From Myxococcus eversor (GTDB lineage Bacteria > Myxococcota > Myxococcia > Myxococcales > Myxococcaceae), in contig NZ_JAAIXY010000014.1 in assembly GCF_010894455.1 (NCBI RefSeq), positions 62,001-126,000 on the forward strand: 64,000 bases of DNA, given 5' to 3'. A model generated the notes under the pieces. That model did not search any database. It was not told the DNA's origin and saw only the letters and a list, made by a program, of their open reading frames with translations. How positions within the stretch are numbered: the stretch's first letter is position 1; the number at the start of each line of letters is the position of its first letter. Positions 1-64,000 of the stretch are shown here, one piece after another. A program made the translations under genes and the position numbers.

Positions 1-454
1 CGAGTGTGCCCAGGTGTCGCGGCGCCAGCCGCTCCCAGACGTGGCTCAGCTTCCGGGTGGACAGCGGCGGCGCCTCCAGCGCGGCGGGCAGTGGGAGGCC
101 GCGACCTCGGTGCGTCGCGTCTCCCACCGGGATGGCCTGGGCCAGGCGGGTGAGCAGCAGCTCCAGCGTGTCACGTCCGAGTGACGCGGCGGGATACTCG
201 AAGCGGTACGCGCTCACGCCGCAGCCCAGGTCGCCGCCGAGGGCGCCGGGGACGACGTGGTGCGCGGTGGCGAAGACGGAGCCCACCGCGACGCCGTTGG
301 CGACATGGACGTCCGGCATCGCGGCCACGTGCTCGACGACGTAGGGCTGAGAGGCGAGGTGTCGGAGCTGTTGCTCCGCGCCCGGAGGCAGGCTTCGGGC
401 CCAGACGAGGATGGGCACGGCGCCGGGCACTGCCGGGAGGACGCGGGGACTCAT
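1..454 (-). CDS. rtcB: RtcB-family RNA ligase, 3' end outside the window
   Basis: Only the first 151 codons are present; the gene runs off the left edge. RtcB joins RNA 2',3'-cyclic phosphate or 3'-phosphate ends to 5'-OH ends using Mn2+ and GTP, in tRNA splicing and RNA repair. The visible part has the family's PDVHVANGVAVGSV segment (residues 48-60) and VPGALGGDLGCGV (68-80); Asp75 and Cys78 correspond to Mn ligands of known RtcB proteins. The start ATG (454) overlaps the rbfA stop as ATGA, so translation is probably coupled to rbfA. The region holding the guanylylated histidine lies outside the window, so activity cannot be judged. Confidence 0.85.
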   Translation of the reverse strand, partial: MSPRVLPAVPGAVPILVWARSLPPGAEQQLRHLASQPYVVEHVAAMPDVHVANGVAVGSVFATAHHVVPGALGGDLGCGVSAYRFEYPAASLGRDTLELLLTRLAQAIPVGDATHRGRGLPLPAALEAPPLSTRKLSHVWERLAPRHLGTL

Positions 455-945
455 CGCTCACCTCCTTCTTCGTCGCCATCGTCGCCGAGGAACGTGGGCT
501 CTTCGTCCTCGGTGACAGTGGCGTCTTGTGACGCGACGAGCGGCGGGGCTTCCAGCGAGCGCTCCGCCACGCCGATGTAGATGAAGCGCAGCTGCGGCAC
601 CCGCTTGAGGTCCAGGTGCTGAGCGAGCTGCGAGCGCAGATAGCCGCTGGCTCGAACCAGCGCCTCCTGGACTTCGCGCACACCCGAGGCCGCGGCGGGA
701 GTGAGGGTGTAGCCAATGCGGATGAGCCGGCCATCCGGCGTCAGCTCGAAGGACGTCGGAGAGACGCCTTCGAGTCGTGGGTCGGACAGCTCGCTCCGGA
801 AGAGGAGGGAGACCTCCTGGAACAGGGTGGACTGCACGCGCAGGTGACGCGCGGAGGGAGGCTCGGACGACGACGGCGAGAACGACGGGACAGCACCCTC
901 GCGCCGACGGGACGCGCGGGGACGACGATTCCTGGAAGAAGACAT
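451..945 (-). CDS. rbfA: Ribosome-binding factor A
   Basis: RbfA binds the immature 30S subunit and assists 16S rRNA 5'-end maturation, especially in the cold. The 164-residue product has a basic Arg/Ser-rich N-terminus followed by a KH-like RbfA core: RVQSTLFQEVSLLFRSELSDPRLEG, a region starting VSPTSFELTPDGRLIRIGYTL, then the terminal helix-strand RSQLAQHLDLKRVPQLRFIYI. An acidic tail (EDEEPTFLGDDGDEEGGE) extends beyond the usual core. I chose ATG 945; an upstream in-frame ATG at 978 would add 11 residues and put the start four bases from the 983-1018 hairpin. It is coupled to rtcB downstream by a 4-base overlap. Confidence 0.85.
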   Translation of the reverse strand: MSSSRNRRPRASRRREGAVPSFSPSSSEPPSARHLRVQSTLFQEVSLLFRSELSDPRLEGVSPTSFELTPDGRLIRIGYTLTPAAASGVREVQEALVRASGYLRSQLAQHLDLKRVPQLRFIYIGVAERSLEAPPLVASQDATVTEDEEPTFLGDDGDEEGGER

Positions 946-982
946 GAGTGGACGAAGAGTTCCCAGCAGGCCGCGCATGCGA

Positions 983-1018
983 CGCGTGTCCTCGTGACCC
1001 AGCTCACGAGGACACGCG
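983..1018. promoter_or_regulatory. Perfect 15-bp inverted repeat upstream of rbfA
   Basis: Arms 983-997 and 1004-1018 are exact reverse complements (CGCGTGTCCTCGTGA and its complement) around a 6-base loop CCCAGC. The repeat lies 38 bases upstream of the chosen rbfA start and far from the end of any recognised gene. A dyad operator or a 5'-leader hairpin in the rbfA-rtcB transcript therefore fits better than a terminator. Its function is not known. Confidence 0.5.
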
Positions 1019-1519
1019 CGGCACGTCGACCGGAGTGCACGGTGACAACGGCTTGCGCGCCGTGCTGGCTCGTTCTGGAGGCGACTCGCTCCTACCCACT
1101 CAGCCCTGAAGGCAGGTGAGGGAGCGACTCAGCTTCGGAGAGACGTGCACGACGCGAAGCGACCCGAGACACCGTTCATCGCAGTCCCCATGGCACACCT
1201 CCCGCCCGCGCTCGGAGTCTCCGGCACGAACACTCGTGGGTTTCAGACGGGGAGAACGCACGGCCATCAACGCCGGCTCGCGTTCCCCGGCGGACGCGGA
1301 CGAAAAGGCCCGGGGACTCCTGACACGCGTCGATTCGGCCCCGCCTCTCGGGACAAGGCCGGCGTCACCTGGAGGACAGCGTGCGCCGTCGACCTGCCTG
1401 GAGAGGGGCGGATGTCCGGTGGTCGCCACCCCTTCTTTCCACCATCCGACGAGAAGCCTCGAATGGGATTGGCCCCTTCGCGCCTCCCTGCCTACGCAGC
1501 AGGGCGCGAGGGCGAACAC
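1019..1519. other. Intergenic region, no gene seen
   Basis: About 500 bases between the rbfA-side hairpin and the flavoprotein start. Open frames run through it in several phases, but none has a convincing start, ribosome site or family resemblance. Promoters for the two divergent genes must lie here; I cannot place them. Confidence 0.4.
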
Positions 1520-2911
1520 ATGGCGGATGTCTTCGATGTGGTGGTGATTGGTGGTGGGCCCACGGGAGAGAACGCGGGAGCTCGAGCCGCCGCGGCCGGG
1601 CTGTCCGTGGCCCTGGTCGAACACGAGCTGCTCGGCGGCGAGTGCTCCTACTGGGCCTGCGTTCCGAGCAAGGCGCTGCTGCGTCCAGGGGACGCCCTCT
1701 GGTTGGCGAAGCACTCGCCCGGTGTGCGGGAGACCATCAAGGGACCGCTGGTCGCCAGCGCGGTGTTGGAGCACCGCGATTCGATGGTCAACCACTACAA
1801 GGACGACTCCCAGGTGAAGTGGGCCGAGGGCGCGAAGCTCACGGTGGTGCGGGGCCACGGCAAGCTCACCGGCCCTCGCAAGGTGCGCGTCGAGGGCAAG
1901 GACGGCACCGTGCGCGAGCTGGAGGCAAAGCGCGCGGTGGTGCTCGCGACGGGCAGCCGGCCGCGCATCCCGGACATCGCGGGGCTGAAGGAAGCAAAGC
2001 CGTGGGACAACCGCGAAGGCACGGGCGCGAAGCAGGTGCCCAAGCGACTGCTGGTGCTCGGCGGCGGCGTGGTGGCCGTGGAGCTGGCGCAGGCGTGGCG
2101 CTCGCTGGGCTCCGAGGTGACGCTGGTGGAGCGCGGCAAGGCGCTGCTGTCGCGCTTCGAGCCCTTCGTGGGTGAGCAGGTCGCCCAGGCCCTCCGCGAT
2201 GAAGGCGTGAAGGTGATGCTGAGCACGTCCATCGCCAGCGTGAGTCGCCCTGGAGGCAAGGGCGAAGTGACGGTGAAGCTCGCGTCGGGTGAGGAGCTGA
2301 AGGGAGACGAACTGCTGGTGGGCATGGGGCGCGTGCCTCGCACGGACTCGCTCGGCGTGGAGACGGTGGGGCTGAAGGCCGGCGAGTCGGTGCAGGTGGA
2401 TGACCAGCTCCGCGCGAAGGGCGTGGAGGGTGGCTGGCTCTATGCGTGTGGCGATGTGAATGGACGCAACTTGCTGACGCACATGGGCAAGTACCAGGCG
2501 CGACTGGTGGGCGACGTCATCGCGGGCAAGAAGGCGAGCGCGTGGGCGGACACGAAGGCGACGCCGCAAGTCATCTTCACGCATCCGCAGGTGGCGAGCG
2601 TGGGCCTCACGGAAGCGAAGGCCCGTGAAGCCAAGCTGCCCGTGCGCGTCGTGCAGTACGACCTGGGCAAGGTGTCGGGCACCGCGCTGTTCGGCGAGGA
2701 GCTCGGTGGCACGGCGAAGCTGGTGGTGGACGAGAAGCGCCGGGTCATCCTGGGCGCCACCTTCACCGGGCCCGAGGTGGGCGAGATGCTGCACGCGGCC
2801 ACCATCGCCGTCGCGGGTGAAGTGTCGCTCGACACGCTCTGGCACGCGGTGCCGTCATTCCCCACGATGAGCGAGGTGTGGCTGCGCTTGCTGGAGGAGT
2901 ACGGCCTGTAG
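1520..2911 (+). CDS. Dihydrolipoamide dehydrogenase-like FAD/NAD(P) disulfide oxidoreductase
   Basis: A 463-residue class I pyridine nucleotide-disulfide oxidoreductase. It has the N-terminal FAD site VVVIGGGPTGENAG, the redox disulfide in GGECSYWACVPSK (Cys-x4-Cys), a second dinucleotide site LLVLGGGVVAVELAQ, the ATGSRPRIP segment, a C-terminal FAD motif YACGDVNG, and a dimerisation domain from about residue 350. In true E3 enzymes the C-terminal motif is HPTLSE, with a His-Glu catalytic pair; here it reads FPTMSE, so the acid-base His is Phe. Lipoamide may therefore not be the substrate; a quinone or another thiol/disulfide is possible. No E1/E2 genes are nearby. Start ATG 1520 gives the standard N-terminus; a much longer open frame upstream is not supported. 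Confidence 0.8.
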   Translation: MADVFDVVVIGGGPTGENAGARAAAAGLSVALVEHELLGGECSYWACVPSKALLRPGDALWLAKHSPGVRETIKGPLVASAVLEHRDSMVNHYKDDSQVKWAEGAKLTVVRGHGKLTGPRKVRVEGKDGTVRELEAKRAVVLATGSRPRIPDIAGLKEAKPWDNREGTGAKQVPKRLLVLGGGVVAVELAQAWRSLGSEVTLVERGKALLSRFEPFVGEQVAQALRDEGVKVMLSTSIASVSRPGGKGEVTVKLASGEELKGDELLVGMGRVPRTDSLGVETVGLKAGESVQVDDQLRAKGVEGGWLYACGDVNGRNLLTHMGKYQARLVGDVIAGKKASAWADTKATPQVIFTHPQVASVGLTEAKAREAKLPVRVVQYDLGKVSGTALFGEELGGTAKLVVDEKRRVILGATFTGPEVGEMLHAATIAVAGEVSLDTLWHAVPSFPTMSEVWLRLLEEYGL

Positions 2912-2946
2912 CGCGAGGCACGTGGGGAAGCCTTTTCCCAAGTCCC

Positions 2947-2976
2947 GCCCCGCATGACAGCCTTTGCATGCGGGGC
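2947..2976 (+). terminator. Hairpin downstream of the flavoprotein gene
   Basis: Perfect 10-bp stem, GCCCCGCATG (2947-2956) with its complement (2967-2976), around a 10-base loop, 35 bases after the stop codon. There is no T tract, so it may act as an RNA-stability or Rho-type end rather than a classical intrinsic terminator. Confidence 0.45.
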
Positions 2977-3394
2977 TCAATCCCATACAGACCTGGGAAG
3001 TCTCATCCACCCGGGCGCCCGGGTGCCCATCGCGGGACACCGCTCCCCGCTCGTGACAACGCGGCCCTGCGCATGTGCCGCCAGGTCAGTGAAACACCTT
3101 CCTCCGCGACGACACCGCACATCCGGGCACACCCGGTGTGACAACCTTCGCGCCACGTCAGGGCAGGCGGGCGGACCCGCGGGCGGGAGATCCACCTCGC
3201 GCCTCCACACGGAGGCCGTTGCCGGGCAGGGCTCCGGCGTGAAATGGTGAACACCTCCCCGCACTCGCAGCCTCCTCGATGACCGTCGACGCTCCGGGGC
3301 CGTGCCGACACCACGGCCTTCCCCGCCCTTCGCCCGCACCCCGAGTGAACGGGCCCGTCCACTCCCTTGTCCTCGAGCCCGGGAGCCCGGCCCC
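2977..3394. other. Intergenic region containing an 18-bp perfect palindrome
   Basis: No gene is recognised. Bases 3008-3025 form the exact palindrome CACCCGGGCGCCCGGGTG, with no loop, 370 bases before the next gene. It could be a dimeric protein binding site or chance in very GC-rich DNA. I cannot place a promoter for the following glycosyltransferase. Confidence 0.35.
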
Positions 3395-4657
3395 GTGACG
3401 ACCTCATCTCAATCCGCGAGCGCGCTGAGCGACACCGCGAGCCCCTCGAAGCTCACCTCCACCAAGTGGGCCCGCTGGCTCTGGTGGCTGGTGCTGGCCG
3501 TGCTGCTGGTGGCCGCCGTGGCCGTGGGACAGCACCCGCGCCGTGGCGTGGACTTCCGCGTCTATCTCACCGCCGCCGAGCGCTTCATCGAGGGCACGGA
3601 CCTCTACCGCGTCTCCGACGGCACCATGCCGTTCAAGTACGCGCCCATCACCGCGCCCCTCTTCATCCCCTTCAGCCTCCTGCCCCCGCGCCTGGCCGTC
3701 GCCCTGTGGAATGTCGGCTCCATCCTCGCACTCGTGGCCGTGGCCCGCCTCACCCGCCGATCGCCGCACGGCCCCGGTGAGGCCACGCCATGGGCCTGGG
3801 CGCCCGCGCTCACCACCATCGCCCTGCTGCCCGCGTTCACCTTCGAGCTGTTCTATGGCCAGGTCGACGTCGTCATGCTGCTGCTCGTGGTCGTCTCCGC
3901 GCACGGCGCCGAGCGCGGCCAGGTGTGGCGTCCGGGCGCGGCCTTCGCGGTGGCCTTCCTCCTCAAGCCCCCCGCCGCGCTCATCGGCCTGTTCTTCCTC
4001 TGGCGCCGCCACTGGCGCGTCATCGGCGCCACCGCCGTGTTCGGCGTCGTGCTCTCGCTGCCCACGCTCGCGCGCTACGGCTGGGACGGCACCCTCACCC
4101 AGTTCCAGATGTGGAGCGAGACGCTCGCCCGCACCACGCCGCCCTGGGTGCTCAGTGGCAACGCGCAGGGCCTCCCCAGCCTGCTCATGACGCTGGTCCT
4201 TCCGGGCACCGTCACCACACCGCCCTCCTTCGCCATCACCCTGGCGCAGGCCGTCGCCATCGCGCTGTTCCTCGCGGGCGTGCTGTGGGCGCGGCCCGGC
4301 CCAGCGGATCTGCTGGCCCTGTGCTGCCTGGGTGTGACGCTCCTGTCACCGTTGGCCTGGCGCGCCAACTTCGTGCTCGCCTGGCCCCTGCTGCGCGCCG
4401 CCACCGAGGGCCGCTTCCGCACCAACCTCACCCTCGTAGGGATGATCGCCTTCATCGGCACCGTGTTCTCCGACAAGGGATTGGGTATCGAGTGGTCGCG
4501 CGAGGTGATGCTGATGCGCCCGTTCGCGCTCATCTACTGCGCGTTGTTCATCGCCCTGCTGTGGCAGATCCGCCAGCAAGGCGCGCCTCGGGCCATGACC
4601 CCTGGTGACACTCTCGCCCGTTTGCCTCGCACCCTGCGTGGCATGCGGGCGCCGTGA
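3395..4657 (+). CDS. GT87 (DUF2029)-type polyprenyl-phosphate-dependent glycosyltransferase
   Basis: A 420-residue polytopic membrane protein with about ten hydrophobic segments, the first at residues ~25-45 (RWLWWLVLAVLLVAAVAV). The following segment GVDFRVYLTAAERFIEGTDLYR, the FKYAPITAPLFIPFSLLP loop and FLLKPPAALIGLFFLWRR match the GT87/DUF2029 pattern seen in mannosyl- and arabinosyl-type GT-C enzymes, which use lipid-phosphate sugars outside the membrane. The acceptor is unknown and no polysaccharide genes adjoin. I chose GTG 3395 over an in-frame ATG at 3302 because the extra 31 residues are Pro/Arg-rich and precede the expected cytoplasmic tail. Confidence 0.7.
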   Translation: MTTSSQSASALSDTASPSKLTSTKWARWLWWLVLAVLLVAAVAVGQHPRRGVDFRVYLTAAERFIEGTDLYRVSDGTMPFKYAPITAPLFIPFSLLPPRLAVALWNVGSILALVAVARLTRRSPHGPGEATPWAWAPALTTIALLPAFTFELFYGQVDVVMLLLVVVSAHGAERGQVWRPGAAFAVAFLLKPPAALIGLFFLWRRHWRVIGATAVFGVVLSLPTLARYGWDGTLTQFQMWSETLARTTPPWVLSGNAQGLPSLLMTLVLPGTVTTPPSFAITLAQAVAIALFLAGVLWARPGPADLLALCCLGVTLLSPLAWRANFVLAWPLLRAATEGRFRTNLTLVGMIAFIGTVFSDKGLGIEWSREVMLMRPFALIYCALFIALLWQIRQQGAPRAMTPGDTLARLPRTLRGMRAP

Positions 4658-4739
4658 CATGTCCGTCATCTTCCTGGCCTGAAAGTGTCACGGGGTCCGG
4701 ACACCCCTGAAACATGGCGTCGCTATATGCGCGTCAGCC

Positions 4740-5510
4740 ATGTTCGAAACGTTCGACAGCGCCTCTGATGTCGCCTCGGCACGAAGGTTCGCGCTCTCCA
4801 CCACGGCGTCCGTCGCGGTCTTCGTGCTCATCGGAGTCGCGGTCGTCTCCTTCGCCGGCAAGGTGCGCGACGTCATCCAGGAGAAGAAGGGCACGGACGT
4901 CGTCTTCCGGCCCCCGCCTCCCGTCGTCGAGGTGAAGCCCCCGCCTCCGCCGCCGCCCGCGCCTCCCAAGCCGAAGCTGCCCCCCAAGGCCGCGCCTCCC
5001 GCGCTCGCCAAGGCGCCGCCTCCCGCGGCCCCGCTCGTCGCGCCCGCGCCCATCGTCGCGCCAACGGTGGTGCCCTTGGACAAGCCTCCCGAGGCCGCCA
5101 CGGAGACGGTGGCCGCCGCGCCCATCGCCGTGGGCGGCACCGGCGCGCTCGTGCCGGGTGGCCGCGTGGGTGGCACCGGTAGCGGCGAGGCCCTTTCGGC
5201 CGGGGGGGGACGCGCGGCGCCCATCAACCTGCCGGAGTCGGCCACGCCGCCGGAGCCGCTCGAGTCCAACCTCATTCCGGAATACCCCTCCGAGGCCCGC
5301 TCCAAGGGTCAGGAGGGCATGGTCATCCTCAAGGGCGTCGTCGAGGCGGATGGCCGTGTCACCCAGCTCAAGGTCATGCGCGGTGACGAGCCGTTCGCCA
5401 GCGCGGCGCTCTCCGCCGTGCGCACGTGGCGCTTCAAGCCCGCCGTCGTCGAGGGCCGCCCCACCGCCGTCTTCCGCATCTTCAAGGTTCCGTTCCGTCT
5501 CAAGTCGTAG
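4740..5510 (+). CDS. tonB: TonB energy transducer
   Basis: TonB couples the inner-membrane proton motive force to outer-membrane receptors. This 256-residue protein has one N-terminal membrane anchor (about 18-40), a long Pro-rich periplasmic stretch (about 57-140, with PPPPPPPAPPKPKLPPK) and a C-terminal TonB domain (about 175-256). That domain has the IPEYPSEARSKGQEG segment (YPxxA type) and VRTWRFKPAVVEGRP near the end. It begins a same-strand series, tonB-exbB-exbD-exbD-receptor-lipoprotein, with small gaps (43 bases to exbB), so it is probably a dedicated transducer for the receptor at 7261. Confidence 0.88.
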   Translation: MFETFDSASDVASARRFALSTTASVAVFVLIGVAVVSFAGKVRDVIQEKKGTDVVFRPPPPVVEVKPPPPPPPAPPKPKLPPKAAPPALAKAPPPAAPLVAPAPIVAPTVVPLDKPPEAATETVAAAPIAVGGTGALVPGGRVGGTGSGEALSAGGGRAAPINLPESATPPEPLESNLIPEYPSEARSKGQEGMVILKGVVEADGRVTQLKVMRGDEPFASAALSAVRTWRFKPAVVEGRPTAVFRIFKVPFRLKS

Positions 5511-5553
5511 GCCGTCTGACTCACCCGCACCTGCCCCCCAGGAGCACATCGTC

Positions 5554-6306
5554 ATGAACTTCAATCTTCGCGACATCTACAACCACATGGGCGTGTTCGC
5601 CCTGGGCATCGCCTGGACGCTGATGCTCTTCGCCGTCGCGTCCCTCGCGGTGTTCTTCGAGCGGCTGTTCGTCTTCTTCCGCTCCCGCGCCACCTCGCGC
5701 GCCTTCGCCGCTCGCGCGGGTCAACTCCTCATGCAGCACCAGCACGAGGCGCTGGTGAAGGAGGCCGAGGGCACCAAGGGCAGCCACCTGGCCGTGTTGC
5801 TCGGCGGCGGCATGAAGGCGTTCCTCGCCAAGTCGAAGCTGCCCGCGGGCAAGCTGGGCCCGGTGGAGCTCACCCGCCGCGAGCTGGTGCGCATCAACGA
5901 CCGCGTCAGCGCGGATGTGCGGCGCGGCATGTCGCTGCTCGCCACGGTGGGCTCGGTGGCGCCGTTCGTCGGACTGCTCGGCACCGTGGTCGGCATCATC
6001 GAGGCCTTCGCCGGCATCGCCAAGGAGGGCTCCGGTGGCCTGGGCGCGGTGTCCGCCGGTATCGCCGAGGCGCTCGTCGTCACCGCGCTGGGCCTGCTCG
6101 TCGCCATCCCCGCGGTGCTGATGTTCAACTTCCTCTCCACTCGCGCGGACGCGCTCCAGCTCTCGCTGGACGCGGCGCGCAGCGAGCTGATGGACCACCT
6201 GGAGGACATGCCCTCCGACAAGCGCGGGGGCGTGAACAACGGCGCGGTGGCCACCGGGCCGGAGACGGTGGCGCGCCGGGAGGGGCTCGATGTCCGCCCG
6301 GCGTAG
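5554..6306 (+). CDS. exbB: ExbB/TolQ/MotA-family proton channel subunit
   Basis: A 250-residue inner-membrane protein that forms the proton-channel pentamer energising TonB. Three hydrophobic spans are visible: about residues 12-38, about 125-155 (SLLATVGSVAPFVGLLGTVVGI, the family signature) and about 165-192 (AGIAEALVVTALGLLVAIPAVL). Start ATG 5554 has a GGAG-like site just upstream and lies 43 bases after tonB. The 3' end overlaps exbD by 17 bases, indicating coupled translation. The AglR/AglQ motility relatives of myxobacteria share this fold, but adjacent tonB and receptor genes favour a TonB role. Confidence 0.88.
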   Translation: MNFNLRDIYNHMGVFALGIAWTLMLFAVASLAVFFERLFVFFRSRATSRAFAARAGQLLMQHQHEALVKEAEGTKGSHLAVLLGGGMKAFLAKSKLPAGKLGPVELTRRELVRINDRVSADVRRGMSLLATVGSVAPFVGLLGTVVGIIEAFAGIAKEGSGGLGAVSAGIAEALVVTALGLLVAIPAVLMFNFLSTRADALQLSLDAARSELMDHLEDMPSDKRGGVNNGAVATGPETVARREGLDVRPA

Positions 6307-6694
6307 CAGCATCACCCCGGAGATGAACGTCACGCCGCTGGTCGACGTGGTGCTCGTCCTCCTCATCATCTTCATGGTCGTCACGCCGCAAATCGAGTCG
6401 GGCGCGTCCGTGGAGCTGCCCGCCGCGACGAACCCGGACAAGGAGAACAAGGAGCTGGAGCCGACGACGGTGAGCCTGGCCGCCAACGGCGCCATCTTCA
6501 TGGACCGCAAGGAGTTGAAGAAGGAGGCGCTGCTCGTGGAGCTGAAGTCGCTGCGCGAGAAGAAGCCGGACTCGCCCGTGGTGCTGAAGGCGGACCGGGG
6601 CGTGCGCTACTCCGAGGTGCGCGGCGTCTTCAAGAGCATGCAGGACCTGGGCTTCCCGGGCATCAACCTGCAGGTCATCGACAGGAAGAAGTAG
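6290..6694 (+). CDS. exbD: ExbD/TolR-family proton channel subunit (first copy)
   Basis: A 134-residue protein with the ExbD layout: a short cytoplasmic tail, one membrane helix MNVTPLVDVVLVLLIIFMVV and a periplasmic domain. Asp19 in PLVDVV is the conserved proton-carrying residue of the ExbD helix. The ORF starts inside the end of exbB. Paired ExbD proteins of different sequence, as here with the next gene, are common in TonB systems outside Enterobacteria and may form heterodimers within the ExbB ring. Confidence 0.87.
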   Translation: MSARRSSITPEMNVTPLVDVVLVLLIIFMVVTPQIESGASVELPAATNPDKENKELEPTTVSLAANGAIFMDRKELKKEALLVELKSLREKKPDSPVVLKADRGVRYSEVRGVFKSMQDLGFPGINLQVIDRKK

Positions 6695-6703
6695 GAGCGC
6701 GCC

Positions 6704-7135
6704 ATGGCATTCGACCTCGGAGGCGGCAAAGCGGGCGGACTCCGCCCGACGATGAACGTGACGCCACTGGTGGACGTGGTGCTCGTGCTGCTCATCATCT
6801 TCATGGTCGTCACCCCGCTGCTCACCAAGCAGATGTGGATGACGGTGCCCGCGAAGAGCGACAAGCAGGAGGAGCCACCTCCCCCCCCGCCTGACGCGTT
6901 GCCACCGGTGGTGCTCACGGTGGACCGCGTTGGCGTGCTGCGCATCAACCGGGAGGAAGTCCCGCGCGAGCAGGTCGTCGCGCGACTGCAGCGCATGCTC
7001 AACGCGCGCCCGGACAAGATTGTGTTTTTCGACGCGGGCGACGACGTGCCCTACGGCGCCGCCATGGAAGTGCTGGACCTCGCCCGGGGAGGAAATCTCA
7101 CCGTGGGCGTGCTGCCGGACAAGCTCGCGGACTGA
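6704..7135 (+). CDS. exbD: ExbD/TolR-family proton channel subunit (second copy)
   Basis: A 143-residue ExbD paralog with a membrane helix nearly identical to that of the preceding gene (MNVTPLVDVVLVLLIIFMVVTP), with Asp24 as the conserved helix aspartate. The periplasmic parts differ: this copy has a Pro-rich linker (EEPPPPPPDALPP) before a compact domain ending KLAD. It begins 9 bases after the first exbD. The near-identical helices with diverged periplasmic domains suggest ancient duplication and specialised partners. Confidence 0.86.
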   Translation: MAFDLGGGKAGGLRPTMNVTPLVDVVLVLLIIFMVVTPLLTKQMWMTVPAKSDKQEEPPPPPPDALPPVVLTVDRVGVLRINREEVPREQVVARLQRMLNARPDKIVFFDAGDDVPYGAAMEVLDLARGGNLTVGVLPDKLAD

Positions 7136-7260
7136 TGTGTCCGCCTGGCGGCGGGTCGTGACCTCGAGTTTTCGATCCGCCGCCTGAATCGTCACAAGCC
7201 ATCCATTCCAATGCCATGCGAGTCGCGTTGTTTATGCCGCGACCGTTGGCAAGGAGAGCC

Positions 7261-10200
7261 GTGTTGTCTCGCGCAAGCCTTCAGCGCGCCCTCGTGGCAG
7301 CGCTCATCCTCATCACCTCGCCCGGGCTCGCCCTCGGTCAAACCCCTTCCCTTCCTGGCTCGGAGAGCACTCCGTCCGGCACGCAGACGCAGGTCGTCCC
7401 CCCCGTGACGGACGACAAGGCCCCTCCGTCCGAGGAGCTGCGCCCCGCCGCTCCCGGCATGGCTCCGGCCGCCGACGGAACGACGCAATCACAACCACCT
7501 CCGCCCTCGCCGAATCCGCAGCAGCCCGCCGCCACGCAGACTCCCGCCACCGCTCAGCCGAACGCGCGGCCTGTCGATGGCGCTCCCGCCACGGTGCAGT
7601 CGCCCGACGCACAGCCCGTTGACGGCGAGCCCGCCACCGCGCAGCCCGCCGACGCCGCGGCCACCGATGACGAGGCCGTGCTGGCCGAGTCCTCCACGCC
7701 GCCCCCGGGCTTCACGGGCATCTACGGCAAGGTCGTCGACGAGGCCAACCAGGAGGGCCTCATCGAGGCCACCGTGAAGGTCGTCACGGGCGCGCAGAAA
7801 CAGTCGCTCACGGACCTGGATGGCAACTACCGGCTCGCGCTGCCGCCCGGCAAGTACGACCTGCGCGTCTTCTACGACGTGTACCAGGGCCGCCGCATCA
7901 CCGGCGTCATCGTGACGCAGGGCAAGGCCACCAAGCTGGACGTCGCGCTCGGCGCGGACGTGGGCGCGGTGCAGGAGGTCGTCGTCGAGGCTCGCTCGGA
8001 CCGCCGCGCCGAGGGCGCCCTCCTCCAGGAGCGCAAGAAGGCCGCCGCCGTCTCCGACTCCATCAGCGCCCAGGAAATCGCCCGCACCCCCGACTCCAGC
8101 GCCTCCGATGCCGTCAAACGCGTCGTCAGCGCCACCGTCGTCGACGGCCGCTACGTCTACCTGCGCGGCCTGGGCGGCCGCTACATCACCACCCTGCTCA
8201 ATGGCGCGCTGCTGCCCAGCCCGGAGCCCGATGAGCCCAGCGTCCCGCTGGACCTCTTCCCCACGTCCCTGCTCGCCAACCTCAACGTGGTGAAGAGCTA
8301 CACCGCCGACCTGCCCGGCTCCTTCGGCGGCGGCGCGCTCCTCATCGAGACCAACACCTATCCCAGCCAGTTCGAGTTCAAGCCGCGCATCACCTTCGGC
8401 GGCGACACCGAGACCACCGGCCAGGCCCGCAATACACAGACTGGCGGCGGGAGCATGGAGTTCCTCGGCTTCCCCGGCGGCAGCCGCAAGCTGCCTGACG
8501 CCATCCCCACGGACCACGCGCTCGGCAACGGCAACGAGTCGGCCGCCGAGCAGGAGCAGCAGTGGGAGAGCTTCAACAACGTGTGGAACGCGCGCAGCAA
8601 GACGGCGCTGCCCAACATGGGCCTGAGCGCGTCGCTCGGCGACACGCTGCGCTTCGACAACCAGCGCCTGGGCTACCTGGCCACCGTCAACTACGGCCAC
8701 CGCGAGAACACCCAGTTCACGCAGTACAGCAAGGCCTCCTATGACCTGGAAGGCGACTTCGTCAGCTACGACGACGCGCAGACGCAACTGGGCACGGAGG
8801 TCGCCAACCTGAGTGGCCTGGCCAGCGTCGGCTACCAGTTGGACCGCGACAACGAGCTGACCCTCTTCAGCCTCTTCACCCGAGGCACCGAGACGCGCAC
8901 CACCACCAGCGTCGGAGTGGACACGCTCAAGGGTGACCGCTACGAGGGCAGCCGCCTCCAGTTCATCGTCCGCCAGCTCTCCTTCAACCAGCTGCGCGGC
9001 TTCCACCGCATCGGCCTCTTCGGCGACTCGGAGGTGGACTGGCAGGCCAACCTGTCCCGCGTGGACCGCGACGAGCCGGACACGCGCGACTCGCTCTACA
9101 GCGACAACCTGGGCAACCCGTCCGGCGGCATGTCCTTCCCCAATCAAGCCAACAGCGGCGAGCGCTTCTTCGCCGACCTGGGCGAGACGTCCTTCGGCGG
9201 CAGCGTCAACCTCACCGTGCCCCTCTCGGACCTGCGCTTGAAGTTCGGCGGCCTGACGCAGCTGTCCTTCCGCGACTTCCGCGCCCGCCGCTTCCGCTAC
9301 GGCATCTCCCCCAACTCGGACGTGGACCGCTTCCTGCCGCCCGAGACGCTGTTCAGCGCGGAGTACCTGGGCAACGGCATGCGCATCCAGGAGAGCACCC
9401 GCCCGGACTCGGACGCCTATGACGCGTCGCTCGGCGTCTTCGCCGGCTACGTCAACGCCGACTTCAAGGCCACGGAGTCGCTGCGCCTCGTCGGTGGCGT
9501 GCGCCTGGAGAGTTCCCAGCAGACGCTGACGGCGCTCAACCAGTTCACCGGCGTGGAGGCGTCCAAGAACGACGTCAACTACCTGGACTGGCTGCCCACG
9601 CTCAACGCCATCTACGCGCTCACCCCCACGGTGAACCTGCGCGCGGGCTACAGCTACACGCTGGCGCGGCCCACCTTCCGCGAGCTGGCGCCCTTCTCGT
9701 TCTACGACTTCGTGCGCCGCCGCAACATCTCCGGCAACCCCTCCCTGGTGCAGACGCGCATCCACAACGTGGACGCCCGCGTCGAGTGGTTCACCGGGGA
9801 CAACGAGGTGCTCGCCGCGAGCGTCTTCTACAAGCGCTTCCTGAATCCCATCGAGCGCGTCATCAACTCCGTGGGCTCCGGCGACATGAACTTCGAGAAC
9901 ACGCCGGCGGCGGACACCTACGGCCTGGAGCTGGAGGCGCGCACCTCGCTGGGCCGCGTCACCCCGGCGCTCCAGCCGTTCAAGGTGGGCGCCAACCTCA
10001 CGCTCATCCAGTCGCAAATCGACCTGGGTTCGCTGCAGGGCCTGCAGACCAACGCCAAGCGTCCGCAGCAGGGCCAGTCGCCCTACGTCGTCAACGTCAA
10101 CCTCGGCTACGAGCGACCCCAGAGCGGCACCGAAGTCGCGCTGCTCTACAACGTCTACGGCCGCCGCATCAGCGAAGTGGGCACCGACAACCTGCCCGAC

Positions 10201-10386
10201 GTCTACGAGCAGCCGTTCCACCGCATGGACCTGGCCCTCACCCAGAAGCTCACCGAGTCCACGCAGCTGAAGCTGACCGCGTCCAACCTCCTCAACTCCC
10301 GCATCACCCTCCAGCAGGGCGACATCGCCCTGGTCCAGTACCGCCCGGGCCTCGCGTTCTCCGCGTCGCTCGGCCTCTCCCTGTAG
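7261..10386 (+). CDS. TonB-dependent outer-membrane receptor with carboxypeptidase-regulatory-like N-domain
   Basis: A 1041-residue receptor, probably the cargo gate powered by the adjacent TonB/Exb proteins; the substrate is unknown. It has a signal peptide (about 1-27, ending LALG before QTPS), a ~125-residue Pro/Ala/Thr-rich low-complexity spacer, a CarboxypepD_reg-like domain (GIYGKVVDEANQEGLIEATV), a plug with VVVEARSDRR and VDGRYVYLRGLGGRYITTLLNG, and a long beta-barrel ending FSASLGLSL. I chose GTG 7261 because an AGGAG-type site lies just upstream and it leaves a normal signal peptide; an ATG at 7216 has no visible site. A lipoprotein gene follows after 26 bases. Confidence 0.85.
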   Translation: MLSRASLQRALVAALILITSPGLALGQTPSLPGSESTPSGTQTQVVPPVTDDKAPPSEELRPAAPGMAPAADGTTQSQPPPPSPNPQQPAATQTPATAQPNARPVDGAPATVQSPDAQPVDGEPATAQPADAAATDDEAVLAESSTPPPGFTGIYGKVVDEANQEGLIEATVKVVTGAQKQSLTDLDGNYRLALPPGKYDLRVFYDVYQGRRITGVIVTQGKATKLDVALGADVGAVQEVVVEARSDRRAEGALLQERKKAAAVSDSISAQEIARTPDSSASDAVKRVVSATVVDGRYVYLRGLGGRYITTLLNGALLPSPEPDEPSVPLDLFPTSLLANLNVVKSYTADLPGSFGGGALLIETNTYPSQFEFKPRITFGGDTETTGQARNTQTGGGSMEFLGFPGGSRKLPDAIPTDHALGNGNESAAEQEQQWESFNNVWNARSKTALPNMGLSASLGDTLRFDNQRLGYLATVNYGHRENTQFTQYSKASYDLEGDFVSYDDAQTQLGTEVANLSGLASVGYQLDRDNELTLFSLFTRGTETRTTTSVGVDTLKGDRYEGSRLQFIVRQLSFNQLRGFHRIGLFGDSEVDWQANLSRVDRDEPDTRDSLYSDNLGNPSGGMSFPNQANSGERFFADLGETSFGGSVNLTVPLSDLRLKFGGLTQLSFRDFRARRFRYGISPNSDVDRFLPPETLFSAEYLGNGMRIQESTRPDSDAYDASLGVFAGYVNADFKATESLRLVGGVRLESSQQTLTALNQFTGVEASKNDVNYLDWLPTLNAIYALTPTVNLRAGYSYTLARPTFRELAPFSFYDFVRRRNISGNPSLVQTRIHNVDARVEWFTGDNEVLAASVFYKRFLNPIERVINSVGSGDMNFENTPAADTYGLELEARTSLGRVTPALQPFKVGANLTLIQSQIDLGSLQGLQTNAKRPQQGQSPYVVNVNLGYERPQSGTEVALLYNVYGRRISEVGTDNLPDVYEQPFHRMDLALTQKLTESTQLKLTASNLLNSRITLQQGDIALVQYRPGLAFSASLGLSL

Positions 10387-10412
10387 TTTCCCTCCCGAAA
10401 GGAAGTCTCGCC

Positions 10413-11789
10413 ATGAAGCGCTTGTTTGCCTCCCTCTTCATCCTGTCCAGCCTTGTCATTGGCCCTGGCTGCGGCGACGACGACAAGAAGGACCCGGTGG
10501 TGGACCCGCCCCCCACGCCCACCCCCGAGACGGTGGATGTGGCCCAGGACATCACCGCGGACACGACCTGGAAGACGGGCAACACCTACGTGCTGAAGAA
10601 GTACATCTTCGTCAACAGCGGCACGCTGAACATCGAGGCGGGCGCCACCATCAAGGGTGAGCAGGGCAGCGCGCTCATCATCACCCGCAACGCGCGCATC
10701 AACGCGGTGGGCACCGCGGAGAAGCCCATCGTCTTCACGTCCTCCAAGGCCGTCGGGCAGCGCGAGGCGGGCAACTGGGGCGGCGTGGTGCTGCTCGGCC
10801 GCGCGAAGCTGAACGTGTCCGGCGGGGAGACGACCATCGAGGGGTTCTTCGCCACCAGCGGCAATGACCAGACGAAGTACGGCGGCACGGATGACGCGCA
10901 CAACTGCGGCACGCTGAAGTACGCGCGCATCGAGTTCGCCGGCTTCGAGCTGGCGCCGAACAACGAGCTCAACGGCCTCACCACGGGCGGCTGCGGCTCG
11001 GCGACGGACATCGACTACGTGCAGGTCCACAAGGGCCTGGACGACGGCATCGAGATGTTCGGCGGCACCGCGCCCCTGAAGCACATCGTCATCACGCAGG
11101 CGGACGACGACGGCCTGGACTACGACCTGGGCTACAGCGGCAAGGTCCAGTTCCTCATCGTGCAGCAGAGCCCCCGCGTGGGCGACCGCGCCATCGAGGC
11201 GTCCAGCCACAAGACGACGCCGACGCAGGAGCCCATCAGCATCCCGGAAATCTGGAACGCCAGCTTCATCGGCTCCAACGCGGACCCGGGTGGCAACCCC
11301 TCGCAGGAGGGCCTGGTGTTCAACACCGGCGCCGGCATCAAGCTGCGCAACGCCGTCGTCGCCCACTTCAAGGACCAGGCGGTCGACGTGGACGGCACGG
11401 CCTCCGCGGCGCTCTTCAACGAGCCGGGTGACTCGCGGCTGTCCATCCGCAACACCTTCTTCTGGGACAACGCCAACATGAACGACACCATCCCCTTCGC
11501 GCCGAACCCGAAGGTGGAGGGTGGCGTGACGGTGGACCCGGACGTCAGCCGGTTCAACGAGGCGGAGAAGATTCTGGTCGCGGCCAACGGCGTCAAGCTG
11601 CAGGACCCGCTGCTCACCGCGGCGACGAACCTGACGGCGCCCAACTTCTCGCCGGCCGCGGGCTCGCCCCTGCTGAACCCGGACAACGCGGCCACGCCGG
11701 GCGCGGGCTTCGACACCAGCGCGCGCTTCGTCGGCGCGGTGGGCCCCACCAACTGGCTGGCCGGTTGGACGTCGTTCCCGGAGAACTAG
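10413..11789 (+). CDS. Beta-helix-like lipoprotein paired with the TonB receptor
   Basis: A 458-residue predicted lipoprotein: signal peptide with lipobox IGPGC (Cys20), an acidic linker GDDDKKD and a Pro-rich stretch. It is then rich in short strand-turn repeats (GTLNIEAGATIKGEQGSALI, AEKPIVFTSSKAVGQ, GNWGGVVLLGRAKLN) typical of parallel beta-helix proteins. Similar proteins are often encoded next to receptors with a regulatory-like N-domain, so a surface or periplasmic accessory role is plausible, but no substrate is indicated. A GGAAG site precedes the ATG. It is the last gene of the TonB series. Confidence 0.7.
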   Translation: MKRLFASLFILSSLVIGPGCGDDDKKDPVVDPPPTPTPETVDVAQDITADTTWKTGNTYVLKKYIFVNSGTLNIEAGATIKGEQGSALIITRNARINAVGTAEKPIVFTSSKAVGQREAGNWGGVVLLGRAKLNVSGGETTIEGFFATSGNDQTKYGGTDDAHNCGTLKYARIEFAGFELAPNNELNGLTTGGCGSATDIDYVQVHKGLDDGIEMFGGTAPLKHIVITQADDDGLDYDLGYSGKVQFLIVQQSPRVGDRAIEASSHKTTPTQEPISIPEIWNASFIGSNADPGGNPSQEGLVFNTGAGIKLRNAVVAHFKDQAVDVDGTASAALFNEPGDSRLSIRNTFFWDNANMNDTIPFAPNPKVEGGVTVDPDVSRFNEAEKILVAANGVKLQDPLLTAATNLTAPNFSPAAGSPLLNPDNAATPGAGFDTSARFVGAVGPTNWLAGWTSFPEN

Positions 11790-11941
11790 GCCTCATCGAC
11801 TGAACCCGGGCCGCTCCGTGGAAGTCCCCGGAGCGGGCCGGCACCGTGGCCCGGCCGCGGGTCTCTACCGGAGGGGGGCTCCGGAGAGGCCTCGCGTCCG
11901 GGCCGCGGCTTTTTCAGGAGCCGGTGGGTTTTTACCCGGTT

Positions 11942-11970
11942 TTGACAAACACCCGTCGCGAGATGTTGGA
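11942..11970 (+). promoter_or_regulatory. Candidate promoter ahead of the subtilase
   Basis: An exact TTGACA occurs at 11942-11947, rare in such GC-rich DNA. After a 17-base spacer the -10 position reads GTTGGA, a poor match, so only the -35 half is persuasive. A CCGG-GGG/CCCGG hairpin followed by TTTT just upstream may end the TonB operon transcript. Confidence 0.25.
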
Positions 11971-12032
11971 GATTGGCCGCCTTCCGTGAAGTGGAGGGGC
12001 CGCACTCCCACGGAGGACGAGGTTGTTCGAAC

Positions 12033-13796
12033 ATGTCGCAACACGGCCCCAGGCAGTGGTGTCTCTTAGGCGCCCTGCTTCTCATTGGTTCCCCTGGCAA
12101 GAGCAATGCGGCGGAGCGGGACATCACCCCGCCGCCCCTTCCCCCTTCCATCCAGGCGAAGATTCTCCGCCCCCCTCGCGCCATCCCGGACCGCTACATC
12201 GTCCAGTTGGAAGCGGATGAGGCCGACCAGCGTCTGGCGGGGGGCCGCGCGGCGAGAGCCTCCACGCTGGCTCGGGAGCTGACCTCCCACCTCGGTGGCG
12301 CGGAGGTCCTCCACGTCTACACACACGTGCTCGATGGCTTCGCCGTGCGGCTGACGGAAGCCCAGATGGAGAAGCTGGCCGCGGACCCTCGCGTGAAGCG
12401 CATCGAGCAGGACAGCCAGGTGCGGCTCTCCAGCGGTCAGTTCACCCAGGGCAGCGCCCCATGGCACCTGGACCTCTTGGACCGTGGCGCGGTCCTGGGC
12501 GACTACAACACCACCTACCAATACACGCATACGGGCGCCGGGGTTCACGCGTACATCATCGACAGCGGCATCCTCACCACCCATCCCGACTTCGGAGGGC
12601 GTGCGTCGTATGCCTATTCCAACATCGACGACAACGGGGACACGCTGCCGGACAACAACGACTGCAGCGGGCACGGCACCCATGTGGCCGGAATCCTCGG
12701 CGGAGCGACGTATGGAGTGGCCAAGGGCGTCACCTTGCACGCCGTGCGCGTCCTGGGTTGCAACGGTAACGGCTCCACCATTGGAGTCACCCAGGGCGTG
12801 GACTGGGTGGCCGCCAACCGCATCAACCCGGCCGTGGCCAACGTGAGCCTCGGGGGATTGTCTCCCCTGCTCTCGGAGGCGGTCGCGAGCGCCATCGCCA
12901 CGGGCGTCACCTTCGTCATCGCGGCGGGCAATGGAATCGAGGACCTGGGCCCGATTGATGCGTGCGGCGTCGACCCCGCGAAAGTCCCCGCGGCCATCAC
13001 CGTCAGCTCGGTCAACTCCGCCAAGAGCCGGCCATACTTCGCCAACACGGGCGGCTGCGTGGACCTCTTCGCGCCGGGCGTCGGCGTGCTCTCCACCTGG
13101 AACACGCTGGACACGGTGCGCTGCCCCAATCCGGGGACAGCGGGCGCGCCCACCTGCACGCTCGATGGCACGTCCATGGCCTCGCCCGCCGTGGCCGGCA
13201 TGGCCGCCATCTTCCTCGGGTGGAACCGCAGCCCCACCGTCACGCCCGCGGTCGTCGCGGCGGCGCTGAAGGGCCACGCCCGGGCGGACGCCAGCAACGT
13301 CGGTCCAGGCTCGCCCAACCTGCTGCTGTACCACCTCCCCTTCCCCTTCATCCGGAATGAAATCATCGCGGGCCACAGCGCCAAGTGCATCGCCATCTCC
13401 ACCTTCGGCGGAGCGGGCGCCGGCTCCCTGGCCATCCAGGTCCCCTGTCAGGACGTGGTCGAGCAGCGCTTCGGCTTCGTCACCGAGGCGGGCGTCGACT
13501 ACACCCTCCGCACCGTGGTGAGCAGCAATGCCTCCACGCTGGAAGTGACGGGCGGCAGCATCCTCGCGGGCACCACCATCGCCCAGTATCCCTATGGCCC
13601 GTATGACAGCCAGCGCTGGCGCTTCGAGCAGGACTCCCCGGGCTTCTTCCGCATCGTCGTGCGGCACACCGGCATGTGCATGACCGTCCGCAATGGCACC
13701 ACCGCGGATGGCGAGCTGCTCGTCCAGCAGCCCTGCGATGGCAGCGCGAATCAGGTCTTCCGCGTGGACCGCTTCGACCCGTCCGAGGACGACTGA
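12033..13796 (+). CDS. Secreted S8 subtilisin-like protease with ricin-type C-terminal domain
   Basis: A 587-residue secreted serine protease of the proteinase K/aqualysin type. In order: signal peptide (to about residue 27), inhibitor-I9 prodomain (about 53-128, RYIVQLEADEADQRL to RIEQDSQV), S8 catalytic domain with Asp177 (YIIDSGI), His214 (SGHGTHVAG), oxyanion Asn300 (AAGNG) and Ser381 (LDGTSMASPAVAG), and a C-terminal ~130-residue domain. That domain has three QxF/QxW-type repeats (EQRFGF, SQRWRF, NQVFRV), suggesting a ricin-B-like carbohydrate-binding fold. Likely role: extracellular proteolysis in predation or nutrition. Start ATG 12033 gives a normal signal peptide. Confidence 0.85.
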   Translation: MSQHGPRQWCLLGALLLIGSPGKSNAAERDITPPPLPPSIQAKILRPPRAIPDRYIVQLEADEADQRLAGGRAARASTLARELTSHLGGAEVLHVYTHVLDGFAVRLTEAQMEKLAADPRVKRIEQDSQVRLSSGQFTQGSAPWHLDLLDRGAVLGDYNTTYQYTHTGAGVHAYIIDSGILTTHPDFGGRASYAYSNIDDNGDTLPDNNDCSGHGTHVAGILGGATYGVAKGVTLHAVRVLGCNGNGSTIGVTQGVDWVAANRINPAVANVSLGGLSPLLSEAVASAIATGVTFVIAAGNGIEDLGPIDACGVDPAKVPAAITVSSVNSAKSRPYFANTGGCVDLFAPGVGVLSTWNTLDTVRCPNPGTAGAPTCTLDGTSMASPAVAGMAAIFLGWNRSPTVTPAVVAAALKGHARADASNVGPGSPNLLLYHLPFPFIRNEIIAGHSAKCIAISTFGGAGAGSLAIQVPCQDVVEQRFGFVTEAGVDYTLRTVVSSNASTLEVTGGSILAGTTIAQYPYGPYDSQRWRFEQDSPGFFRIVVRHTGMCMTVRNGTTADGELLVQQPCDGSANQVFRVDRFDPSEDD

Positions 13797-13823
13797 AGCC
13801 TCTGCCTCGAAGGGCTTTCCAAC

Positions 13824-13854
13824 CCCGCCCGTGATGAGTCGCCGCACGGGCGGG
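13824..13854. terminator. Hairpin between convergent genes
   Basis: Perfect 10-bp stem CCCGCCCGTG (13824-13833) with its complement (13845-13854), 11-base loop, between the subtilase and the opposing gene at 13873. It lacks a T tract and could serve both strands. Confidence 0.5.
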
Positions 13855-13872
13855 CCCGCGGCTTCATGACAC

Positions 13873-14391
13873 TCAGGCGGAGGGCAGCACGCCGTTGCCC
13901 TCGTGCGCGACGGCCAGGGCCTCCGCCGTGGCGCCCTCCGCGAACAGGGACGCACCCGAGGACGGACGCACCTTGGGCGGACGACCCCGGCGCTTCGGCG
14001 CGTTGTCCTCGTGGCCCTGCTGCGCGGCCACCGGCTCCGCGGCGACACCCTCCGTCTTCGCGCCCTTGCGCACCGGACGCGGCAGGTGGATGGCCTCCAG
14101 CTTGGTGTTCAGCTCCGGGTTCTCCTCGGAGAACACCCGCGCGTACGCCAGCGCGCGCTGGCCCTTCTGCAGCAACGCGTCCTGGCTCTCGTGCAGCGAC
14201 TGACGCGCGGCCTCCAGCGCCGCCTGCGCCTTCGCCACCGCGTCCGCCTTCGCCTTCACCTGCGCCGCCGCGTCCTCCAGCACCTCCCCGCTCATGTCCG
14301 GGAAGCGCACCTCCGCCAGCTCCGTGGTGAACAGCTCGAGCAGCGCACGCAGCGCCGGGGAAATAGGGTCGTTGTCGTTCGAATCGAACAT
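13873..14391 (-). CDS. Coiled-coil protein with AT-hook-like tail, unknown function
   Basis: A 172-residue protein. Residues ~10-100 are helical and Ala/Gln/Lys-rich (EDAAAQVKAKADAVAKAQAA and on), predicting a coiled coil. The C-terminal third is flexible and contains KRRGRPPK, which matches the RGRP core of an AT-hook DNA-binding motif. Such tails occur in myxobacterial regulators such as CarD, but no CarD domain is present here. ATG 14391 is preferred over an upstream start because AGGAGG sits 7 bases before it. No function can be assigned; DNA or nucleoid association is a guess from the hook. Confidence 0.6.
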   Translation of the reverse strand: MFDSNDNDPISPALRALLELFTTELAEVRFPDMSGEVLEDAAAQVKAKADAVAKAQAALEAARQSLHESQDALLQKGQRALAYARVFSEENPELNTKLEAIHLPRPVRKGAKTEGVAAEPVAAQQGHEDNAPKRRGRPPKVRPSSGASLFAEGATAEALAVAHEGNGVLPSA

Positions 14392-14547
14392 GGCGGGCCT
14401 CCTGGCTCCTCGCGATGGGGAGACCATCTGCTCACGTGTTCAGTGTCAGATCAAGAGGGTACGCTGCCGGGCCGGAAAGTCGGCCCCGTCCGCGTTTTCT
14501 CCCACACATCGCCGGCTGACGCTTCGTTCAGTGCCGGTGACTCGGGT

Positions 14548-15657
14548 TCAATCCACGCGGACCAGGGACGCTTCGCGCAGCCCCTCGTTCGCGCCGATGT
14601 CCACCGCGAGGTAGTGCCGCCCCACGCCGTCGAACGTCTCCGGAATCGCGCCACCACCGCCGGAGATGAACGCGGGGATGCCCGCGTTGGTGAAGGAGTA
14701 GTACGAGTGGATGTGGCCGTAGAGCGTGAGGTCCACGCCCTCGCGCGCGAACTTGCCCACCAGCCCCGCCGACTCGCCCCGGTTCGCGAAGCCGCCACCG
14801 CGCAGGCCCACCGGGTCCTGCGGCGGCACGTGCATCGCCACGATGTGCGTGCCCTGCCGCGACGCCGCCAGCCACCCCTCCAACTGCTCCTCGACGATGG
14901 GGTCCAGCGTGCCGTTGCTGGAGTCCACCACCGTGAAGCGCACGCCCTGGAACACGAAGCTCTGGCTGCCGCGCCCCACCAGCGTCGTGTACTCCTCCGC
15001 GTCCTTGGAGAAGGTCTCGTGGTTGCCCAGCGTCGCATACAGCGGAATGGGCGAGCCCGCCTCCAGGCGCTCCTGGAACTCCAGCAGCTGCTCGCGCGTG
15101 CCGTTCTCCGTCAGGTCTCCAGAGAAGAGGATGAAGCGCAGCGAGTCATCCTTCGACAGCCGCGCGTAGATGTCGCCCACGCGAGGCAGCGCCTCCTGCA
15201 CGTCCGCCAGCGCCGCGAAGCGGAAGGGCGCCGTGGAGTCCCACCCCGGAGGTGCCACGCGCAGCCTGGCCACCGCGCCGGGACGCAGTCCCACGCGCCA
15301 CGCCTTCACGGTGGGGAGCACCTGCGGCACCGGCTCCACCGCCAGCACCTCGCCATCCTCCAGCTCCGCGAGCAGCTCCGCGCCCGGCATCGCGTTGCGC
15401 ACCGTGAGGACCCAGTTCGACGTCGCGTCCGCGCTCAGCGTCGCGCGCGCCGTGAACACCGGGGCGTTGCCCCACAGCATCACCTCGCCCGAGCCGACAC
15501 TCCGCACCGCCGCGAGGCCGTCCTCCACCTCCAGCGACAGCCCGCCACCCTCGGCGCGGCCCACCTTCGAGTCGCGCACCGCCCGGTTCTCCGCGGGACG
15601 CAGGCATCCCGTCATCAGCAGCGCCGACAGCATGCCCATCGCACCGATGCGACTCAC
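14548..15657 (-). CDS. Calcineurin-like metallophosphoesterase lipoprotein
   Basis: A 369-residue lipoprotein with lipobox LMTGC (Cys18), an N-terminal beta-rich domain (about 35-140) and a metallophosphoesterase domain. The metal motifs are visible in order: ALADVQ (DxQ variant of DxH), SGDLTENG, LGNHE, AMHVPP and YGHIHS. This is the purple acid phosphatase-like layout with a fibronectin-like N-domain. The substrate is unknown; the envelope location suggests phosphate-ester or nucleotide scavenging. Its start overlaps the stop of the upstream gene by 4 bases (ATGA), so the two are co-translated. Confidence 0.8.
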   Translation of the reverse strand: MSRIGAMGMLSALLMTGCLRPAENRAVRDSKVGRAEGGGLSLEVEDGLAAVRSVGSGEVMLWGNAPVFTARATLSADATSNWVLTVRNAMPGAELLAELEDGEVLAVEPVPQVLPTVKAWRVGLRPGAVARLRVAPPGWDSTAPFRFAALADVQEALPRVGDIYARLSKDDSLRFILFSGDLTENGTREQLLEFQERLEAGSPIPLYATLGNHETFSKDAEEYTTLVGRGSQSFVFQGVRFTVVDSSNGTLDPIVEEQLEGWLAASRQGTHIVAMHVPPQDPVGLRGGGFANRGESAGLVGKFAREGVDLTLYGHIHSYYSFTNAGIPAFISGGGGAIPETFDGVGRHYLAVDIGANEGLREASLVRVD

Positions 15658-17117
15658 GACTCACCTCCCAGCGCATAGACGAGGGACAGCCGCCCGACGA
15701 GCGCGCCACCCGCCTGGAACTCCGCGGCGACGCCCCACGTCTCCGTCAGCAGCGCGCGCGTCCGGAGCCCGAAGTTGCCCACCACGCCTCCGCCCAGCCC
15801 TCGGATTCCGCCCGCGAAGCCGTCCTTGCGGTGGTCATAGAAGAGCATCGCCTCGCCCTTGAACGGCCCGCCGCCGCGCCCCAGCCACACGCCGTAGCCG
15901 AAGCTGAAGAGCAGCTGCGAGTGCAGATTCCCGTCGCTCACCGGGCCCGGGTAGCTGTAGCCCTGCAGCGCCATGCCGATGCTCGCCTCCGCGAAGGAGC
16001 CGGCCAGCGACGGACTCACCCGAGACATGGCGTAGCGGCCCCGGAAGCCCACGTCGCCGCCGACGACGGTGAAGCCCTCCGTGGGGAAGCGATGGAACAG
16101 GCCGTACAGCTCCGCGTCCAGCGACGAGCCATCCGAGCCCGCGCGATTGCGCTCCGGCTCACCCAGCAACCGGTACGCGCCGCCCAGCCGCACCTGCGTG
16201 TTGCCCTCGTCCGGGGCCAGCCGCGCAATCGCCTCCAGCTTCACCTCGTCGAAGCGGGCCAGCGCGCCCAGCGACACGAAGTGGTCATACGCGAACGAGG
16301 TGTCGCTGACGTACTGGTAGCCCATCTCGAACTCGACCGGCGGCAGCGAGGACGCGGGCACGCCCGGGTCGAACGTCGGTGACACCACCGAGTAGAGGTT
16401 GGCGATGGCGGAGATGCCGAACACGCTGAAGCCCGCCAGCGTCACCGCGTACAGCGGCGCGATGGTGCGTCGCGAGGCTCCCGTGAGCGCGATGGGAACC
16501 CCGCCCAGCGCGATGAGGCCCAGCCCCGTGCCCTCCAACGCGAACAGCCGCTTCGCGGTGTGCCCGTCTCCCGCCAGCGCCGGCGCGAGCCCGTGGAACA
16601 ACAACCCCGGCACCACCGCCACCGCCGCGGGCACCACCTGGAACGAGCGCGACGAGTCCAGGAGCGCCGTCGTCGACGCGGGCACCGGAGACAGCGGGCT
16701 GCTGGGGACGCCGTGCGGCGACAGGGGCGAAGGCATGCCCATGGGCACGTCGGCCGCGCTTCCCTCGGCGGTGACCTCCGGCGACGCGGCCTCGGCGCCC
16801 ACCGGCTCGCCCTCGGACCTGAACGGACCCGACGACATGGCGCGCAGCTCCGGCGCGGGAAGCGGCGACTGCATTCCCAGGTCGGGCATCGGCAGGGAGT
16901 CATCCGGCGCCCGGGGTCGCCGGGGCGCTCCCACCGTGGCGCGACCTGGCAGGTCCCTCGGGATATCCGAGCCACCCAACTGAGGGCTCCTCGCCAGCAG
17001 CTCGAAGGCGGACAACGGCTCCGGGTCCTGGGCCAGGGCCCGGCCAGGAAGGACGAGGAACGCTCCCACCAGCGCCAGGGCGAGAGGCCTCGAGCGGGGG
17101 GATTGCGCGGACAGCAT
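15654..17117 (-). CDS. Exported envelope protein of unknown function
   Basis: A 487-residue protein with a signal peptide (cleavage after GRALA, about residue 29), a Pro/Ser-rich low-complexity region (about 40-160), a central segment with two or three hydrophobic stretches (about 165-250, GLIALGGVPIALTG, LYAVTLAGFSVFGISAIANLY) and a C-terminal ~220-residue region. The last has alternating aromatic strands (FEMGYQYVSDTSFAYDHFVSLG, LLFSFGYGVWLGRG), as in outer-membrane barrels. A GAGG site precedes ATG 17117. It is coupled to the phosphoesterase gene, suggesting a shared envelope role. No family recognised. Confidence 0.65.
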   Translation of the reverse strand: MLSAQSPRSRPLALALVGAFLVLPGRALAQDPEPLSAFELLARSPQLGGSDIPRDLPGRATVGAPRRPRAPDDSLPMPDLGMQSPLPAPELRAMSSGPFRSEGEPVGAEAASPEVTAEGSAADVPMGMPSPLSPHGVPSSPLSPVPASTTALLDSSRSFQVVPAAVAVVPGLLFHGLAPALAGDGHTAKRLFALEGTGLGLIALGGVPIALTGASRRTIAPLYAVTLAGFSVFGISAIANLYSVVSPTFDPGVPASSLPPVEFEMGYQYVSDTSFAYDHFVSLGALARFDEVKLEAIARLAPDEGNTQVRLGGAYRLLGEPERNRAGSDGSSLDAELYGLFHRFPTEGFTVVGGDVGFRGRYAMSRVSPSLAGSFAEASIGMALQGYSYPGPVSDGNLHSQLLFSFGYGVWLGRGGGPFKGEAMLFYDHRKDGFAGGIRGLGGGVVGNFGLRTRALLTETWGVAAEFQAGGALVGRLSLVYALGGES

Positions 17118-17577
17118 CGGCTTCGCCTCGTTTCTCCGGAGAGGGCCACGCCGCCCTCATCCGCCGGCCCGGGGCCGTGCCGGCCTACATAACCGCGCTC
17201 CGGCCTCCCGCAGCGTGGTCCTCCGTGAAGAAATGTGAAGTGAGCTGACAGTCACACCCCTGTTTCAATCCAACCCACTGGAATCACTGGGCAACTCCAC
17301 GACATTGCCCCGGACCCCGGATTATCCAGCCCCTCGACGAATCATTCTGAGAAGCCGTGGCCCTCAGTCCGAGAACGACCCACCCGCCGGGAGTCCGGGA
17401 CGAAAGCGGGTCCTGGCGCGTGGATCACCCAGCCGAGGAGTGCCGGAGCCCGCTCGGAGCGGCGGATCTCACCACCGTCACCGAAAACTTCGCGTGCGAC
17501 GCGAGCCCGTTCCGGGACTTTCAGAAGAACAGGAGTATGCTCAATCTTTCACAACGTCCTGACCTGGCCTTGTAATC
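17118..17577. other. Divergent intergenic region, no gene seen
   Basis: 460 bases between the envelope protein gene (minus strand) and the kinase gene (plus strand), with promoters for both presumably inside. I checked for a sigma-54 type site near 17290-17315 but the GG/GC spacing is wrong. No strong sigma-70 match was placed. Confidence 0.35.
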
Positions 17578-20451
17578 GTGGCGGATCCGACTCCCCAGCA
17601 CTTCGGCAAATACGTCCTTCTTTCGAAGATTGCCGCGGGAGGCATGGCCGTCACCTACCGCGCCCGGATGACCGGGGCCGCGGGCGTCACGAAGCCCTGC
17701 GTCATCAAGCAGATCCTCCCCCACTTCGTGGACGAGGCGGACTTCGTCGAGATGTTCATCGGCGAGGCGCGGCTGGTGGCCAGCATGAGCCACAGCAACA
17801 TCGCCCAGGTCTTCGACTTCGGCGAGGTGGACGGCCAGTACTTCATCGCCATGGAGCTGGTGCAGGGCCAGCCGCTCTCCAAGGTGCTTCGCCGGGCGGC
17901 GCGCGCGGGCATGGCGTGCTTCCCCGAGGCCCTGGCGCTGCACGTGGCGAGCAAGCTGTGTGACGGCCTGGACTACGCGCACCGGCACGTGGGCGAGGAC
18001 GGCGTGGAGATGGGCCTGGTGCACCGGGACGTCTCTCCGGACAACGTCCTCATCTCGTACGAAGGCGAAATCAAGGTCATCGACTTCGGCATCGCCAAGG
18101 CCACCAGCGCGGTGGAGGCGAAGACGTCGCCGGGCACGCTCAAGGGCAAGTACCCGTACTTCTCCCCGGAGCAGGCGCGGGGCCGACAGGACCTGGACTC
18201 CCGCACGGACGTGTACGCGGCGGGCGTGGTCCTCTACGAGATGGTGTGCGGCAAGCGTCCCTATGAGGGCGAGTTCGTCACCGTGTTGCCGCGCATCCTC
18301 ACCGGCGACTGCCTGCCACCGTCGGCGCACAACCCGGCGGTGAGCCCGGACCTCGAGACGGTCATCTCCCATGCGATGGCCATGGAGCGCGAGTCGCGCT
18401 ACCAGACGGCGAAGGAGCTGAGCGAGTCGCTGGTGGAGTTGCTCTACCGCGACAACCCGCGCTTCACGCCCGCGCTGCTGTCGCAGTTGATGGCCTACCT
18501 CTTCGCCGAGGAGCTGATGGCGGAGGGCCGCAAGGCGGAGGTGTCGCCCGCGTTCAAGGAGCAGATTTCGCTGTGGCAGCTGGGCACGGTGGAGCCCTCG
18601 GCGGGCCGCGCGAGGCCCCTGTCCTCCAGCAGCGGCTCGGTCAGCAGCAACCCGCGCGCCTCCAGTCCGGGCATGCGCTCCAAGCCGGGCAGCGACAGCG
18701 GCGCCAGGCCCCCGAGCGACGGCGCGCGAAAGTCCCCCGGCAGCAGTCCGGGGATGCGCAAGGTGACGAGTTCGGGCAGCATCCGCCGCGCGACGAACAC
18801 CGGCATCCCGCGTTCGGAGGGTGGCGCCGTCCGCAGACCCGTGACGAGCGAGCGCCCGGGGCCGCCGGTGCCGGAGCTGCCGGACGAGCCGGACACGGAC
18901 TCGGCGGACATCCTCAAGACCTTCATTCCCACCGTCGTGCCCGCCGCGCTGGCCACCCTGGCCGCGCCGCTGGACACGCCCGTGGAGACTCCCGCCGTCA
19001 CCGGCCAGTCCATGGCCACGCAGCCCGCGGGCGTCTCCAGCGCGGGCCGGACGTACACCGGCACGGGCTACCGCACCGCGGCGGACGAAGCACGGGAGCT
19101 GTTGGCGAAGGAAGAAGCCGAGCGCATCGCGAAGCAGCAGAAGGCCATGAAGACGATGACCATCTACGTCTTCGGCGCGGCCATCGTCATGCTGTTCATC
19201 GCGCTCTTCTACAACTTCGTCATCAAGTCGGACTCGCCCGAATCGGCGTCGAACGCCGGCACGCTGTGGCTCGCCTCCAAGCCCTCGGGCGCCAAGGTGA
19301 AGCTCAACGGCCGCGACGTCCCCGGCAAGACACCCCTCATGGTGGAGGGCGTGCTCGTGGGCGAGGCCAACACCCTGGTGCTCACCCTGCCGGGCCACCT
19401 CGCCTGGACGCGGCGCTTCACTCCCACGTCCATGATGATGGAGCCGATGAACGCGGAGCTTCAGCCCCTCGTCACGACCCCGGAGCCTCCGCCCGTCGTC
19501 GAGAAACCCGCCGAGAATCCCGTCGCCGAGAAGCCCGTGGAGGCAGCGCTTCAGCCCGTCGCCATGGCGGCGCCGCTGGACGACGGCGGCACTCCGGCGA
19601 CGGCCGACTCGGGTGTGGCGATGGTGGCGGGCACGAAGGCCATCGACGACGATGACGCTCCGCAGCCGCTCGTGGCCAAAGGGGAGAAGAGCCAGGCCGA
19701 GCGCGAGCTGAACGAGGTGGACTACCCCACGCGACTGCTGGTGCTGCGGCCCATGTTCAACGCCGCGCCCATCCCCGAGTACGCGACGGCCACCATCGAC
19801 CTGAATCCGGCCGTGTCCTATTCGGTGTGGACGCAGGGCTCCGCGTCCCTGGCCGAGGGCCGGGGCACCGCCTCCGGGACACTGGTCTACTTCGCCGAAG
19901 GTGACGGTCCCGTGGATGGCAGCTTCGGACTCCTGAGCGCGTCCACGCGCACCATCAAGAACGCGCGGAAGCTGTACGTGTTCGCGGTGGACGACAACGG
20001 GCCGGAGGACAACAGCGGCAGCATCCGCGTCGTCGTCCGGCAGTCCGCCTACGTGCCGCCGCGCGCGCTCACCTTCGAGGCGAAGGAGCACTCGGTGCAG
20101 CTCAAGCCCGAGCACCAGGTGGTGCTGCGCGGCCTCAACCCGCGTTCGACGTACCTGTTCACCGTGCGCGACGACTTCGCGGAGCTGCGCTCCGGCGCCA
20201 ACGGCCGCGTGCGGCAGGTGCTCTGCATCGAGCGCGGCACGTCGCCGTCCTCCGTCCGCGCCACGCACCGCGTGCTGGAGACGGGCAAGCGCTACCAGGT
20301 CACCGACACCGAGGACCTGCGCTGCTTCTTCCCGGACTCGAAGCGGAGCGACAACCAGGGCGCGCTCGAGGTGGACGTCGTGGATGCCACCTCCCTGTCG
20401 CGGAAGGACCGGGCCGCGGCCATGCGGGGCTCTCGCCGCTCGGAGCGCTGA
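17578..20451 (+). CDS. Transmembrane Ser/Thr protein kinase with PEGA domain
   Basis: A 957-residue eukaryote-like kinase. The kinase domain covers about 10-275: Gly-rich loop IAAGGMAVTY, Lys44 (CVIKQI), Glu63, HRD at 149-151 with Asp151 and Asn156, DFG at 169-171, and SPEQ in place of APE; all catalytic residues are present. A long Ser/Pro/Arg-rich linker (about 340-520) is followed by one membrane helix (527-549), a PEGA domain (about 559-627, SKPSGAKVKLNGRDVPGKTPL), a second acidic linker and a C-terminal beta-rich region (about 715-860). Topology puts the kinase in the cytoplasm and PEGA outside, a sensor-kinase layout common in myxobacteria. Start is GTG 17578. Confidence 0.88.
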   Translation: MADPTPQHFGKYVLLSKIAAGGMAVTYRARMTGAAGVTKPCVIKQILPHFVDEADFVEMFIGEARLVASMSHSNIAQVFDFGEVDGQYFIAMELVQGQPLSKVLRRAARAGMACFPEALALHVASKLCDGLDYAHRHVGEDGVEMGLVHRDVSPDNVLISYEGEIKVIDFGIAKATSAVEAKTSPGTLKGKYPYFSPEQARGRQDLDSRTDVYAAGVVLYEMVCGKRPYEGEFVTVLPRILTGDCLPPSAHNPAVSPDLETVISHAMAMERESRYQTAKELSESLVELLYRDNPRFTPALLSQLMAYLFAEELMAEGRKAEVSPAFKEQISLWQLGTVEPSAGRARPLSSSSGSVSSNPRASSPGMRSKPGSDSGARPPSDGARKSPGSSPGMRKVTSSGSIRRATNTGIPRSEGGAVRRPVTSERPGPPVPELPDEPDTDSADILKTFIPTVVPAALATLAAPLDTPVETPAVTGQSMATQPAGVSSAGRTYTGTGYRTAADEARELLAKEEAERIAKQQKAMKTMTIYVFGAAIVMLFIALFYNFVIKSDSPESASNAGTLWLASKPSGAKVKLNGRDVPGKTPLMVEGVLVGEANTLVLTLPGHLAWTRRFTPTSMMMEPMNAELQPLVTTPEPPPVVEKPAENPVAEKPVEAALQPVAMAAPLDDGGTPATADSGVAMVAGTKAIDDDDAPQPLVAKGEKSQAERELNEVDYPTRLLVLRPMFNAAPIPEYATATIDLNPAVSYSVWTQGSASLAEGRGTASGTLVYFAEGDGPVDGSFGLLSASTRTIKNARKLYVFAVDDNGPEDNSGSIRVVVRQSAYVPPRALTFEAKEHSVQLKPEHQVVLRGLNPRSTYLFTVRDDFAELRSGANGRVRQVLCIERGTSPSSVRATHRVLETGKRYQVTDTEDLRCFFPDSKRSDNQGALEVDVVDATSLSRKDRAAAMRGSRRSER

Positions 20452-20721
20452 GGGACTCGCGCCGCGAGCAGCCTGGCGGACAGGCCCTCCGTCCTCCTCC
20501 CGCTTCACGAGCCTGCGCGGGAGCCATGCCTGGAACGCCCGGCCCCGCGCGCTTCATCAGGCCCTCGCGGTGGCTACCTTCATCACAGGGAGTCGAAGGC
20601 GCGAGGTGATGAGAGCTTCCCGCCGTAAGGGCTATCGGGGGCCGCGAACGCGTTGGCCCGGCTCGACAAGACGGGAAAGGCACGTGGGCGCGGAGCCGAG
20701 GAGGGCACCGGGCCCACGAGT

Positions 20722-21351
20722 CTATCCAGCGTCCTCTCGCGCACGCATCAGCGCCGCCAGCTCGGTGTCCCCCGCGAAGGGGCTGCGCTCCAGGGCCGCC
20801 ATGACGGCCTCGCGGTCCGCCTCGCCCTTGTTCTGGCTGAGCTTGAACTTGCCCTCCAACCGCGTCACCCGCAGCTCGAAGGCGACGATGCCGCCCACCA
20901 GCCGATCCACATACTCCTGGGACTGCTCCAGGGTCCACGGCCGCTCGTTGCCCGCCTCGTAGCGCGCGGCGGTGTCGCGCAGGATGCGCAGCACCTCGTC
21001 CCCCGCGTCGATGACCTGGGGCCGGCCATACACATGCACCGTGGCGTAGTTCCACGTGGGGACCTGGGGCGCCGTCGCGTACCAGGTGGGTGACACATAG
21101 GCGTGCGGCCCCTGGAAGATGACCAGCACATCCCGCTCCGCGGAGAAGGCGCGCCACTGGGGATTGGGCAGCGCCATGTGCGCGAGCAGCCGGAGCGCTC
21201 CCGACGCGTCCTGTTCCACGAGGAAGGGCAGGTGCGTGGCGAAGGGGGCGCCGTCCTCGCCCACCGTCACCAGCGTGGCGAAGGCATGGCGCGTCATCAA
21301 CTCCAGCAGGCGCCGCGCGTCCCGTTCCTCGAAGTGGCGAGGGATGTACAT
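20722..21351 (-). CDS. PaiB-family FMN-binding protein
   Basis: A 210-residue protein of the PaiB/FMN-binding split-barrel family (transcriptional regulator of degradative enzymes in Bacillus). The start YIPRHFEERDARRLLELM, the strand FATLVTVGEDGAPFATHLPF, the YVSPTWYATAPQVPTWNYATVHVYG signature and the FKLSQNKGEADREAV segment near the C-terminus are characteristic. The family binds flavin; whether this member regulates transcription or acts as a small oxidoreductase is open. I chose ATG 21351 because it starts at the family's conserved MYIP. Confidence 0.83.
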   Translation of the reverse strand: MYIPRHFEERDARRLLELMTRHAFATLVTVGEDGAPFATHLPFLVEQDASGALRLLAHMALPNPQWRAFSAERDVLVIFQGPHAYVSPTWYATAPQVPTWNYATVHVYGRPQVIDAGDEVLRILRDTAARYEAGNERPWTLEQSQEYVDRLVGGIVAFELRVTRLEGKFKLSQNKGEADREAVMAALERSPFAGDTELAALMRAREDAG

Positions 21352-21491
21352 ATCCCCTGCGTCCCTCGGGTCGCCCGCACGGGTCAACGGGGTGCTTAAG
21401 AACTCCGCAAGGTTTGCCCCCTAGCTTGAAGGCTGGGCGCGGGACAGGGCCGGCCACGCGCTCCGAAGTGACTCTCGGGGAGTACACATCC

Positions 21492-22535
21492 ATGAAGCTC
21501 AAGGCAGGTTTGCTGGCAACGGCGCTGTTTGGAGTGGGCTGTGGCGCGGAGAAGGACGCGGGCATCACCGAGCAGCAGTCCCAGCTCGCGGTGGCATCGG
21601 CCGTGGGAGAGGCGCAGTCCGTGGACGTTCCGCTCGGCGCGCGCTTCCTGGAGGGACTCCTGATTGAGGTCCGGCGCTGGGAGCACGAGGGCTACCAGTG
21701 CGACGCCGAGCCGGAGACCGCGAAGGTGGAGGTCTGCGGTCAGAGCCTCCCCTCGGAGCTGCACCTGTCCTGGACGGACTGCCAGGCGCGCACCCGGGGC
21801 CGCGGGGGCTGCGGTTGGGACCGTCCCCAGCCGCCTCCTCCCGACAGCGGGACGCCGACGTCGCAGCCCACTGAGGGAGAGGGCCCGCGCGGGGAACGCG
21901 CCGACGTGGTGTCGTCCGGCTCGGTGGACGTGGTGACGGCCATCGCCCCCGTGGAGGAGTGCGCGGAGAACGCGCCGCTGCGCTTCGAGCAGCAGTCCAC
22001 GCATGACATCACCCACACGGCGACGGATGGCCAGAGCGCGAAGATGACGGGCAGCATCGCCTCTGTCTCCGTGCGCGTGCCCGGAGCCCAGACGCTCAGC
22101 CGCACCGTCGACTTCGACACGACGCGCACGAACCTGGATGCCCAGGGCACGGTGGTGGACAGCGTCCACCTCACGGGCACGCTGGAGGAGACGTTCGACC
22201 CGGAGGCCGCCGAGCCCACGAGGACGAGCCACGGCACGCTCACCGCGACACTCGCGGATGGCAGTGTCTCCACCGTCACCCAGTTCGGCATCGTGCGGGT
22301 GCCGCCCTCCGTGTGCGCGTGGCCCATCGCCGGCTCGCAACAGCGCACGCTGGCGGATGGCACCACGCACACGCTGGTCTTCGGCCCGGAGTGCGGACAG
22401 GCCACGCTCGACGGTGAGGCCCTCGCCCTGCCCTCGCGGCCGATGGGCCCCGGTGGCGGAGGCTTCGGCGGCAAGCGCCCCGGTGGTGGCCCTCCGCCGC
22501 GTGGCGGCCCGGGGGGTGGTGGCGGCGGTCGCTGA
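21492..22535 (+). CDS. Lipoprotein of unknown function with Gly-rich tail
   Basis: A 347-residue predicted lipoprotein with lipobox GVGC (Cys17). The middle has paired cysteines and beta-rich segments (SVSVRVPGAQTLSRTVDFDTTR, TLTATLADGSVSTVTQFGIVRV) and a Pro-rich insert (about 112-135). The last ~35 residues are almost only Gly, Pro and Arg (FGGKRPGGGPPPRGGPGGGG), a flexible basic tail. GGGGAG lies upstream of ATG 21492. No family recognised; convergent with gyrB. Confidence 0.6.
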   Translation: MKLKAGLLATALFGVGCGAEKDAGITEQQSQLAVASAVGEAQSVDVPLGARFLEGLLIEVRRWEHEGYQCDAEPETAKVEVCGQSLPSELHLSWTDCQARTRGRGGCGWDRPQPPPPDSGTPTSQPTEGEGPRGERADVVSSGSVDVVTAIAPVEECAENAPLRFEQQSTHDITHTATDGQSAKMTGSIASVSVRVPGAQTLSRTVDFDTTRTNLDAQGTVVDSVHLTGTLEETFDPEAAEPTRTSHGTLTATLADGSVSTVTQFGIVRVPPSVCAWPIAGSQQRTLADGTTHTLVFGPECGQATLDGEALALPSRPMGPGGGGFGGKRPGGGPPPRGGPGGGGGGR

Positions 22536-22563
22536 CGAGCTGAATCACAATCCCTGAAACGAC

Positions 22564-22599
22564 ACGGGGCGCGGTGCCTGGATTGGCGCCGCGCCCCGT
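22564..22599. terminator. Long hairpin between convergent lipoprotein and gyrB genes
   Basis: Arms 22564-22578 and 22585-22599 pair over 15 bp with one T-G wobble around loop TGGATT. It lies 28 bases after the lipoprotein stop and 46 bases beyond the gyrB stop, so it can end both transcripts. There is no T tract on either side. Confidence 0.6.
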
Positions 22600-22645
22600 C
22601 GACGTCATCGGCCACCGAGCCCGTGGGCCCGGTGGACTCACTGAC

Positions 22646-25715
<3,070 letters not shown>

Positions 25716-25815
25716 GAGTGCCCGCGCACCCTAGCCGTCCTGGCGGGCTCGCGCGCGGTTTTGAGCACGCGGTTGTTCGCCGTCCGGCGTGGGCCGCCTA
25801 CGCTCTACCCGCCCC

Positions 25816-26568
25816 ATGACCGATGCCGAACTGAACGACCGATTGCGCGCCAACGTCATCGCCTTCAAGCACCTCCAGCGCGAGCGTGGCCTGCTGCGCC
25901 ATGGGGGCGCTCCGGGGGTGGACGCCTTCGCCCTGCCCGGTTACCCCGGCGAGGTCCACTTCCAGCAGGCGTACTTCACGACCCCCCAGGCGCTCGCCGA
26001 GGGACTCCCGGCCCTGGAGGCCTTCTACCGGGACCTGGGCATCCCCTCCTGGCGCGTGGCGGTGCTGCCCGGGGACGACGAGGGCTCCCGGGTGCTGGGC
26101 GCCGCCGGGTATCGCCCCGACTCGCGACTCCCGGCCATGGGCATGGCCCTGGCGGACGCGCCCGACCAGCCCCCCACGTTCCCCCTGGTGGAGACGCCGG
26201 AGCAGGACGAGATGGTGGACCTCAACATCCGCGTCTGGGGGAAGTGGGACGACATCCTCACGGTGTGGAAACAGCCGCCCCTCTTGCCCGTGCGCACGCT
26301 GGTGGCGCGCGAGGAGGGCAAGGCCCTGGCGTGCGGCTTCTCGCTGGACGTGGGGGACACCGCGGGCGTGTACATGGTCGTCACGCTGCCGGAGGCGCGG
26401 GGACGCGGGCTGGCCGCGGAGGTGATGCGCGGGCTGCTCACGGGCGCCCGGGAGCGGGGCCTCGCGGCGTCCGTGCTCCAGGCCACCGAGCAGGGCCGGA
26501 GCGTGTACCGCAAGCTGGGCTACCGCGAGCTGGGGGACTGGGTGAACTGGATGCGGCGCGCCGACTGA
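25816..26568 (+). CDS. GNAT-family N-acetyltransferase
   Basis: A 250-residue protein whose C-terminal half is a GNAT domain: ALACGFSLDVGDTAGVYMVVTL, the acetyl-CoA loop EARGRGLAAEVMRGLL (RxxGxG/A type), and the closing QGRSVYRKLGYRELGDW. The N-terminal ~115 residues look like a degenerate first GNAT repeat (VHFQQAYFTTPQALAEGLPALEAFYRDLG), a two-lobed architecture seen in several uncharacterised acetyltransferases. The acceptor is unknown. Start ATG 25816 is chosen over an upstream frame extension. Confidence 0.75.
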   Translation: MTDAELNDRLRANVIAFKHLQRERGLLRHGGAPGVDAFALPGYPGEVHFQQAYFTTPQALAEGLPALEAFYRDLGIPSWRVAVLPGDDEGSRVLGAAGYRPDSRLPAMGMALADAPDQPPTFPLVETPEQDEMVDLNIRVWGKWDDILTVWKQPPLLPVRTLVAREEGKALACGFSLDVGDTAGVYMVVTLPEARGRGLAAEVMRGLLTGARERGLAASVLQATEQGRSVYRKLGYRELGDWVNWMRRAD

Positions 26569-26582
26569 CGAAGGCCCCCGGG

Positions 26583-27401
26583 TCAGCGCAGCGCTTCCAA
26601 TTCCTCCAGCACGGCGAGCACCTGTCCGGGCTGCCGGGCCTCGATGAGCCGCTCCGACAGCCCGCGCGCCGCCAGCCGGGCCACGTGGGCCATGCGCGTC
26701 AGCCTCACACGGCCGCGCTCGCCGTCCACCGCCGCCACCACCAGGCGCAGCGGCCGGCCGTCCGGGGTGTCCACGTGGAGGCCCTTCGCCAGCGTCACCA
26801 GCGCGGCCACCGGCGCCGCGCCCTGGAGGAAGACGTGGGGCACGGCCACCTCGCCGCCCACCGCGCACGAGGACTCTTCATCCCGCTGGCGCAGTCGCTC
26901 CGCCAGTCGTGCCGCGTCCCAGCCGGGCAGCGTCGCGGCCAGCCTCCCCGCCACCACGTCCAGCACATCCTCCCAGCCGCCACAGGAGAGCTGGAGCACC
27001 ACCCGCTCCGGCGTCAGCAGCGGCGCCAGCGCCGGCACCGCCGCGTCGGACAGGCCGCCCCTCACGGGGAACTCCGCGTCCAGGAAGTCGCGCACCCGGG
27101 CCAGTTGCGTCCCCGACAGGCGCCGCCGCGCCAGCTCCAGGAAGAGCGTCCCGGCGCCCGGCACGTCCTCCAGGTACTCGGACACGTACGGGCTCATCCG
27201 GTTCGCCACGTCCATCAGCAGCGCGGGCGGCACGTCCAGCTCGCGAGCAATCGCCGTCAGTCGCTCCGCCGTGGGCGGCGCGTCCACGCCGTGCTCCACC
27301 CGACTGAGGTACGCGCTCGAAACGCCGATGCGGCGGGCCATGTCCCTCAAGGACAGGCCCGCGTCCACTCGAAGCAGTCGCAGCGTCGCGCCCAGGTGCA
27401 T
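26583..27401 (-). CDS. XRE helix-turn-helix regulator fused to a PTS EIIA-Ntr-like domain
   Basis: A 273-residue fusion. Residues 3-60 are an XRE/Cro HTH (LRLLRVDAGLSLRDMARRIG, then VSSAYLSRVEHGVDAPP). Residues about 120-273 resemble PTS EIIA type 2/EIIA-Ntr, with a phosphorylatable-looking His189 in GGEVAVPHVFLQG (family pattern VAIPHG) and a long Leu-rich C-terminal helix. EIIA-Ntr controls potassium transport in enterobacteria. Here the gene lies 5 bases after the stop of a cation/proton antiporter gene, so a phospho-switch controlling antiporter expression is a reasonable inference. No PTS enzyme I or HPr is visible in the window. Confidence 0.78.
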   Translation of the reverse strand: MHLGATLRLLRVDAGLSLRDMARRIGVSSAYLSRVEHGVDAPPTAERLTAIARELDVPPALLMDVANRMSPYVSEYLEDVPGAGTLFLELARRRLSGTQLARVRDFLDAEFPVRGGLSDAAVPALAPLLTPERVVLQLSCGGWEDVLDVVAGRLAATLPGWDAARLAERLRQRDEESSCAVGGEVAVPHVFLQGAAPVAALVTLAKGLHVDTPDGRPLRLVVAAVDGERGRVRLTRMAHVARLAARGLSERLIEARQPGQVLAVLEELEALR

Positions 27402-27406
27402 GGGGC

Positions 27407-29548
27407 TCAGCTCCTCGAAGCCACCGCGGGAGCGGCGGCCTGGGACTCGACGGCGGCCTCCACCACGGGCTCCGACTCGTGCACCACCAGCAGCGAGCCC
27501 GGCGCGTCGCGGACGATGCGCTCTCGCTGCAGACCGAACACCCGGTCCTCCAGGCCCCACGGCGCGCCCACGCCCACCACCACCAGGTCGTGGCCCCCGT
27601 TGCGGGCCTCCTCCAGCGCGGCCTCCTCCGGCGACGCGTGCTGGACCACCTTCAGCCGCACGCCCGAGCCCTCCGCCGCCGGGAACAGCTCGTCCACCTG
27701 CGCGCGCGCGCCGTTGCTCTCACTCGACGTCACGTGCAGCACCGTGATTTCCGCGCCGGACTGCCGCATCAGCCGCCGCGCCAGCTTCAGCGCCGCGCGG
27801 TCATGTCGGCTGCCGATGAAGGGCACCAGCACGCGCTTGATGTCCGACAGGCCCCGGTCCACCAGCACCGCCACCGTGCCGGACGCGGCCTGCATCACCT
27901 CGTGCACCGTGCCGCCCAGCACCGTCTGGCTGAACAGCGGCTTGTGCCAGCCCAACAGCACCAGGTCCGCGTGCTTCGCCTCCGCCGTGCGGCAGATGTC
28001 CTGCGCGGGCTCCGTCGACACGAAGGACAGGGGCCTCACCGCCAGCCCCAGGCTCTTCGCCCGGCCCAGCAGCGGCGCGAGCGCGCCCTCCCCCTCCGTC
28101 TCGTGCTCCAAGGCGCGCGACTCCGACTCCGTGCGCAGCGACACGCGCTCCGGATGCACCAGGTGCAGCGCGTGCAACTGCGCGCCCTCTCCCCCGGACA
28201 GGGCCTTGGCGAGGCTGGCCATGCCGGGGCCCGCCTGCTGGTGGGAGACGCACATCAACACCGTGTAGGGCGTCGAGCCGGGAGCGGCGGGGGGCTCCAC
28301 CTCCAGCCTGTCCCGGGCCAGCTCCTCCGTCGGATAGAACAACTGCAAGAGCGGCGTGGTCATGAACGTCGTCACCAGCGCCATCAGCACCATCATCGTG
28401 AAGAGCGTGGGCGAGATGACGCCCAGGTCCAGGCCCAGGTTGAGGACGATGAGCTCCATCAGGCCGCGCGTGTTCATCAGGATGCCGATGGCACCCGCCT
28501 CGCGCCACCGCATGCCCGTCAGCCGCGCCGCCACCGCGCTGCCGCCAAACTTGCCCAGGCAGGCCAGCAGGATGATGGCGCCACACGCCAGCCACGCCTC
28601 GGGGGTGTTGAGCAGGCCAATCTGGGTGCGCAGGCCGCTGAAGGCGAAGAAGATGGGCAACAGCAGCACCACCGCCACGTCCTCCAGCTTCTCCGAGAGC
28701 GCCTCCGCCAGCCCGCCCTCCTTGGGGATGACGGCGCCGAAGAGGAAGGCCCCGAAGAGGGCGTGGATGCCGATGAGCTCCGTGGCCCACGCGGACGCCA
28801 GCAGCAGGAGCAGCGTGCCCGCCACCACGTTCTGCGTCAGGCCCTCGCGGCTGGCCACCCGGGCGCCCAGGCGCGCGAGGAAGGGCCGCACCGCCAGCAG
28901 CATGAAGGCGATGTAGCCCACGGCGAACGCCGTGGTGAGCCCCGCCTGCGCCAGGTTCGAGGCGCGGACGATGGACACCACGAAGGCCAGCAGGCACCAC
29001 GCCGTGACGTCGTCCACCGCCGCGCAGGTAATCGCGATGGCGCCGATGCGCGATTGCAAGAGCCCGCGCTCGGTGAGGATGCGCGCGAGCACCGGGAAGG
29101 CGGTGATGCTCATCGCCACGCCCATGAAGAGCACGAACGACGAGAAGGGCACGCTCGGGTCCGAGAAGTCCTTGTACAGCCACAGCGCCGCCGCCACCGC
29201 GCCCAGCGCGAAGGGCACGACGATGCTGGTGTGACTGATGGCCACCGACGCGTGGCCTCGGCCCTTGAGGAGCTTGGGGTCCAGCTCCAGGCCAATCAGG
29301 AACATGAACAGCACCAGGCCCACCTGGCTGAGCATCTTCAACACGGGCAGCGAGTCGGTGGGGAACAGCGCGTTCATCAAATCCGGCGCCAGCCACCCGA
29401 GCAGCGAGGGGCCCAGGACGATGCCCGCCACCACCTCCGCGATGACCAGCGGCTGACCCAACCAGCGCGTTCCACGCCCAATCAGCCTCGACACGCCGAT
29501 GATGACGATGAGCTGCATCATGAGCAGCGTGAGCGCGTTGGTGTGCAT
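27407..29548 (-). CDS. CPA2-type cation/proton antiporter with C-terminal universal stress domains
   Basis: A 713-residue protein. Residues 1-~400 hold about 12 membrane segments of a monovalent cation:proton antiporter-2, including the paired aspartates Asp179-Asp180 (CAAVDDVTAW) of electrogenic CPA2 carriers and the conserved segments LFMFLIGLELDP and MSITAFPVLARIL. Residues ~430-560 and ~570-695 are two tandem Usp-like domains; the second ends with LVVVGVGAPWG...IVRDAPGSLLVVHES. The Usp tail probably senses nucleotide or stress state. Substrate is Na+ or K+; the sequence does not decide. It is followed after 5 bases by the XRE-EIIA regulator. Confidence 0.85.
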   Translation of the reverse strand: MHTNALTLLMMQLIVIIGVSRLIGRGTRWLGQPLVIAEVVAGIVLGPSLLGWLAPDLMNALFPTDSLPVLKMLSQVGLVLFMFLIGLELDPKLLKGRGHASVAISHTSIVVPFALGAVAAALWLYKDFSDPSVPFSSFVLFMGVAMSITAFPVLARILTERGLLQSRIGAIAITCAAVDDVTAWCLLAFVVSIVRASNLAQAGLTTAFAVGYIAFMLLAVRPFLARLGARVASREGLTQNVVAGTLLLLLASAWATELIGIHALFGAFLFGAVIPKEGGLAEALSEKLEDVAVVLLLPIFFAFSGLRTQIGLLNTPEAWLACGAIILLACLGKFGGSAVAARLTGMRWREAGAIGILMNTRGLMELIVLNLGLDLGVISPTLFTMMVLMALVTTFMTTPLLQLFYPTEELARDRLEVEPPAAPGSTPYTVLMCVSHQQAGPGMASLAKALSGGEGAQLHALHLVHPERVSLRTESESRALEHETEGEGALAPLLGRAKSLGLAVRPLSFVSTEPAQDICRTAEAKHADLVLLGWHKPLFSQTVLGGTVHEVMQAASGTVAVLVDRGLSDIKRVLVPFIGSRHDRAALKLARRLMRQSGAEITVLHVTSSESNGARAQVDELFPAAEGSGVRLKVVQHASPEEAALEEARNGGHDLVVVGVGAPWGLEDRVFGLQRERIVRDAPGSLLVVHESEPVVEAAVESQAAAPAVASRS

Positions 29549-29679
29549 CCTACCTCCGTCGAAGCTTGCGTGTTAAGTGGGCACTTACCAGCCCCCCTCG
29601 CGGAGCGTCAAACGGGCATTGCGCTCGGCTGCCCTGGGCACCCCGGCGTGTCGGAGAGCGGGCAGACGCCGCGAGCGCT

Positions 29680-30048
29680 TCAAGCGGCCTGGTGCTTGCG
29701 CACGGCGTCCAGCAGGGTGTCCACGTCCACGGGCTTGCGCAGGTGTCCGCACGCGCCGATTTCCTCCGCGACCTGGCGGGCGTTGGCGGACGCGGAGAAG
29801 ACGAGCACGGGGATGTCACGCCACGCGGGCACCTGGCGCATGGCGCGCGCGAAGCCGGCGCCATCCAGCACGGGCATCATCATGTCGAGCAGCACCAGGA
29901 TGGGGAGCTCGCGGGTGGTGCCGAGCACGTCCAGCGCGTGCTTTCCGTTGCTGGCGCCCATCACCTCGTAGCCCGCGTCGCGCAGGACTTCCTCCAGCGC
30001 CTCGCGCAGGTCCGCGTCGTCATCCACCACCAGCAACGGCCCAGTCAC
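29680..30048 (-). CDS. Stand-alone response regulator receiver protein
   Basis: A 122-residue CheY-like receiver without an output domain. Acidic pocket Asp9-Asp10-Asp11, phospho-acceptor Asp55 (LLDMMMP), the Ser/Thr position in LVFSAS and the Lys in HLRKPVD are all intact, so phosphorylation should be possible. No kinase adjoins, so it is an orphan in this window. It is separated from the antiporter gene by about 130 bases. Confidence 0.85.
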   Translation of the reverse strand: MTGPLLVVDDDADLREALEEVLRDAGYEVMGASNGKHALDVLGTTRELPILVLLDMMMPVLDGAGFARAMRQVPAWRDIPVLVFSASANARQVAEEIGACGHLRKPVDVDTLLDAVRKHQAA

Positions 30049-30716
30049 TCACTCGCCTCCTTGTCTCGACCCCGACACACGCCAGCCGCGAGCTGACGGT
30101 CCACACCCAGAAGGCCCCGTGCGACATGCCACACCCGGACTTCCCGCTGGCGCGGAGACTAGCGCGCGCTCCCGACGCTGGCGTCATTCCTCTCTCGTGA
30201 AACGGCCGCTCCGTCCCACGTCCGTGCGCCCCCGGCCGCGGGGTGTTGAGCATTGGCCAATATGAGGCTCGGCGCCGGATTGCATCTCCGGATTCCGGGG
30301 AGCGCCGGGTGGATTGAGACTCGTAATGTCTCAGGCTCGGTGATTTCGAGCGGAGCGACGGAGGAGGCGAGCGCTCTTGCTGGTGCTCGCGTCACCGTGG
30401 AGAGGCTCCAGCCCCCGCCGCCCCCACATGCCCTGGAGTCACCCCCGGCCGCCCGTGACGCGACAGTGTCCAGGTGCCACCCCGCCCCACTCCATCATCC
30501 TGGAGCCGACTCCAATCCGTTGACACGGTCCACCGACGAACGAGGACCCGCCCCAGAGACCTAAGGGCCTCGCGCCGTCTGTCACGCGGGCGCCGCCGTC
30601 CGCGAATCCCTCGCGCGCCGGAAAATCCCCCGCCACACCTTCGGCGTATGCGCCCATGCCGGGCTTCAGGGGGCGCCCGGCATCCACCACTTCCGACCGC
30701 CTCCTCGGATGGACCC
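30049..30716. other. Long intergenic region, no gene recognised
   Basis: 668 bases between divergent genes. It contains a short perfect dyad ATTGGCCAAT (30252-30261) and a locally less GC-rich stretch around 30250-30340, which may hold promoters. Open frames across it have no ribosome sites and no recognisable domains. A small RNA cannot be excluded. Confidence 0.35.
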
Positions 30717-31418
30717 ATGACCGAAGAACTCTCTCGCCGCGCCGCCCTGAGACGCGCCACGGCCGCCGCGAGCCTTGGCCTCGCGACGGGCCTGCTCACC
30801 CGCGCCTCCCCGGCCCTGGCCCTGTCACCCCAGGATGACCTCGCGCCCCTCAAGGCCCTGCTCACCGCTGAACGCAACGCCATCAAGACCTACGACGCCG
30901 CGGTCAGCGTGCTCGACGCCGCCACCCCCGCCGACCCGCTCTTCCCCTTCCAGGGCATCGTCAAGGCCATCGCCCTGCACTTCCGCCAGCAACACATCGA
31001 GCACGCCGAACGACTCGCGCGCTACATCACCCGCCTGGCCGGCATCGACGACGTGGGCGAGGGCGCAGCGCAAGTCCCCGCGGACTTCGTGCCCGGCATC
31101 AAGAACGTCATCGACCTGGCCACCAACGCGGAGAAGGCCGCCGCCATCAGCTACACCGACGCCCAGAAGTCCCTCGTGCTCGCGGACAACGCGGAGCTGG
31201 CCGCCACCATCGGCGCGGTGGAGTCCCAGCACTTCGTCGTCCTCAACCTGGCCGCGAGCGGCTTCGTCACGCCCCCCGCCTCCACCGTCAACCAGCCCGC
31301 CGACGCGCTCACCGCCGTGGCGGCCCGGTTCGTCCCCAGGTCCTTCGCCGTCACCGTCGACGGCGCCCCCGGCCTCGACGACGAGACGGACCTGCCCTTC
31401 TACGACGTGACGCGGTGA
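30717..31418 (+). CDS. Tat-exported ferritin-like protein
   Basis: A 233-residue protein with a twin-arginine-type signal (SRRAALRRATAAASLGLATG, cleavage near ALAL) and a ferritin-like four-helix bundle of the DUF4439 sort: LKALLTAERNAIKTYDAAV, then ALHFRQQHIEHAERLARYI, AAAISYTDAQKSLVLADNAE and VESQHFVVLNLA. The Glu and His residues in these helices could bind a di-iron site, but I cannot confirm all ligands. The second, related gene follows at once (14-base gap). ATG 30717 is used; an in-frame ATG at 30708 is an alternative. Confidence 0.75.
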   Translation: MTEELSRRAALRRATAAASLGLATGLLTRASPALALSPQDDLAPLKALLTAERNAIKTYDAAVSVLDAATPADPLFPFQGIVKAIALHFRQQHIEHAERLARYITRLAGIDDVGEGAAQVPADFVPGIKNVIDLATNAEKAAAISYTDAQKSLVLADNAELAATIGAVESQHFVVLNLAASGFVTPPASTVNQPADALTAVAARFVPRSFAVTVDGAPGLDDETDLPFYDVTR

Positions 31419-31432
31419 GGAGCCCCACCCCC

Positions 31433-32158
31433 ATGAAGACCCAGACCCACCCCGACTCCGTCCTCGCCCGCCGCCGGTTCCTCCAGGGCCTCGCCGCCGC
31501 GACGGCCGCCTCCACGCTCCCCGCTTGCGAGACCCTGGAGCGCGACAACTCCCAACACCAGCTCAGCCCCGTCGACCGCGCCCGCGAGGCCAGCGCCCTC
31601 AACACCCTGCTCGCCGCCGAGTACATCCTCCTCGACGCCTACGCCCAAAGCGCCGTCATCCTCACCGACGCGCGCGACACTCCCTCGCGCCCCCAGGAGG
31701 AACGGGACTTCGCCGCGCTCGCGCTCGCGCTCGTCACCGAGTTCCAGCAGGACCACGAAGCCCACGCCGCCCTGCTCATGACCACCGTGACGAACCTGGG
31801 CGGCAACGCCGTGCGCGAGGATGAAGCGCGGTTCACCCCGCCACGCGGCTTCCGTCCCTCCGTCGGCAACGTCCTCAAGCTCGCCGCCAACGAGGAGCGC
31901 CGCGCCGCGATTGCCTTCAACCGCGTCCTCAAGGGCCTCCAGACACCCGACCACCGCTTCATCCTCGCCTCCATCGAAGGCGTGGACACGCAGCACTTCA
32001 TGGTGCTCAAGGCGCTCATCGAAGCCCTGGTCGACGTCACCCCGGCCCTGGACACGGCGCGGGTGGTGCCCCAGCCCTTCGTCTCCTCCACCGAGAGCCT
32101 CGGCGGCGGCAGCGGACTGGAAGCCCAGCCCCTCCTCGCCGTCAACGACGCGAACTGA
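31433..32158 (+). CDS. Tat-exported ferritin-like lipoprotein
   Basis: A 241-residue protein. The signal RRRFLQGLAAATAASTLPAC combines a twin-arginine motif with a lipobox (LPAC), so the folded protein is probably exported by Tat and then lipidated. The mature part resembles the previous gene: REASALNTLLAAEYILLDAY, LVTEFQQDHEAHAALLMT, RRAAIAFNRVLKG and VDTQHFMVLKAL. ATG 31433 is preferred, with AGGAG 11 bases upstream at 31417-31421, directly at the stop of the first gene, so the pair is one transcript. The two paralogs may form mixed bundles, one soluble and one membrane-attached (inference). Confidence 0.77.
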   Translation: MKTQTHPDSVLARRRFLQGLAAATAASTLPACETLERDNSQHQLSPVDRAREASALNTLLAAEYILLDAYAQSAVILTDARDTPSRPQEERDFAALALALVTEFQQDHEAHAALLMTTVTNLGGNAVREDEARFTPPRGFRPSVGNVLKLAANEERRAAIAFNRVLKGLQTPDHRFILASIEGVDTQHFMVLKALIEALVDVTPALDTARVVPQPFVSSTESLGGGSGLEAQPLLAVNDAN

Positions 32159-32217
32159 CGCCCTCGGCCTCTCCCACGCGGCGCGCCCGTGTCTCGGGCC
32201 GCCGCGGCAAGCCCCTG

Positions 32218-32829
32218 CTACCGCCAGGACAGCTCGTACTCACTGTCCAGCAACGCCACCTGCCGCCCGCTCACCCGCACGTCGCGCGCGCCCACCGCCT
32301 CCAGCGCGCCGCGCAGCACGCCCTCGTGGTACGCCGCCGGCATGAAGTCGCGGCGCATGATGAAGCGCGCGCTGCGCTCACCCGTCCACAAGGGGTACCG
32401 CTCGCCGTAGCTCACCGCCATGCGGTACGCGTCACCCAACGAGTCGAGCAACATGCGCGGACTGCCCGCCGCTTCCGCCAGCAACTGCCGGCCGAACAGC
32501 GACGCCAGGAAGTCGTTCGTGGCCTGCGAGCCCATCCGGCCCAGCACGCCCTCGAAGCCGTTGAGCTGCGGGCCCAACAGCCGCGCCGCCGTGGAGACCA
32601 TCCGCAGGTAGCGCGACACCGAGTACAGGTGGAACGGGTTGATTTCCCACACCCCCGCCACGCCCTTGCACCGCGCCACCGCGCCGTCACCGCCCAGGTA
32701 CGCGATGACGTGCAGGGAGCCCTGGAAGAACATGCCCCGAGCCTGGTCCTCGTCCGTCGCGGACAGACGCCGCTGCTCCAGCTCCCACGCCGCCCCACCG
32801 CCACTGCTCGCTTCCGTACCCACGTACAT
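32218..32829 (-). CDS. DUF2378 (TIGR02265) family protein
   Basis: A 203-residue member of the DUF2378 family, a large paralog group largely confined to Myxococcales and of unknown function. Typical family segments are RGMFFQGSLHVIAYLGGDGAVA near the start and the C-terminal RRDFMPAAYHEGVLRGALEAVGARDVRVSG with the final EYELSW. ATG 32829 is preceded by GGGGAG at good spacing, so the longer frame from 32853 is not needed. It is separated by 248 bases from the aminotransferase gene, a region of lower GC that probably holds its promoter. Confidence 0.8.
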   Translation of the reverse strand: MYVGTEASSGGGAAWELEQRRLSATDEDQARGMFFQGSLHVIAYLGGDGAVARCKGVAGVWEINPFHLYSVSRYLRMVSTAARLLGPQLNGFEGVLGRMGSQATNDFLASLFGRQLLAEAAGSPRMLLDSLGDAYRMAVSYGERYPLWTGERSARFIMRRDFMPAAYHEGVLRGALEAVGARDVRVSGRQVALLDSEYELSWR

Positions 32830-33101
32830 GGTCGTCTCCCCGAGGGGACTCACTGCTGCCTCGACTCAGGGGACACGTCCGGCGTTTCCGATGGATTTTC
32901 AGATTTCGCCGGCTTCCCCCCACTTCCTAGGTGCCAACCCTCTCATACTTTTCTACCCCTGTCGAATGGTTCCAGCACACCCCAGGGTCCATGGAAGGGT
33001 TCACCCATCACACGAACCCATTGTATTTCGGGCACATTTCCCTCCCAGGACGCACGAAGACACGCCCCGTCCAGGGTGCGGGGGACCCAGGAGGTGCGGG
33101 C

Positions 33102-34262
33102 TTATCGAAGGATGAGAGAGGCCTCGGCGGCGGCGAGGCCCGCACCGGGCTCACAGCGGTGTCCGGCCGCGAGCAGGGCGCGCTCCACGGCTCCCACGGT
33201 GGTCAGCAGGTCCGCGGGGCCGACGCGGTTCATATGGCCCACGCGGAAGTAGCGCGTCTTGAGGTCGGGGTGCAGTCCACCGGCCACCACCACGCCCTCC
33301 GCCTTCACGCGGCCCACCAGCGACGCGTCCACGCCCTCCGGGTAGTACACGGCGCTCAGCGTGTTCGCCGTCACCGCGTCGGACACCGGCAGCATGCGCA
33401 GGCCCAGCCCCCGCCACGCGGCACGGAAGGCGCGCGCCAGGCGCTGGTGTCGGGCGAAGCGGGCCTCCAATCCCTCGGCGAGAATCTGCCCCAGGCTCAC
33501 GTCCAGCGCGCACACGAGGTTGACGGGCGGCGTGGCGAAGTAGGCCGGCTTGCCCGCCTCGTACGCCTCCATGATGGGCAGCCACTCCGCCCAGTCGGAG
33601 TACACGCTGGCCACCGGCACGCGGCGCTTGCGCCACGCCTCCAGCGCGCGAGGCCCCACGGTGAGCAGCGCCAGCCCCGGCGGCACACCCACCGCCTTCT
33701 GGCTCGCGGTGAGGTACACGTCCGCGCCCCACGCGTCCTGGTGGAACGCCTCGCCCGCCGTGGCGCACACGCCGTCCACCACCGACAGCACGCCCAATTC
33801 GCGCGCCACCCGCGACAGGCCCTCCACGGGCGTCAGCACGCCGGTGGACGTGTCCACGTGGGTGACAGTCATGACCTTGAAGCCGCCGCGCTTCAGGTGC
33901 GCCTCCACCTCCTCCACCGTCGGCGCGTCACCGGGCGCCGCGCGCACGTGCGTCACCGTCGCGCCATGCCGCTCCAGGATTTTCGCCATCCGGTCACTGA
34001 AGTAACCAGTATTCACCACGAGGGCCGCGTCACCCGGCTCCACCAGGTTGGCCACCGCCAGCTCCATGGCGAGCGTGCCGGAGCCGGAGACGACGAAGGG
34101 CTGCGCGCCGGGGGCGAGGCTCACCTCACGGAGCCGCTTCAGCGCGCGGCCGAAGATGGCGATGAAGGCCGGGTCCGTGTGGCCGTAGGAGGGGGCGCCG
34201 AGCGCCTGAAGCACCTCCTGCTCGAACTCCACCGGCCCCGGAATCATCAGCAAATCTCTCAC
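33102..34262 (-). CDS. Class V aminotransferase (alanine-glyoxylate / serine-pyruvate type)
   Basis: A 386-residue PLP enzyme. The N-terminus MIPGPVEFEQEVLQALGAPSYGH, VSGSGTLAMELAVANLVEPGD, the Asp-bearing VVDGVCATAGEAFH and the PLP lysine Lys189 in YLTASQKAVGVPPG fit the alanine-glyoxylate/serine-pyruvate/aspartate branch. Likely reaction: transamination of a small amino acid to glyoxylate or pyruvate; specificity is not decidable. GTG 34262 follows a GAGGAG site; an in-frame ATG at 34247 (MIPGPV) is an alternative. It stands alone between two minus-strand genes. Confidence 0.85.
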   Translation of the reverse strand: MRDLLMIPGPVEFEQEVLQALGAPSYGHTDPAFIAIFGRALKRLREVSLAPGAQPFVVSGSGTLAMELAVANLVEPGDAALVVNTGYFSDRMAKILERHGATVTHVRAAPGDAPTVEEVEAHLKRGGFKVMTVTHVDTSTGVLTPVEGLSRVARELGVLSVVDGVCATAGEAFHQDAWGADVYLTASQKAVGVPPGLALLTVGPRALEAWRKRRVPVASVYSDWAEWLPIMEAYEAGKPAYFATPPVNLVCALDVSLGQILAEGLEARFARHQRLARAFRAAWRGLGLRMLPVSDAVTANTLSAVYYPEGVDASLVGRVKAEGVVVAGGLHPDLKTRYFRVGHMNRVGPADLLTTVGAVERALLAAGHRCEPGAGLAAAEASLILR

Positions 34263-34344
34263 GGCGTCACCGCTCCTCGGCAGCGCTCCGGCCCGACGCG
34301 GGCTGAAGCTGTGGATGTCTCACTGTAACCCCGGCCCGCTCCAC

Positions 34345-35640
34345 TCACAGCCGCTCGAGCAGCTCGCGGAGGATGGAGAAGCCCTGGCGGAAGTCCTGGA
34401 GGTGCGCCTGCTCGTTGGGCGCGTGGTAGTACTTCATCTCTCCAAAGCCCGTGATTTGCACGTCGCAGCCCTGACGTTGCAGGTCCCTCACCAGCGGCAG
34501 CGAACCGGTGAGCGAGAAGGGCTGCGCGTCCACGCCCCGCACCTGCTTCATCGCGTCCTTCAGTGCCTGGAGGCCCGGCGAGTCCAGCTTGCAGGCGATG
34601 CCCTCGGTGCCTCCTCCGTCGAAGCGCAGCGACAGCGTGCCGCGCCGGCCATCCGCGGTGCGCGTGCGCGGGAAACCCGGCGGCACGTCGTCGCGCTCCA
34701 GCCGCGCGTCCAAGTCCTTCATGAAGTCCTCGGTGGCCCGACGCACCTCCGCCAAATCGTGGAACGGCGTGAGGCGGATATCGCCGCGCACGGTGACGTC
34801 CGAGGGAATCTTCGTCTCCTTGGCGTTGGTGGCCTCCACCACGGTGGACTTGAGGCTGGAGGTGGCCAGGAAACCCCAGCGCTTCTCGTCGTCCGAAGGC
34901 GGGTAGCGCTCATGGAACCAGCGCGACAGCTCCAGCGACGCCGCCATGGCCAACTCCAGCGCGTTGACGCAGTTCTGCGGCATGCCCGAGTGGCCACCCA
35001 CGCCGGTGACTTTCAGCGACCACAGGCTGATGCCCGCGGTGCCCAGCGTGGGGCCGAAGTTCGCGCTGTCCAGCCAGTACACCGGCTGCCCGGCCAGGTC
35101 CTTGAGGCGCCCCTGCTCCGCGACGTAGCCCAGGCCCAGGCCCGGCAAATCCGACGACTCCTCGTTGGCGATGAGCACCACCTTCAACGTGCGGCGCGGA
35201 CGCACGCCCGACTCCGCCAGTTGCGCGAGCAGGTCCGTCGCCACCGCGACGTGGCCCAGGCAGTCCGTGACGCCGCGTCCGTAGAGCAGCCCGTCCGGCC
35301 CCTCGTGCAGTTGGAAGGGGCTGTGCTCCCAGCCCTCGGCCTGCTGGTCCGCGGGGACGACGTCGAAGTGCGCGCCCACGAAGCCCACCGCGCCCTCGCC
35401 CGTGCCCTTCACGGTGAGCACCAGGCTGGGGCGGGACTCGTTGCCGGCGGAGGCCAGGGACTCGGCCTGGATGAAGCCGCTGGCGATGTGCGGCGCCAGC
35501 GTGTCCAGCACCACCCGCGCGGCGAGCCGTTCTTCCGGCACCAGCCCCGCGCTCGGGTTGTTCTGCAGCTTGGGCGTCAGGGCGATGAGACGCCGGAGCA
35601 CATCCAGGAAACGGGCCTCACGGAGGGCGAGCGCTTGCAT
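34345..35640 (-). CDS. M20-family metallohydrolase (ArgE/DapE/ACY1/CPG2 type)
   Basis: A 431-residue zinc peptidase/deacylase. Conserved M20 features: His91 and catalytic Asp93 in GAHFDVVP, Asp126 in YGRGVTDCLGH, Glu160-Glu161 in ANEESSD, and a dimerisation domain with GVGGHSGMPQNCVNALE. The near-terminal HAPNEQAHL supplies the last His ligand. Substrate unknown (dipeptide, acyl-amino acid or deacylation intermediate). Length is normal. The gene is followed by about 80 bases before the aminotransferase, so co-transcription is possible. Confidence 0.82.
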   Translation of the reverse strand: MQALALREARFLDVLRRLIALTPKLQNNPSAGLVPEERLAARVVLDTLAPHIASGFIQAESLASAGNESRPSLVLTVKGTGEGAVGFVGAHFDVVPADQQAEGWEHSPFQLHEGPDGLLYGRGVTDCLGHVAVATDLLAQLAESGVRPRRTLKVVLIANEESSDLPGLGLGYVAEQGRLKDLAGQPVYWLDSANFGPTLGTAGISLWSLKVTGVGGHSGMPQNCVNALELAMAASLELSRWFHERYPPSDDEKRWGFLATSSLKSTVVEATNAKETKIPSDVTVRGDIRLTPFHDLAEVRRATEDFMKDLDARLERDDVPPGFPRTRTADGRRGTLSLRFDGGGTEGIACKLDSPGLQALKDAMKQVRGVDAQPFSLTGSLPLVRDLQRQGCDVQITGFGEMKYYHAPNEQAHLQDFRQGFSILRELLERL

Positions 35641-35687
35641 GGGCGCGGATTGGAGCCCAGGTCTCCTGAGGAAGTCACTGAAAACGA

Positions 35688-35720
35688 CGACGCCGGAGCG
35701 TGATGAGCGCCCCGGCGTCG
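35688..35720 (-). terminator. Terminator hairpin after the M43 protease gene
   Basis: A 9-bp perfect stem (35688-35696 with 35712-35720, CGACGCCGG and complement) that lies just past the end of the M43 gene on the minus strand. Read on that strand it is followed by a short GTTTTC tract, the closest to an intrinsic terminator in this window. An outer GAAGTC/GACTTC repeat may extend it. Confidence 0.55.
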
Positions 35721-35752
35721 CGACTTCGTCAACGACTGTCCAACACCCCGCC

Positions 35753-36664
35753 TCAGCGGTAGGTGAGGGCCTGCGAGTCCATGCGGGCCGACTGGCCGGC
35801 GGTGAACGAGTTCATGCAGGAGTCGTCGGAGTAGTCCATGAAGTTGGTGATGGGGTCGTTGCCCGCGGCGGAGCAGGTGTTGCGGCCCGTGGGGCAGCCG
35901 TAGGCGGGAGAGGCCTCCGCCGGCGTGTCGCTGACCGAGTCACCCGAGCCGGAGCAGCCGCCCTGGAACGTGTGGTACAGGCCCAGCCAGTGGCCGACCT
36001 CGTGAGTGCCCGTGTCGCCCAGGTTGTACGGCGACGCGCTGCCACCGGGGACGCTGGAGAACAGAATCACGACGCCGTCCATCGACGGGTTGCTGGCGTA
36101 GCTGGAGGGGAACGTCGCCCAGCCGAGCAGGCCGCCGCTCAGGTTCGCGCTGTAGATGTTGAGCGCGTTCTTGCCGCCCGTGCGCAGCGCCGTCTTCATG
36201 GCGCGCTCGGCCGACGAGCCGGAGGCCAGGTTGTACCAGGTGGTGTTGGTGGTGCGGGTCGTCGCCGTCAGCGTGAACTTGAACGGCGTGTTCGCGTACG
36301 CGGCGTTCAGCACGTTCATCTGGTTCGTAATCATGGCGGCGGTGATGTCGCCGTTCGCCACGCCCGTGCCCTTGTTGATGACATGGAAGTAGGTGGGGAT
36401 GGTCACCGAGCCGTTCGCACGCGCGAAGTCAGACACGGCGCGCTCCATGGCGAAGCGGCCTTCCATCTCCGCCATCTCCTCGGCGGACGGGTTCACGCCA
36501 CAGCCACGGGCGTTGAGCACCTGCTGCGTGGGCTGCTCCTCCGCCGCGGGAGGCGTGGGCTCGCCCTGAGCCTCCGGGGGAGCGCTGGAACAGCCGGACA
36601 GCGCGGCGATGGTGCCGACGAGAACCGCGAAACGGCCGCCACGACGAGCAACGATACGAGACAT
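35753..36664 (-). CDS. M43 (pappalysin/cytophagalysin-type) metalloprotease lipoprotein
   Basis: A 303-residue secreted zinc protease. Lipobox ALSGC (Cys25), a Pro/Glu-rich spacer, a propeptide-like helix (about 60-85) and the catalytic domain with [11 protein letters not shown] at 221-231 (metzincin HExxHxxGxxH) and a Met-turn [11 protein letters not shown]43 proteases include cytophagalysin and ulilysin. ATG 36664 has GAGGAG upstream. It is divergent from the graspetide gene by 160 bases, so it could be unrelated or serve in processing of exported peptide (inference only). Confidence 0.83.
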
Positions 36665-36697
36665 TCCCGACTCCTCGGAAAATGCGGGGGAACCGGG

Positions 36698-36726
36698 ATA
36701 TTTATGAATGATTCCCCTTACGTCAA
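36698..36726 (-). promoter_or_regulatory. Candidate sigma-70-type promoter for the M43 gene
   Basis: On the minus strand TTGACG (36721-36726) is followed by a 17-base spacer and AAATAT (36698-36703), about 34 bases before the start codon. The -35 is part of an 11-base motif (CGTCAAACGGG on the plus strand) repeated at 36749-36759, so regulator binding here could affect both divergent transcripts. Confidence 0.4.
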
Positions 36727-36759
36727 ACGGGTCAAGAGGACCCCTCCCCGTCAAACGGG
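36721..36759. repeat. Pair of 11-bp direct repeats in the divergent promoter region
   Basis: CGTCAAACGGG occurs at 36721-36731 and again at 36749-36759, 28 bases start to start. Both copies lie between the divergent M43 and graspetide genes. Tandem copies at this spacing suggest binding of a dimeric regulator, though each copy also carries TTGAC on the minus strand. Confidence 0.45.
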
Positions 36760-36813
36760 CAATGTCTGGGGTTGCAGTGGCGTCTTGCCGCGTGGCGACA
36801 CACTCTTCGACGC

Positions 36814-36820
36814 AGGAGGT
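36814..36820 (+). promoter_or_regulatory. Strong ribosome binding site that fixes the graspetide precursor start
   Basis: AGGAGGT, four bases before GTG 36825. It is among the best Shine-Dalgarno matches in this window and supports translation of the 59-codon gene rather than a longer frame starting at 36708. Confidence 0.7.
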
Positions 36821-36824
36821 CGAC

Positions 36825-37004
36825 GTGAAACAAAGTGAAACATCGAGGCGTAGGGCGAAAGCTTCACACGGGCTGTTCGTGAGGGGCCTGGTGCCCGCGC
36901 GGGAGCAGGCCGAGGAGGGCCCGAAGAAGCCAAGGCCCGGACAGGTGACGACGATGATGGTGGGTGAGGAGACGAAGGACGGGGACTCGGGCACGCGCGA
37001 CTGA
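36825..37004 (+). CDS. Graspetide (plesiocin-type) precursor peptide
   Basis: A 59-residue peptide: a basic N-terminus (Arg8-Arg10), a leader-like segment with LFVRGL at 17-22, a Glu/Pro/Lys linker and a single core TTMMVGEE at residues 42-49, then a hydrophilic tail. TTxxxxEE is the core signature of group 2 omega-ester peptides such as plesiocin, in which two Thr side chains are ester-linked to two Glu carboxylates by an ATP-grasp ligase. The cognate ligase gene follows 52 bases downstream on the same strand. GTG 36825 has an AGGAGGT site. Plesiocin precursors carry several copies of the motif; one copy here is unusual. The assignment rests on motif plus neighbour and needs product evidence. 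Confidence 0.75.
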
Positions 37005-37056
37005 CGCGGTGCACGGTGCTGGCGGCCTCGCGGGGCATCTGGTTCGCTCTCAAACC

Positions 37057-38019
37057 ATGACGCAAGCGGCGGGGACAGGCGTGGTGGTGTTGGTGGGCTC
37101 TCGCGAGGACGCGCACGTGCGGGAGGTGGCGCGGCGCCTGGGCGCGGAGGGCGTGGACAGCGCCATCGTCGACACGCTGGCCTTCCCCGACGAGACGCGG
37201 ATATCGCTCACGGAGGAGTTGGACGGAATCCTCGTGGACGGGCGCGCCGTGGGACGGCCCGCCGCCGTGTACCTGCGCGGCCTGCACTCGCACCCGCTGG
37301 CCTTCATGGTGGACGCGGAGGAGGCCATGACGGAGGACTGGCGCACCACGCTCACCGCGTTCCGTGAGAAGGCCGCGCTGCTCCTGGGGCTCATCGGTCG
37401 GTGGGAGCGGCTCGGCGTGCCGATGTACAACCCGCCCTCCGCGGATTGGGTGCTGCACAAGCCGGCGCAGCTCGCCGCGCTGAGGGCCGCGGGGTTGCCG
37501 GTGCCTCGGACGCTGTGGACGAATGACGCGGAGGCGGTGCGCCGCTTCGCCGCGAGCGGACGCGTGGCCTACAAGCCCATCCTGGGGGGCGCCGCCACGC
37601 GGGAGCTGCTGCCGGAGGACCTCACGGAGGAGCGGCTCGCCACGCTGGGCGCCGCGCCGGTGACGTTCCAGGAGCTGCTGCCCGGAGAGGATTTGCGGGT
37701 GTACGTGCTGGACGGCGAGGTCATCGCGGCCCTGCGCATCGTCACGGCGGCGCTCGACTTCCGTCAGAACGAGGAGCGGATGGAGCAGGTGGTGCTGCCG
37801 GCGGAGGTGGCTCGACAGTGCGTGAAGGCGTGCGAGGTGTTGGGCCTGAGGTGGACGGGGCTGGACCTGAAGCGCGGAATGGATGGGGAGCTCAAGTTCC
37901 TGGAGCTGAACGGCTCACCCATGTTCCTGGGGTTCGACGCCGGCGCGGGGACGGACGTGGCGGGACACCTCACGCGGACGCTGGTCCGGCACGCGCGTCG
38001 CGCTTCATCGCCACAGTGA
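37057..38019 (+). CDS. Graspetide-type ATP-grasp ester ligase (peptide macrocyclase)
   Basis: A 320-residue ATP-grasp enzyme. Recognisable parts: a pre-grasp domain (about 8-125), the linker [38 protein letters not shown] (127-164, cut here by domain), with the PRT..TND.EAVR.F pattern typical of MdnB/MdnC/PsnB-type macrocyclases, an ATP-binding Lys173 (AYKPILGG), Glu206 ([13 protein letters not shown]), and the metal motif LELNGSP with Glu283 and Asn285. The predicted reaction is ATP-dependent phosphorylation of core Glu side chains and ester closure by core Thr hydroxyls. RimK-type ligases are the alternative, but the adjacent TTxxxxEE precursor favours a graspetide role. The last 15 bases overlap the convergent gene at 38005. 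Confidence 0.78.
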
Positions 38020-38190
38020 TGCGAGCACCGTGCGGGACGCCATCCACGCCAGCGCGCCGAGCACCACGACGAGCACGGCGGTGAACAGCAGCACCCGGTG
38101 GGGACGCGGGTGCATCACCGCGCGCAGCTCCTCCGTCATCACGGGGTCCTCGTCGACGTCGTCCACGTCATGGCTGGGCTCGGGCGTCAT
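38005..38190 (-). CDS. Small single-pass membrane protein coupled to the exporter
   Basis: A 61-residue protein: an acidic N-terminus (DVDDVDEDP), a basic patch MHPRPHR, then one membrane helix (VLLFTAVLVVVLGALAWMA) and a short end. Its ATG overlaps the ABC exporter stop as ATGA, so it is probably made with the exporter. Its layout recalls the first helix of HlyD-type adaptors but no adaptor body follows, so I would not call it one. Its 3' end overlaps that of the ATP-grasp gene on the opposite strand. Confidence 0.6.
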   Translation of the reverse strand: MTPEPSHDVDDVDEDPVMTEELRAVMHPRPHRVLLFTAVLVVVLGALAWMASRTVLASLWR

Positions 38191-40457
38191 CGCTGCTCCA
38201 TCTGGTTCTCGACGAGCGCGCGGTAGCGGCCGTTCGGCAGCACCACCAGCTCGTCATGGGTGCCCTCCTCGACGACACGGCCCTTGTCGAGCACGACAAT
38301 CTTGTCCGCGCGACGCACGGTGGACAGCCGGTGGGCCACGACGACGAGCGTGCGCCCCGCCGCCTCTCGCTGGAGGGCCTCGGTAATCGCGCGCTCCAGC
38401 GCCGCGTCCAGGTGGCTGGTGGCCTCGTCGAGGAACATCACGCGCGGCTGTCTGTAGATGGCGCGCGCGAGCTGGAGCCGCTGCTCCTCGCCTCCGGACA
38501 GGCGCACGCCCGCCTCGCCAATCCGCGTCTTCAGGCCGTTGGGCAGCGCGAGCAGCTCGTCCAGGCACGCGGTGCGCGCGGCATGCAGCAGGCGCTCCGG
38601 GTCCGGGGCCTCGTCCCCCAGCGCGATGTTCTCCGCCAACGTGCCGTCAAAGATGTCCGTCTTTTGGAAGACGAAGGCCACCGAGCGGCGCAGCGCCGTC
38701 GGTTCGAACGTCTCCAGGGGCTGGCCGTCGTAGAGGACTCGGCCCTGCTCGGGGCGATAGAGGCCATAGAGGACCTGGGTGAGCGTCGTCTTGCCCGCGC
38801 CCGAGCGGCCGACAATCGCCGTCATCTTCCCCGCCGGCACGGTGAAGCTCACGTTGTCCAGCACGGGCCGCTCGTTGGGCGAGCCGTAGCGGAAGGTGAC
38901 GCCGTCCAGTCGGAGCTCGGGGGCCTGGGTGAGCGCGCCGGTGACAGGGGCGGTGTCGTCGCGCAGCTCGGGCTGGGACTCGTAGACGATGTCCACGCGG
39001 CGCAGGGAGATGACGACGTCCTGGAGCTGATGGATGAACATCACCAGGTTCTGCATCGGCGCGAGCGCGAGCCCGAGGATGGCGAGCGTGGCGACCATCT
39101 GCCCCAGCGTGAGCTGCCCCTGGAGCACGAGGTGCGCCTCGTAGACGAGGATGCCCACGTACATGGCCTGGTTGACGAGCTGCGCGCCAGAGGTGTGGAC
39201 GGTGTCGTGCAGCCAGATGCGGCGCGCGGCCTCGGCCTCGCGAGCCTGGAGCTTCTCCCAGCGGGTGCGGACCTGGCGCTCGGCGCCGCAGGCCTTGAGC
39301 GTCTGGATGCCGCCGAGCATCTGCAGCTCCAGCCGACTCGCCTCGGCGGCGACCCGGAAGCGCTGGTGGTCCAGCACGGTGCGCCGAGGCATCAGCACCA
39401 GCGTCCACAGCGAGTACAGCGTCGCGCAGGCGGCGAAGATGCCGAACACGGTGGCGTCGTAGAGGAAGAGCACGACGCCGTAGCCCACCAGCATCACCAA
39501 ATCGAGCAGCACGGACACCGACGCGCCCTGGAGGACGCGGCGGATGCGCTGGTGGTCCTCGATGCGCTTGAGCAAATCACCGCGGTGGCGCCGCGCGAAG
39601 AACGTCACCGGCAGGGACAGCAGGCGCTTCCAGAACCGTGCGAGCAGGAGGGCGGAGAAGCCTCGGGACAACACGAAGAGTCCCGCGCCGCGCGCGATGG
39701 CCACTGCGATTTGAGCGACGACGAGCACGCCGAGGCCCACACCGATGGCGGTGAGCAAAGACACGTTCTTGCCGCCCACCGCCTTGTCGACGAGCCCCTG
39801 GATGAGCAGGGGCTGGGCGAGCGCCAGTGCCTGGAGGAGTACGGTGGTGACGAACACCTGGAACAGCAGCAGGCGGTAGCGCAGCAGCCCCCGACCGAAG
39901 CGGCTCAGCGCGCCGAGACGACGCGCGGGAACGGAGGCGACGGGAAGCGCGACGGGACGGAAGAGCGCGTCGGTGGGCGCCAGCGAGAGGAGGATTCCAT
40001 CCCAGTGCCCACCGAGCTTCGCGCGAGGGATGCGTCGGAGGCCCTGGGCAGGGTCTCCGATGACGGCCTCCTTGGGAGTGACGGAGTAGAGGACGACGAA
40101 GTGGTTGTCCTCCCAATGGGCGATGCCGGGGAGGAGCGCCTGGCCCTCCTCATCCTCCAGCTCGGAAGGGTCCTCGACGTGGAAGGCGCGGACCTTGAAG
40201 CCCACCTGCTCGGCGGCGCTGGCGAGGTCCGGCAGCGAGGTGCCCACCACCTGCACGTGCGCGAGTTCCTTGAGCGCGGCGAGCGAGTGCGTGGCGCCGT
40301 GGTACGCGGAGACCATCTCCAGACACGCGGGGCCACAGTCGGCCTCCTCGAGCTGGTGGCGCAGGGGATACCGTTCCAGGGCGACGGCGAGCCGGGAGCG
40401 AGGCACACCGGAATCGCTATCACGGAGCGTGGCGAGCAACCAGTCACCGCCTGGCAC
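38187..40457 (-). CDS. Peptidase-containing ABC transporter (C39 type)
   Basis: A polypeptide of about 756 residues with all three parts of a PCAT exporter. The N-terminal C39 peptidase shows Cys41 (EADCGPAC), His119 (DNHFVVL) and Asp135 (IGDP). The membrane domain covers about 180-480. The ATPase shows GRSGAGKTT, LSGGEEQRLQLARA and VMFLDEATSHLD. Such exporters cut leader peptides after Gly-Gly or Gly-Ala while exporting. No HlyD/outer-membrane partner adjoins and the nearby graspetide leader has no GG, so the cargo is uncertain. I took GTG 40457; a longer frame from 40532 would overlap the immunity gene. It follows SitI after 31 bases on the same strand. Confidence 0.83.
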   Translation of the reverse strand: MPGGDWLLATLRDSDSGVPRSRLAVALERYPLRHQLEEADCGPACLEMVSAYHGATHSLAALKELAHVQVVGTSLPDLASAAEQVGFKVRAFHVEDPSELEDEEGQALLPGIAHWEDNHFVVLYSVTPKEAVIGDPAQGLRRIPRAKLGGHWDGILLSLAPTDALFRPVALPVASVPARRLGALSRFGRGLLRYRLLLFQVFVTTVLLQALALAQPLLIQGLVDKAVGGKNVSLLTAIGVGLGVLVVAQIAVAIARGAGLFVLSRGFSALLLARFWKRLLSLPVTFFARRHRGDLLKRIEDHQRIRRVLQGASVSVLLDLVMLVGYGVVLFLYDATVFGIFAACATLYSLWTLVLMPRRTVLDHQRFRVAAEASRLELQMLGGIQTLKACGAERQVRTRWEKLQAREAEAARRIWLHDTVHTSGAQLVNQAMYVGILVYEAHLVLQGQLTLGQMVATLAILGLALAPMQNLVMFIHQLQDVVISLRRVDIVYESQPELRDDTAPVTGALTQAPELRLDGVTFRYGSPNERPVLDNVSFTVPAGKMTAIVGRSGAGKTTLTQVLYGLYRPEQGRVLYDGQPLETFEPTALRRSVAFVFQKTDIFDGTLAENIALGDEAPDPERLLHAARTACLDELLALPNGLKTRIGEAGVRLSGGEEQRLQLARAIYRQPRVMFLDEATSHLDAALERAITEALQREAAGRTLVVVAHRLSTVRRADKIVVLDKGRVVEEGTHDELVVLPNGRYRALVENQMEQR

Positions 40458-40488
40458 GACGCAAGCAGTCCAGACAGGGACGCAAGGC

Positions 40489-41202
40489 TCAGCGCGTAGG
40501 CACCTCGGTGAACGCCACTTCCTCCAAGCCAAGCTGGCTCACCGTGGACATGAAGCGCTCCGTCGCCACGATGATGGTCTGGAAGTTCGCGAGCCTGAAG
40601 ACATCCCGGTCCCGCGGCAGCGAGGCTTCATCCAGGACAGGCCGCGAGGGAAAGCTGAACGCGAGTCTGCCGCACGTCCGACACGGAGGAGCCAACCCCT
40701 TGGGAAAACAGCTCGGATGGAGCAGTCCACGAGGCTCCACCTGAAGCTCCAACAACTCCGGAGGATTCTTGCCCTGGAGCCTCAACTCCGTGCGACAGCC
40801 ATGGAGCCCCTGTACGCCTTCGGAACGCAACCTCTCTAGCGCCTCGGCACGCACGAGCAGCGTCCATGGGTACAGCAGCACGAGCTGTGGAAACGAGCCG
40901 CGCCCACCTCCCACCAGGGTGCCAAAGGTCGTTCCAGGGGTCAGTGTCGCGCCGTCGGGAACCAGGGGCCGCACAGACTCCCGCAGTCTCGTGAACTCCT
41001 CGAAACGCTCCTCGACACGGGCCCTGAATCGCGCCGGGTCCGACACATCAGACAGGTCCACGCTCGGATACGACTCGCCGATTCCGCTCCAGACTTCATC
41101 GCAGTCGGGGCAGTGGATGCCAGGCAGGAGCCACGGGTGCCGCGCCTGAATCTCCCAGGCGTAGCGCGAAGGACGAGCGTCACCGAGCTGGAACCACCGC
41201 AT
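40489..41202 (-). CDS. SitI6-family double-CXXCG immunity protein
   Basis: A 237-residue protein matching the TIGR02264 'double-CXXCG' paralog family, known from Myxococcus as immunity partners of SitA6 toxins. Family landmarks: LLPGIHCPDCDEVWSGIGESYPSVDLS (Cys31, Cys34), LLVRAEALERLRSEGVQG, the PPELLELQVEP segment, the second pair CRTCGR (Cys174, Cys177), and FRLANFQTIIVATERF near the end. The first motif is CPDCD, with Asp replacing the usual Gly, so the zinc-ribbon-like knuckle is altered. The start is 2 bases from the SitA stop, so toxin and immunity are made together. Confidence 0.82.
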   Translation of the reverse strand: MRWFQLGDARPSRYAWEIQARHPWLLPGIHCPDCDEVWSGIGESYPSVDLSDVSDPARFRARVEERFEEFTRLRESVRPLVPDGATLTPGTTFGTLVGGGRGSFPQLVLLYPWTLLVRAEALERLRSEGVQGLHGCRTELRLQGKNPPELLELQVEPRGLLHPSCFPKGLAPPCRTCGRLAFSFPSRPVLDEASLPRDRDVFRLANFQTIIVATERFMSTVSQLGLEEVAFTEVPTR

Positions 41203-41204
41203 GG

Positions 41205-41939
41205 TCAGTAGATGTCCTCTTCTATGACAGGGAACAGGGGGATGGACTTCCTGCTGTAGTACGGGACCACGGGGCCCGACAGGTCAAATCGGAAGATCAT
41301 CTGCACCGCGAAGAGATGGATGGCCTGTCGGTTCGCCAGCGGATTGTTCCGGATGGAGTACCGCCACTCCGCATTCCAGGGCCCACCAAGCTCTCCACGG
41401 TGGATGTTCTGATGAACCTGCTTGTCGAGCACCAGCGTCCATTCATGGATATTGACTCCCCTGGAGATGAACCACTCCTTGAACGCCTGGGGAAAGACGT
41501 GGTGCTTGACCCACGTGCGCGTCGGCTCGTCTTCGTTCTCCTTCCTGAGCCGGGCCGCGTACTCGGCGCTCGTCTCATTCCAGGGAATGATGAAGATGGG
41601 CTCCGCGCCTTCGGGGAGTCCCTGCATGCTTCCCCAGTAGCGCTGGGGATGGGAGGTCGTCGGAGCCCCGCGACCCGTCCGTGGCAATGGGGGCGGCCGT
41701 ACCGGCGGACGGACAGGCATCACTGCCTGCGCCGGCACGATGCGCCCAGGATGGACCTCTTCGCAGAAGTAGAGGGCGCAGGCCCCTACGCCACAGATGA
41801 GGGTCGTGCACCGGTCCGCGCTGGGGTCCTCGCACTCCGCTCCTGGAGCTTCCGCTGCCTCCCAGCGCCGCGATGCGACGCTCGTCGAGGCACAGGCCGC
41901 GAACAACCACCCACACAGCAAGAACGACCATTTTCGCAT
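41205..41939 (-). CDS. SitA6-family polymorphic toxin lipoprotein
   Basis: A 244-residue lipoprotein of the TIGR02269/DUF2380 family. Lipobox FAAC (Cys16); a Cys-rich region (CTTLICGVGACALYFCEE, 44-61); a Pro-rich linker (73-95); and a C-terminal toxin domain with His146-His147 in VKHHVFPQAF, then GVNIHEWTLVLDKQVHQNIH with His165, His176 and His180, and GGPWNAEWRYSIR. In Myxococcus, SitA lipoproteins move between cells by TraAB-dependent outer membrane exchange and kill recipients lacking the matching SitI. The His-rich arrangement suggests a nuclease-like active site (inference). AGAGG precedes ATG 41939. traA/traB are not in the window. Confidence 0.82.
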   Translation of the reverse strand: MRKWSFLLCGWLFAACASTSVASRRWEAAEAPGAECEDPSADRCTTLICGVGACALYFCEEVHPGRIVPAQAVMPVRPPVRPPPLPRTGRGAPTTSHPQRYWGSMQGLPEGAEPIFIIPWNETSAEYAARLRKENEDEPTRTWVKHHVFPQAFKEWFISRGVNIHEWTLVLDKQVHQNIHRGELGGPWNAEWRYSIRNNPLANRQAIHLFAVQMIFRFDLSGPVVPYYSRKSIPLFPVIEEDIY

Positions 41940-42017
41940 TCATGACCTCTCGGGCCATGAAGACTAGGAACCCGGACTGACGCGTCCGTGGTCTCCGTTG
42001 CCGCCGCGGGATTCGCC

Positions 42018-43247
42018 CTACTCCGCCGCGGGCACCACGGCGGGCGCGGCATCCACGGGCACGGGAGCCACCACGGGCTGCATGGGCTCCGCCGGCTTCG
42101 GCGCCTCGGCCTTGGGCTCCACGCGCTGCACCTTGCCCATCTGGTCCAGGTCCTTCCTGTTGTCCAACGAGAAGCGCACCAGCGCGCGAAGGATGCGGTT
42201 GCGCTTCACGTTGCCCAGCACCTCGCGCAGGTCCTCGTAGACGGTGGGGTCGCTGATGAGCCCGCCCACCGTGCCGTCACCCTTCGCCACCGTCGCCGTG
42301 ATTTTCTTCAGGTCCGCCGCCGCGGCGCCCAGGTCCGCGAACATCCCGCTCGCATCGCCGTACACCAACTGGTGCACCGCCCCGTTCGGGCTCTTCTTCG
42401 CGTCCTCAATCAACCCCGCCAATTGCCCCGCCGCCGAGCCCAGCTCGCGCAGCGCAATCGCACCCTCGTCTCCGTAGATGAGCGCGTGCGCCGTGCCGTC
42501 ACCCGTGCGCACCTCGCGCAACAGCGCCTCCACGTGCCCCACCGCGCCGTCCACCCGCTGCGCCGCGCTCGACGCGCTCGCCATCAGCGTGCGCACCTCG
42601 CGCCCCGCCTCCTTGTCGTAGATGAGCGCATGCAGCACCCCGTCCCCGCTCTGCACCTGCTCCAACACCCCCCGCAGCGCCGCCATGCTCCGCTGCACGT
42701 CAGTGGCGAGCTGAGGGTCTCCGTATGCGTCCACCGTCTTGAGCAACGACTTGCTGATGGCCACCGAGTTGTCCATCACCTCGCTGGCGCTCTTGAGCAG
42801 GTTGGTCAAATCCCCGCTCGTGGAGGACGACAACACCCCGCCCGGCTCCACCGGCGGCGACGCGGGACTGCCCAGCGAGATGTCCACCGCCTTGTCCCCC
42901 AGCACGCCCATGCTCGTGAGCTGCGCCAGCGAGTCCTCCTTCACGCGGTCCGCGTACTTCGCCGACACCTGCAGCCGCACCTCCAGCTTGGGGTCCTTCG
43001 GGTCCTCGGAGAAGTAGATGCCCGTCACCTTCCCCACCTCCAGGCCCCCCAGCCACACCGGGGACTGGTCACTCAACCCCTGCACGTTGACGAAGTACGC
43101 CCGGTACAAGTGATGGCGCTGGAACAGCCTCGACTCCTGGCCGATGAAGAACACCACCACGCCGGCCACCGCCAGGCCGATGGCCACGAACAGCCCCGCG
43201 CGCAACGCCAGCCGCTTCTCGCCCGCCGCGGACGTGAACAGGCTCAT
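42018..43247 (-). CDS. mlaD: MlaD-type MCE lipid-transport protein
   Basis: A 409-residue periplasmic MCE protein with an N-terminal membrane anchor (about 15-38, LRAGLFVAIGLAVAGVVVFFIG) and an MCE domain (about 45-130, AYFVNVQGLSDQSPVWLGG, VTGIYF, SMGVLGDKAVDISLGSP). A long helical region (about 145-365) follows with repeated segments LHALIYDKEAG, AHALIYGDEGA and VHQLVYGDASG, then a Pro/Ala tail. The repeats recall the extended tunnel of longer MCE proteins. It is the last gene of the mla operon; its ATG overlaps the mlaF stop. Confidence 0.85.
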   Translation of the reverse strand: MSLFTSAAGEKRLALRAGLFVAIGLAVAGVVVFFIGQESRLFQRHHLYRAYFVNVQGLSDQSPVWLGGLEVGKVTGIYFSEDPKDPKLEVRLQVSAKYADRVKEDSLAQLTSMGVLGDKAVDISLGSPASPPVEPGGVLSSSTSGDLTNLLKSASEVMDNSVAISKSLLKTVDAYGDPQLATDVQRSMAALRGVLEQVQSGDGVLHALIYDKEAGREVRTLMASASSAAQRVDGAVGHVEALLREVRTGDGTAHALIYGDEGAIALRELGSAAGQLAGLIEDAKKSPNGAVHQLVYGDASGMFADLGAAAADLKKITATVAKGDGTVGGLISDPTVYEDLREVLGNVKRNRILRALVRFSLDNRKDLDQMGKVQRVEPKAEAPKPAEPMQPVVAPVPVDAAPAVVPAAE

Positions 43248-44065
43248 GACATGCCTCCGGGCTCCAGCTCGACCCGGCGCGCATCCAGGAACGCCCGCAC
43301 CTCCGGAACCTTGGAGCGCCGGAACTCGCCCGGCGTCCCCACCTGGACGATGCGCCGGTTGGCCAGCATCGCCATCCGGTCCCCCACCGCGAACGCGCTC
43401 ACCAGGTCATGCGTCACGACGATGGAGGTGCTGCCGAGCTTCTTCTTCATCGAGTTGATCATCGCGTTGATGGACTGCGTCGTCACCGGGTCCAACCCCG
43501 TCGTGGGCTCGTCCCAGAGGATGACCTCCGGGTTGGTGGCGATGGCCCTGGCCAACCCCACGCGCTTCTTCATGCCACCCGACAGGTCCGACGGCATCAG
43601 CCGCTCCGTCCCCGGCAGGTTCACCAACGCCAGCTTCTCCGCCACCCGCTGCCGCACCTCGTCCATCGGCATGTCCGGGAAGTGCTCCCGCAGCGGATAC
43701 GCCACGTTCTCCCCCACGCTCAGCGAGTCGAACAACGCCGCGCCCTGGAACACCATCGCCACGTTGCGTCGCACCGGAATGAACTGCTCTTCCGTGAAGC
43801 CCGTCACCTCGTGGCCCTGGAAGAGGATGCGTCCCGCGTCCGGCCGCTGCAACCCGATGAGGCACTTGAGCAACACGCTCTTGCCCGTCCCCGAGCCCCC
43901 CAGCACCACCAGCGTCTCCCCCGCCCGCACGTCCAGCTCCAGGTCGTCATAGACGCGCTTGGCGCCGAACGACTTCTGGAGGTGCTCGAAGTGGATGAGC
44001 TGCTCACCCGGCGTGGGCCGGTGGAACTCGAAGGTGGGCGCTTCCTTGTGGTGGCCGAAGGGCAT
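43244..44065 (-). CDS. mlaF: MlaF-type ABC ATPase
   Basis: A 273-residue cytoplasmic ATPase that powers the MlaE/MlaD lipid transporter. Walker A GGSGTGKS, Q-loop VAMVFQGAALFDSLSVGENV, signature LSGGMKKRVGLARA, Walker B VILWDEPTTGLDP and the H-loop VTHD are intact. The segment LFDSLSVGENVAYPL is typical of MlaF/Mkl rather than other importers. It lies between mlaE (6-base gap) and mlaD (4-base overlap). Confidence 0.9.
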   Translation of the reverse strand: MPFGHHKEAPTFEFHRPTPGEQLIHFEHLQKSFGAKRVYDDLELDVRAGETLVVLGGSGTGKSVLLKCLIGLQRPDAGRILFQGHEVTGFTEEQFIPVRRNVAMVFQGAALFDSLSVGENVAYPLREHFPDMPMDEVRQRVAEKLALVNLPGTERLMPSDLSGGMKKRVGLARAIATNPEVILWDEPTTGLDPVTTQSINAMINSMKKKLGSTSIVVTHDLVSAFAVGDRMAMLANRRIVQVGTPGEFRRSKVPEVRAFLDARRVELEPGGMS

Positions 44066-44071
44066 GTCACG

Positions 44072-44893
44072 TCACAGGTACAACGTCACCTTGGTGATGA
44101 AGAAGTCCGCCAGGCACACCGCCACGGAGGTGATCGCCACCGTCTGCGTCGTCGCGCGCCCCACGCCCTCGGTGCCGCCCTCCACCGTCAGGCCCTTGAA
44201 GCAGCCCACCAGCCCGATGATGAAGCCGAACACCGCGCCTTTGAACACGCCGGACGCGAAGTCCATCATGAACACCGCGTCCAGCGCGCCCTTGAAGAAC
44301 AGGTCCAACGAGATGGCGTACTGCGCGTTCACCACCAGCGCGCCCGCCACCAGACCCACCACGTCCGCGAACACCGTGAGCACCGGCATCACCAGCAGGC
44401 ACGCGAGCACCCGCGGCACCACCAGCTTGCGCAGCGGATCCGCCCCCAGCGCGCGGATGGCGTCCACCTGCTCCGTCACCGTCATCGCCCCCAGCTCCGC
44501 CGCCATGCCGCTGCCCAGGCGCGCGCCCACCGTGAGCGCCGTCAGCACTGGCGCCAGCTCCCGGAACAGCGTGAGGATGACCACGCGCCCCACCGTGTAC
44601 TGCACCCCGAAGCGCGCCAGGAAGTAGCCGAACTGCAACGAGATGACGAGCCCGGCGAACGTCGCCGTGAGCAATGCAATCGGCAGCGAGCGCACCCCCA
44701 GCGACTCCACCTGGAAGATGAGCGAGCCCAGGTCGAAGGGCGGCCGCACCGCGCGGCTGAGCACCTGCCCCGTCATCTGCGTCATCGCGCCCAGCGACTC
44801 CAGCCGCTGTTTCGCGCGCTCCACCACCCCGGGGCGCTCCGGCGCCGCGACATCCACCACCTCCGGCGTCTCCACTTCCGCCGAGGGACTCAT
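44072..44893 (-). CDS. mlaE: MlaE-type permease
   Basis: A 273-residue inner-membrane permease of the MlaE/YrbE family, with an N-terminal amphipathic segment and about five or six membrane helices (LPIALLTATFAGLVISLQFGYF, VLTALTVGARLGSGMAAELGAM, RVLACLLVMPVLTVFADVVGLVAG, a region near GVFKGAVFGFIIGLVGCFKGL, and TSVAVCLADFFITKV). The GARLGSGMAAELGAM segment is the family signature. With MlaF and MlaD it should move phospholipids between membranes; direction cannot be read from sequence. ATG 44893 overlaps the stop of the upstream lipoprotein gene (ATGA). Confidence 0.9.
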   Translation of the reverse strand: MSPSAEVETPEVVDVAAPERPGVVERAKQRLESLGAMTQMTGQVLSRAVRPPFDLGSLIFQVESLGVRSLPIALLTATFAGLVISLQFGYFLARFGVQYTVGRVVILTLFRELAPVLTALTVGARLGSGMAAELGAMTVTEQVDAIRALGADPLRKLVVPRVLACLLVMPVLTVFADVVGLVAGALVVNAQYAISLDLFFKGALDAVFMMDFASGVFKGAVFGFIIGLVGCFKGLTVEGGTEGVGRATTQTVAITSVAVCLADFFITKVTLYL

Positions 44894-45390
44894 CCGATGT
44901 GCTCCGACTCGAAGCCCGCCAGCAGCGCGTCGAAGTCCGGCATGCGCTCGGCCGCGAGCCCCGGCGGCGCCACGTAGGAGAAGTCGAAGACGCAGTTGTC
45001 CTTCTTCAACACCACCAGCTCCAGCTCCACGGGCACCCCGTCCATCTTCGCCAGGTAGCGGCTGCGCAGCGCTTCGCGTCCGTCCATCGCGATGAGGAAG
45101 CTGGTCAGCTCCTGGCGCTCCGTGAAGCCCATGAGCAAATGGCGCGTGAGCACCGGGAGCGGCGGGTCGTCGTGCCCCTTGCACGTCGCGTTGATGGAGA
45201 GCGCGCGGCCCGTGCCCTCCTCGGAGAAGGCCAGGTCATTGCCCTCCAGCCAGACCCGGCGCCAGTGCTTGGGCAGCTCGCCCACGCGGTAGCGCACTTC
45301 CGGCTTGGACAACACGGAGTCCTCGAAGCTCACGCGGCGGCAGCCCATCAGGGATGCAAGCAACACGAGCAGCAGCGTCATCCTCGACAT
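44890..45390 (-). CDS. Lipoprotein at the head of the mla operon
   Basis: A 166-residue predicted lipoprotein with signal SRMTLLLVLLASLMGC (Cys17 as lipidation site). The mature part has mixed strands (RVWLEGNDLAFSEEGTGRALSIN, GVPVELELVVLKKDNCVFDFSYV), two or three Cys and no recognised family. It overlaps mlaE by 4 bases, so it is the probable first gene of the mla transcript and may be an outer-membrane partner (the MlaA place is otherwise vacant here; this is not MlaA by sequence). Confidence 0.6.
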   Translation of the reverse strand: MSRMTLLLVLLASLMGCRRVSFEDSVLSKPEVRYRVGELPKHWRRVWLEGNDLAFSEEGTGRALSINATCKGHDDPPLPVLTRHLLMGFTERQELTSFLIAMDGREALRSRYLAKMDGVPVELELVVLKKDNCVFDFSYVAPPGLAAERMPDFDALLAGFESEHIG

Positions 45391-45771
45391 GGCACCGTTT
45401 CTTCGCGTCAGCACTTCCGGCCCTGCGGGCGAGTCATGCGACACCGGGGGCGGCGCCGCAAGAAATTCCGCGCGATAAAACGTCCACTATCCACCCCTCG
45501 CTCCACCCCAGGACGGCGGATGCTCGACACTGAACCTTCCAGGTTTCACGAGCGAGCCACCCGATATCGCCTTGTCGCCGCGCATTCCCGCCACGAAAAG
45601 GGCAGGTCGTCCGCCCCGTCGACAATCAATTTCACCGGGCGGGCGCACAGGGGGAGTCCCTTGGCGCCCCTCGCGTCCGCATGTTCCAACCAGCACTCCA
45701 CCGGGACACGGCGACCTTGCCCGTCCCCTCCTCCCGCATCCGGGAGAAGTCCCCACACGAGGAGGCGACAC
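45391..45771. other. Intergenic region, no gene seen
   Basis: 381 bases between the divergent mla lipoprotein and small membrane protein genes. Open frames here lack ribosome sites. No promoter could be placed with confidence. An AGGAGG site near its right end (about 45760-45765) belongs to the next gene. Confidence 0.35.
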
Positions 45772-46170
45772 ATGGATGGCGGACTCGCGGTGTTCGGCTT
45801 CGGCCTCTTCCTCTTGTCGATTGCCAGCCTGTACGCGCGCACGGCCTATGGCGTGGCGGTAGGGCTGCTGGCCATGGCGCTCGTGTCCATGGGTATGGCC
45901 TTCAGCGAGTCGAAGAAGCTGCGCGAAATCTCCCTCGGCCTGAGCCTGGGGCTGCTGGCGCTGGCGACCATCGCCGTGGCCACCGGCACCGTGTGGTGGC
46001 TGAGCCTGGGGACCTTCTTGTTCGCGGTGGCCTTCGGAGTGCTCTGGGCCGAGTACCGCTTCGCCTTCTTCGAGCACGTCCGACAGGAAGACCTGCCGCC
46101 CAAGCACCAGCACCACGCCCGGCGGATGAACGTGCACTGGCCCTGGCACCGGCGCCGCTCGGCGCCGTGA
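45772..46170 (+). CDS. Small polytopic membrane protein
   Basis: A 132-residue protein with about four membrane helices: LAVFGFGLFLLSIASLY, YGVAVGLLAMALVSMGM, ISLGLSLGLLALATIAVATG and WWLSLGTFLFAVAFGVLWAEY. The C-terminus is a basic, His-rich cytoplasmic tail (PPKHQHHARRMNVHWPWHRRRS). AGGAGG lies 7 bases before ATG 45772. No family is recognised; it is convergent with recF (4-base gap). Confidence 0.6.
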   Translation: MDGGLAVFGFGLFLLSIASLYARTAYGVAVGLLAMALVSMGMAFSESKKLREISLGLSLGLLALATIAVATGTVWWLSLGTFLFAVAFGVLWAEYRFAFFEHVRQEDLPPKHQHHARRMNVHWPWHRRRSAP

Positions 46171-46174
46171 GTCG

Positions 46175-47314
46175 TCAGCCCGCGACGGGGGCGTCCGCGT
46201 CCCGCGTCGTCACCTGCCCGCCATGCACGGAGAGCCACAGCGTGTCCTCCGCCGCGGCCCCGCGCACCAGCGAGCCATCCGTGGTGGACAGGAACACCTG
46301 CGCGCCACTCTTCGCCAGGTAGTCCATCAGGTAGGCATTGCGCTCGGGGTCCAGCTCGCTCGACACGTCGTCCAGCATGAGCAGCGGCAGGAAGCCCATG
46401 CTCGTCTCCAGGTTTTCGATTTCAGCGATCTTCCAGCCGAGCACCAGCGCCCGCTGCTGCCCCTGGCTCGCATAGGCCCGCGCGCTGCGCCCGCCCAGCG
46501 TCACCGTCACGTCGTCCGAGTGCGGCCCCACCGAGGTGAAGCCCCGGTCCAAATCCCTGCGCAGACGCTCGCCCAGCGACTCGCGCAGCGCCAGGGCCAG
46601 CGAGGCCTCGTCCGTCGTGGCGAAGTCGCCGCCCAGGTGCGCCGGGTGGTAGCCATACGAGGCCGGATCCACCGTGCGACCAATCGAGGCGAAGGTCGCC
46701 TGGGCGCGCGGCGCCAGCTCCGCCATCAATGCCCGCCGCCGCGCGTAGATGCGCGCTCCGGCCTTGGCCAGCGTCTCGTCGTAGGCGGCCAGGTAGGCCG
46801 GGTCCGCGGCGCCACCCTCGCGCAGGAGCCGGTTGCGGTTCTTCAGCGCGCGCGCGTATTCGCGGCTCTCCCGGAGGTACGCGGGGAAGCGGTTGAACAC
46901 CGCCCGGTCCAGGAAGCCGCGACGTGAGTCCGGACCGCCCTTCACCACCTCCAGGTCATCCGGGGTGAAGGCCACGACGGAGACACCGCCGAAGTACTCC
47001 TCCAGGCTGGCCGCCTTCTTTCCGTCCACGAAGGCCTGCCGGGTGCCTCCGCCGACTTCCACGGCGATTTCGCGCTCGGCTCCCTTGAGGAGGAAGCGGC
47101 CGGACACGCGCGCCGTCTGGGTGCCCCAGCGCACCAGCTCCGACAGCCGCCCGGCGCGCAGCGGCTTGAGCGTGGCGAGGAAGTAGAGCCCCTCGAGCAG
47201 GTTCGTCTTGCCCTGCCCGTTCTGCCCCACGGCGATGGTGGCATGGGCGCTGGGCGTGAGCGTCACCTGCGCGAGATTGCGGAAGTCTTGGACGTGGAGT
47301 GCGAGGAGGCGCAC
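46175..47314 (-). CDS. recF: DNA replication and repair protein RecF
   Basis: A 379-residue SMC-like ATPase that loads RecA at gaps. The start RLLALHVQDFRNLAQVTLTPSAHATIAVGQNGQGKTNLLE holds Walker A (GQNGQGKTN). Later segments are typical RecF: a region near GPDSRRGFLDRAVF, the ABC-like signature ASQGQQRALVLGWKIAEIE and Walker B LPLLMLDDVSSELD. GTG 47314 gives the standard RecF N-terminus (VRLLALHVQDFRN) with GGTGGGGG upstream; a longer frame from 47371 adds nothing. It lies between dnaN and gyrB on the same strand, but the three genes are separated. Confidence 0.92.
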   Translation of the reverse strand: MRLLALHVQDFRNLAQVTLTPSAHATIAVGQNGQGKTNLLEGLYFLATLKPLRAGRLSELVRWGTQTARVSGRFLLKGAEREIAVEVGGGTRQAFVDGKKAASLEEYFGGVSVVAFTPDDLEVVKGGPDSRRGFLDRAVFNRFPAYLRESREYARALKNRNRLLREGGAADPAYLAAYDETLAKAGARIYARRRALMAELAPRAQATFASIGRTVDPASYGYHPAHLGGDFATTDEASLALALRESLGERLRRDLDRGFTSVGPHSDDVTVTLGGRSARAYASQGQQRALVLGWKIAEIENLETSMGFLPLLMLDDVSSELDPERNAYLMDYLAKSGAQVFLSTTDGSLVRGAAAEDTLWLSVHGGQVTTRDADAPVAG

Positions 47315-47418
47315 GGCCCCCACCGTATATCCGCCTCCGCGCCGGTGCGGGGAGGTTATCTCGCGCTCCACTCACCGAGGGGCCGGGCGAAACACAGACA
47401 CGCTCGCGCAGGAGTCCT

Positions 47419-49470
47419 TCAGGACGCCAGGCTCTTCCCGGCGACAGCGGGCTCCGAGGGCCGCAGCGGCAGCTCCACGGTGAAGATGGCCCCCTCGCCC
47501 GGCTTGCTGTCCACGCGGATGACGCCCTCCATCGCCTCCACGAGCGTGCGCGCGACATACAGGCCCAGGCCCAGGCCTCCGTAGTTGCGCTCGGACACCG
47601 CGCGCTCGAACTTGTGGAAGATGCGCACCTGGGCCTCGGGGCTGATGCCGATGCCCTCGTCGCGCACGCGCAGGAGCGCCCGCTCCGCCTCCAGCTCCAC
47701 GGACACCCGCACGGGCCGACCCGCGCCGTACTTGAGCGCGTTGGACACCAGGTTCGTCACCACCTGCTCCAGCCGCATCCTGTCCCACGCGCCCATCGCG
47801 GACTCCACGCCGGAGACGTCCACCTCGCACTCCGCCCGCTCCGCCTCCGGCTGGAAGCGCGCCACCACCTCCTGCACCAACGCGCGCAGGTCCACCGGCT
47901 CGTACTCCAACCGCAGCCGCCCCGTGCCGATGCGCGACACGTCCAAGAGCCCGTTCACCAGGTCCGCCAGCCGCATCACCTGCCGCAACATCCCCTGCAC
48001 CTCGCGGCCATGGCGCTTCGCCCAGGCGGAGTCCGGGTCCGCCAGCGTCGCGCGCGCGAAGGCCTGCAGCCTCAGCCCCAGCACCGTCAGCGGTGTCTTC
48101 AGCTCGTGGCTCGCCACGGACAGGAACTCATCGCGCACGCGGATGGCCTCCTGCAGCCGCTGCTCCACCGTCTTCAGGCGGGTGATGTCCAGGAAGGGCA
48201 GCACCGTCACCGCGGGATGCCCATGCATCGCGGGCAACATCTCCGAGGAGATGCTGAGCACGAACTCGCCGCCGCGCGTGTGCCAGACGACCTCCAGGCC
48301 CTCCAGCTTCTCGCCCCGCGCCGCGCGGGAGGAGGGGATGTCCTCCGCGCCCAGCCGCCGGCCCGCCAGGTCCGTGATGTGGAACAGCTCGCCGTACTCC
48401 GACGCGGGGGTCCGCATGGGGATGTGCTGTCCATGCAGCCGGTCCGCCGCCGCGTTGGAGAACGTGAGGTCCCCGGTGCCCGGGTCCGCCATCACCACCG
48501 GCATGGGCATCAAGTCCAGCACCGCCTCCAACCACCGGTGCTGGCTCTCCACCGCCTGGCGCGCGAGCACCTGCTCCGTCACCTCGAAGGCGAACGTCAC
48601 CAGCCCGTCCACCCGACCCCGCTCGTCGCGCAGCGGCTCGTAGAGCAGGTTCCAGTACCGCGTCTCCACCTGCCCCCGGCCCGCGTAGTCGAGCGCCATC
48701 GGATACTCGTGGGCCACCACCCGCTCGCCCGTCTCCAGCACCCCTCGGTACAGGCTCACCAGCTCCGGAGAGATGTCTGGAATCGCCTCCACGAGCGTGC
48801 GCCCCACCAGCTCCCGGCCGCCCATCAGCGTCAGCAGCAGCGGGTTGGCGAACTCGAAGCGCAGGTCCGGACCGCGCAGCAGGTTGATGGCCACCGGCGC
48901 CTGGGTGAGCAGTTGATAGAGCCTGCGCCGCTCCAGTTGCTCCGCCTCGCGCGCGGCCAGCTCCGCCGTCACGTCCTTGTAGGCCAGGGCGATGTGGCTC
49001 ACCTCGCCCTCGGAGGACGCGAGCGGGAAGCAGGTGCAGGCGATGGCGATGCGGTGCGCCTCCTTCACCTCGACGTGCCGCAGCTCCTTCACGTCGTACC
49101 AGATGACCGGCGTCTGCACCGTCTCGCCCGCGAAGGCCCGGCGCAGCAGCACGTCCAGCCCCATCTTCGCCACCAGCTCGTCGCGAAAGAGGCTGTACTC
49201 CGGCGGCGGCATGGAGCCGAACATCGCCTCGTAGGCCGGGTTGTACAGCCGGCAGTGCCCCCGCGCATCGAAGATGGCGTACGGCACCGGCGAGTGGAGG
49301 AACAACCCCTCCAGCAACACCAGCGGGTCCGTCGTCACGGAGGCCAATTGCTCGCGCAGCGGGAGGGCCTGGGCCGAGGACGCGCGCGCGCCGCGTCCCC
49401 CACCGGAACCTCGGTCTGCCTCGACGTCTGACTTCCCACCCCGAGGGCCCTGGCCCTTGCGCGTCGCCAC
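47419..49470 (-). CDS. Multi-PAS sensor histidine kinase
   Basis: About 683 residues. Three PAS-like domains: about 40-165 (FLHSPVPYAIFDARGHCRLYN), about 180-300 (LLTQAPVAINLLRGPDLRFEF) and about 300-430 (VLDLMPMPVVMADPGTGDLTF). Then HisKA with His455 in SVASHELKTPLT and HATPase_c with NLVSNALKYG, RDEGIGI and GLGLGLYVARTL. There is no transmembrane segment, so the signal is cytoplasmic, perhaps redox or light through PAS. No receiver gene adjoins. GTG 49470 was used because the longer frame overlaps the divergent gene; true start uncertain. Confidence 0.82.
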   Translation of the reverse strand: MATRKGQGPRGGKSDVEADRGSGGGRGARASSAQALPLREQLASVTTDPLVLLEGLFLHSPVPYAIFDARGHCRLYNPAYEAMFGSMPPPEYSLFRDELVAKMGLDVLLRRAFAGETVQTPVIWYDVKELRHVEVKEAHRIAIACTCFPLASSEGEVSHIALAYKDVTAELAAREAEQLERRRLYQLLTQAPVAINLLRGPDLRFEFANPLLLTLMGGRELVGRTLVEAIPDISPELVSLYRGVLETGERVVAHEYPMALDYAGRGQVETRYWNLLYEPLRDERGRVDGLVTFAFEVTEQVLARQAVESQHRWLEAVLDLMPMPVVMADPGTGDLTFSNAAADRLHGQHIPMRTPASEYGELFHITDLAGRRLGAEDIPSSRAARGEKLEGLEVVWHTRGGEFVLSISSEMLPAMHGHPAVTVLPFLDITRLKTVEQRLQEAIRVRDEFLSVASHELKTPLTVLGLRLQAFARATLADPDSAWAKRHGREVQGMLRQVMRLADLVNGLLDVSRIGTGRLRLEYEPVDLRALVQEVVARFQPEAERAECEVDVSGVESAMGAWDRMRLEQVVTNLVSNALKYGAGRPVRVSVELEAERALLRVRDEGIGISPEAQVRIFHKFERAVSERNYGGLGLGLYVARTLVEAMEGVIRVDSKPGEGAIFTVELPLRPSEPAVAGKSLAS

Positions 49471-49576
49471 GACCCGCAGGCGTAGCAGAAGACAGACTTC
49501 ACTGGCAGCGCTGAAAGGTAGGACATGGGTTGGACATGGCTTGTGGACCCCTTCACGAAAGGCTTTGGTCCGGCCC

Positions 49577-50686
49577 ATGGCGGAGCCACTCAAGACCTTC
49601 TTCGACGCCCGGCTGGTGGAGCGGCTGGGCACCGCGCTGCACAAGGCCCGGTCCTCATTCCCCCTCGACACCTTCCTCGAGGAGGCACGTCAGGGATTGG
49701 AGGGGCACGAGCTCATCGGCCGCGCGCGGCACATCTCCCAGGCCATGCACCGGGCCCTCCCCTCCGACTACCCGAAGGCGGTGGAGGTGGTGGTGCGCTC
49801 ACTGGGCCCGCTGCGGGACACGGACCGGGTGGGCATGGAGGTCTTCTTCTACCTCCCCCACACGATGTTCGTGTCCGAGCACGGCCTGGAGCACTTCGAG
49901 GAGTCCATGCGGGCCCAGCACGCGCTCACCCAGCGCTTCACGGCGGAGTTCTCCATCCGCCCCTTCCTGGAGCGGCACCCGGAGAAGACGCTGAAGCGCC
50001 TGCGCGAATGGACGAAGGACGAGAGCGTCCATGTGCGCAGGCTCGTGTCGGAGGGCACGCGTCCGCGCCTGCCGTGGGCCTCGCGCCTGCGCGCCTTCCA
50101 GGAGGACCCGCGTCCGGTGCTGGAGCTGTTGGAGCTGCTCAAGGACGACGTGGACCTGTACGTGCGTCGCTCGGTGGCCAACAACCTCAACGACATCGGC
50201 AAGGACCACCCGGCCGTGCTGGTGAAGGTGGCGAAGGCGTGGCTGAAGGACGCCTCACCAGAGCGGGAGTGGCTGGTGCGCCACGCGCTGCGCTCCGCCG
50301 TCAAGCGAGGCGAGCCCGCCGCGCTGGAGGTGCTGGGCGCGGGAAAGCCCACCGGAATCGAAGCCCGGGCCACGGAGCTGCCCCGCCGCGCGAAGCTGGG
50401 CGGCGCGGTGGACGTGCGCTTCGTGGTGGCCAATCGCTCCAAGCGCACCCAGTCGCTCGTGGTGGACCTGGCCGTGCACTTCTTCAAGGCGCGCGGCGAG
50501 GCGCCCAAGCCCAAGGTCTTCAAGGTGCGCGCGCTGACGCTTTCGCCCGGCCAGGAGGAGACCCTGGGCAAGCGCGTGTCACTGGCGCGGCTCACCACGC
50601 GCCGCCACTACCCGGGCCCGCACCGCTTCGAGGCGCGGGTGAATGGCGTGGACCTGCCGCTGGGCGAAGTCGACGTGGTGGAGTGA
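49577..50686 (+). CDS. AlkD-like DNA alkylation repair / HEAT-repeat protein
   Basis: A 369-residue protein of the AlkD-like superfamily (COG4335 type). About 270 N-terminal residues form helical HEAT-like repeats (LDTFLEEARQGLEGHELIGRAR, RLREWTKDESVHVRRLVSEG and VDLYVRRSVANNLNDIGKDHP among them), with the WLKDASPEREWLVRHALRS segment characteristic of the family. The C-terminal ~95 residues form a beta-rich domain (AVDVRFVVANRSKRTQSLVVDL). Whether this member excises alkylated bases is unknown. ATG 49577 starts the family-type N-terminus. Confidence 0.75.
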   Translation: MAEPLKTFFDARLVERLGTALHKARSSFPLDTFLEEARQGLEGHELIGRARHISQAMHRALPSDYPKAVEVVVRSLGPLRDTDRVGMEVFFYLPHTMFVSEHGLEHFEESMRAQHALTQRFTAEFSIRPFLERHPEKTLKRLREWTKDESVHVRRLVSEGTRPRLPWASRLRAFQEDPRPVLELLELLKDDVDLYVRRSVANNLNDIGKDHPAVLVKVAKAWLKDASPEREWLVRHALRSAVKRGEPAALEVLGAGKPTGIEARATELPRRAKLGGAVDVRFVVANRSKRTQSLVVDLAVHFFKARGEAPKPKVFKVRALTLSPGQEETLGKRVSLARLTTRRHYPGPHRFEARVNGVDLPLGEVDVVE

Positions 50687-50693
50687 GGCCGCC

Positions 50694-50984
50694 TCAGCGC
50701 GGCCCGAGCAGCTTCACCAGCTTGTTGTAGACGCCCATCACCAGGAGTGGCGACACCCAGGAGCCGATGAAGCGGGCCGGCTGCTGGCGGCCCATCAGCT
50801 CCAGGCTCAGCGACACGCCCATCGAGCACAGGCTGACGAAGAGGAACCAGTGAGAGGGAATCTTGGCCGCCTGCTGCTCCAGCAGGCGGGTGAACGAGCT
50901 GTCCGTGTGCTCCGCGCGCAACACGGGGGGCAGCTCGTATTCGTGCTTCGACGCGGCACTCGCGGGGTTGACGTCCAGGCTCAT
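50694..50984 (-). CDS. Small two-helix membrane protein
   Basis: A 96-residue protein with a hydrophilic, basic/acidic N-terminus and two membrane helices (about 46-66, HWFLFVSLCSMGVSLSLELMG; about 72-93, FIGSWVSPLLVMGVYNKLVKL). It resembles small conserved proteins of unknown function in myxobacteria. It opposes the AlkD-like gene (7-base gap) and is divergent from the DUF1990 pair. No function suggested. Confidence 0.6.
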   Translation of the reverse strand: MSLDVNPASAASKHEYELPPVLRAEHTDSSFTRLLEQQAAKIPSHWFLFVSLCSMGVSLSLELMGRQQPARFIGSWVSPLLVMGVYNKLVKLLGPR

Positions 50985-51109
50985 CGTGCTTCCTCCCCGA
51001 GCAGCCAGGCGGTTCGGCCGCTCGCCCCGCGCGCTCGTGGGAAAGCCCCATGCCTCCCGGCGTCGCGGTCCCCATCATGGTGGGACCGAACCACGCGAAG
51101 GGCGAGAGG

Positions 51110-51748
51110 GTGAACCACCACACCACACCGGACACGGCGGGCGGAGAAGCGGGAGGACTCCAGCTTCCCGAGGCGGGCGCGGGCCCGCTCCTGCAACGCG
51201 ACTACTGGGCCCTCATCCGGCACTGTCGCTACCGGCCCGCCGTCATCCTGGACTGGGTGGCGCGGAGGTTCTCCGAGTTCGCGCCCGACGAGCTGTGTGT
51301 CTTCACGCGTGAGTCCCCGTCCCGTCAGGACCAGCCGCTGGAGGAGGGTGAGGTGCTCACCGTGCACATCGTCGGCGCGGGGACGTTCGGCGTGCGCGTC
51401 ATCCACAAGGACCGGCAGAGCCTGACGCTCGCCACCCTCCCCGGCCATCCGGAGGCGGGGCGCATCACCTTCGGCGCGTACCGCAACGAGTACGGCGACG
51501 TGCTCTTCCACATCCGCAGCCGCGCGCGCTCCGGCTCGCACATGCACCACTGGGGCTTCGTCACCGGGGGCGAGGCGATGCAGACCAACACCTGGACGGA
51601 GTTCGTCCTGCGCGTGGCCCTCTCCGCGGGCGAGGGCGTGGTGGGCGGCATCCACGCGGACACGCAGGAGCTGGCCGAGGAGCCCCAAGGTGGAGACGTG
51701 ATGTCCGGGCCCACCTTCCTCGCGCGAGGAGACGACGCCGATGATTGA
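51110..51748 (+). CDS. DUF1990-like protein (first of pair)
   Basis: A 212-residue protein with the DUF1990-type fold pattern: DYWALIRHCRYRPAVILDWVARRFSEFAP, GTFGVRVIHKDRQSLTLATLPGHPEAGRITFGAYRN and GDVLFHIRSRARSGSHMHHWGFVTGG. Function unknown. GTG 51110 is proposed from a weak purine-rich site, but ATG 51077 or 51050 are alternatives. Its stop overlaps the start of the next gene by 8 bases, indicating an operon of two related proteins. Confidence 0.55.
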   Translation: MNHHTTPDTAGGEAGGLQLPEAGAGPLLQRDYWALIRHCRYRPAVILDWVARRFSEFAPDELCVFTRESPSRQDQPLEEGEVLTVHIVGAGTFGVRVIHKDRQSLTLATLPGHPEAGRITFGAYRNEYGDVLFHIRSRARSGSHMHHWGFVTGGEAMQTNTWTEFVLRVALSAGEGVVGGIHADTQELAEEPQGGDVMSGPTFLARGDDADD

Positions 51749-53003
51749 GTGGCGCTGGTTCTCCGGCTGGACGGATGACGAGCTGGCCCCCCGGCTGGAG
51801 AAGGCGCGCGCGCTGGTGCGCAACTTCACCGCGGCGTCGGGAGAGATGACGCTGGAGGCGGGCTGGAACCAGGTGCACTCGGTGTCCACGCTGGGCCGCG
51901 AGCAGCCGGGCCCGCCGTTGCCCACGGGCCTGTTCGAGCGCGCCCGGGGCGTGATGGAGACCTTCGACTTCTCCGACCCGCGCATCGTCCGCTGGCACTT
52001 CTCCCCCGACACGCCGCTGGATGGGCGCACGGTGCTGCTGGAGCTGAAGTCCCTGGGCGCGCGGCTGCGCTTCCTGTGCGCGGTGCGCGTGGGCGACACG
52101 CGCCTGGAGATTGGCGAGACGTGCAGCGTGTATGGCTTCGGCTTCGTGACGCTGGAAGGACACCTCGAAAAAGGGCGCGAGTGGTTCCTCTTGCGCAAGC
52201 ACCACGACACCGGAGAGGTGCGCTTCGAAATCGAGGCGAGCTGGCGGCCCGGGACGTTCCCCACCGCGTGGAGCCGCCTGGGCTTCGCGCTCGTGGGCAA
52301 GCGCTACCAACGCGCCTGGCACCGGCTGACGCATGCGCGCATGCGCGAGCTGACGCGGCATCATCCAGAGTTCGCGGGCATGCCCGCGCATCACGGCAGG
52401 GTGGACCACTCCGGACACGAGTTGGAGGAGCTGGGCCCGGTGGGCTTCTACACGCAGCGCGCGCCGGGACGATTGAAGTCACAGCTGGAAGAGGAGGTGG
52501 ACGCCGTGGAACGAGGACATTGGTTGACACCCGTGGGGCTGGGAGTGCTCGCGGGCATGCGCAGTCTGAGTGCGCCCACGCTGGTGAGCCGCAAGCTGGC
52601 CCAGTCGCCGGGGGCGAGGACGGACCCGTTGTCCGTCGCCTTTTCGAAGCCCTGGGTGCCTCGGGTGCTGGAGGTGCTCGCGCTGGGCGAGCTGGTGGCG
52701 GACAAGCTGCCGACGACTCCCGCGCGCGTGAAGTGGGTGCCCATGACGGGCCGCATCTTCATGGGCACGATGGCGGCGGCCTCGTCGGTGGGAGGACAGA
52801 CGCGGCGGCGCGTCGTGCTCGCGGCGGCGATGGGCGGACTGGCCGCGGTGGCCTCCACCTGGGCCTTCTACTCGCTGAGGAAGCTGGCCACGGGGAAGCT
52901 CCACATCCCCGCCATGGTGGCGGCCTTCGCGGAGGACGCGCTGCTGGCGGCGCTCGCCACGCGGCTGATGCCCCTCGTGGACGACACGGCCACGGCGAGC
53001 TGA
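51741..53003 (+). CDS. DUF1990-DUF4126 fusion membrane protein
   Basis: A 420-residue protein with an N-terminal soluble DUF1990 domain (about 1-215: VRNFTAASGEMTLEAGWNQVHS, CSVYGFGFVTLEGHLEKGREWFLL and FEIEASWRPGTFPTAWSRLGFALVGKRYQRAWHRL) and a C-terminal membrane DUF4126-like region (about 260-415: LTPVGLGVLAGMRSLSAPTLVSRKL, ALGELVADKLPTTPAR and VGGQTRRRVVLAAAMGGLAAVAS). Both families are of unknown function. The first gene of the pair carries only the DUF1990 part, suggesting a complex or duplication. Convergent with the gene at 53027. Confidence 0.65.
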   Translation: MIEWRWFSGWTDDELAPRLEKARALVRNFTAASGEMTLEAGWNQVHSVSTLGREQPGPPLPTGLFERARGVMETFDFSDPRIVRWHFSPDTPLDGRTVLLELKSLGARLRFLCAVRVGDTRLEIGETCSVYGFGFVTLEGHLEKGREWFLLRKHHDTGEVRFEIEASWRPGTFPTAWSRLGFALVGKRYQRAWHRLTHARMRELTRHHPEFAGMPAHHGRVDHSGHELEELGPVGFYTQRAPGRLKSQLEEEVDAVERGHWLTPVGLGVLAGMRSLSAPTLVSRKLAQSPGARTDPLSVAFSKPWVPRVLEVLALGELVADKLPTTPARVKWVPMTGRIFMGTMAAASSVGGQTRRRVVLAAAMGGLAAVASTWAFYSLRKLATGKLHIPAMVAAFAEDALLAALATRLMPLVDDTATAS

Positions 53004-53016
53004 AGCGGAACGTCAG

Positions 53017-53045
53017 GGCCTCTCGCTCAACCGTGGCGAGAGGCC
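53017..53045. terminator. Perfect 10-bp hairpin spanning a convergent gene end
   Basis: GGCCTCTCGC (53017-53026) pairs exactly with 53036-53045; the 9-base loop holds the stop codon of the minus-strand gene. Probable bidirectional transcript end without a T tract. Confidence 0.5.
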
Positions 53046-54235
53046 GCGTTCCGCGCGGCCTGCACCAGCGCGGGCAGGTCCTTCACGTGCGTCATGTCCG
53101 GCCCCGCGTCCTCCGAGGCACGCGGCTGCGCGCGGGACGGTAGGAACAGCCGGGCCGGCGTCTGCGCCTTGCCGTGCAGGATGCTGAACAGGCGCAAGGC
53201 ATCGCGCAGCCGCTCCACGTCCGCGCCGCCCTCGTCGCGTGCCCGCTGCGCCGCGCTCCACAGGCGCGCCCACGCGGCCTCCTCGCTCCAGGCTCCAGCG
53301 GGCCGCTCACGTGACAGGGTGGCCAGCTCAGCCGCCAGCTCGAACAGGCCCGCGCGGCCCTCATCGAAGACCTCGCCCGAAGCGAGCCTCGCCTCGACCC
53401 CACCGCTCGACTCACGCGCGGCCAGCCACGGCAGCAGCTCCGGCACCTCCCGCTCCAACGGGAGGACAGGCGCCAGGCGGTTCTCCAGCAGCGCGCGCAG
53501 CCTCGCCCTCGCCACGCCGTGCCAGAAGGCCGCGTGCAGCACCAGCTCCGGTCCACTGCGGGGCACATGCAACGGCACGCGCGAGGCCCGCCGCGCCAGG
53601 AAGTCCTTCACCCGCCCGCTGGTGTCGAAGTGCTCCAGGCGTTGCCACAGCGAGGCCAGCGCGGACTCGGCCAGCGGCAGGGCGCGGCGCAGCTCCTCCG
53701 CCTCCGCCTCGTTGAAGGGCAACACCCCCTCGGGCGTGGGGCGCTTGAAGACGCGCTCACACACCTCGGCGGCGGCGCACGCGGCGCGCAGCTCCGGCAG
53801 GTTGCGCGGCAGCAGCTCCACGGCCCGGGCCCAGGTGCGTCCGCCCAACAGCGGCCCCGCCTCCAGCACCACCTCCTCCAGCCGCAGCAGCGCCTCGCCC
53901 AACGACACCGAGCGCTCCGCCTCCGGCAGCCGCCGCAGCGCCACGTGCTGGACGGCCGCGCGCAGCCGCTCCACCTCCGCCATCAGCTTCATGGGCGCGG
54001 CCTCGCGCGGCCAGCCCTCCGCGGCGGCGCGGCGCTTCAGCGCGGTGAGCGTGGCGTCCACCTCCGGCTGCACCTGCGCCACCTCGCGCAAGAGCTCGAA
54101 GTGGGCGCGCACGCGGTCCTTCCAGAAGAACGCCTCCAGCATCCCTCGCAGGGCCACGTAGCGCAGGCGCGTGGCCTCCAGGAGGTCCGCGCGGTCCTCG
54201 AGTCGTGCGCGCAGGTTGTCCGGGTGCGTGGCCAC
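53027..54235 (-). CDS. Helical protein of unknown function
   Basis: A 402-residue soluble protein, very rich in Ala, Arg, Glu and Leu, predicted mostly helical throughout (RADLLEATRLRYVALRGMLEAFFWKDRV; RLEEVVLEAGPLLGGRTWARAVELL; ALPLAESALASLWQRLEHFD). No domain recognised, no signal peptide or membrane segment. GTG 54235 (MATHPDN...) is chosen since the longer frame from 54571 is low-complexity. It is downstream of dnaN on the same strand with a 256-base gap, so a separate transcript is likely. Confidence 0.55.
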   Translation of the reverse strand: MATHPDNLRARLEDRADLLEATRLRYVALRGMLEAFFWKDRVRAHFELLREVAQVQPEVDATLTALKRRAAAEGWPREAAPMKLMAEVERLRAAVQHVALRRLPEAERSVSLGEALLRLEEVVLEAGPLLGGRTWARAVELLPRNLPELRAACAAAEVCERVFKRPTPEGVLPFNEAEAEELRRALPLAESALASLWQRLEHFDTSGRVKDFLARRASRVPLHVPRSGPELVLHAAFWHGVARARLRALLENRLAPVLPLEREVPELLPWLAARESSGGVEARLASGEVFDEGRAGLFELAAELATLSRERPAGAWSEEAAWARLWSAAQRARDEGGADVERLRDALRLFSILHGKAQTPARLFLPSRAQPRASEDAGPDMTHVKDLPALVQAARNAASRHG

Positions 54236-54491
54236 GCCCTCACTATAAAAGCGGCCCCCGCTTCCGGCAGGCCCTCGGACCCATTGGCCCTCGCGAGAGT
54301 GAACGATGGGTCGCCCATGACTGTTCCACCCGACAGGGCCCCCGCTCCAACGGTGGCCTTCCCGTCCACCAGGCGGCACTTGCGCGAGGGGCTCGGGCAA
54401 TGAAAAGCCCATGCGACCCGGCCTGACGTGGCGCGGACTCGCATGGGCTCGAAGACGACGCGGGAGGGCCTGGGGCAGGCCCCCGGACGAC

Positions 54492-55598
54492 TCACACGCG
54501 CATGGGCATGACGACCGCGGTGAAGGTGCGGTCACCGGGCGCGTGCAGCACGCCGGGGCTGTGCTCGTCACCCAGCTCGAAGCTCACCTCGTCCGTGTCC
54601 GTGACGGCGAGCACGTCCGTGAGGTAGCGCGCGTTGAAGCCCACGGTGATGTCATTGCCCTGGTAGGCCAGCTCCACCACGTCGCGCGCCTCACCCAGGT
54701 CCGGGTTGCTCGCGGTGATGACCAGCTTGTTCGTCTCCAGGCCGATGCGCACGGCGTTGCTCTTGTCCGCGGACAACAGCGCGATGCGCTTGAGCCCCTC
54801 CAGGAAGCGCACCTTGGGGACGAGAACCACCTTCTCGCCCTCCTTGGGGATGACGCGCTGGTACTCGGGGAACTGCCCGTCGATGAGCCGCATCACCATC
54901 GTGAGGCCGGGCTTCTTGAACAGCGCGGAGTTCTCCGCGAACCCCAGGTGGCACTCCGCGTCCGGCGCCTCGTCCAACAGGCGCTTGAGCTCCATCAACC
55001 CCTTGCGCGGGATGATGACGCCGCTCTTGAGCTTGAAGTCGCCCGTCAGCTCGCGCTCGATGAGCGACAGCCGGTGACCGTCCGTGGCCACCATGCGGAC
55101 CTTGCCGGAGGCCTGCGGCTCGAAGAAGACGCCGTTGAGGATGTAGCGCGTCTCGTCGCTGGAGATGGCGAACTGGGTCTTCTTGATCATCTCCAGGAGC
55201 GTGTTGCCACCCACCTGCACCAGCGGAGCGTTCTCCTCCTTGGGCAGCTTCGGGTACTCCTCGGCGGCCATGCCGACAATCTTGAAGTGGGCCGAGCCGC
55301 TGGAGATGTCCACGTAGTTGTTGACCAGCTTCTTCAGCGTCACCTGCGCGTCGGGCAGGTTCTGGACGATGTCGAAGACGTACTTGGCGCTGAGCGTGAC
55401 GGCGCCCGGCTTGATGACCTCGGCGGGGTGCTCGGAGACGATGCCGATGTCCAAATCGAACGCGGTGACGGTGATGCCGCCCTTCGTCGCGTTGACGAGC
55501 ACGTTGGCGAGGATGGGCATCGTCGTCTTGCGCTCCACGATGCCCTGGGCGCGGTAGAGGGCCTTCTTCAGCTCGTCGGCGGCGATGCGGAATTCCAT
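54492..55598 (-). CDS. dnaN: DNA polymerase III subunit beta (sliding clamp)
   Basis: A 368-residue sliding clamp that tethers Pol III to DNA and binds many replication/repair proteins. Three homologous clamp domains are visible: MEFRIAADELKKALYRAQGIVERKTTMPILANVLVNA; FAISSDETRYILNGVFFEP with VATDGHRLSL; and FPEYQRVIPKEGEKVVLVPK. The end RTFTAVVMPMRV is the canonical C-terminal strand forming the peptide-binding pocket. ATG 55598 gives the normal start. dnaA is not in the window; it may lie upstream beyond the right edge. Confidence 0.95.
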   Translation of the reverse strand: MEFRIAADELKKALYRAQGIVERKTTMPILANVLVNATKGGITVTAFDLDIGIVSEHPAEVIKPGAVTLSAKYVFDIVQNLPDAQVTLKKLVNNYVDISSGSAHFKIVGMAAEEYPKLPKEENAPLVQVGGNTLLEMIKKTQFAISSDETRYILNGVFFEPQASGKVRMVATDGHRLSLIERELTGDFKLKSGVIIPRKGLMELKRLLDEAPDAECHLGFAENSALFKKPGLTMVMRLIDGQFPEYQRVIPKEGEKVVLVPKVRFLEGLKRIALLSADKSNAVRIGLETNKLVITASNPDLGEARDVVELAYQGNDITVGFNARYLTDVLAVTDTDEVSFELGDEHSPGVLHAPGDRTFTAVVMPMRV

Positions 55599-55871
55599 CG
55601 GAGGGCGTCCCGTCCTTAAAGGTCCCGGCCCCAGGGGGCCGATCAGGGGGCCGATGTAGCCCGTGGCCTGGGGAGCGTCAACGCGCCAATGCCCCCGCCC
55701 GCGCCCTCGTCCGCACCGCCGACAGCCCGGCCAGGACACTCCCAGTCGGGCTGTACGGAGTTTCAGTCACCCTCCGTCCAACTGACTGGCGGTCAGCCGA
55801 GCTGACAGGGGACTGGCCCTTGCCCCGTGGGCGATGGACACTCCCTGTCTACTCGCCTTCCGGAGCTTCCC

Positions 55872-56372
55872 ATGAACGTCCGCCCGCTTCTGCTCGCCGC
55901 CCTCGCGCTGGGCTTCGCCGCCGGTTGCAGCAAGCCGTCCGCCTCCTCCTCCACGCCCTCGAACGAGCCCGGCACGCCGAGCGGTGACTCCCGGCCGGCC
56001 GCGGAGAACGCCGCGCCCCCCAGCGGAGACCAGAGCGGCACCCCCGTCGCCCCTCCGCCCACCCCCGGCAACGGCGGCGAGGCCAAGGCGGGTGAGAGCG
56101 CCGTCTACATCGTCAAGGACAGCGGCATCCGCTGCATCGCCCCGCCCTGCCCCAGCTACAACGCCGTCCTGGCGGACAAGCCGGACATGGACGCGATTCC
56201 GGTGCACGAGCTGGACTTGTCGGCGGTGACGGGCGGCAACGAGCAGCAGATGGACTCGCTGATGCAGCGCACGACGGCGGGCGGCCTCAAGGTTCGCGGC
56301 TCGCTGGAGACGCGGCCCAAGGCGGGCCCCTCGGGCGACGCCACCGTGCTGCGCGCCAGCAAGCTGGAGTAG
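55872..56372 (+). CDS. Lipoprotein with DUF6748-like domain
   Basis: A 166-residue lipoprotein with lipobox FAAGC (Cys19), a Ser/Pro/Gly-rich linker (about 20-75) and a small C-terminal domain. The segment AVYIVKDSGIRCIAPPCPSYNAVLAD, with two Cys, resembles DUF6748-type lipoprotein domains found widely in Myxococcales. Function unknown. It is convergent with an outer-membrane-like gene (6-base gap). Confidence 0.6.
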   Translation: MNVRPLLLAALALGFAAGCSKPSASSSTPSNEPGTPSGDSRPAAENAAPPSGDQSGTPVAPPPTPGNGGEAKAGESAVYIVKDSGIRCIAPPCPSYNAVLADKPDMDAIPVHELDLSAVTGGNEQQMDSLMQRTTAGGLKVRGSLETRPKAGPSGDATVLRASKLE

Positions 56373-56378
56373 GCGCCG

Positions 56379-56993
56379 CTAGAAGTGCAGGCCGAGCTGG
56401 AGGCCGGGCCAATGCTGGAGGCGCTGGTCCGCCTTCGGCTGGCTCTGGCTCACGGACATGCGCGTCACCGACGCGAAGTCCGGCTGCCCCCACACGAACC
56501 ACATGTTGTAGGTGGGGCCGGCGAACACGGCCAGTCGCGGCAGCACCTGGACCCCGAGCATCACCCGGGCCTGGCCCAGCACGTTGCCGCCGTCACCCTC
56601 CAGCGGCTTCTGCACCGGCTGCACCGCGCCGCCCGTCACGTCCAGGTCCAGCCAGAAGCGGTGCGACAGCACCACATGGCCCCCCACGCCCAGACCGAAG
56701 CTGAAGCGCGCCTCATCGCCGCTGCCGGGTTCGATGCCCGCGAGCAACGTCAGGTAGAGCGGACCTCCGCCCACCTTCACCGCGAGGTTGGCGAGCTGGA
56801 TGTCGCTTCCCCACAGCTCCATGTGGACGTTGCCGCGGCGCAGTCCGCGTCGGATGCCGGGCGCTGCTTCCGCCGAGTCCTGGGCGAACGCACCTTCACC
56901 CTCCACCAACGGGAGGGGGCGCACCGCGCTGACGTCCGCGGCCGCCGCCCCCGCCCACAGCCACAGTGCGAGAAGGGCGCAGGGTTTCATCAC
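56379..56993 (-). CDS. Small outer-membrane beta-barrel-like protein
   Basis: A 204-residue exported protein: signal peptide (about 1-19, CALLALWLWAGAAAADV) and a body of alternating amphipathic strands (ARFSFGLGVGGHVVLSHRFWLDLDVTGGAV; QARVMLGVQVLPRLAVFAGPTYNMWFVWG), ending in the aromatic C-terminus GLQLGLHF typical of outer-membrane barrels. It lies just after the anti-sigma gene (3-base gap) on the same strand, so it may belong to the sigma regulon operon. Confidence 0.65.
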   Translation of the reverse strand: MMKPCALLALWLWAGAAAADVSAVRPLPLVEGEGAFAQDSAEAAPGIRRGLRRGNVHMELWGSDIQLANLAVKVGGGPLYLTLLAGIEPGSGDEARFSFGLGVGGHVVLSHRFWLDLDVTGGAVQPVQKPLEGDGGNVLGQARVMLGVQVLPRLAVFAGPTYNMWFVWGQPDFASVTRMSVSQSQPKADQRLQHWPGLQLGLHF

Positions 56994-56996
56994 TCC

Positions 56997-57821
56997 TTAC
57001 TTTTGAAGCGTGAAGGACACCTGCGTCAAGCCCTCGGGCAAGAAGAGGGACGCGGTGTGCGCTTCTGGAGAGGCCGCCAGCACCCGGGCCGCCTCCAACA
57101 CAGGCTCCACCGCGAAGGGATGATCCGACGTCACCAGGAAGAAGCGCTCGAAGCGCGGTGCGTCATCCAGCTCGTAGGCCCCGGAGAGCCGGTGCGTGCC
57201 GGAGGGCGAGAGCGTCGCGGCCTGGGCCCCATGCTCCGGCGCGTGCACCGTCACCGAGCCGCGCCCGTCCACGGAGAGGATGACGCCGTGAGTCTGTCCC
57301 GCCGCCACGTACGCCAGCTGCACCACGTCGCCCGCGACGGCGGAGGCACCCTCGGCGAGCAGCTCGTCCGCCTGGGCCCGCTGCCGGTGGACCTCCAGCC
57401 GGGGCGTCAGTCCCTTGGAGCGCGTGGGCTCCGGCTCCAGGCCCGCCACCGGGCCCGTCGTTTCCGTACCGGGAGAGCCGGGAGCGCCGCCGGGGTTGGA
57501 GTCGGGCTGCGCGATGACGAAGAGCGCGAGCGCGGCGAGCACGGGCACGAGCCCCATCGCCGACGTCAGCCACGGGGAACGAGCCGGAGCCTGGCGCGCT
57601 TGAGCGCCGCGACGAAAGCGGGTGTCCACCTCTCGGGCCACGCGCTCGGGTGACAGCCGCTCCAGGGTGGCGCGTGAGTCGGCCTCCAGCGCGGCCAGCC
57701 GCTCCAGGCCCCCGGGCTCCTGCTCCAGCCGGGCGCGCGCGGCGGCCAGTTCGTCGGGGGGGAGCTCGCCCAGCGCGATTCGCTCCAGCAGCCAGTCCGG
57801 GATGCGTGCGGGGGAATTCAT
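56997..57821 (-). CDS. Putative anti-sigma factor (transmembrane)
   Basis: A 274-residue protein encoded with an ECF sigma factor. An N-terminal cytoplasmic helical region (about 1-75, including DWLLERIALGELPPDELAAARARLEQEPGGLERL) resembles zinc-free anti-sigma domains; one membrane helix spans about 86-105 (LTSAMGLVPVLAALALFVIA); then a Pro-rich linker and a beta-rich periplasmic domain (about 145-274, VHRQRAQADELLAEGASAVAGDVVQLAYVAAG). Its ATG overlaps the sigma stop (ATGA). The periplasmic part would be the signal input. There is no HxxxCxxC zinc motif. Confidence 0.72.
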   Translation of the reverse strand: MNSPARIPDWLLERIALGELPPDELAAARARLEQEPGGLERLAALEADSRATLERLSPERVAREVDTRFRRGAQARQAPARSPWLTSAMGLVPVLAALALFVIAQPDSNPGGAPGSPGTETTGPVAGLEPEPTRSKGLTPRLEVHRQRAQADELLAEGASAVAGDVVQLAYVAAGQTHGVILSVDGRGSVTVHAPEHGAQAATLSPSGTHRLSGAYELDDAPRFERFFLVTSDHPFAVEPVLEAARVLAASPEAHTASLFLPEGLTQVSFTLQK

Positions 57822-58303
57822 GCGGCCTCCAGCTCCAGCTCTTGCAGCGCCGACGTCAGCGCGCGCAGGCGCTTGCGCACGCCCGACACGGACAGGCCCA
57901 CCTCGGCGGCCGTCTCCTCCAGCGTCATCCCGTCCACCAGGTGCAGCACCGCGATGTCCCGGCTGGACGCCGGCACGCGGCCGAAGAGCTTGTCCAACAT
58001 CCCGCGGGCGTTGGCGCGTGACTCGGTGTCCTCCGCGGAGGCGATCTGCAACACCAGCTCATCCTCGCGGTCCTCGGGCCTGCGCTTCGCCCCCCGCAGC
58101 CGGTTGAGACACACGGTGGTGGAGATGCGGTGCAACAGGCTGGACGGCGCGGCGTCCTTCAGCGCCCCCTGGTAGCGCAGCAACTGCACGAACACATCGT
58201 GCATGGCGTCCACGGCCTTCTCCTCGTCACGCAGGAGGAAGCGGCAGCGCCGGAGCACCTGGGGGCCGTAGCGGCGGTAATAGGCCTCCACATCGATTGA
58301 CAC
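57818..58303 (-). CDS. ECF-family RNA polymerase sigma factor
   Basis: A 161-residue sigma-70 family factor with region 2 (DVEAYYRRYGPQVLRRCRFLLRDEEKAVDAMHDVFVQLLRY, with a typical promoter -10-binding helix) and region 4 (DIAVLHLVDGMTLEETAAEVG, then LSVSGVRKRLRALTSAL), separated by a short linker; no regions 1 or 3, as expected for ECF. I prefer GTG 58303, which has a GAGGGAGG-like site, over GTG 58339. It forms an operon with its anti-sigma and an outer-membrane-like protein, suggesting an envelope-stress circuit. Confidence 0.82.
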   Translation of the reverse strand: MSIDVEAYYRRYGPQVLRRCRFLLRDEEKAVDAMHDVFVQLLRYQGALKDAAPSSLLHRISTTVCLNRLRGAKRRPEDREDELVLQIASAEDTESRANARGMLDKLFGRVPASSRDIAVLHLVDGMTLEETAAEVGLSVSGVRKRLRALTSALQELELEAA

Positions 58304-58551
58304 CGGCGTCGCGCCTCCCTCGTCCGGTGAAGGGAACACCGGTGCTCCGCGAACCTGTCACCCGCCGCTTCGCGATTTCGTCCCTACCCCGCTTCCTGCA
58401 AAATCTACAGGGCGGCCGACGAGGCAAGCGCTCGGGGCCGCTCCTGTCGAGTGTCGGGTTGTCGATGAAAACACCCCGGCTCCGCTGTACTCGACTGTAA
58501 CGAAGCGGGACCCCGTCACTACTTTCCGGTACTCGACCTCCCCCCGAGCCC

Positions 58552-59220
58552 GTGACATCCGTGATTGAGACAGAAGACACCCTGACCCACCTCCGGGCCC
58601 GGTATCTGACCGCGCAGCTCGCGGGCAACCGGAGAGAAGCCCTCCGCCTGCTGGTGGACGAGGGACTGCTCGTCGGCGTCCCGCTCCAGGTGCTCCATCT
58701 GGAAGTCATCCAGCAGGCCCAGTACGAGATTGGCCGGCTGTGGCAGGAGAACGTCATCTCCGTGGCCCAGGAGCACCAGGCCACCGCCATCTCCCAGCTC
58801 GCGCTCGCCCACCTCTACCGCCACCTGCCGAGAGACCCGCCCAATGGCAAGCTCGTCATGATGTCGTGCGTGGAGGGGGAGCTGCACGAGATGGGGGCGC
58901 GCATGGCCAGCGACTTCCTGGAGATGGCCGGCTTCGACGTGCAATTCCTCGGAGCGAACGTGCCGCCCGAGCACCTGGAGCGCATGCTGCGCGAGGTGAA
59001 GCCCCACCTGCTCGCGCTCTCGGTGACGATGTCCTACCACCTGCCGGCCTTGCGCCGCGCGGTGGTGCACGCGCGCCAGGCCATGCCCGAGCTGCCCATC
59101 GCCGTGGGCGGGCACGCCTTCCGCTGGGCGCCGGGGCTGGAGCATGAACTGGACGTGAGCTTTCACGGCAAGGACGCGCGCGAGCTGGTCGCCGCCGCCT
59201 GCCGCACCCTGGGAGTTTGA
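58552..59220 (+). CDS. Stand-alone B12-binding protein with CarH-type photoreceptor motifs
   Basis: A 222-residue protein made only of a helical-bundle B12-binding-2 region (about 10-98) and a Rossmann B12-binding domain (about 99-222). The CarH/LitR capping motif Wx9EH is intact (Trp64, Glu74-His75), and the lower-ligand motif ExHxxG is intact (Glu110, His112, Gly115, in VEGELHEMGARM). CarH-type proteins use adenosylcobalamin as a light switch, but those carry a MerR DNA-binding domain, which is absent here. It heads an operon with an unknown protein and two hybrid kinases, so it may feed a light or cobalamin signal to them. GTG 58552 is the start; GTG 58561 is possible. Confidence 0.8.
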   Translation: MTSVIETEDTLTHLRARYLTAQLAGNRREALRLLVDEGLLVGVPLQVLHLEVIQQAQYEIGRLWQENVISVAQEHQATAISQLALAHLYRHLPRDPPNGKLVMMSCVEGELHEMGARMASDFLEMAGFDVQFLGANVPPEHLERMLREVKPHLLALSVTMSYHLPALRRAVVHARQAMPELPIAVGGHAFRWAPGLEHELDVSFHGKDARELVAAACRTLGV

Positions 59221-59228
59221 GGAACCGA

Positions 59229-59933
59229 ATGGAGACACCGAGCCGCCTGATCGAAGCGCGCGCCGATGCCCTCGCCAAAGCCTCTGTCGAGCCGATGTAT
59301 CAAGACCCCTTCTGGGAGGCGCGCTACGGCGCCGAGCGGACCCGCCGCTTTGGCGACGAGGATGCCCGCTTCCATGTGCGCTACCTTGTGCAATCGTTGG
59401 ACGAACACCGTCCCTCCGTCATGGAGGAGTATGCGCGGTGGCTTCGCACCTTGCTGGTGTCGCGAGGAATGTCCACCCTCCACCTCGACCTGAATTTCGC
59501 CGGGCTGGCCGCCGCGTTGGAGGCCGAGAATTGGGGCCCAGGCACCGAGCCGTACGAGCATGTGCGCGCCGCTCGGGAGGCCCTTCGCTATCCGGAAGGA
59601 CCCTCGCGGGCGCTGCAAGATGACGCCGCGGAGCTGTGCCGAGCCGCCACCTCACGTCTGGCCCTCTACCTCACGGCGGAGGACCGGCCCCGATTGGAGG
59701 ATGAACTGCGACTCCAGCTGTCATATCTCGCGGATGCACTCGCCGCGGGCAAGCCCGAGCTGCTGGCGGACCACGTGCGCTGGTACGTGGGCTTCTGGCC
59801 GCGCCGGGGCTTCGGACTGCTGGCATTTCCCACGGTGCTGGGGATGTTGAAGGCAGTGCTCGGAGCCAGGCATCCCCAGGCCCGCGCGCTGCTCGCCACC
59901 GCCGGCGTTTCATGGGACGAGACGCGCTCATGA
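59229..59933 (+). CDS. Helical protein of unknown function in the B12/kinase operon
   Basis: A 234-residue soluble protein, predicted mainly helical. Motif-like segments: PFWEARYGAERTRRFGDEDARFHVRYLVQSLDEHRPSV and EEYARWLRTLLVSRGMSTLHLDLN, an aromatic/His-rich pattern that recurs beside B12-binding sensor domains in other bacteria as I recall, but I cannot name a family. ATG 59229 is chosen for its GAGG site just upstream, overlapping the stop of the B12 gene. Its own stop overlaps the next gene start (ATGA), so it is a middle gene of the operon. Confidence 0.6.
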   Translation: METPSRLIEARADALAKASVEPMYQDPFWEARYGAERTRRFGDEDARFHVRYLVQSLDEHRPSVMEEYARWLRTLLVSRGMSTLHLDLNFAGLAAALEAENWGPGTEPYEHVRAAREALRYPEGPSRALQDDAAELCRAATSRLALYLTAEDRPRLEDELRLQLSYLADALAAGKPELLADHVRWYVGFWPRRGFGLLAFPTVLGMLKAVLGARHPQARALLATAGVSWDETRS

Positions 59934-61975
59934 GAATCTCCACGCCCGACGACAGCCCCTCCTTCGACGACCTGAGCCGCGAGGTGGCCCTGGCGTGTGA
60001 CGCCGAGGGGACGCTCACCTGGGTGGATGCCCGCGCCCGGCAACTGCTCGACGCCTGGCCCGGCAAGTCGCTGCGGGCCATGGCCGCGCAGGGCACCGAG
60101 GACAAGGTCGACAAGCTGCTGGTGCAGGCCCGCGACGAGCGCGTGAATGGCTGGGAGCTCATCCTCTGCCATGACAACGTGCCCACGACCTTCGCCTTCC
60201 GCGCGCGCCCGCACCAGGGCGGCGTGCTGCTGGTGGGCAGCCTGGTGCCGGAGGACTATGGCCAGGCGCTGGAGCAGGTCAGCTCCACCATGAGCGAATT
60301 GTCCGCGCTGCACCGCGAGACGGAGGGACAGCGCCGCGAGCTCAAGCGCCGCGCGGACGAGCTGTCGCGGCTCAACCAGGAGCTGAACGAATCCAACCGG
60401 GGCATGCGCAGCCTGCACGCCGCGCTGGACGAGAAGGCGGAGGGGCTGCACCGCGCCGCTGAAATCAAGAACCGCGTCGTCGCCAACGTCAGCCACGAGT
60501 TCCGCACGCCGCTGCACTCCATCCTCGGCCTGTCCAAGGTCCTGCTCAACCCCATCAACGGGCCGCTGTCCGCCGAGCAGGAGAAGCAGGTCACCTTCGT
60601 CCGCAACTCAGCCGAGTCCCTCTTCGAGCTGGTCAATGACCTGCTGGATTTGTCCAAGGTGGAGGCGGGCAAGGCCACGCTGCGCCACAGCCACTTCGTG
60701 GTGCATGATTTGCTCGCCGCGCTGCGCGGCATGATGCGTCCGCTGGTGCCCGACGAGTCGCCCGTGGAGCTGCGGCTGGTGGAGCCCACCGAGCCGCTGG
60801 AGCTGGAGACGGACGAGACGCGGCTGAGCCAGGTGCTGCGCAACCTGGTGTCCAACGCGGTGAAGTTCACCGAGACCGGCCACGTCACCGTGTCCGCGGC
60901 CCCGGGCCCGCGCGAGACGGTCATCTTCACCGTGAAGGACACGGGCATCGGCATCGCCCCGGAGAACCACGAGCGCGTCTTCGAGGAGTTCACCCAGGTC
61001 GACAGCCACATCCAGCGCAAGGTGAAGGGCACGGGCCTGGGCCTGCCGCTGGCGCGCAGGCTGGTGGAGCTGTTGGGCGGAAACCTCACCCTCCAGAGCA
61101 AGCTCGGAGAAGGCTCCACCTTCACCGTCACCATTCCCCGCGTGCACATGGAGGTCTCGGAGATGGCGGGGCTGGCCGAGCGCAGCCAGCACCTGGAGCC
61201 GGGCCGCGCGCCGGTGCTGGTGCTGGAGGACGACCGGCAGACGCTGTTCCTCTACGAGAAGTACCTGTCGCGCTCGGGCTTCCAGGTGCTGCCGGTGCGC
61301 AGCACGGACGAGGCGCGCAAGGTGCTCCAGCGCGTGCGGCCCGCCGCCATGGTGCTGGACGTCATGCTGGAGGGCGAGACGAGCTGGAACTTCCTCGCGG
61401 AGATGAAGAACGGCGAGGCCACGCGGGATATCCCCATCCTCGTCGTCACGGTGACGGACCGCGAGCAGAAGGCGCGCGCGCTGGGCGCCGACGAGTTCTG
61501 GCTCAAGCCGGTGGACGAGGTCCGCCTCCAGAGGAAGCTCCAGGAGCTGGCGCGCAGCGGGCCGGTGGAGCGCATCCTCATCATCGACGACGATGACGTG
61601 CACCGCTACCTGCTCAAGCAGCTGCTCAAGGACATGCCCTACGTGCTGCTGGAGGCCGCGGGCGGCGTCGACGGCGTCCGGCTGGCGCGCGAGCAGGTGC
61701 CCCAGCTCATCTTCCTGGACTTCATCCTGCCGGACATCACCGCCTTCGACGTGCTGGATTCGCTGAAGGCGGACCCGCGCACGCGCGAGATTCCCATCAT
61801 CCTCCACACCTCGCACGAGCTGCGCGACGACGAGCGCGCGCGGCTGGCCCACGAGACGTCGGCGATTCTCTCCAAGCACACGCTCAGTCGCGAGGTGGCC
61901 ATCAGCCGCATCCGCGATGCCCTGGCCAAGGCGGGCCTGGGCTCCCACACTCCACAGGAGGGGAAACGTGGTTGA
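59930..61975 (+). CDS. Hybrid histidine kinase with two C-terminal receivers
   Basis: A 681-residue soluble hybrid kinase: PAS-like N-domain (about 12-110), a long coiled coil (about 115-180), HisKA with His189 (NVSHEFRTPLH), HATPase_c (NLVSNAVKFTE, DTGIGIAPENHERVFEEF, GTGLGLPLARRL), and two tandem receiver domains with phospho-acceptors Asp477 (VLDVMLEG) and Asp597 (FLDFILPD). Conserved Lys residues of the receivers are present (WLKPVD; LSKHTL). The absence of a membrane segment implies a cytoplasmic signal. The start ATG 59930 overlaps the stop of the unknown protein, and the 3' end overlaps the next gene by 8 bases. Confidence 0.86.
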   Translation: MRISTPDDSPSFDDLSREVALACDAEGTLTWVDARARQLLDAWPGKSLRAMAAQGTEDKVDKLLVQARDERVNGWELILCHDNVPTTFAFRARPHQGGVLLVGSLVPEDYGQALEQVSSTMSELSALHRETEGQRRELKRRADELSRLNQELNESNRGMRSLHAALDEKAEGLHRAAEIKNRVVANVSHEFRTPLHSILGLSKVLLNPINGPLSAEQEKQVTFVRNSAESLFELVNDLLDLSKVEAGKATLRHSHFVVHDLLAALRGMMRPLVPDESPVELRLVEPTEPLELETDETRLSQVLRNLVSNAVKFTETGHVTVSAAPGPRETVIFTVKDTGIGIAPENHERVFEEFTQVDSHIQRKVKGTGLGLPLARRLVELLGGNLTLQSKLGEGSTFTVTIPRVHMEVSEMAGLAERSQHLEPGRAPVLVLEDDRQTLFLYEKYLSRSGFQVLPVRSTDEARKVLQRVRPAAMVLDVMLEGETSWNFLAEMKNGEATRDIPILVVTVTDREQKARALGADEFWLKPVDEVRLQRKLQELARSGPVERILIIDDDDVHRYLLKQLLKDMPYVLLEAAGGVDGVRLAREQVPQLIFLDFILPDITAFDVLDSLKADPRTREIPIILHTSHELRDDERARLAHETSAILSKHTLSREVAISRIRDALAKAGLGSHTPQEGKRG

Positions 61976-63494
61976 ATCTCGACTGGCCACAGTGCTCAAC
62001 GTCAACGACGACGACGCCAACCGCTACCTGGTCAACCGCATCCTGGAGATGGCGGGCTACCACGTGCTGGAGGCCGCCACCGGCATGGCCGCGTTGCTCA
62101 TCGCCGAGCAGCACCGGCCAGACGTCGTCGTCCTGGACGTCAAGCTGCCGGACGTCAGCGGCTACGAGGTCTGCGCGCGGCTGCGCGCCAACCCGAACAC
62201 GGCGTCCATCGCCGTGATGCACACGTCCGCCACCTTCGTCACCTCCGACAAGAAGGCGCGGGGCCTGGACTCCGGCGCCGACGCGTACCTCACCCAACCC
62301 TTCGAGGCCTCGGAGCTGGTCGCCACGGTGCGCTCGCTCCAGCGGCTGCGGCACGCGGAGCAGGCCGCGCGCAGGCGCGCCGACGAGCTGGCGGAGATGG
62401 ACCGGCGCAAGGACGAGTTCCTCGCCATGCTCGCGCACGAGCTGCGCAATCCCCTGGCCGCCATCATGACGGCCATCGGCATCCTGGAGCGCAAGCCGAC
62501 CGACGACACCAAGGAAGCGCGGATGCGCGGCATCATCCACCGGCAGACCCACCACCTGGCGCGCCTGGTGGACGACCTGCTGGACGTGAGCCGGATTACG
62601 CGCGGCAAGGTGGAGCTGCGCACGGGCCGGTTGGACTTGCGCGCGGTGCTGCTCCAGGTCGTGCAGGTCATCCGCCCCTCCACCGAGGCGCGCGGCCTGG
62701 GGCTGGAGGTGTCCCTGCCGGACGGCCCGCTGTGGTTGAGCGGGGACGCCACGCGGCTGGAGCAGGTCTTCACCAACCTCCTGGACAACGCCGCCAAGTA
62801 CACCGACAGCGGCCACATCTCCCTGCGCGTGGAGCGCGAGGGCGTGAACGGCACCGCGCAGGCGGTGGTGAAGGTGCGCGACACGGGCATCGGCATCCCC
62901 AATGAGGTGTTGCCGCGCATCTTCGACCTGTTCGCCCAGGCGGACACGTCCCTGGAGCGCACGCGCGGGGGCCTGGGCATTGGCCTGACGCTGGTGCGCC
63001 AGTTGGTGCAGCTCCACGGCGGCCAGGTCACCGCGCGCAGCAACGGCACCGGCACGGGCTCCGAGTTCGAGGTGAGGCTGCCGCTCCTGCACCTCATGGA
63101 GGAGCCGGTGGCCCTGCCGCTCTCCCGGCGCACCCGGGCCGCGCGCCACATCCTGCTGGTGGAGGACAACCCCGACGCGCGCCAGGCCATGCGGGAGCTG
63201 CTGGAGCTGTGGGGCCACCACGTGGAGGTGGCGCCGGACGGCCTGCAGGGCGTGGAGCTGGCGGTGAAGAAGCGGCCGGAGCTGGCGCTGGTGGACATTG
63301 GCCTGCCGGGGCTGGACGGCTACCGGGTGGCGCAGGAGCTGCGCACGCGCGTGGGCAACGACATCCGCCTCGTCGCGATTACGGGCTACGGCGGGCCAGA
63401 GGGACACGACCGGGCGCTCAAGGCGGGCTTCGACCTGCACATCGTCAAGCCGGTGAAGCCGGACGAGTTGGATCGCCTGCTGTCGAATCTTTGA
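61968..63494 (+). CDS. Receiver-histidine kinase-receiver hybrid
   Basis: A 508-residue kinase with receivers at both ends: an N-terminal receiver with Asp56 (VVLDVKLPD), HisKA with His156 (MLAHELRNPLA), HATPase_c (NLLDNAAKYTD, DTGIGIPNEVLPRIFDLFAQ, GLGIGLTLVRQL) and a C-terminal receiver with Asp443 (LVDIGLPG). In the first receiver the usual Lys of the KP motif is Gln (YLTQPFE), so its phosphorylation chemistry may differ; the C-terminal one has VKPVKP. The GTG start has AGGAGGGG upstream. With the preceding kinase it could form a phosphorelay downstream of the B12 protein. Confidence 0.85.
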   Translation: MVESRLATVLNVNDDDANRYLVNRILEMAGYHVLEAATGMAALLIAEQHRPDVVVLDVKLPDVSGYEVCARLRANPNTASIAVMHTSATFVTSDKKARGLDSGADAYLTQPFEASELVATVRSLQRLRHAEQAARRRADELAEMDRRKDEFLAMLAHELRNPLAAIMTAIGILERKPTDDTKEARMRGIIHRQTHHLARLVDDLLDVSRITRGKVELRTGRLDLRAVLLQVVQVIRPSTEARGLGLEVSLPDGPLWLSGDATRLEQVFTNLLDNAAKYTDSGHISLRVEREGVNGTAQAVVKVRDTGIGIPNEVLPRIFDLFAQADTSLERTRGGLGIGLTLVRQLVQLHGGQVTARSNGTGTGSEFEVRLPLLHLMEEPVALPLSRRTRAARHILLVEDNPDARQAMRELLELWGHHVEVAPDGLQGVELAVKKRPELALVDIGLPGLDGYRVAQELRTRVGNDIRLVAITGYGGPEGHDRALKAGFDLHIVKPVKPDELDRLLSNL

Positions 63495-63519
63495 GTGGAG
63501 CGGAACGAGAAGAAGGCGC

Positions 63520-63561
63520 GGGCCGGCGCCATTGAAATGGGCGGCGCGCTAGCGCCGGCCC
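63520..63561. terminator. Hairpin between convergent kinase and XRE genes
   Basis: GGGCCGGCGC (63520-63529) pairs exactly with 63552-63561 around a 22-base loop; the right arm overlaps the 3' end of the XRE gene. No T tract. Confidence 0.4.
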
Positions 63562-63914
63562 AGGGCGTTGGCCACCAGCCCCAGCAGCTTCACGTGGGGG
63601 GCTTCGAGCTGACGCACGGTGCGAAGCAGGCGCCGGACTTCCGGTCGCTCGGCGGGTGCTGACGACGGTTCGCTGGTGCGCGAGGACGCGGTGCCATGCG
63701 ACGCGAGCCCCAGCAGCTCGTCCGCCGACACATGCAACTCGTGACACAGCTTGAGCAACGTCTGCACGCTGGGAAGCATGCCGCCGCGCTCCAGACGCCC
63801 ATAGACCTCTGTGGCCACGTCGATGCGTTCGGCCACGTCAGCTTGTGTGAGCTCCAGCCGGTTCCGCGCGACTCGCGCAGCCGCTCCGATGGTGGTTGCC
63901 AGTTTCTTGTCCAT
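63549..63914 (-). CDS. XRE-family helix-turn-helix regulator
   Basis: A 121-residue protein with an N-terminal XRE/Cro HTH domain (about 7-70: IGAAARVARNRLELTQADVAERIDVATEVYGRLERG; MLPSVQTLLKLCHELHVSADELLGL) and a Ser/Pro linker with a short helical C-terminus (RRLLRTVRQLEAPHVKLLGLVANALG). No effector domain. Regulatory target unknown; the short palindrome-free upstream DNA reaches the window edge. An AAGG site precedes ATG 63914. Confidence 0.75.
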   Translation of the reverse strand: MDKKLATTIGAAARVARNRLELTQADVAERIDVATEVYGRLERGGMLPSVQTLLKLCHELHVSADELLGLASHGTASSRTSEPSSAPAERPEVRRLLRTVRQLEAPHVKLLGLVANALGRR

Positions 63915-64000
63915 GCCTTGCCGACCCGAAACGTTTGGCCGCTGGCATAGGACGTATAGAGGCAGACAGACAGAACTTGTCGGGTCAGCCTCAGGTTGTT
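63915..64000. other. Upstream region of the XRE gene, cut by the window edge
   Basis: 86 bases holding the XRE ribosome site and probably its promoter; TATACG on the minus strand (about 63951-63956) is a possible -10, with no clear -35. Nothing else is seen. Confidence 0.3.

Follow-up and report, generated by a model that had tools for sequence, protein, structure and literature searches.

Plesiocin, which PMC9576775 describes as the prototype of the group 2 graspetides, is reported to carry four cores (PMC12291112), each closed by two esters in a hairpin topology (PMC12291112, PMC13097080), and its potency is described as increasing as more motifs are cyclised (PMC13097080). More generally, characterised graspetides are described as protease inhibitors (PMC8939145), a 2026 survey reports NHLM-type transporters to be frequent with group 2 members (PMC13097080), and PMC13039773 describes many graspetide gene clusters as having no identifiable leader protease. 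Here we describe a locus of Myxococcus eversor that has in common with the plesiocin system (PsnA2/PsnB) a PsnB-type ligase, an LFxxxL leader and a TTxxxxEE core, and that very probably represents a plesiocin-type (group 2) graspetide locus whose precursor would be docked, bicyclised, exported and trimmed. It differs from the plesiocin system in having a precursor with one core rather than four. Among the graspetide papers listed for Myxococcus, Myxococcota or metalloproteases, none names the locus in its title or in the opening lines of its abstract.

The locus lies in a stretch of 64,000 nucleotides, the whole of which is referred to below as the window, and comprises the following features:

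35753..36664, minus strand: M43 (pappalysin-type) metalloprotease, possible lipoprotein (PF05572, 1.3e-17), divergent from the precursor gene
36665..36824, no strand: divergent intergenic region of 160 bases (from the sequence), presumed shared regulatory region of the M43 gene and the precursor
36814..36820, plus strand: ribosome-binding site AGGAGGT (from the sequence), 4 bases 5' of the GTG start
36825..37004, plus strand: predicted graspetide precursor gene, 59 codons, GTG start (of the 17 ligase orthologues in the genus, 15 have an orthologue of this gene beside them)
36873..36890, plus strand: leader motif LFVRGL, residues 17-22, putative ligase-docking motif (LFxxDL in most relatives)
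36948..36971, plus strand: core TTMMVGEE, residues 42-49, with predicted nested esters Thr43-Glu48 and Thr42-Glu49
37057..38019, plus strand: PsnB-type ATP-grasp macrocyclase, 320 aa, carrying LELNGSP (PDB 7drm match, profile and tree)
38005..38190, minus strand: small protein with a hydrophobic stretch (judged by eye), between ligase and exporter (open reading frame)
38187..40532, minus strand: peptidase-C39 ABC exporter (PCAT, NHLM-like; Pfam C39, ABC_membrane and ABC_tran; co-occurrence)

Precursor gene

The elements on which the first-pass annotation had built its reading, namely AGGAGGT, the GTG start, the stop, the gap of 52 bases between the precursor stop (ending at 37004) and the ligase ATG (37057), LFVRGL, TTMMVGEE and the ligase motifs, are all present at the positions listed above. 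The position of the start is supported by L099 and L100, the two closest relatives, which have ATG at the equivalent position. The ribosome-binding site alone is a weak argument for the gene, since the two strands of the window together contain AGGAGG 82 times. Translation of the window in six frames yields a single TT....EE, with LF[IV]xx[LW] upstream of it, whereas 60 simulated windows with the dinucleotide frequencies of the window contained 17 occurrences of TT....EE and none with the leader motif.

Neither Pfam nor NCBIfam holds a family that matches the precursor, and searching it directly against the PDB returned a single, uninformative match, to a ribosomal protein (E 0.77). PsnA2 was instead connected to the precursor by way of the relative in L110. 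The peptide present in the PsnB entries of the PDB, PsnA2(14-38), LFIEDLGKVTGGKGGPYTTLAIGEE, is a one-core substrate with the same anatomy as the window precursor, and the resemblance of the natural precursor to this substrate offers a compact native system for the study of the ligase. In 7drm, PsnA2(14-38) begins LFIEDL, which the LFVRGL of the window resembles, with glycine in place of the acidic residue (Asp). PsnA2 also has a double-glycine site at offset 10 from LF, which is absent from the window precursor.

Ligase

The best match of the window ligase in the PDB is 7drm_A (2.5e-97, 329 bits), which is identified as PsnB because its partner chain was deposited as the PsnA2(14-38) precursor peptide. 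The next match, 5ig9, which we take to be MdnC, reaches 41 bits, and 5ig8, presumably MdnB, 23 bits; these microviridin ligases belong to the same ATP-grasp peptide ligase family, and the microviridin core TxKxPSD is absent from the window precursor. Solved RimK-type enzymes score no more than 37 bits in the same search, and a profile built from 12 ligase sequences gives PsnB 399 bits and every other PDB entry 60 or fewer. No NCBIfam model recognises the ligase at its own cut-off: the best, TIGR04187 (GRASP_SAV_5884), scores 75.7 bits against a cut-off of 350, and the MvdC and MvdD ligase models score 51.9 and 52.9 bits against cut-offs of 425 and 475.

It is extremely improbable that the enzyme is RimK-like or another amino-acid ligase and that the reading frame upstream of it arose by chance. 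Pfam does assign the ligase to RimK (PF08443) only, and two RimK-family NCBIfam models score it at 55-57 bits; PsnB nevertheless scores some 290 bits more than any RimK-type structure, and the NCBIfam, PDB and profile scores together rule out a RimK-type or amino-acid ligase. A chance reading frame is likewise ruled out by pattern controls, by the synonymous change of core codons in a peptide that adjoins 15 of 17 ligase orthologues, and by the 60 simulated windows, which contain no comparable open reading frame.

In a ligase tree of 49 rows, the window falls in a group of 28 rows (support 82/99) together with Sorangium and other Myxococcaceae, and this group is nested in a clade of 36 rows that holds PsnB (91/80). 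Both forks are drawn open and PsnB sits on a long branch; the 36-row clade also includes L023, L025 and L026 (long branch), for which no precursor was found. The nearest named relative of the ligase is that of Myxococcus qinghaiensis (L099), at 95% identity. The PDB scores, the profile and the tree thus agree with the expectation of the first-pass annotation that the ligase groups with PsnB and not with RimK.

Distribution and conservation in the genus

Our sample of the genus comprised 27 genomes, records named Pyxidicoccus among them. A ligase orthologue (E below 1e-150) is present in 17, and the other ten have no ligase at E <= 1e-45. A single-core TTMxVGEE peptide lies just 5' of the ligase in 15 of the 17, which bears out the proposal that a TTxxxxEE peptide is conserved beside orthologous ligases; the two orthologues with no adjacent precursor are L088/L102 (G019) and L091/L103 (G012). 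At the DNA level, the TTMxVGEE pattern has one match in the 11.39-Mb source genome of the window (reversed control 0), and a looser core pattern matches 17 of the 27 genomes, the same 17 that carry the ligase (reversed control 0/27), with the matches in G012 and G019 sitting elsewhere in the genome and not at the ligase. Both L088 and L091 keep the ligase and the exporter and have lost the single-core precursor, and a multi-core array is found elsewhere in each genome; their ligases may act in trans, or may be decaying.

Across the 15 members of the genus, pS in the core is 0.37 and pN 0.07, with synonymous codon variation at the first Thr, Val, Gly, and the Glu residues at core positions 7 and 8. 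For the entire precursor, dN/dS ranges from 0.14 to 0.67 over 11 pairs, as estimates without a significance test; the window precursor gives 0.67 against L099, its nearest relative, and 0.51 against L100, and the former value, as the highest of the 11, is therefore the weakest for selection.

To place the precursor in a broader context, we considered a set of 30 precursors, 15 from the genus and 15 from outside it, all collected by means of TT....EE, so that TT and the acidic pair are found in 30/30 partly by construction and precursors with other cores would be missed. LF also occurs in all 30, although the scans by which they were first detected did not require it. At the fifth position of the LF motif, 28 precursors have Asp or Glu, and the window precursor and L100 have Gly, which speaks slightly against strong docking of the window precursor.

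This loss of the acidic leader residue, confined to two of the 30 precursors, is one sign that the system might be decaying in the source species, leaving an intact ligase beside a precursor that works poorly because of the Gly for Asp exchange and the lost double glycine. Two genomes of the genus with a ligase and no adjacent precursor, together with the ten of 27 that have no ligase (E <= 1e-45) and the partial ligase match of L111, point in the same direction. However, the core is conserved, the ribosome-binding site is strong, the ligase frame is full-length and open, and the precursor dN/dS is below 1 against both L099 (0.67) and L100 (0.51), again as estimates without a significance test. 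We therefore regard decay as very unlikely and favour an intact graspetide locus, which would be functional.

Number of cores

Single-core precursors account for 29 of the 30, drawn from Myxococcaceae, Sorangium cellulosum and Acidobacteria MAGs, and L110, the sole exception, combines three perfect cores with an imperfect one. Judging from these sequences, close relatives of the window ligase as a rule have precursors with one core. The first-pass annotation had called the single core unusual, which holds in comparison with plesiocin and fails in comparison with these close relatives. Several core repeats, a feature of plesiocin, are absent from the window precursor, and we did not treat them as defining. 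Reduced cores are also not unheard of, in that PMC9576775 describes another group 2 peptide that is without one donor/acceptor residue set.

The single-core relatives outside the genus (Sorangium cellulosum So ce26, other Myxococcaceae and Acidobacteria MAGs: L106, L096, L097, L116-L122, L098, L108 and L109) have one TTxxxxEE, an LFxx[DE]L leader and a ligase that shares 53-73% identity with the window ligase. Of their 14 precursors, nine differ from the window precursor in having a double glycine at offset 10 and cysteines in or around the core, and five (L098 and L119-L122) are without the double glycine, as in the window. Several cysteines are found in or around the core in L096, L097, L106, L108, L109 and L116-L118, for example CPQFTTLACGEEANGCSGC in L106, and may add disulfides to the ester rings.

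Two-core precursors adjoin L050 and L053, whose ligases are about 40% identical to that of the window. In addition, a separate locus with an array of 11-15 cores is present in five members of the genus (L083, L084, L085, L086 and L092). These arrays have TTxxxxEE cores as in the window and differ in their FIKYE leader and their many cores of mixed sequence. An ATP-grasp ligase adjoins the array in four of these loci (L083-L086), and was not seen in the 4-kb stretch of G012; the four array ligases are 33-35% identical to that of the window and fall in a separate clade of eight rows (100/99) with the two-core relatives and two others. The arrays, which mix TTLAVGEE, TTKALGEE and TTMAVGEE, might act as natural inhibitors of more than one type of protease. 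With one-core and 11-15-core versions present in one genus, the effect of valency can be compared within the genus.

Exporter and double-glycine site

The first-pass annotation had described a locus of two genes, a view that is probably too narrow, since most of the loci examined in the genus are flanked by a C39 exporter and an M43 metalloprotease. Neighbouring genes were scored in stretches of 12-20 kb at more than 80 bits. An exporter orthologue (E <= 1e-180) is present in 12 of the 17 ligase-positive genomes of the genus and in none of the ten ligase-negative genomes (Fisher p 3.6e-4, a value that ignores the kinship of the genomes), and in 12/12 genomes having it the exporter and the ligase are separated by a few hundred bases. 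This adjacency in 12 of 17, set against its absence from the ten genomes with no ligase, suggests that the locus is probably larger than two genes, and the exporter likely exports the graspetide product.

The best NCBIfam model for the exporter is TIGR03796, at 476 bits and under its cut-off of 853, and the true start of the protein probably lies downstream of the first start codon of the open reading frame. The small protein encoded at 38005..38190 has matches at 69-90% identity in L088, L090, L093, L099 and L101, and may belong to the exporter side of the locus.

A double glycine at a spacing of exactly 10 residues from the L of LF, on its C-terminal side, is found in PsnA2 and in ten of the 15 precursors from outside the genus (L096, L097, L106, L108a, L108b, L109, L110, L116, L117 and L118). 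Among the seven of these loci whose neighbourhood could be judged (L108 and L109, on contigs of 4-5 kb, are left out of the count), six have a C39 exporter, 36% identical to that of the window in L110 and 67-74% in the other five, whereas in L097 no such exporter is present; no M43 gene was found in the stretches examined for these seven. GK or GD replaces GG in L098 and L119-L122, which represent two other genera, and neither an exporter nor M43 was found within 12-20 kb of these loci. The double glycine is absent at offset 10 from all 15 precursors of the genus, two of which, L093 and L113, have GG eight residues further on. The window precursor itself has no GG before the core (relaxed GA and GS variants were judged by eye), and so does not look like a usual C39 substrate. 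The exporter of the window, like those in 20 aligned rows, retains intact C39 residues (DCG[PA]AC, H[FY]VV and DP). Thus the genus keeps a peptidase-exporter while its presumed cargo is without the usual cut site. The persistence of LFxx[DE]L where GG is lost further suggests that the LF part of the leader serves the ligase and the GG part the exporter.

M43 metalloprotease

The M43 gene is found in 11 of the 12 exporter-bearing loci of the genus and in none of the five exporter-less loci. It adjoins the precursor, except in L091, which has no precursor and where it adjoins the ligase, and the sole exporter-bearing locus in which it is missing is L088, likewise without a precursor; M43 therefore stands beside the precursor in all ten loci that have a precursor and an exporter but no double glycine at offset 10. 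Neither M43 nor the exporter was found in the stretches of 13-20 kb examined for L089, L094, L104, L105 and L115. Because the two genes flank the precursor-ligase pair on opposite sides, their joint absence cannot be explained by one deletion that spared the pair, if both were ancestral.

The M43 proteins at these loci form two lineages separated by a branch with support 1.000, in an unrooted tree of 19 rows, with one gene represented by two rows, that shows lineages and not the order of events. In the clade of the window, the gene is divergent from the precursor and the protein groups with a paralogue encoded elsewhere in the source genome (0.958), and in the Pyxidicoccus-like clade and L095, among whose proteins a G010 paralogue also falls, the gene is co-directional with the precursor. 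This implies either two separate recruitments of M43 or the replacement of one M43 by another. The window protein has a lipobox-like LSGC, as judged by eye.

These patterns bear on the possibility that M43 and the C39 exporter are unconnected with the peptide, whose export and trimming would then depend on genes elsewhere in the genome. Such a reading is possible, if doubtful. It would accommodate the five ligase-bearing genomes that keep precursor and ligase with neither gene within 13-20 kb, the missing double-glycine motif of the window precursor, and the position of both genes on the strand opposite to the precursor in the window; it fits poorly with the restriction of the exporter to ligase-positive genomes and of M43 to exporter-bearing loci, and with the situation outside the genus, where an exporter 71-74% identical to that of the window adjoins a GG-bearing precursor in four g17 loci (L096, L116, L117 and L118) and one 67% identical lies at most 6 kb from a GG-bearing precursor in Sorangium. 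For M43 in particular, matches at E <= 1e-30 number three in the source genome, four in G010, three in G019 and none in G006, so that these genes are common enough to make a chance neighbour possible. Alternatively, M43 may act as a co-secreted digestive enzyme, or be a mere neighbour.

Assuming that both genes do belong to the locus, it is conceivable, though on balance unlikely, that the genus has changed its route of maturation, losing the offset-10 double glycine, retaining the docking motif and leaving M43 to remove the leader outside the cytoplasm after C39 export. M43 genes from both lineages and in both orientations are found at this position, and the joint absence of M43 and exporter falls in a single clade. 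The locus would in this way supply a candidate leader protease, and M43, if the proposal is true, would add a new type to the leader peptidases; a 2023 review on the leader proteases of RiPPs (PMC10885120) does not use the term M43 in its main text. The same review describes a Myxococcus fulvus lanthipeptide with a C39 exporter and an M61 protease, and a further metalloprotease precedent in RiPP trimming is provided by the M1 enzymes described as trimming class I microviridins (PMC13039773).

Predicted maturation and activity

We propose that the LFVRGL motif of the precursor docks on the PsnB-type ligase, which would use ATP to activate Glu48 and Glu49 and join them to Thr43 and Thr42, respectively, the pairing of Thr with Glu in TTMMVGEE being predicted. 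Two nested esters would form, yielding a hairpin with the loss of two waters. Export in the source species would most likely proceed through the adjoining C39-type ABC exporter, and the product would be trimmed to a short peptide around the core. By analogy with plesiocin, the bicyclic product may inhibit a serine protease, and since the potency of plesiocin scales with its motifs, a product with a single core would inhibit monovalently. Its protease preference would be set by the loop residue. Counted against this explanation are the shortfall to TIGR04187, the leader glycine, the dN/dS of 0.67, the two of 17 ligases with no adjacent precursor, the missing GG site for the C39 exporter, and the long branch of PsnB with its open fork.

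Additional observations

Four ligase orthologues, L011, L012, L013 and L015, were considered as candidates broken by an internal TAG; this was ruled out because the alignment runs past the true stop, and the four are intact. On the minus strand of L089 (10263-10424), a degenerate second core, VTTLQADEE, lies behind the precursor in another frame and looks like the trace of a duplicated core. In Myxococcus sp. CA023 (L111), the partial ligase match reaches 59% identity in its best segment, residues 132-314, and is perhaps the remnant of a lost locus. The ligase of a Chromatiales MAG (L107) is 56% identical to that of the window, and two scans of 13 kb around it found no TTxxxxEE or LF-type precursor; this ligase possibly acts on a different core motif. 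Finally, L104 (BNCN01000009.1) is titled Comamonas sp. KCTC 72670, and its ligase, precursor and matched neighbours are all Myxococcus-like, so that it is probably a mislabelled genome.
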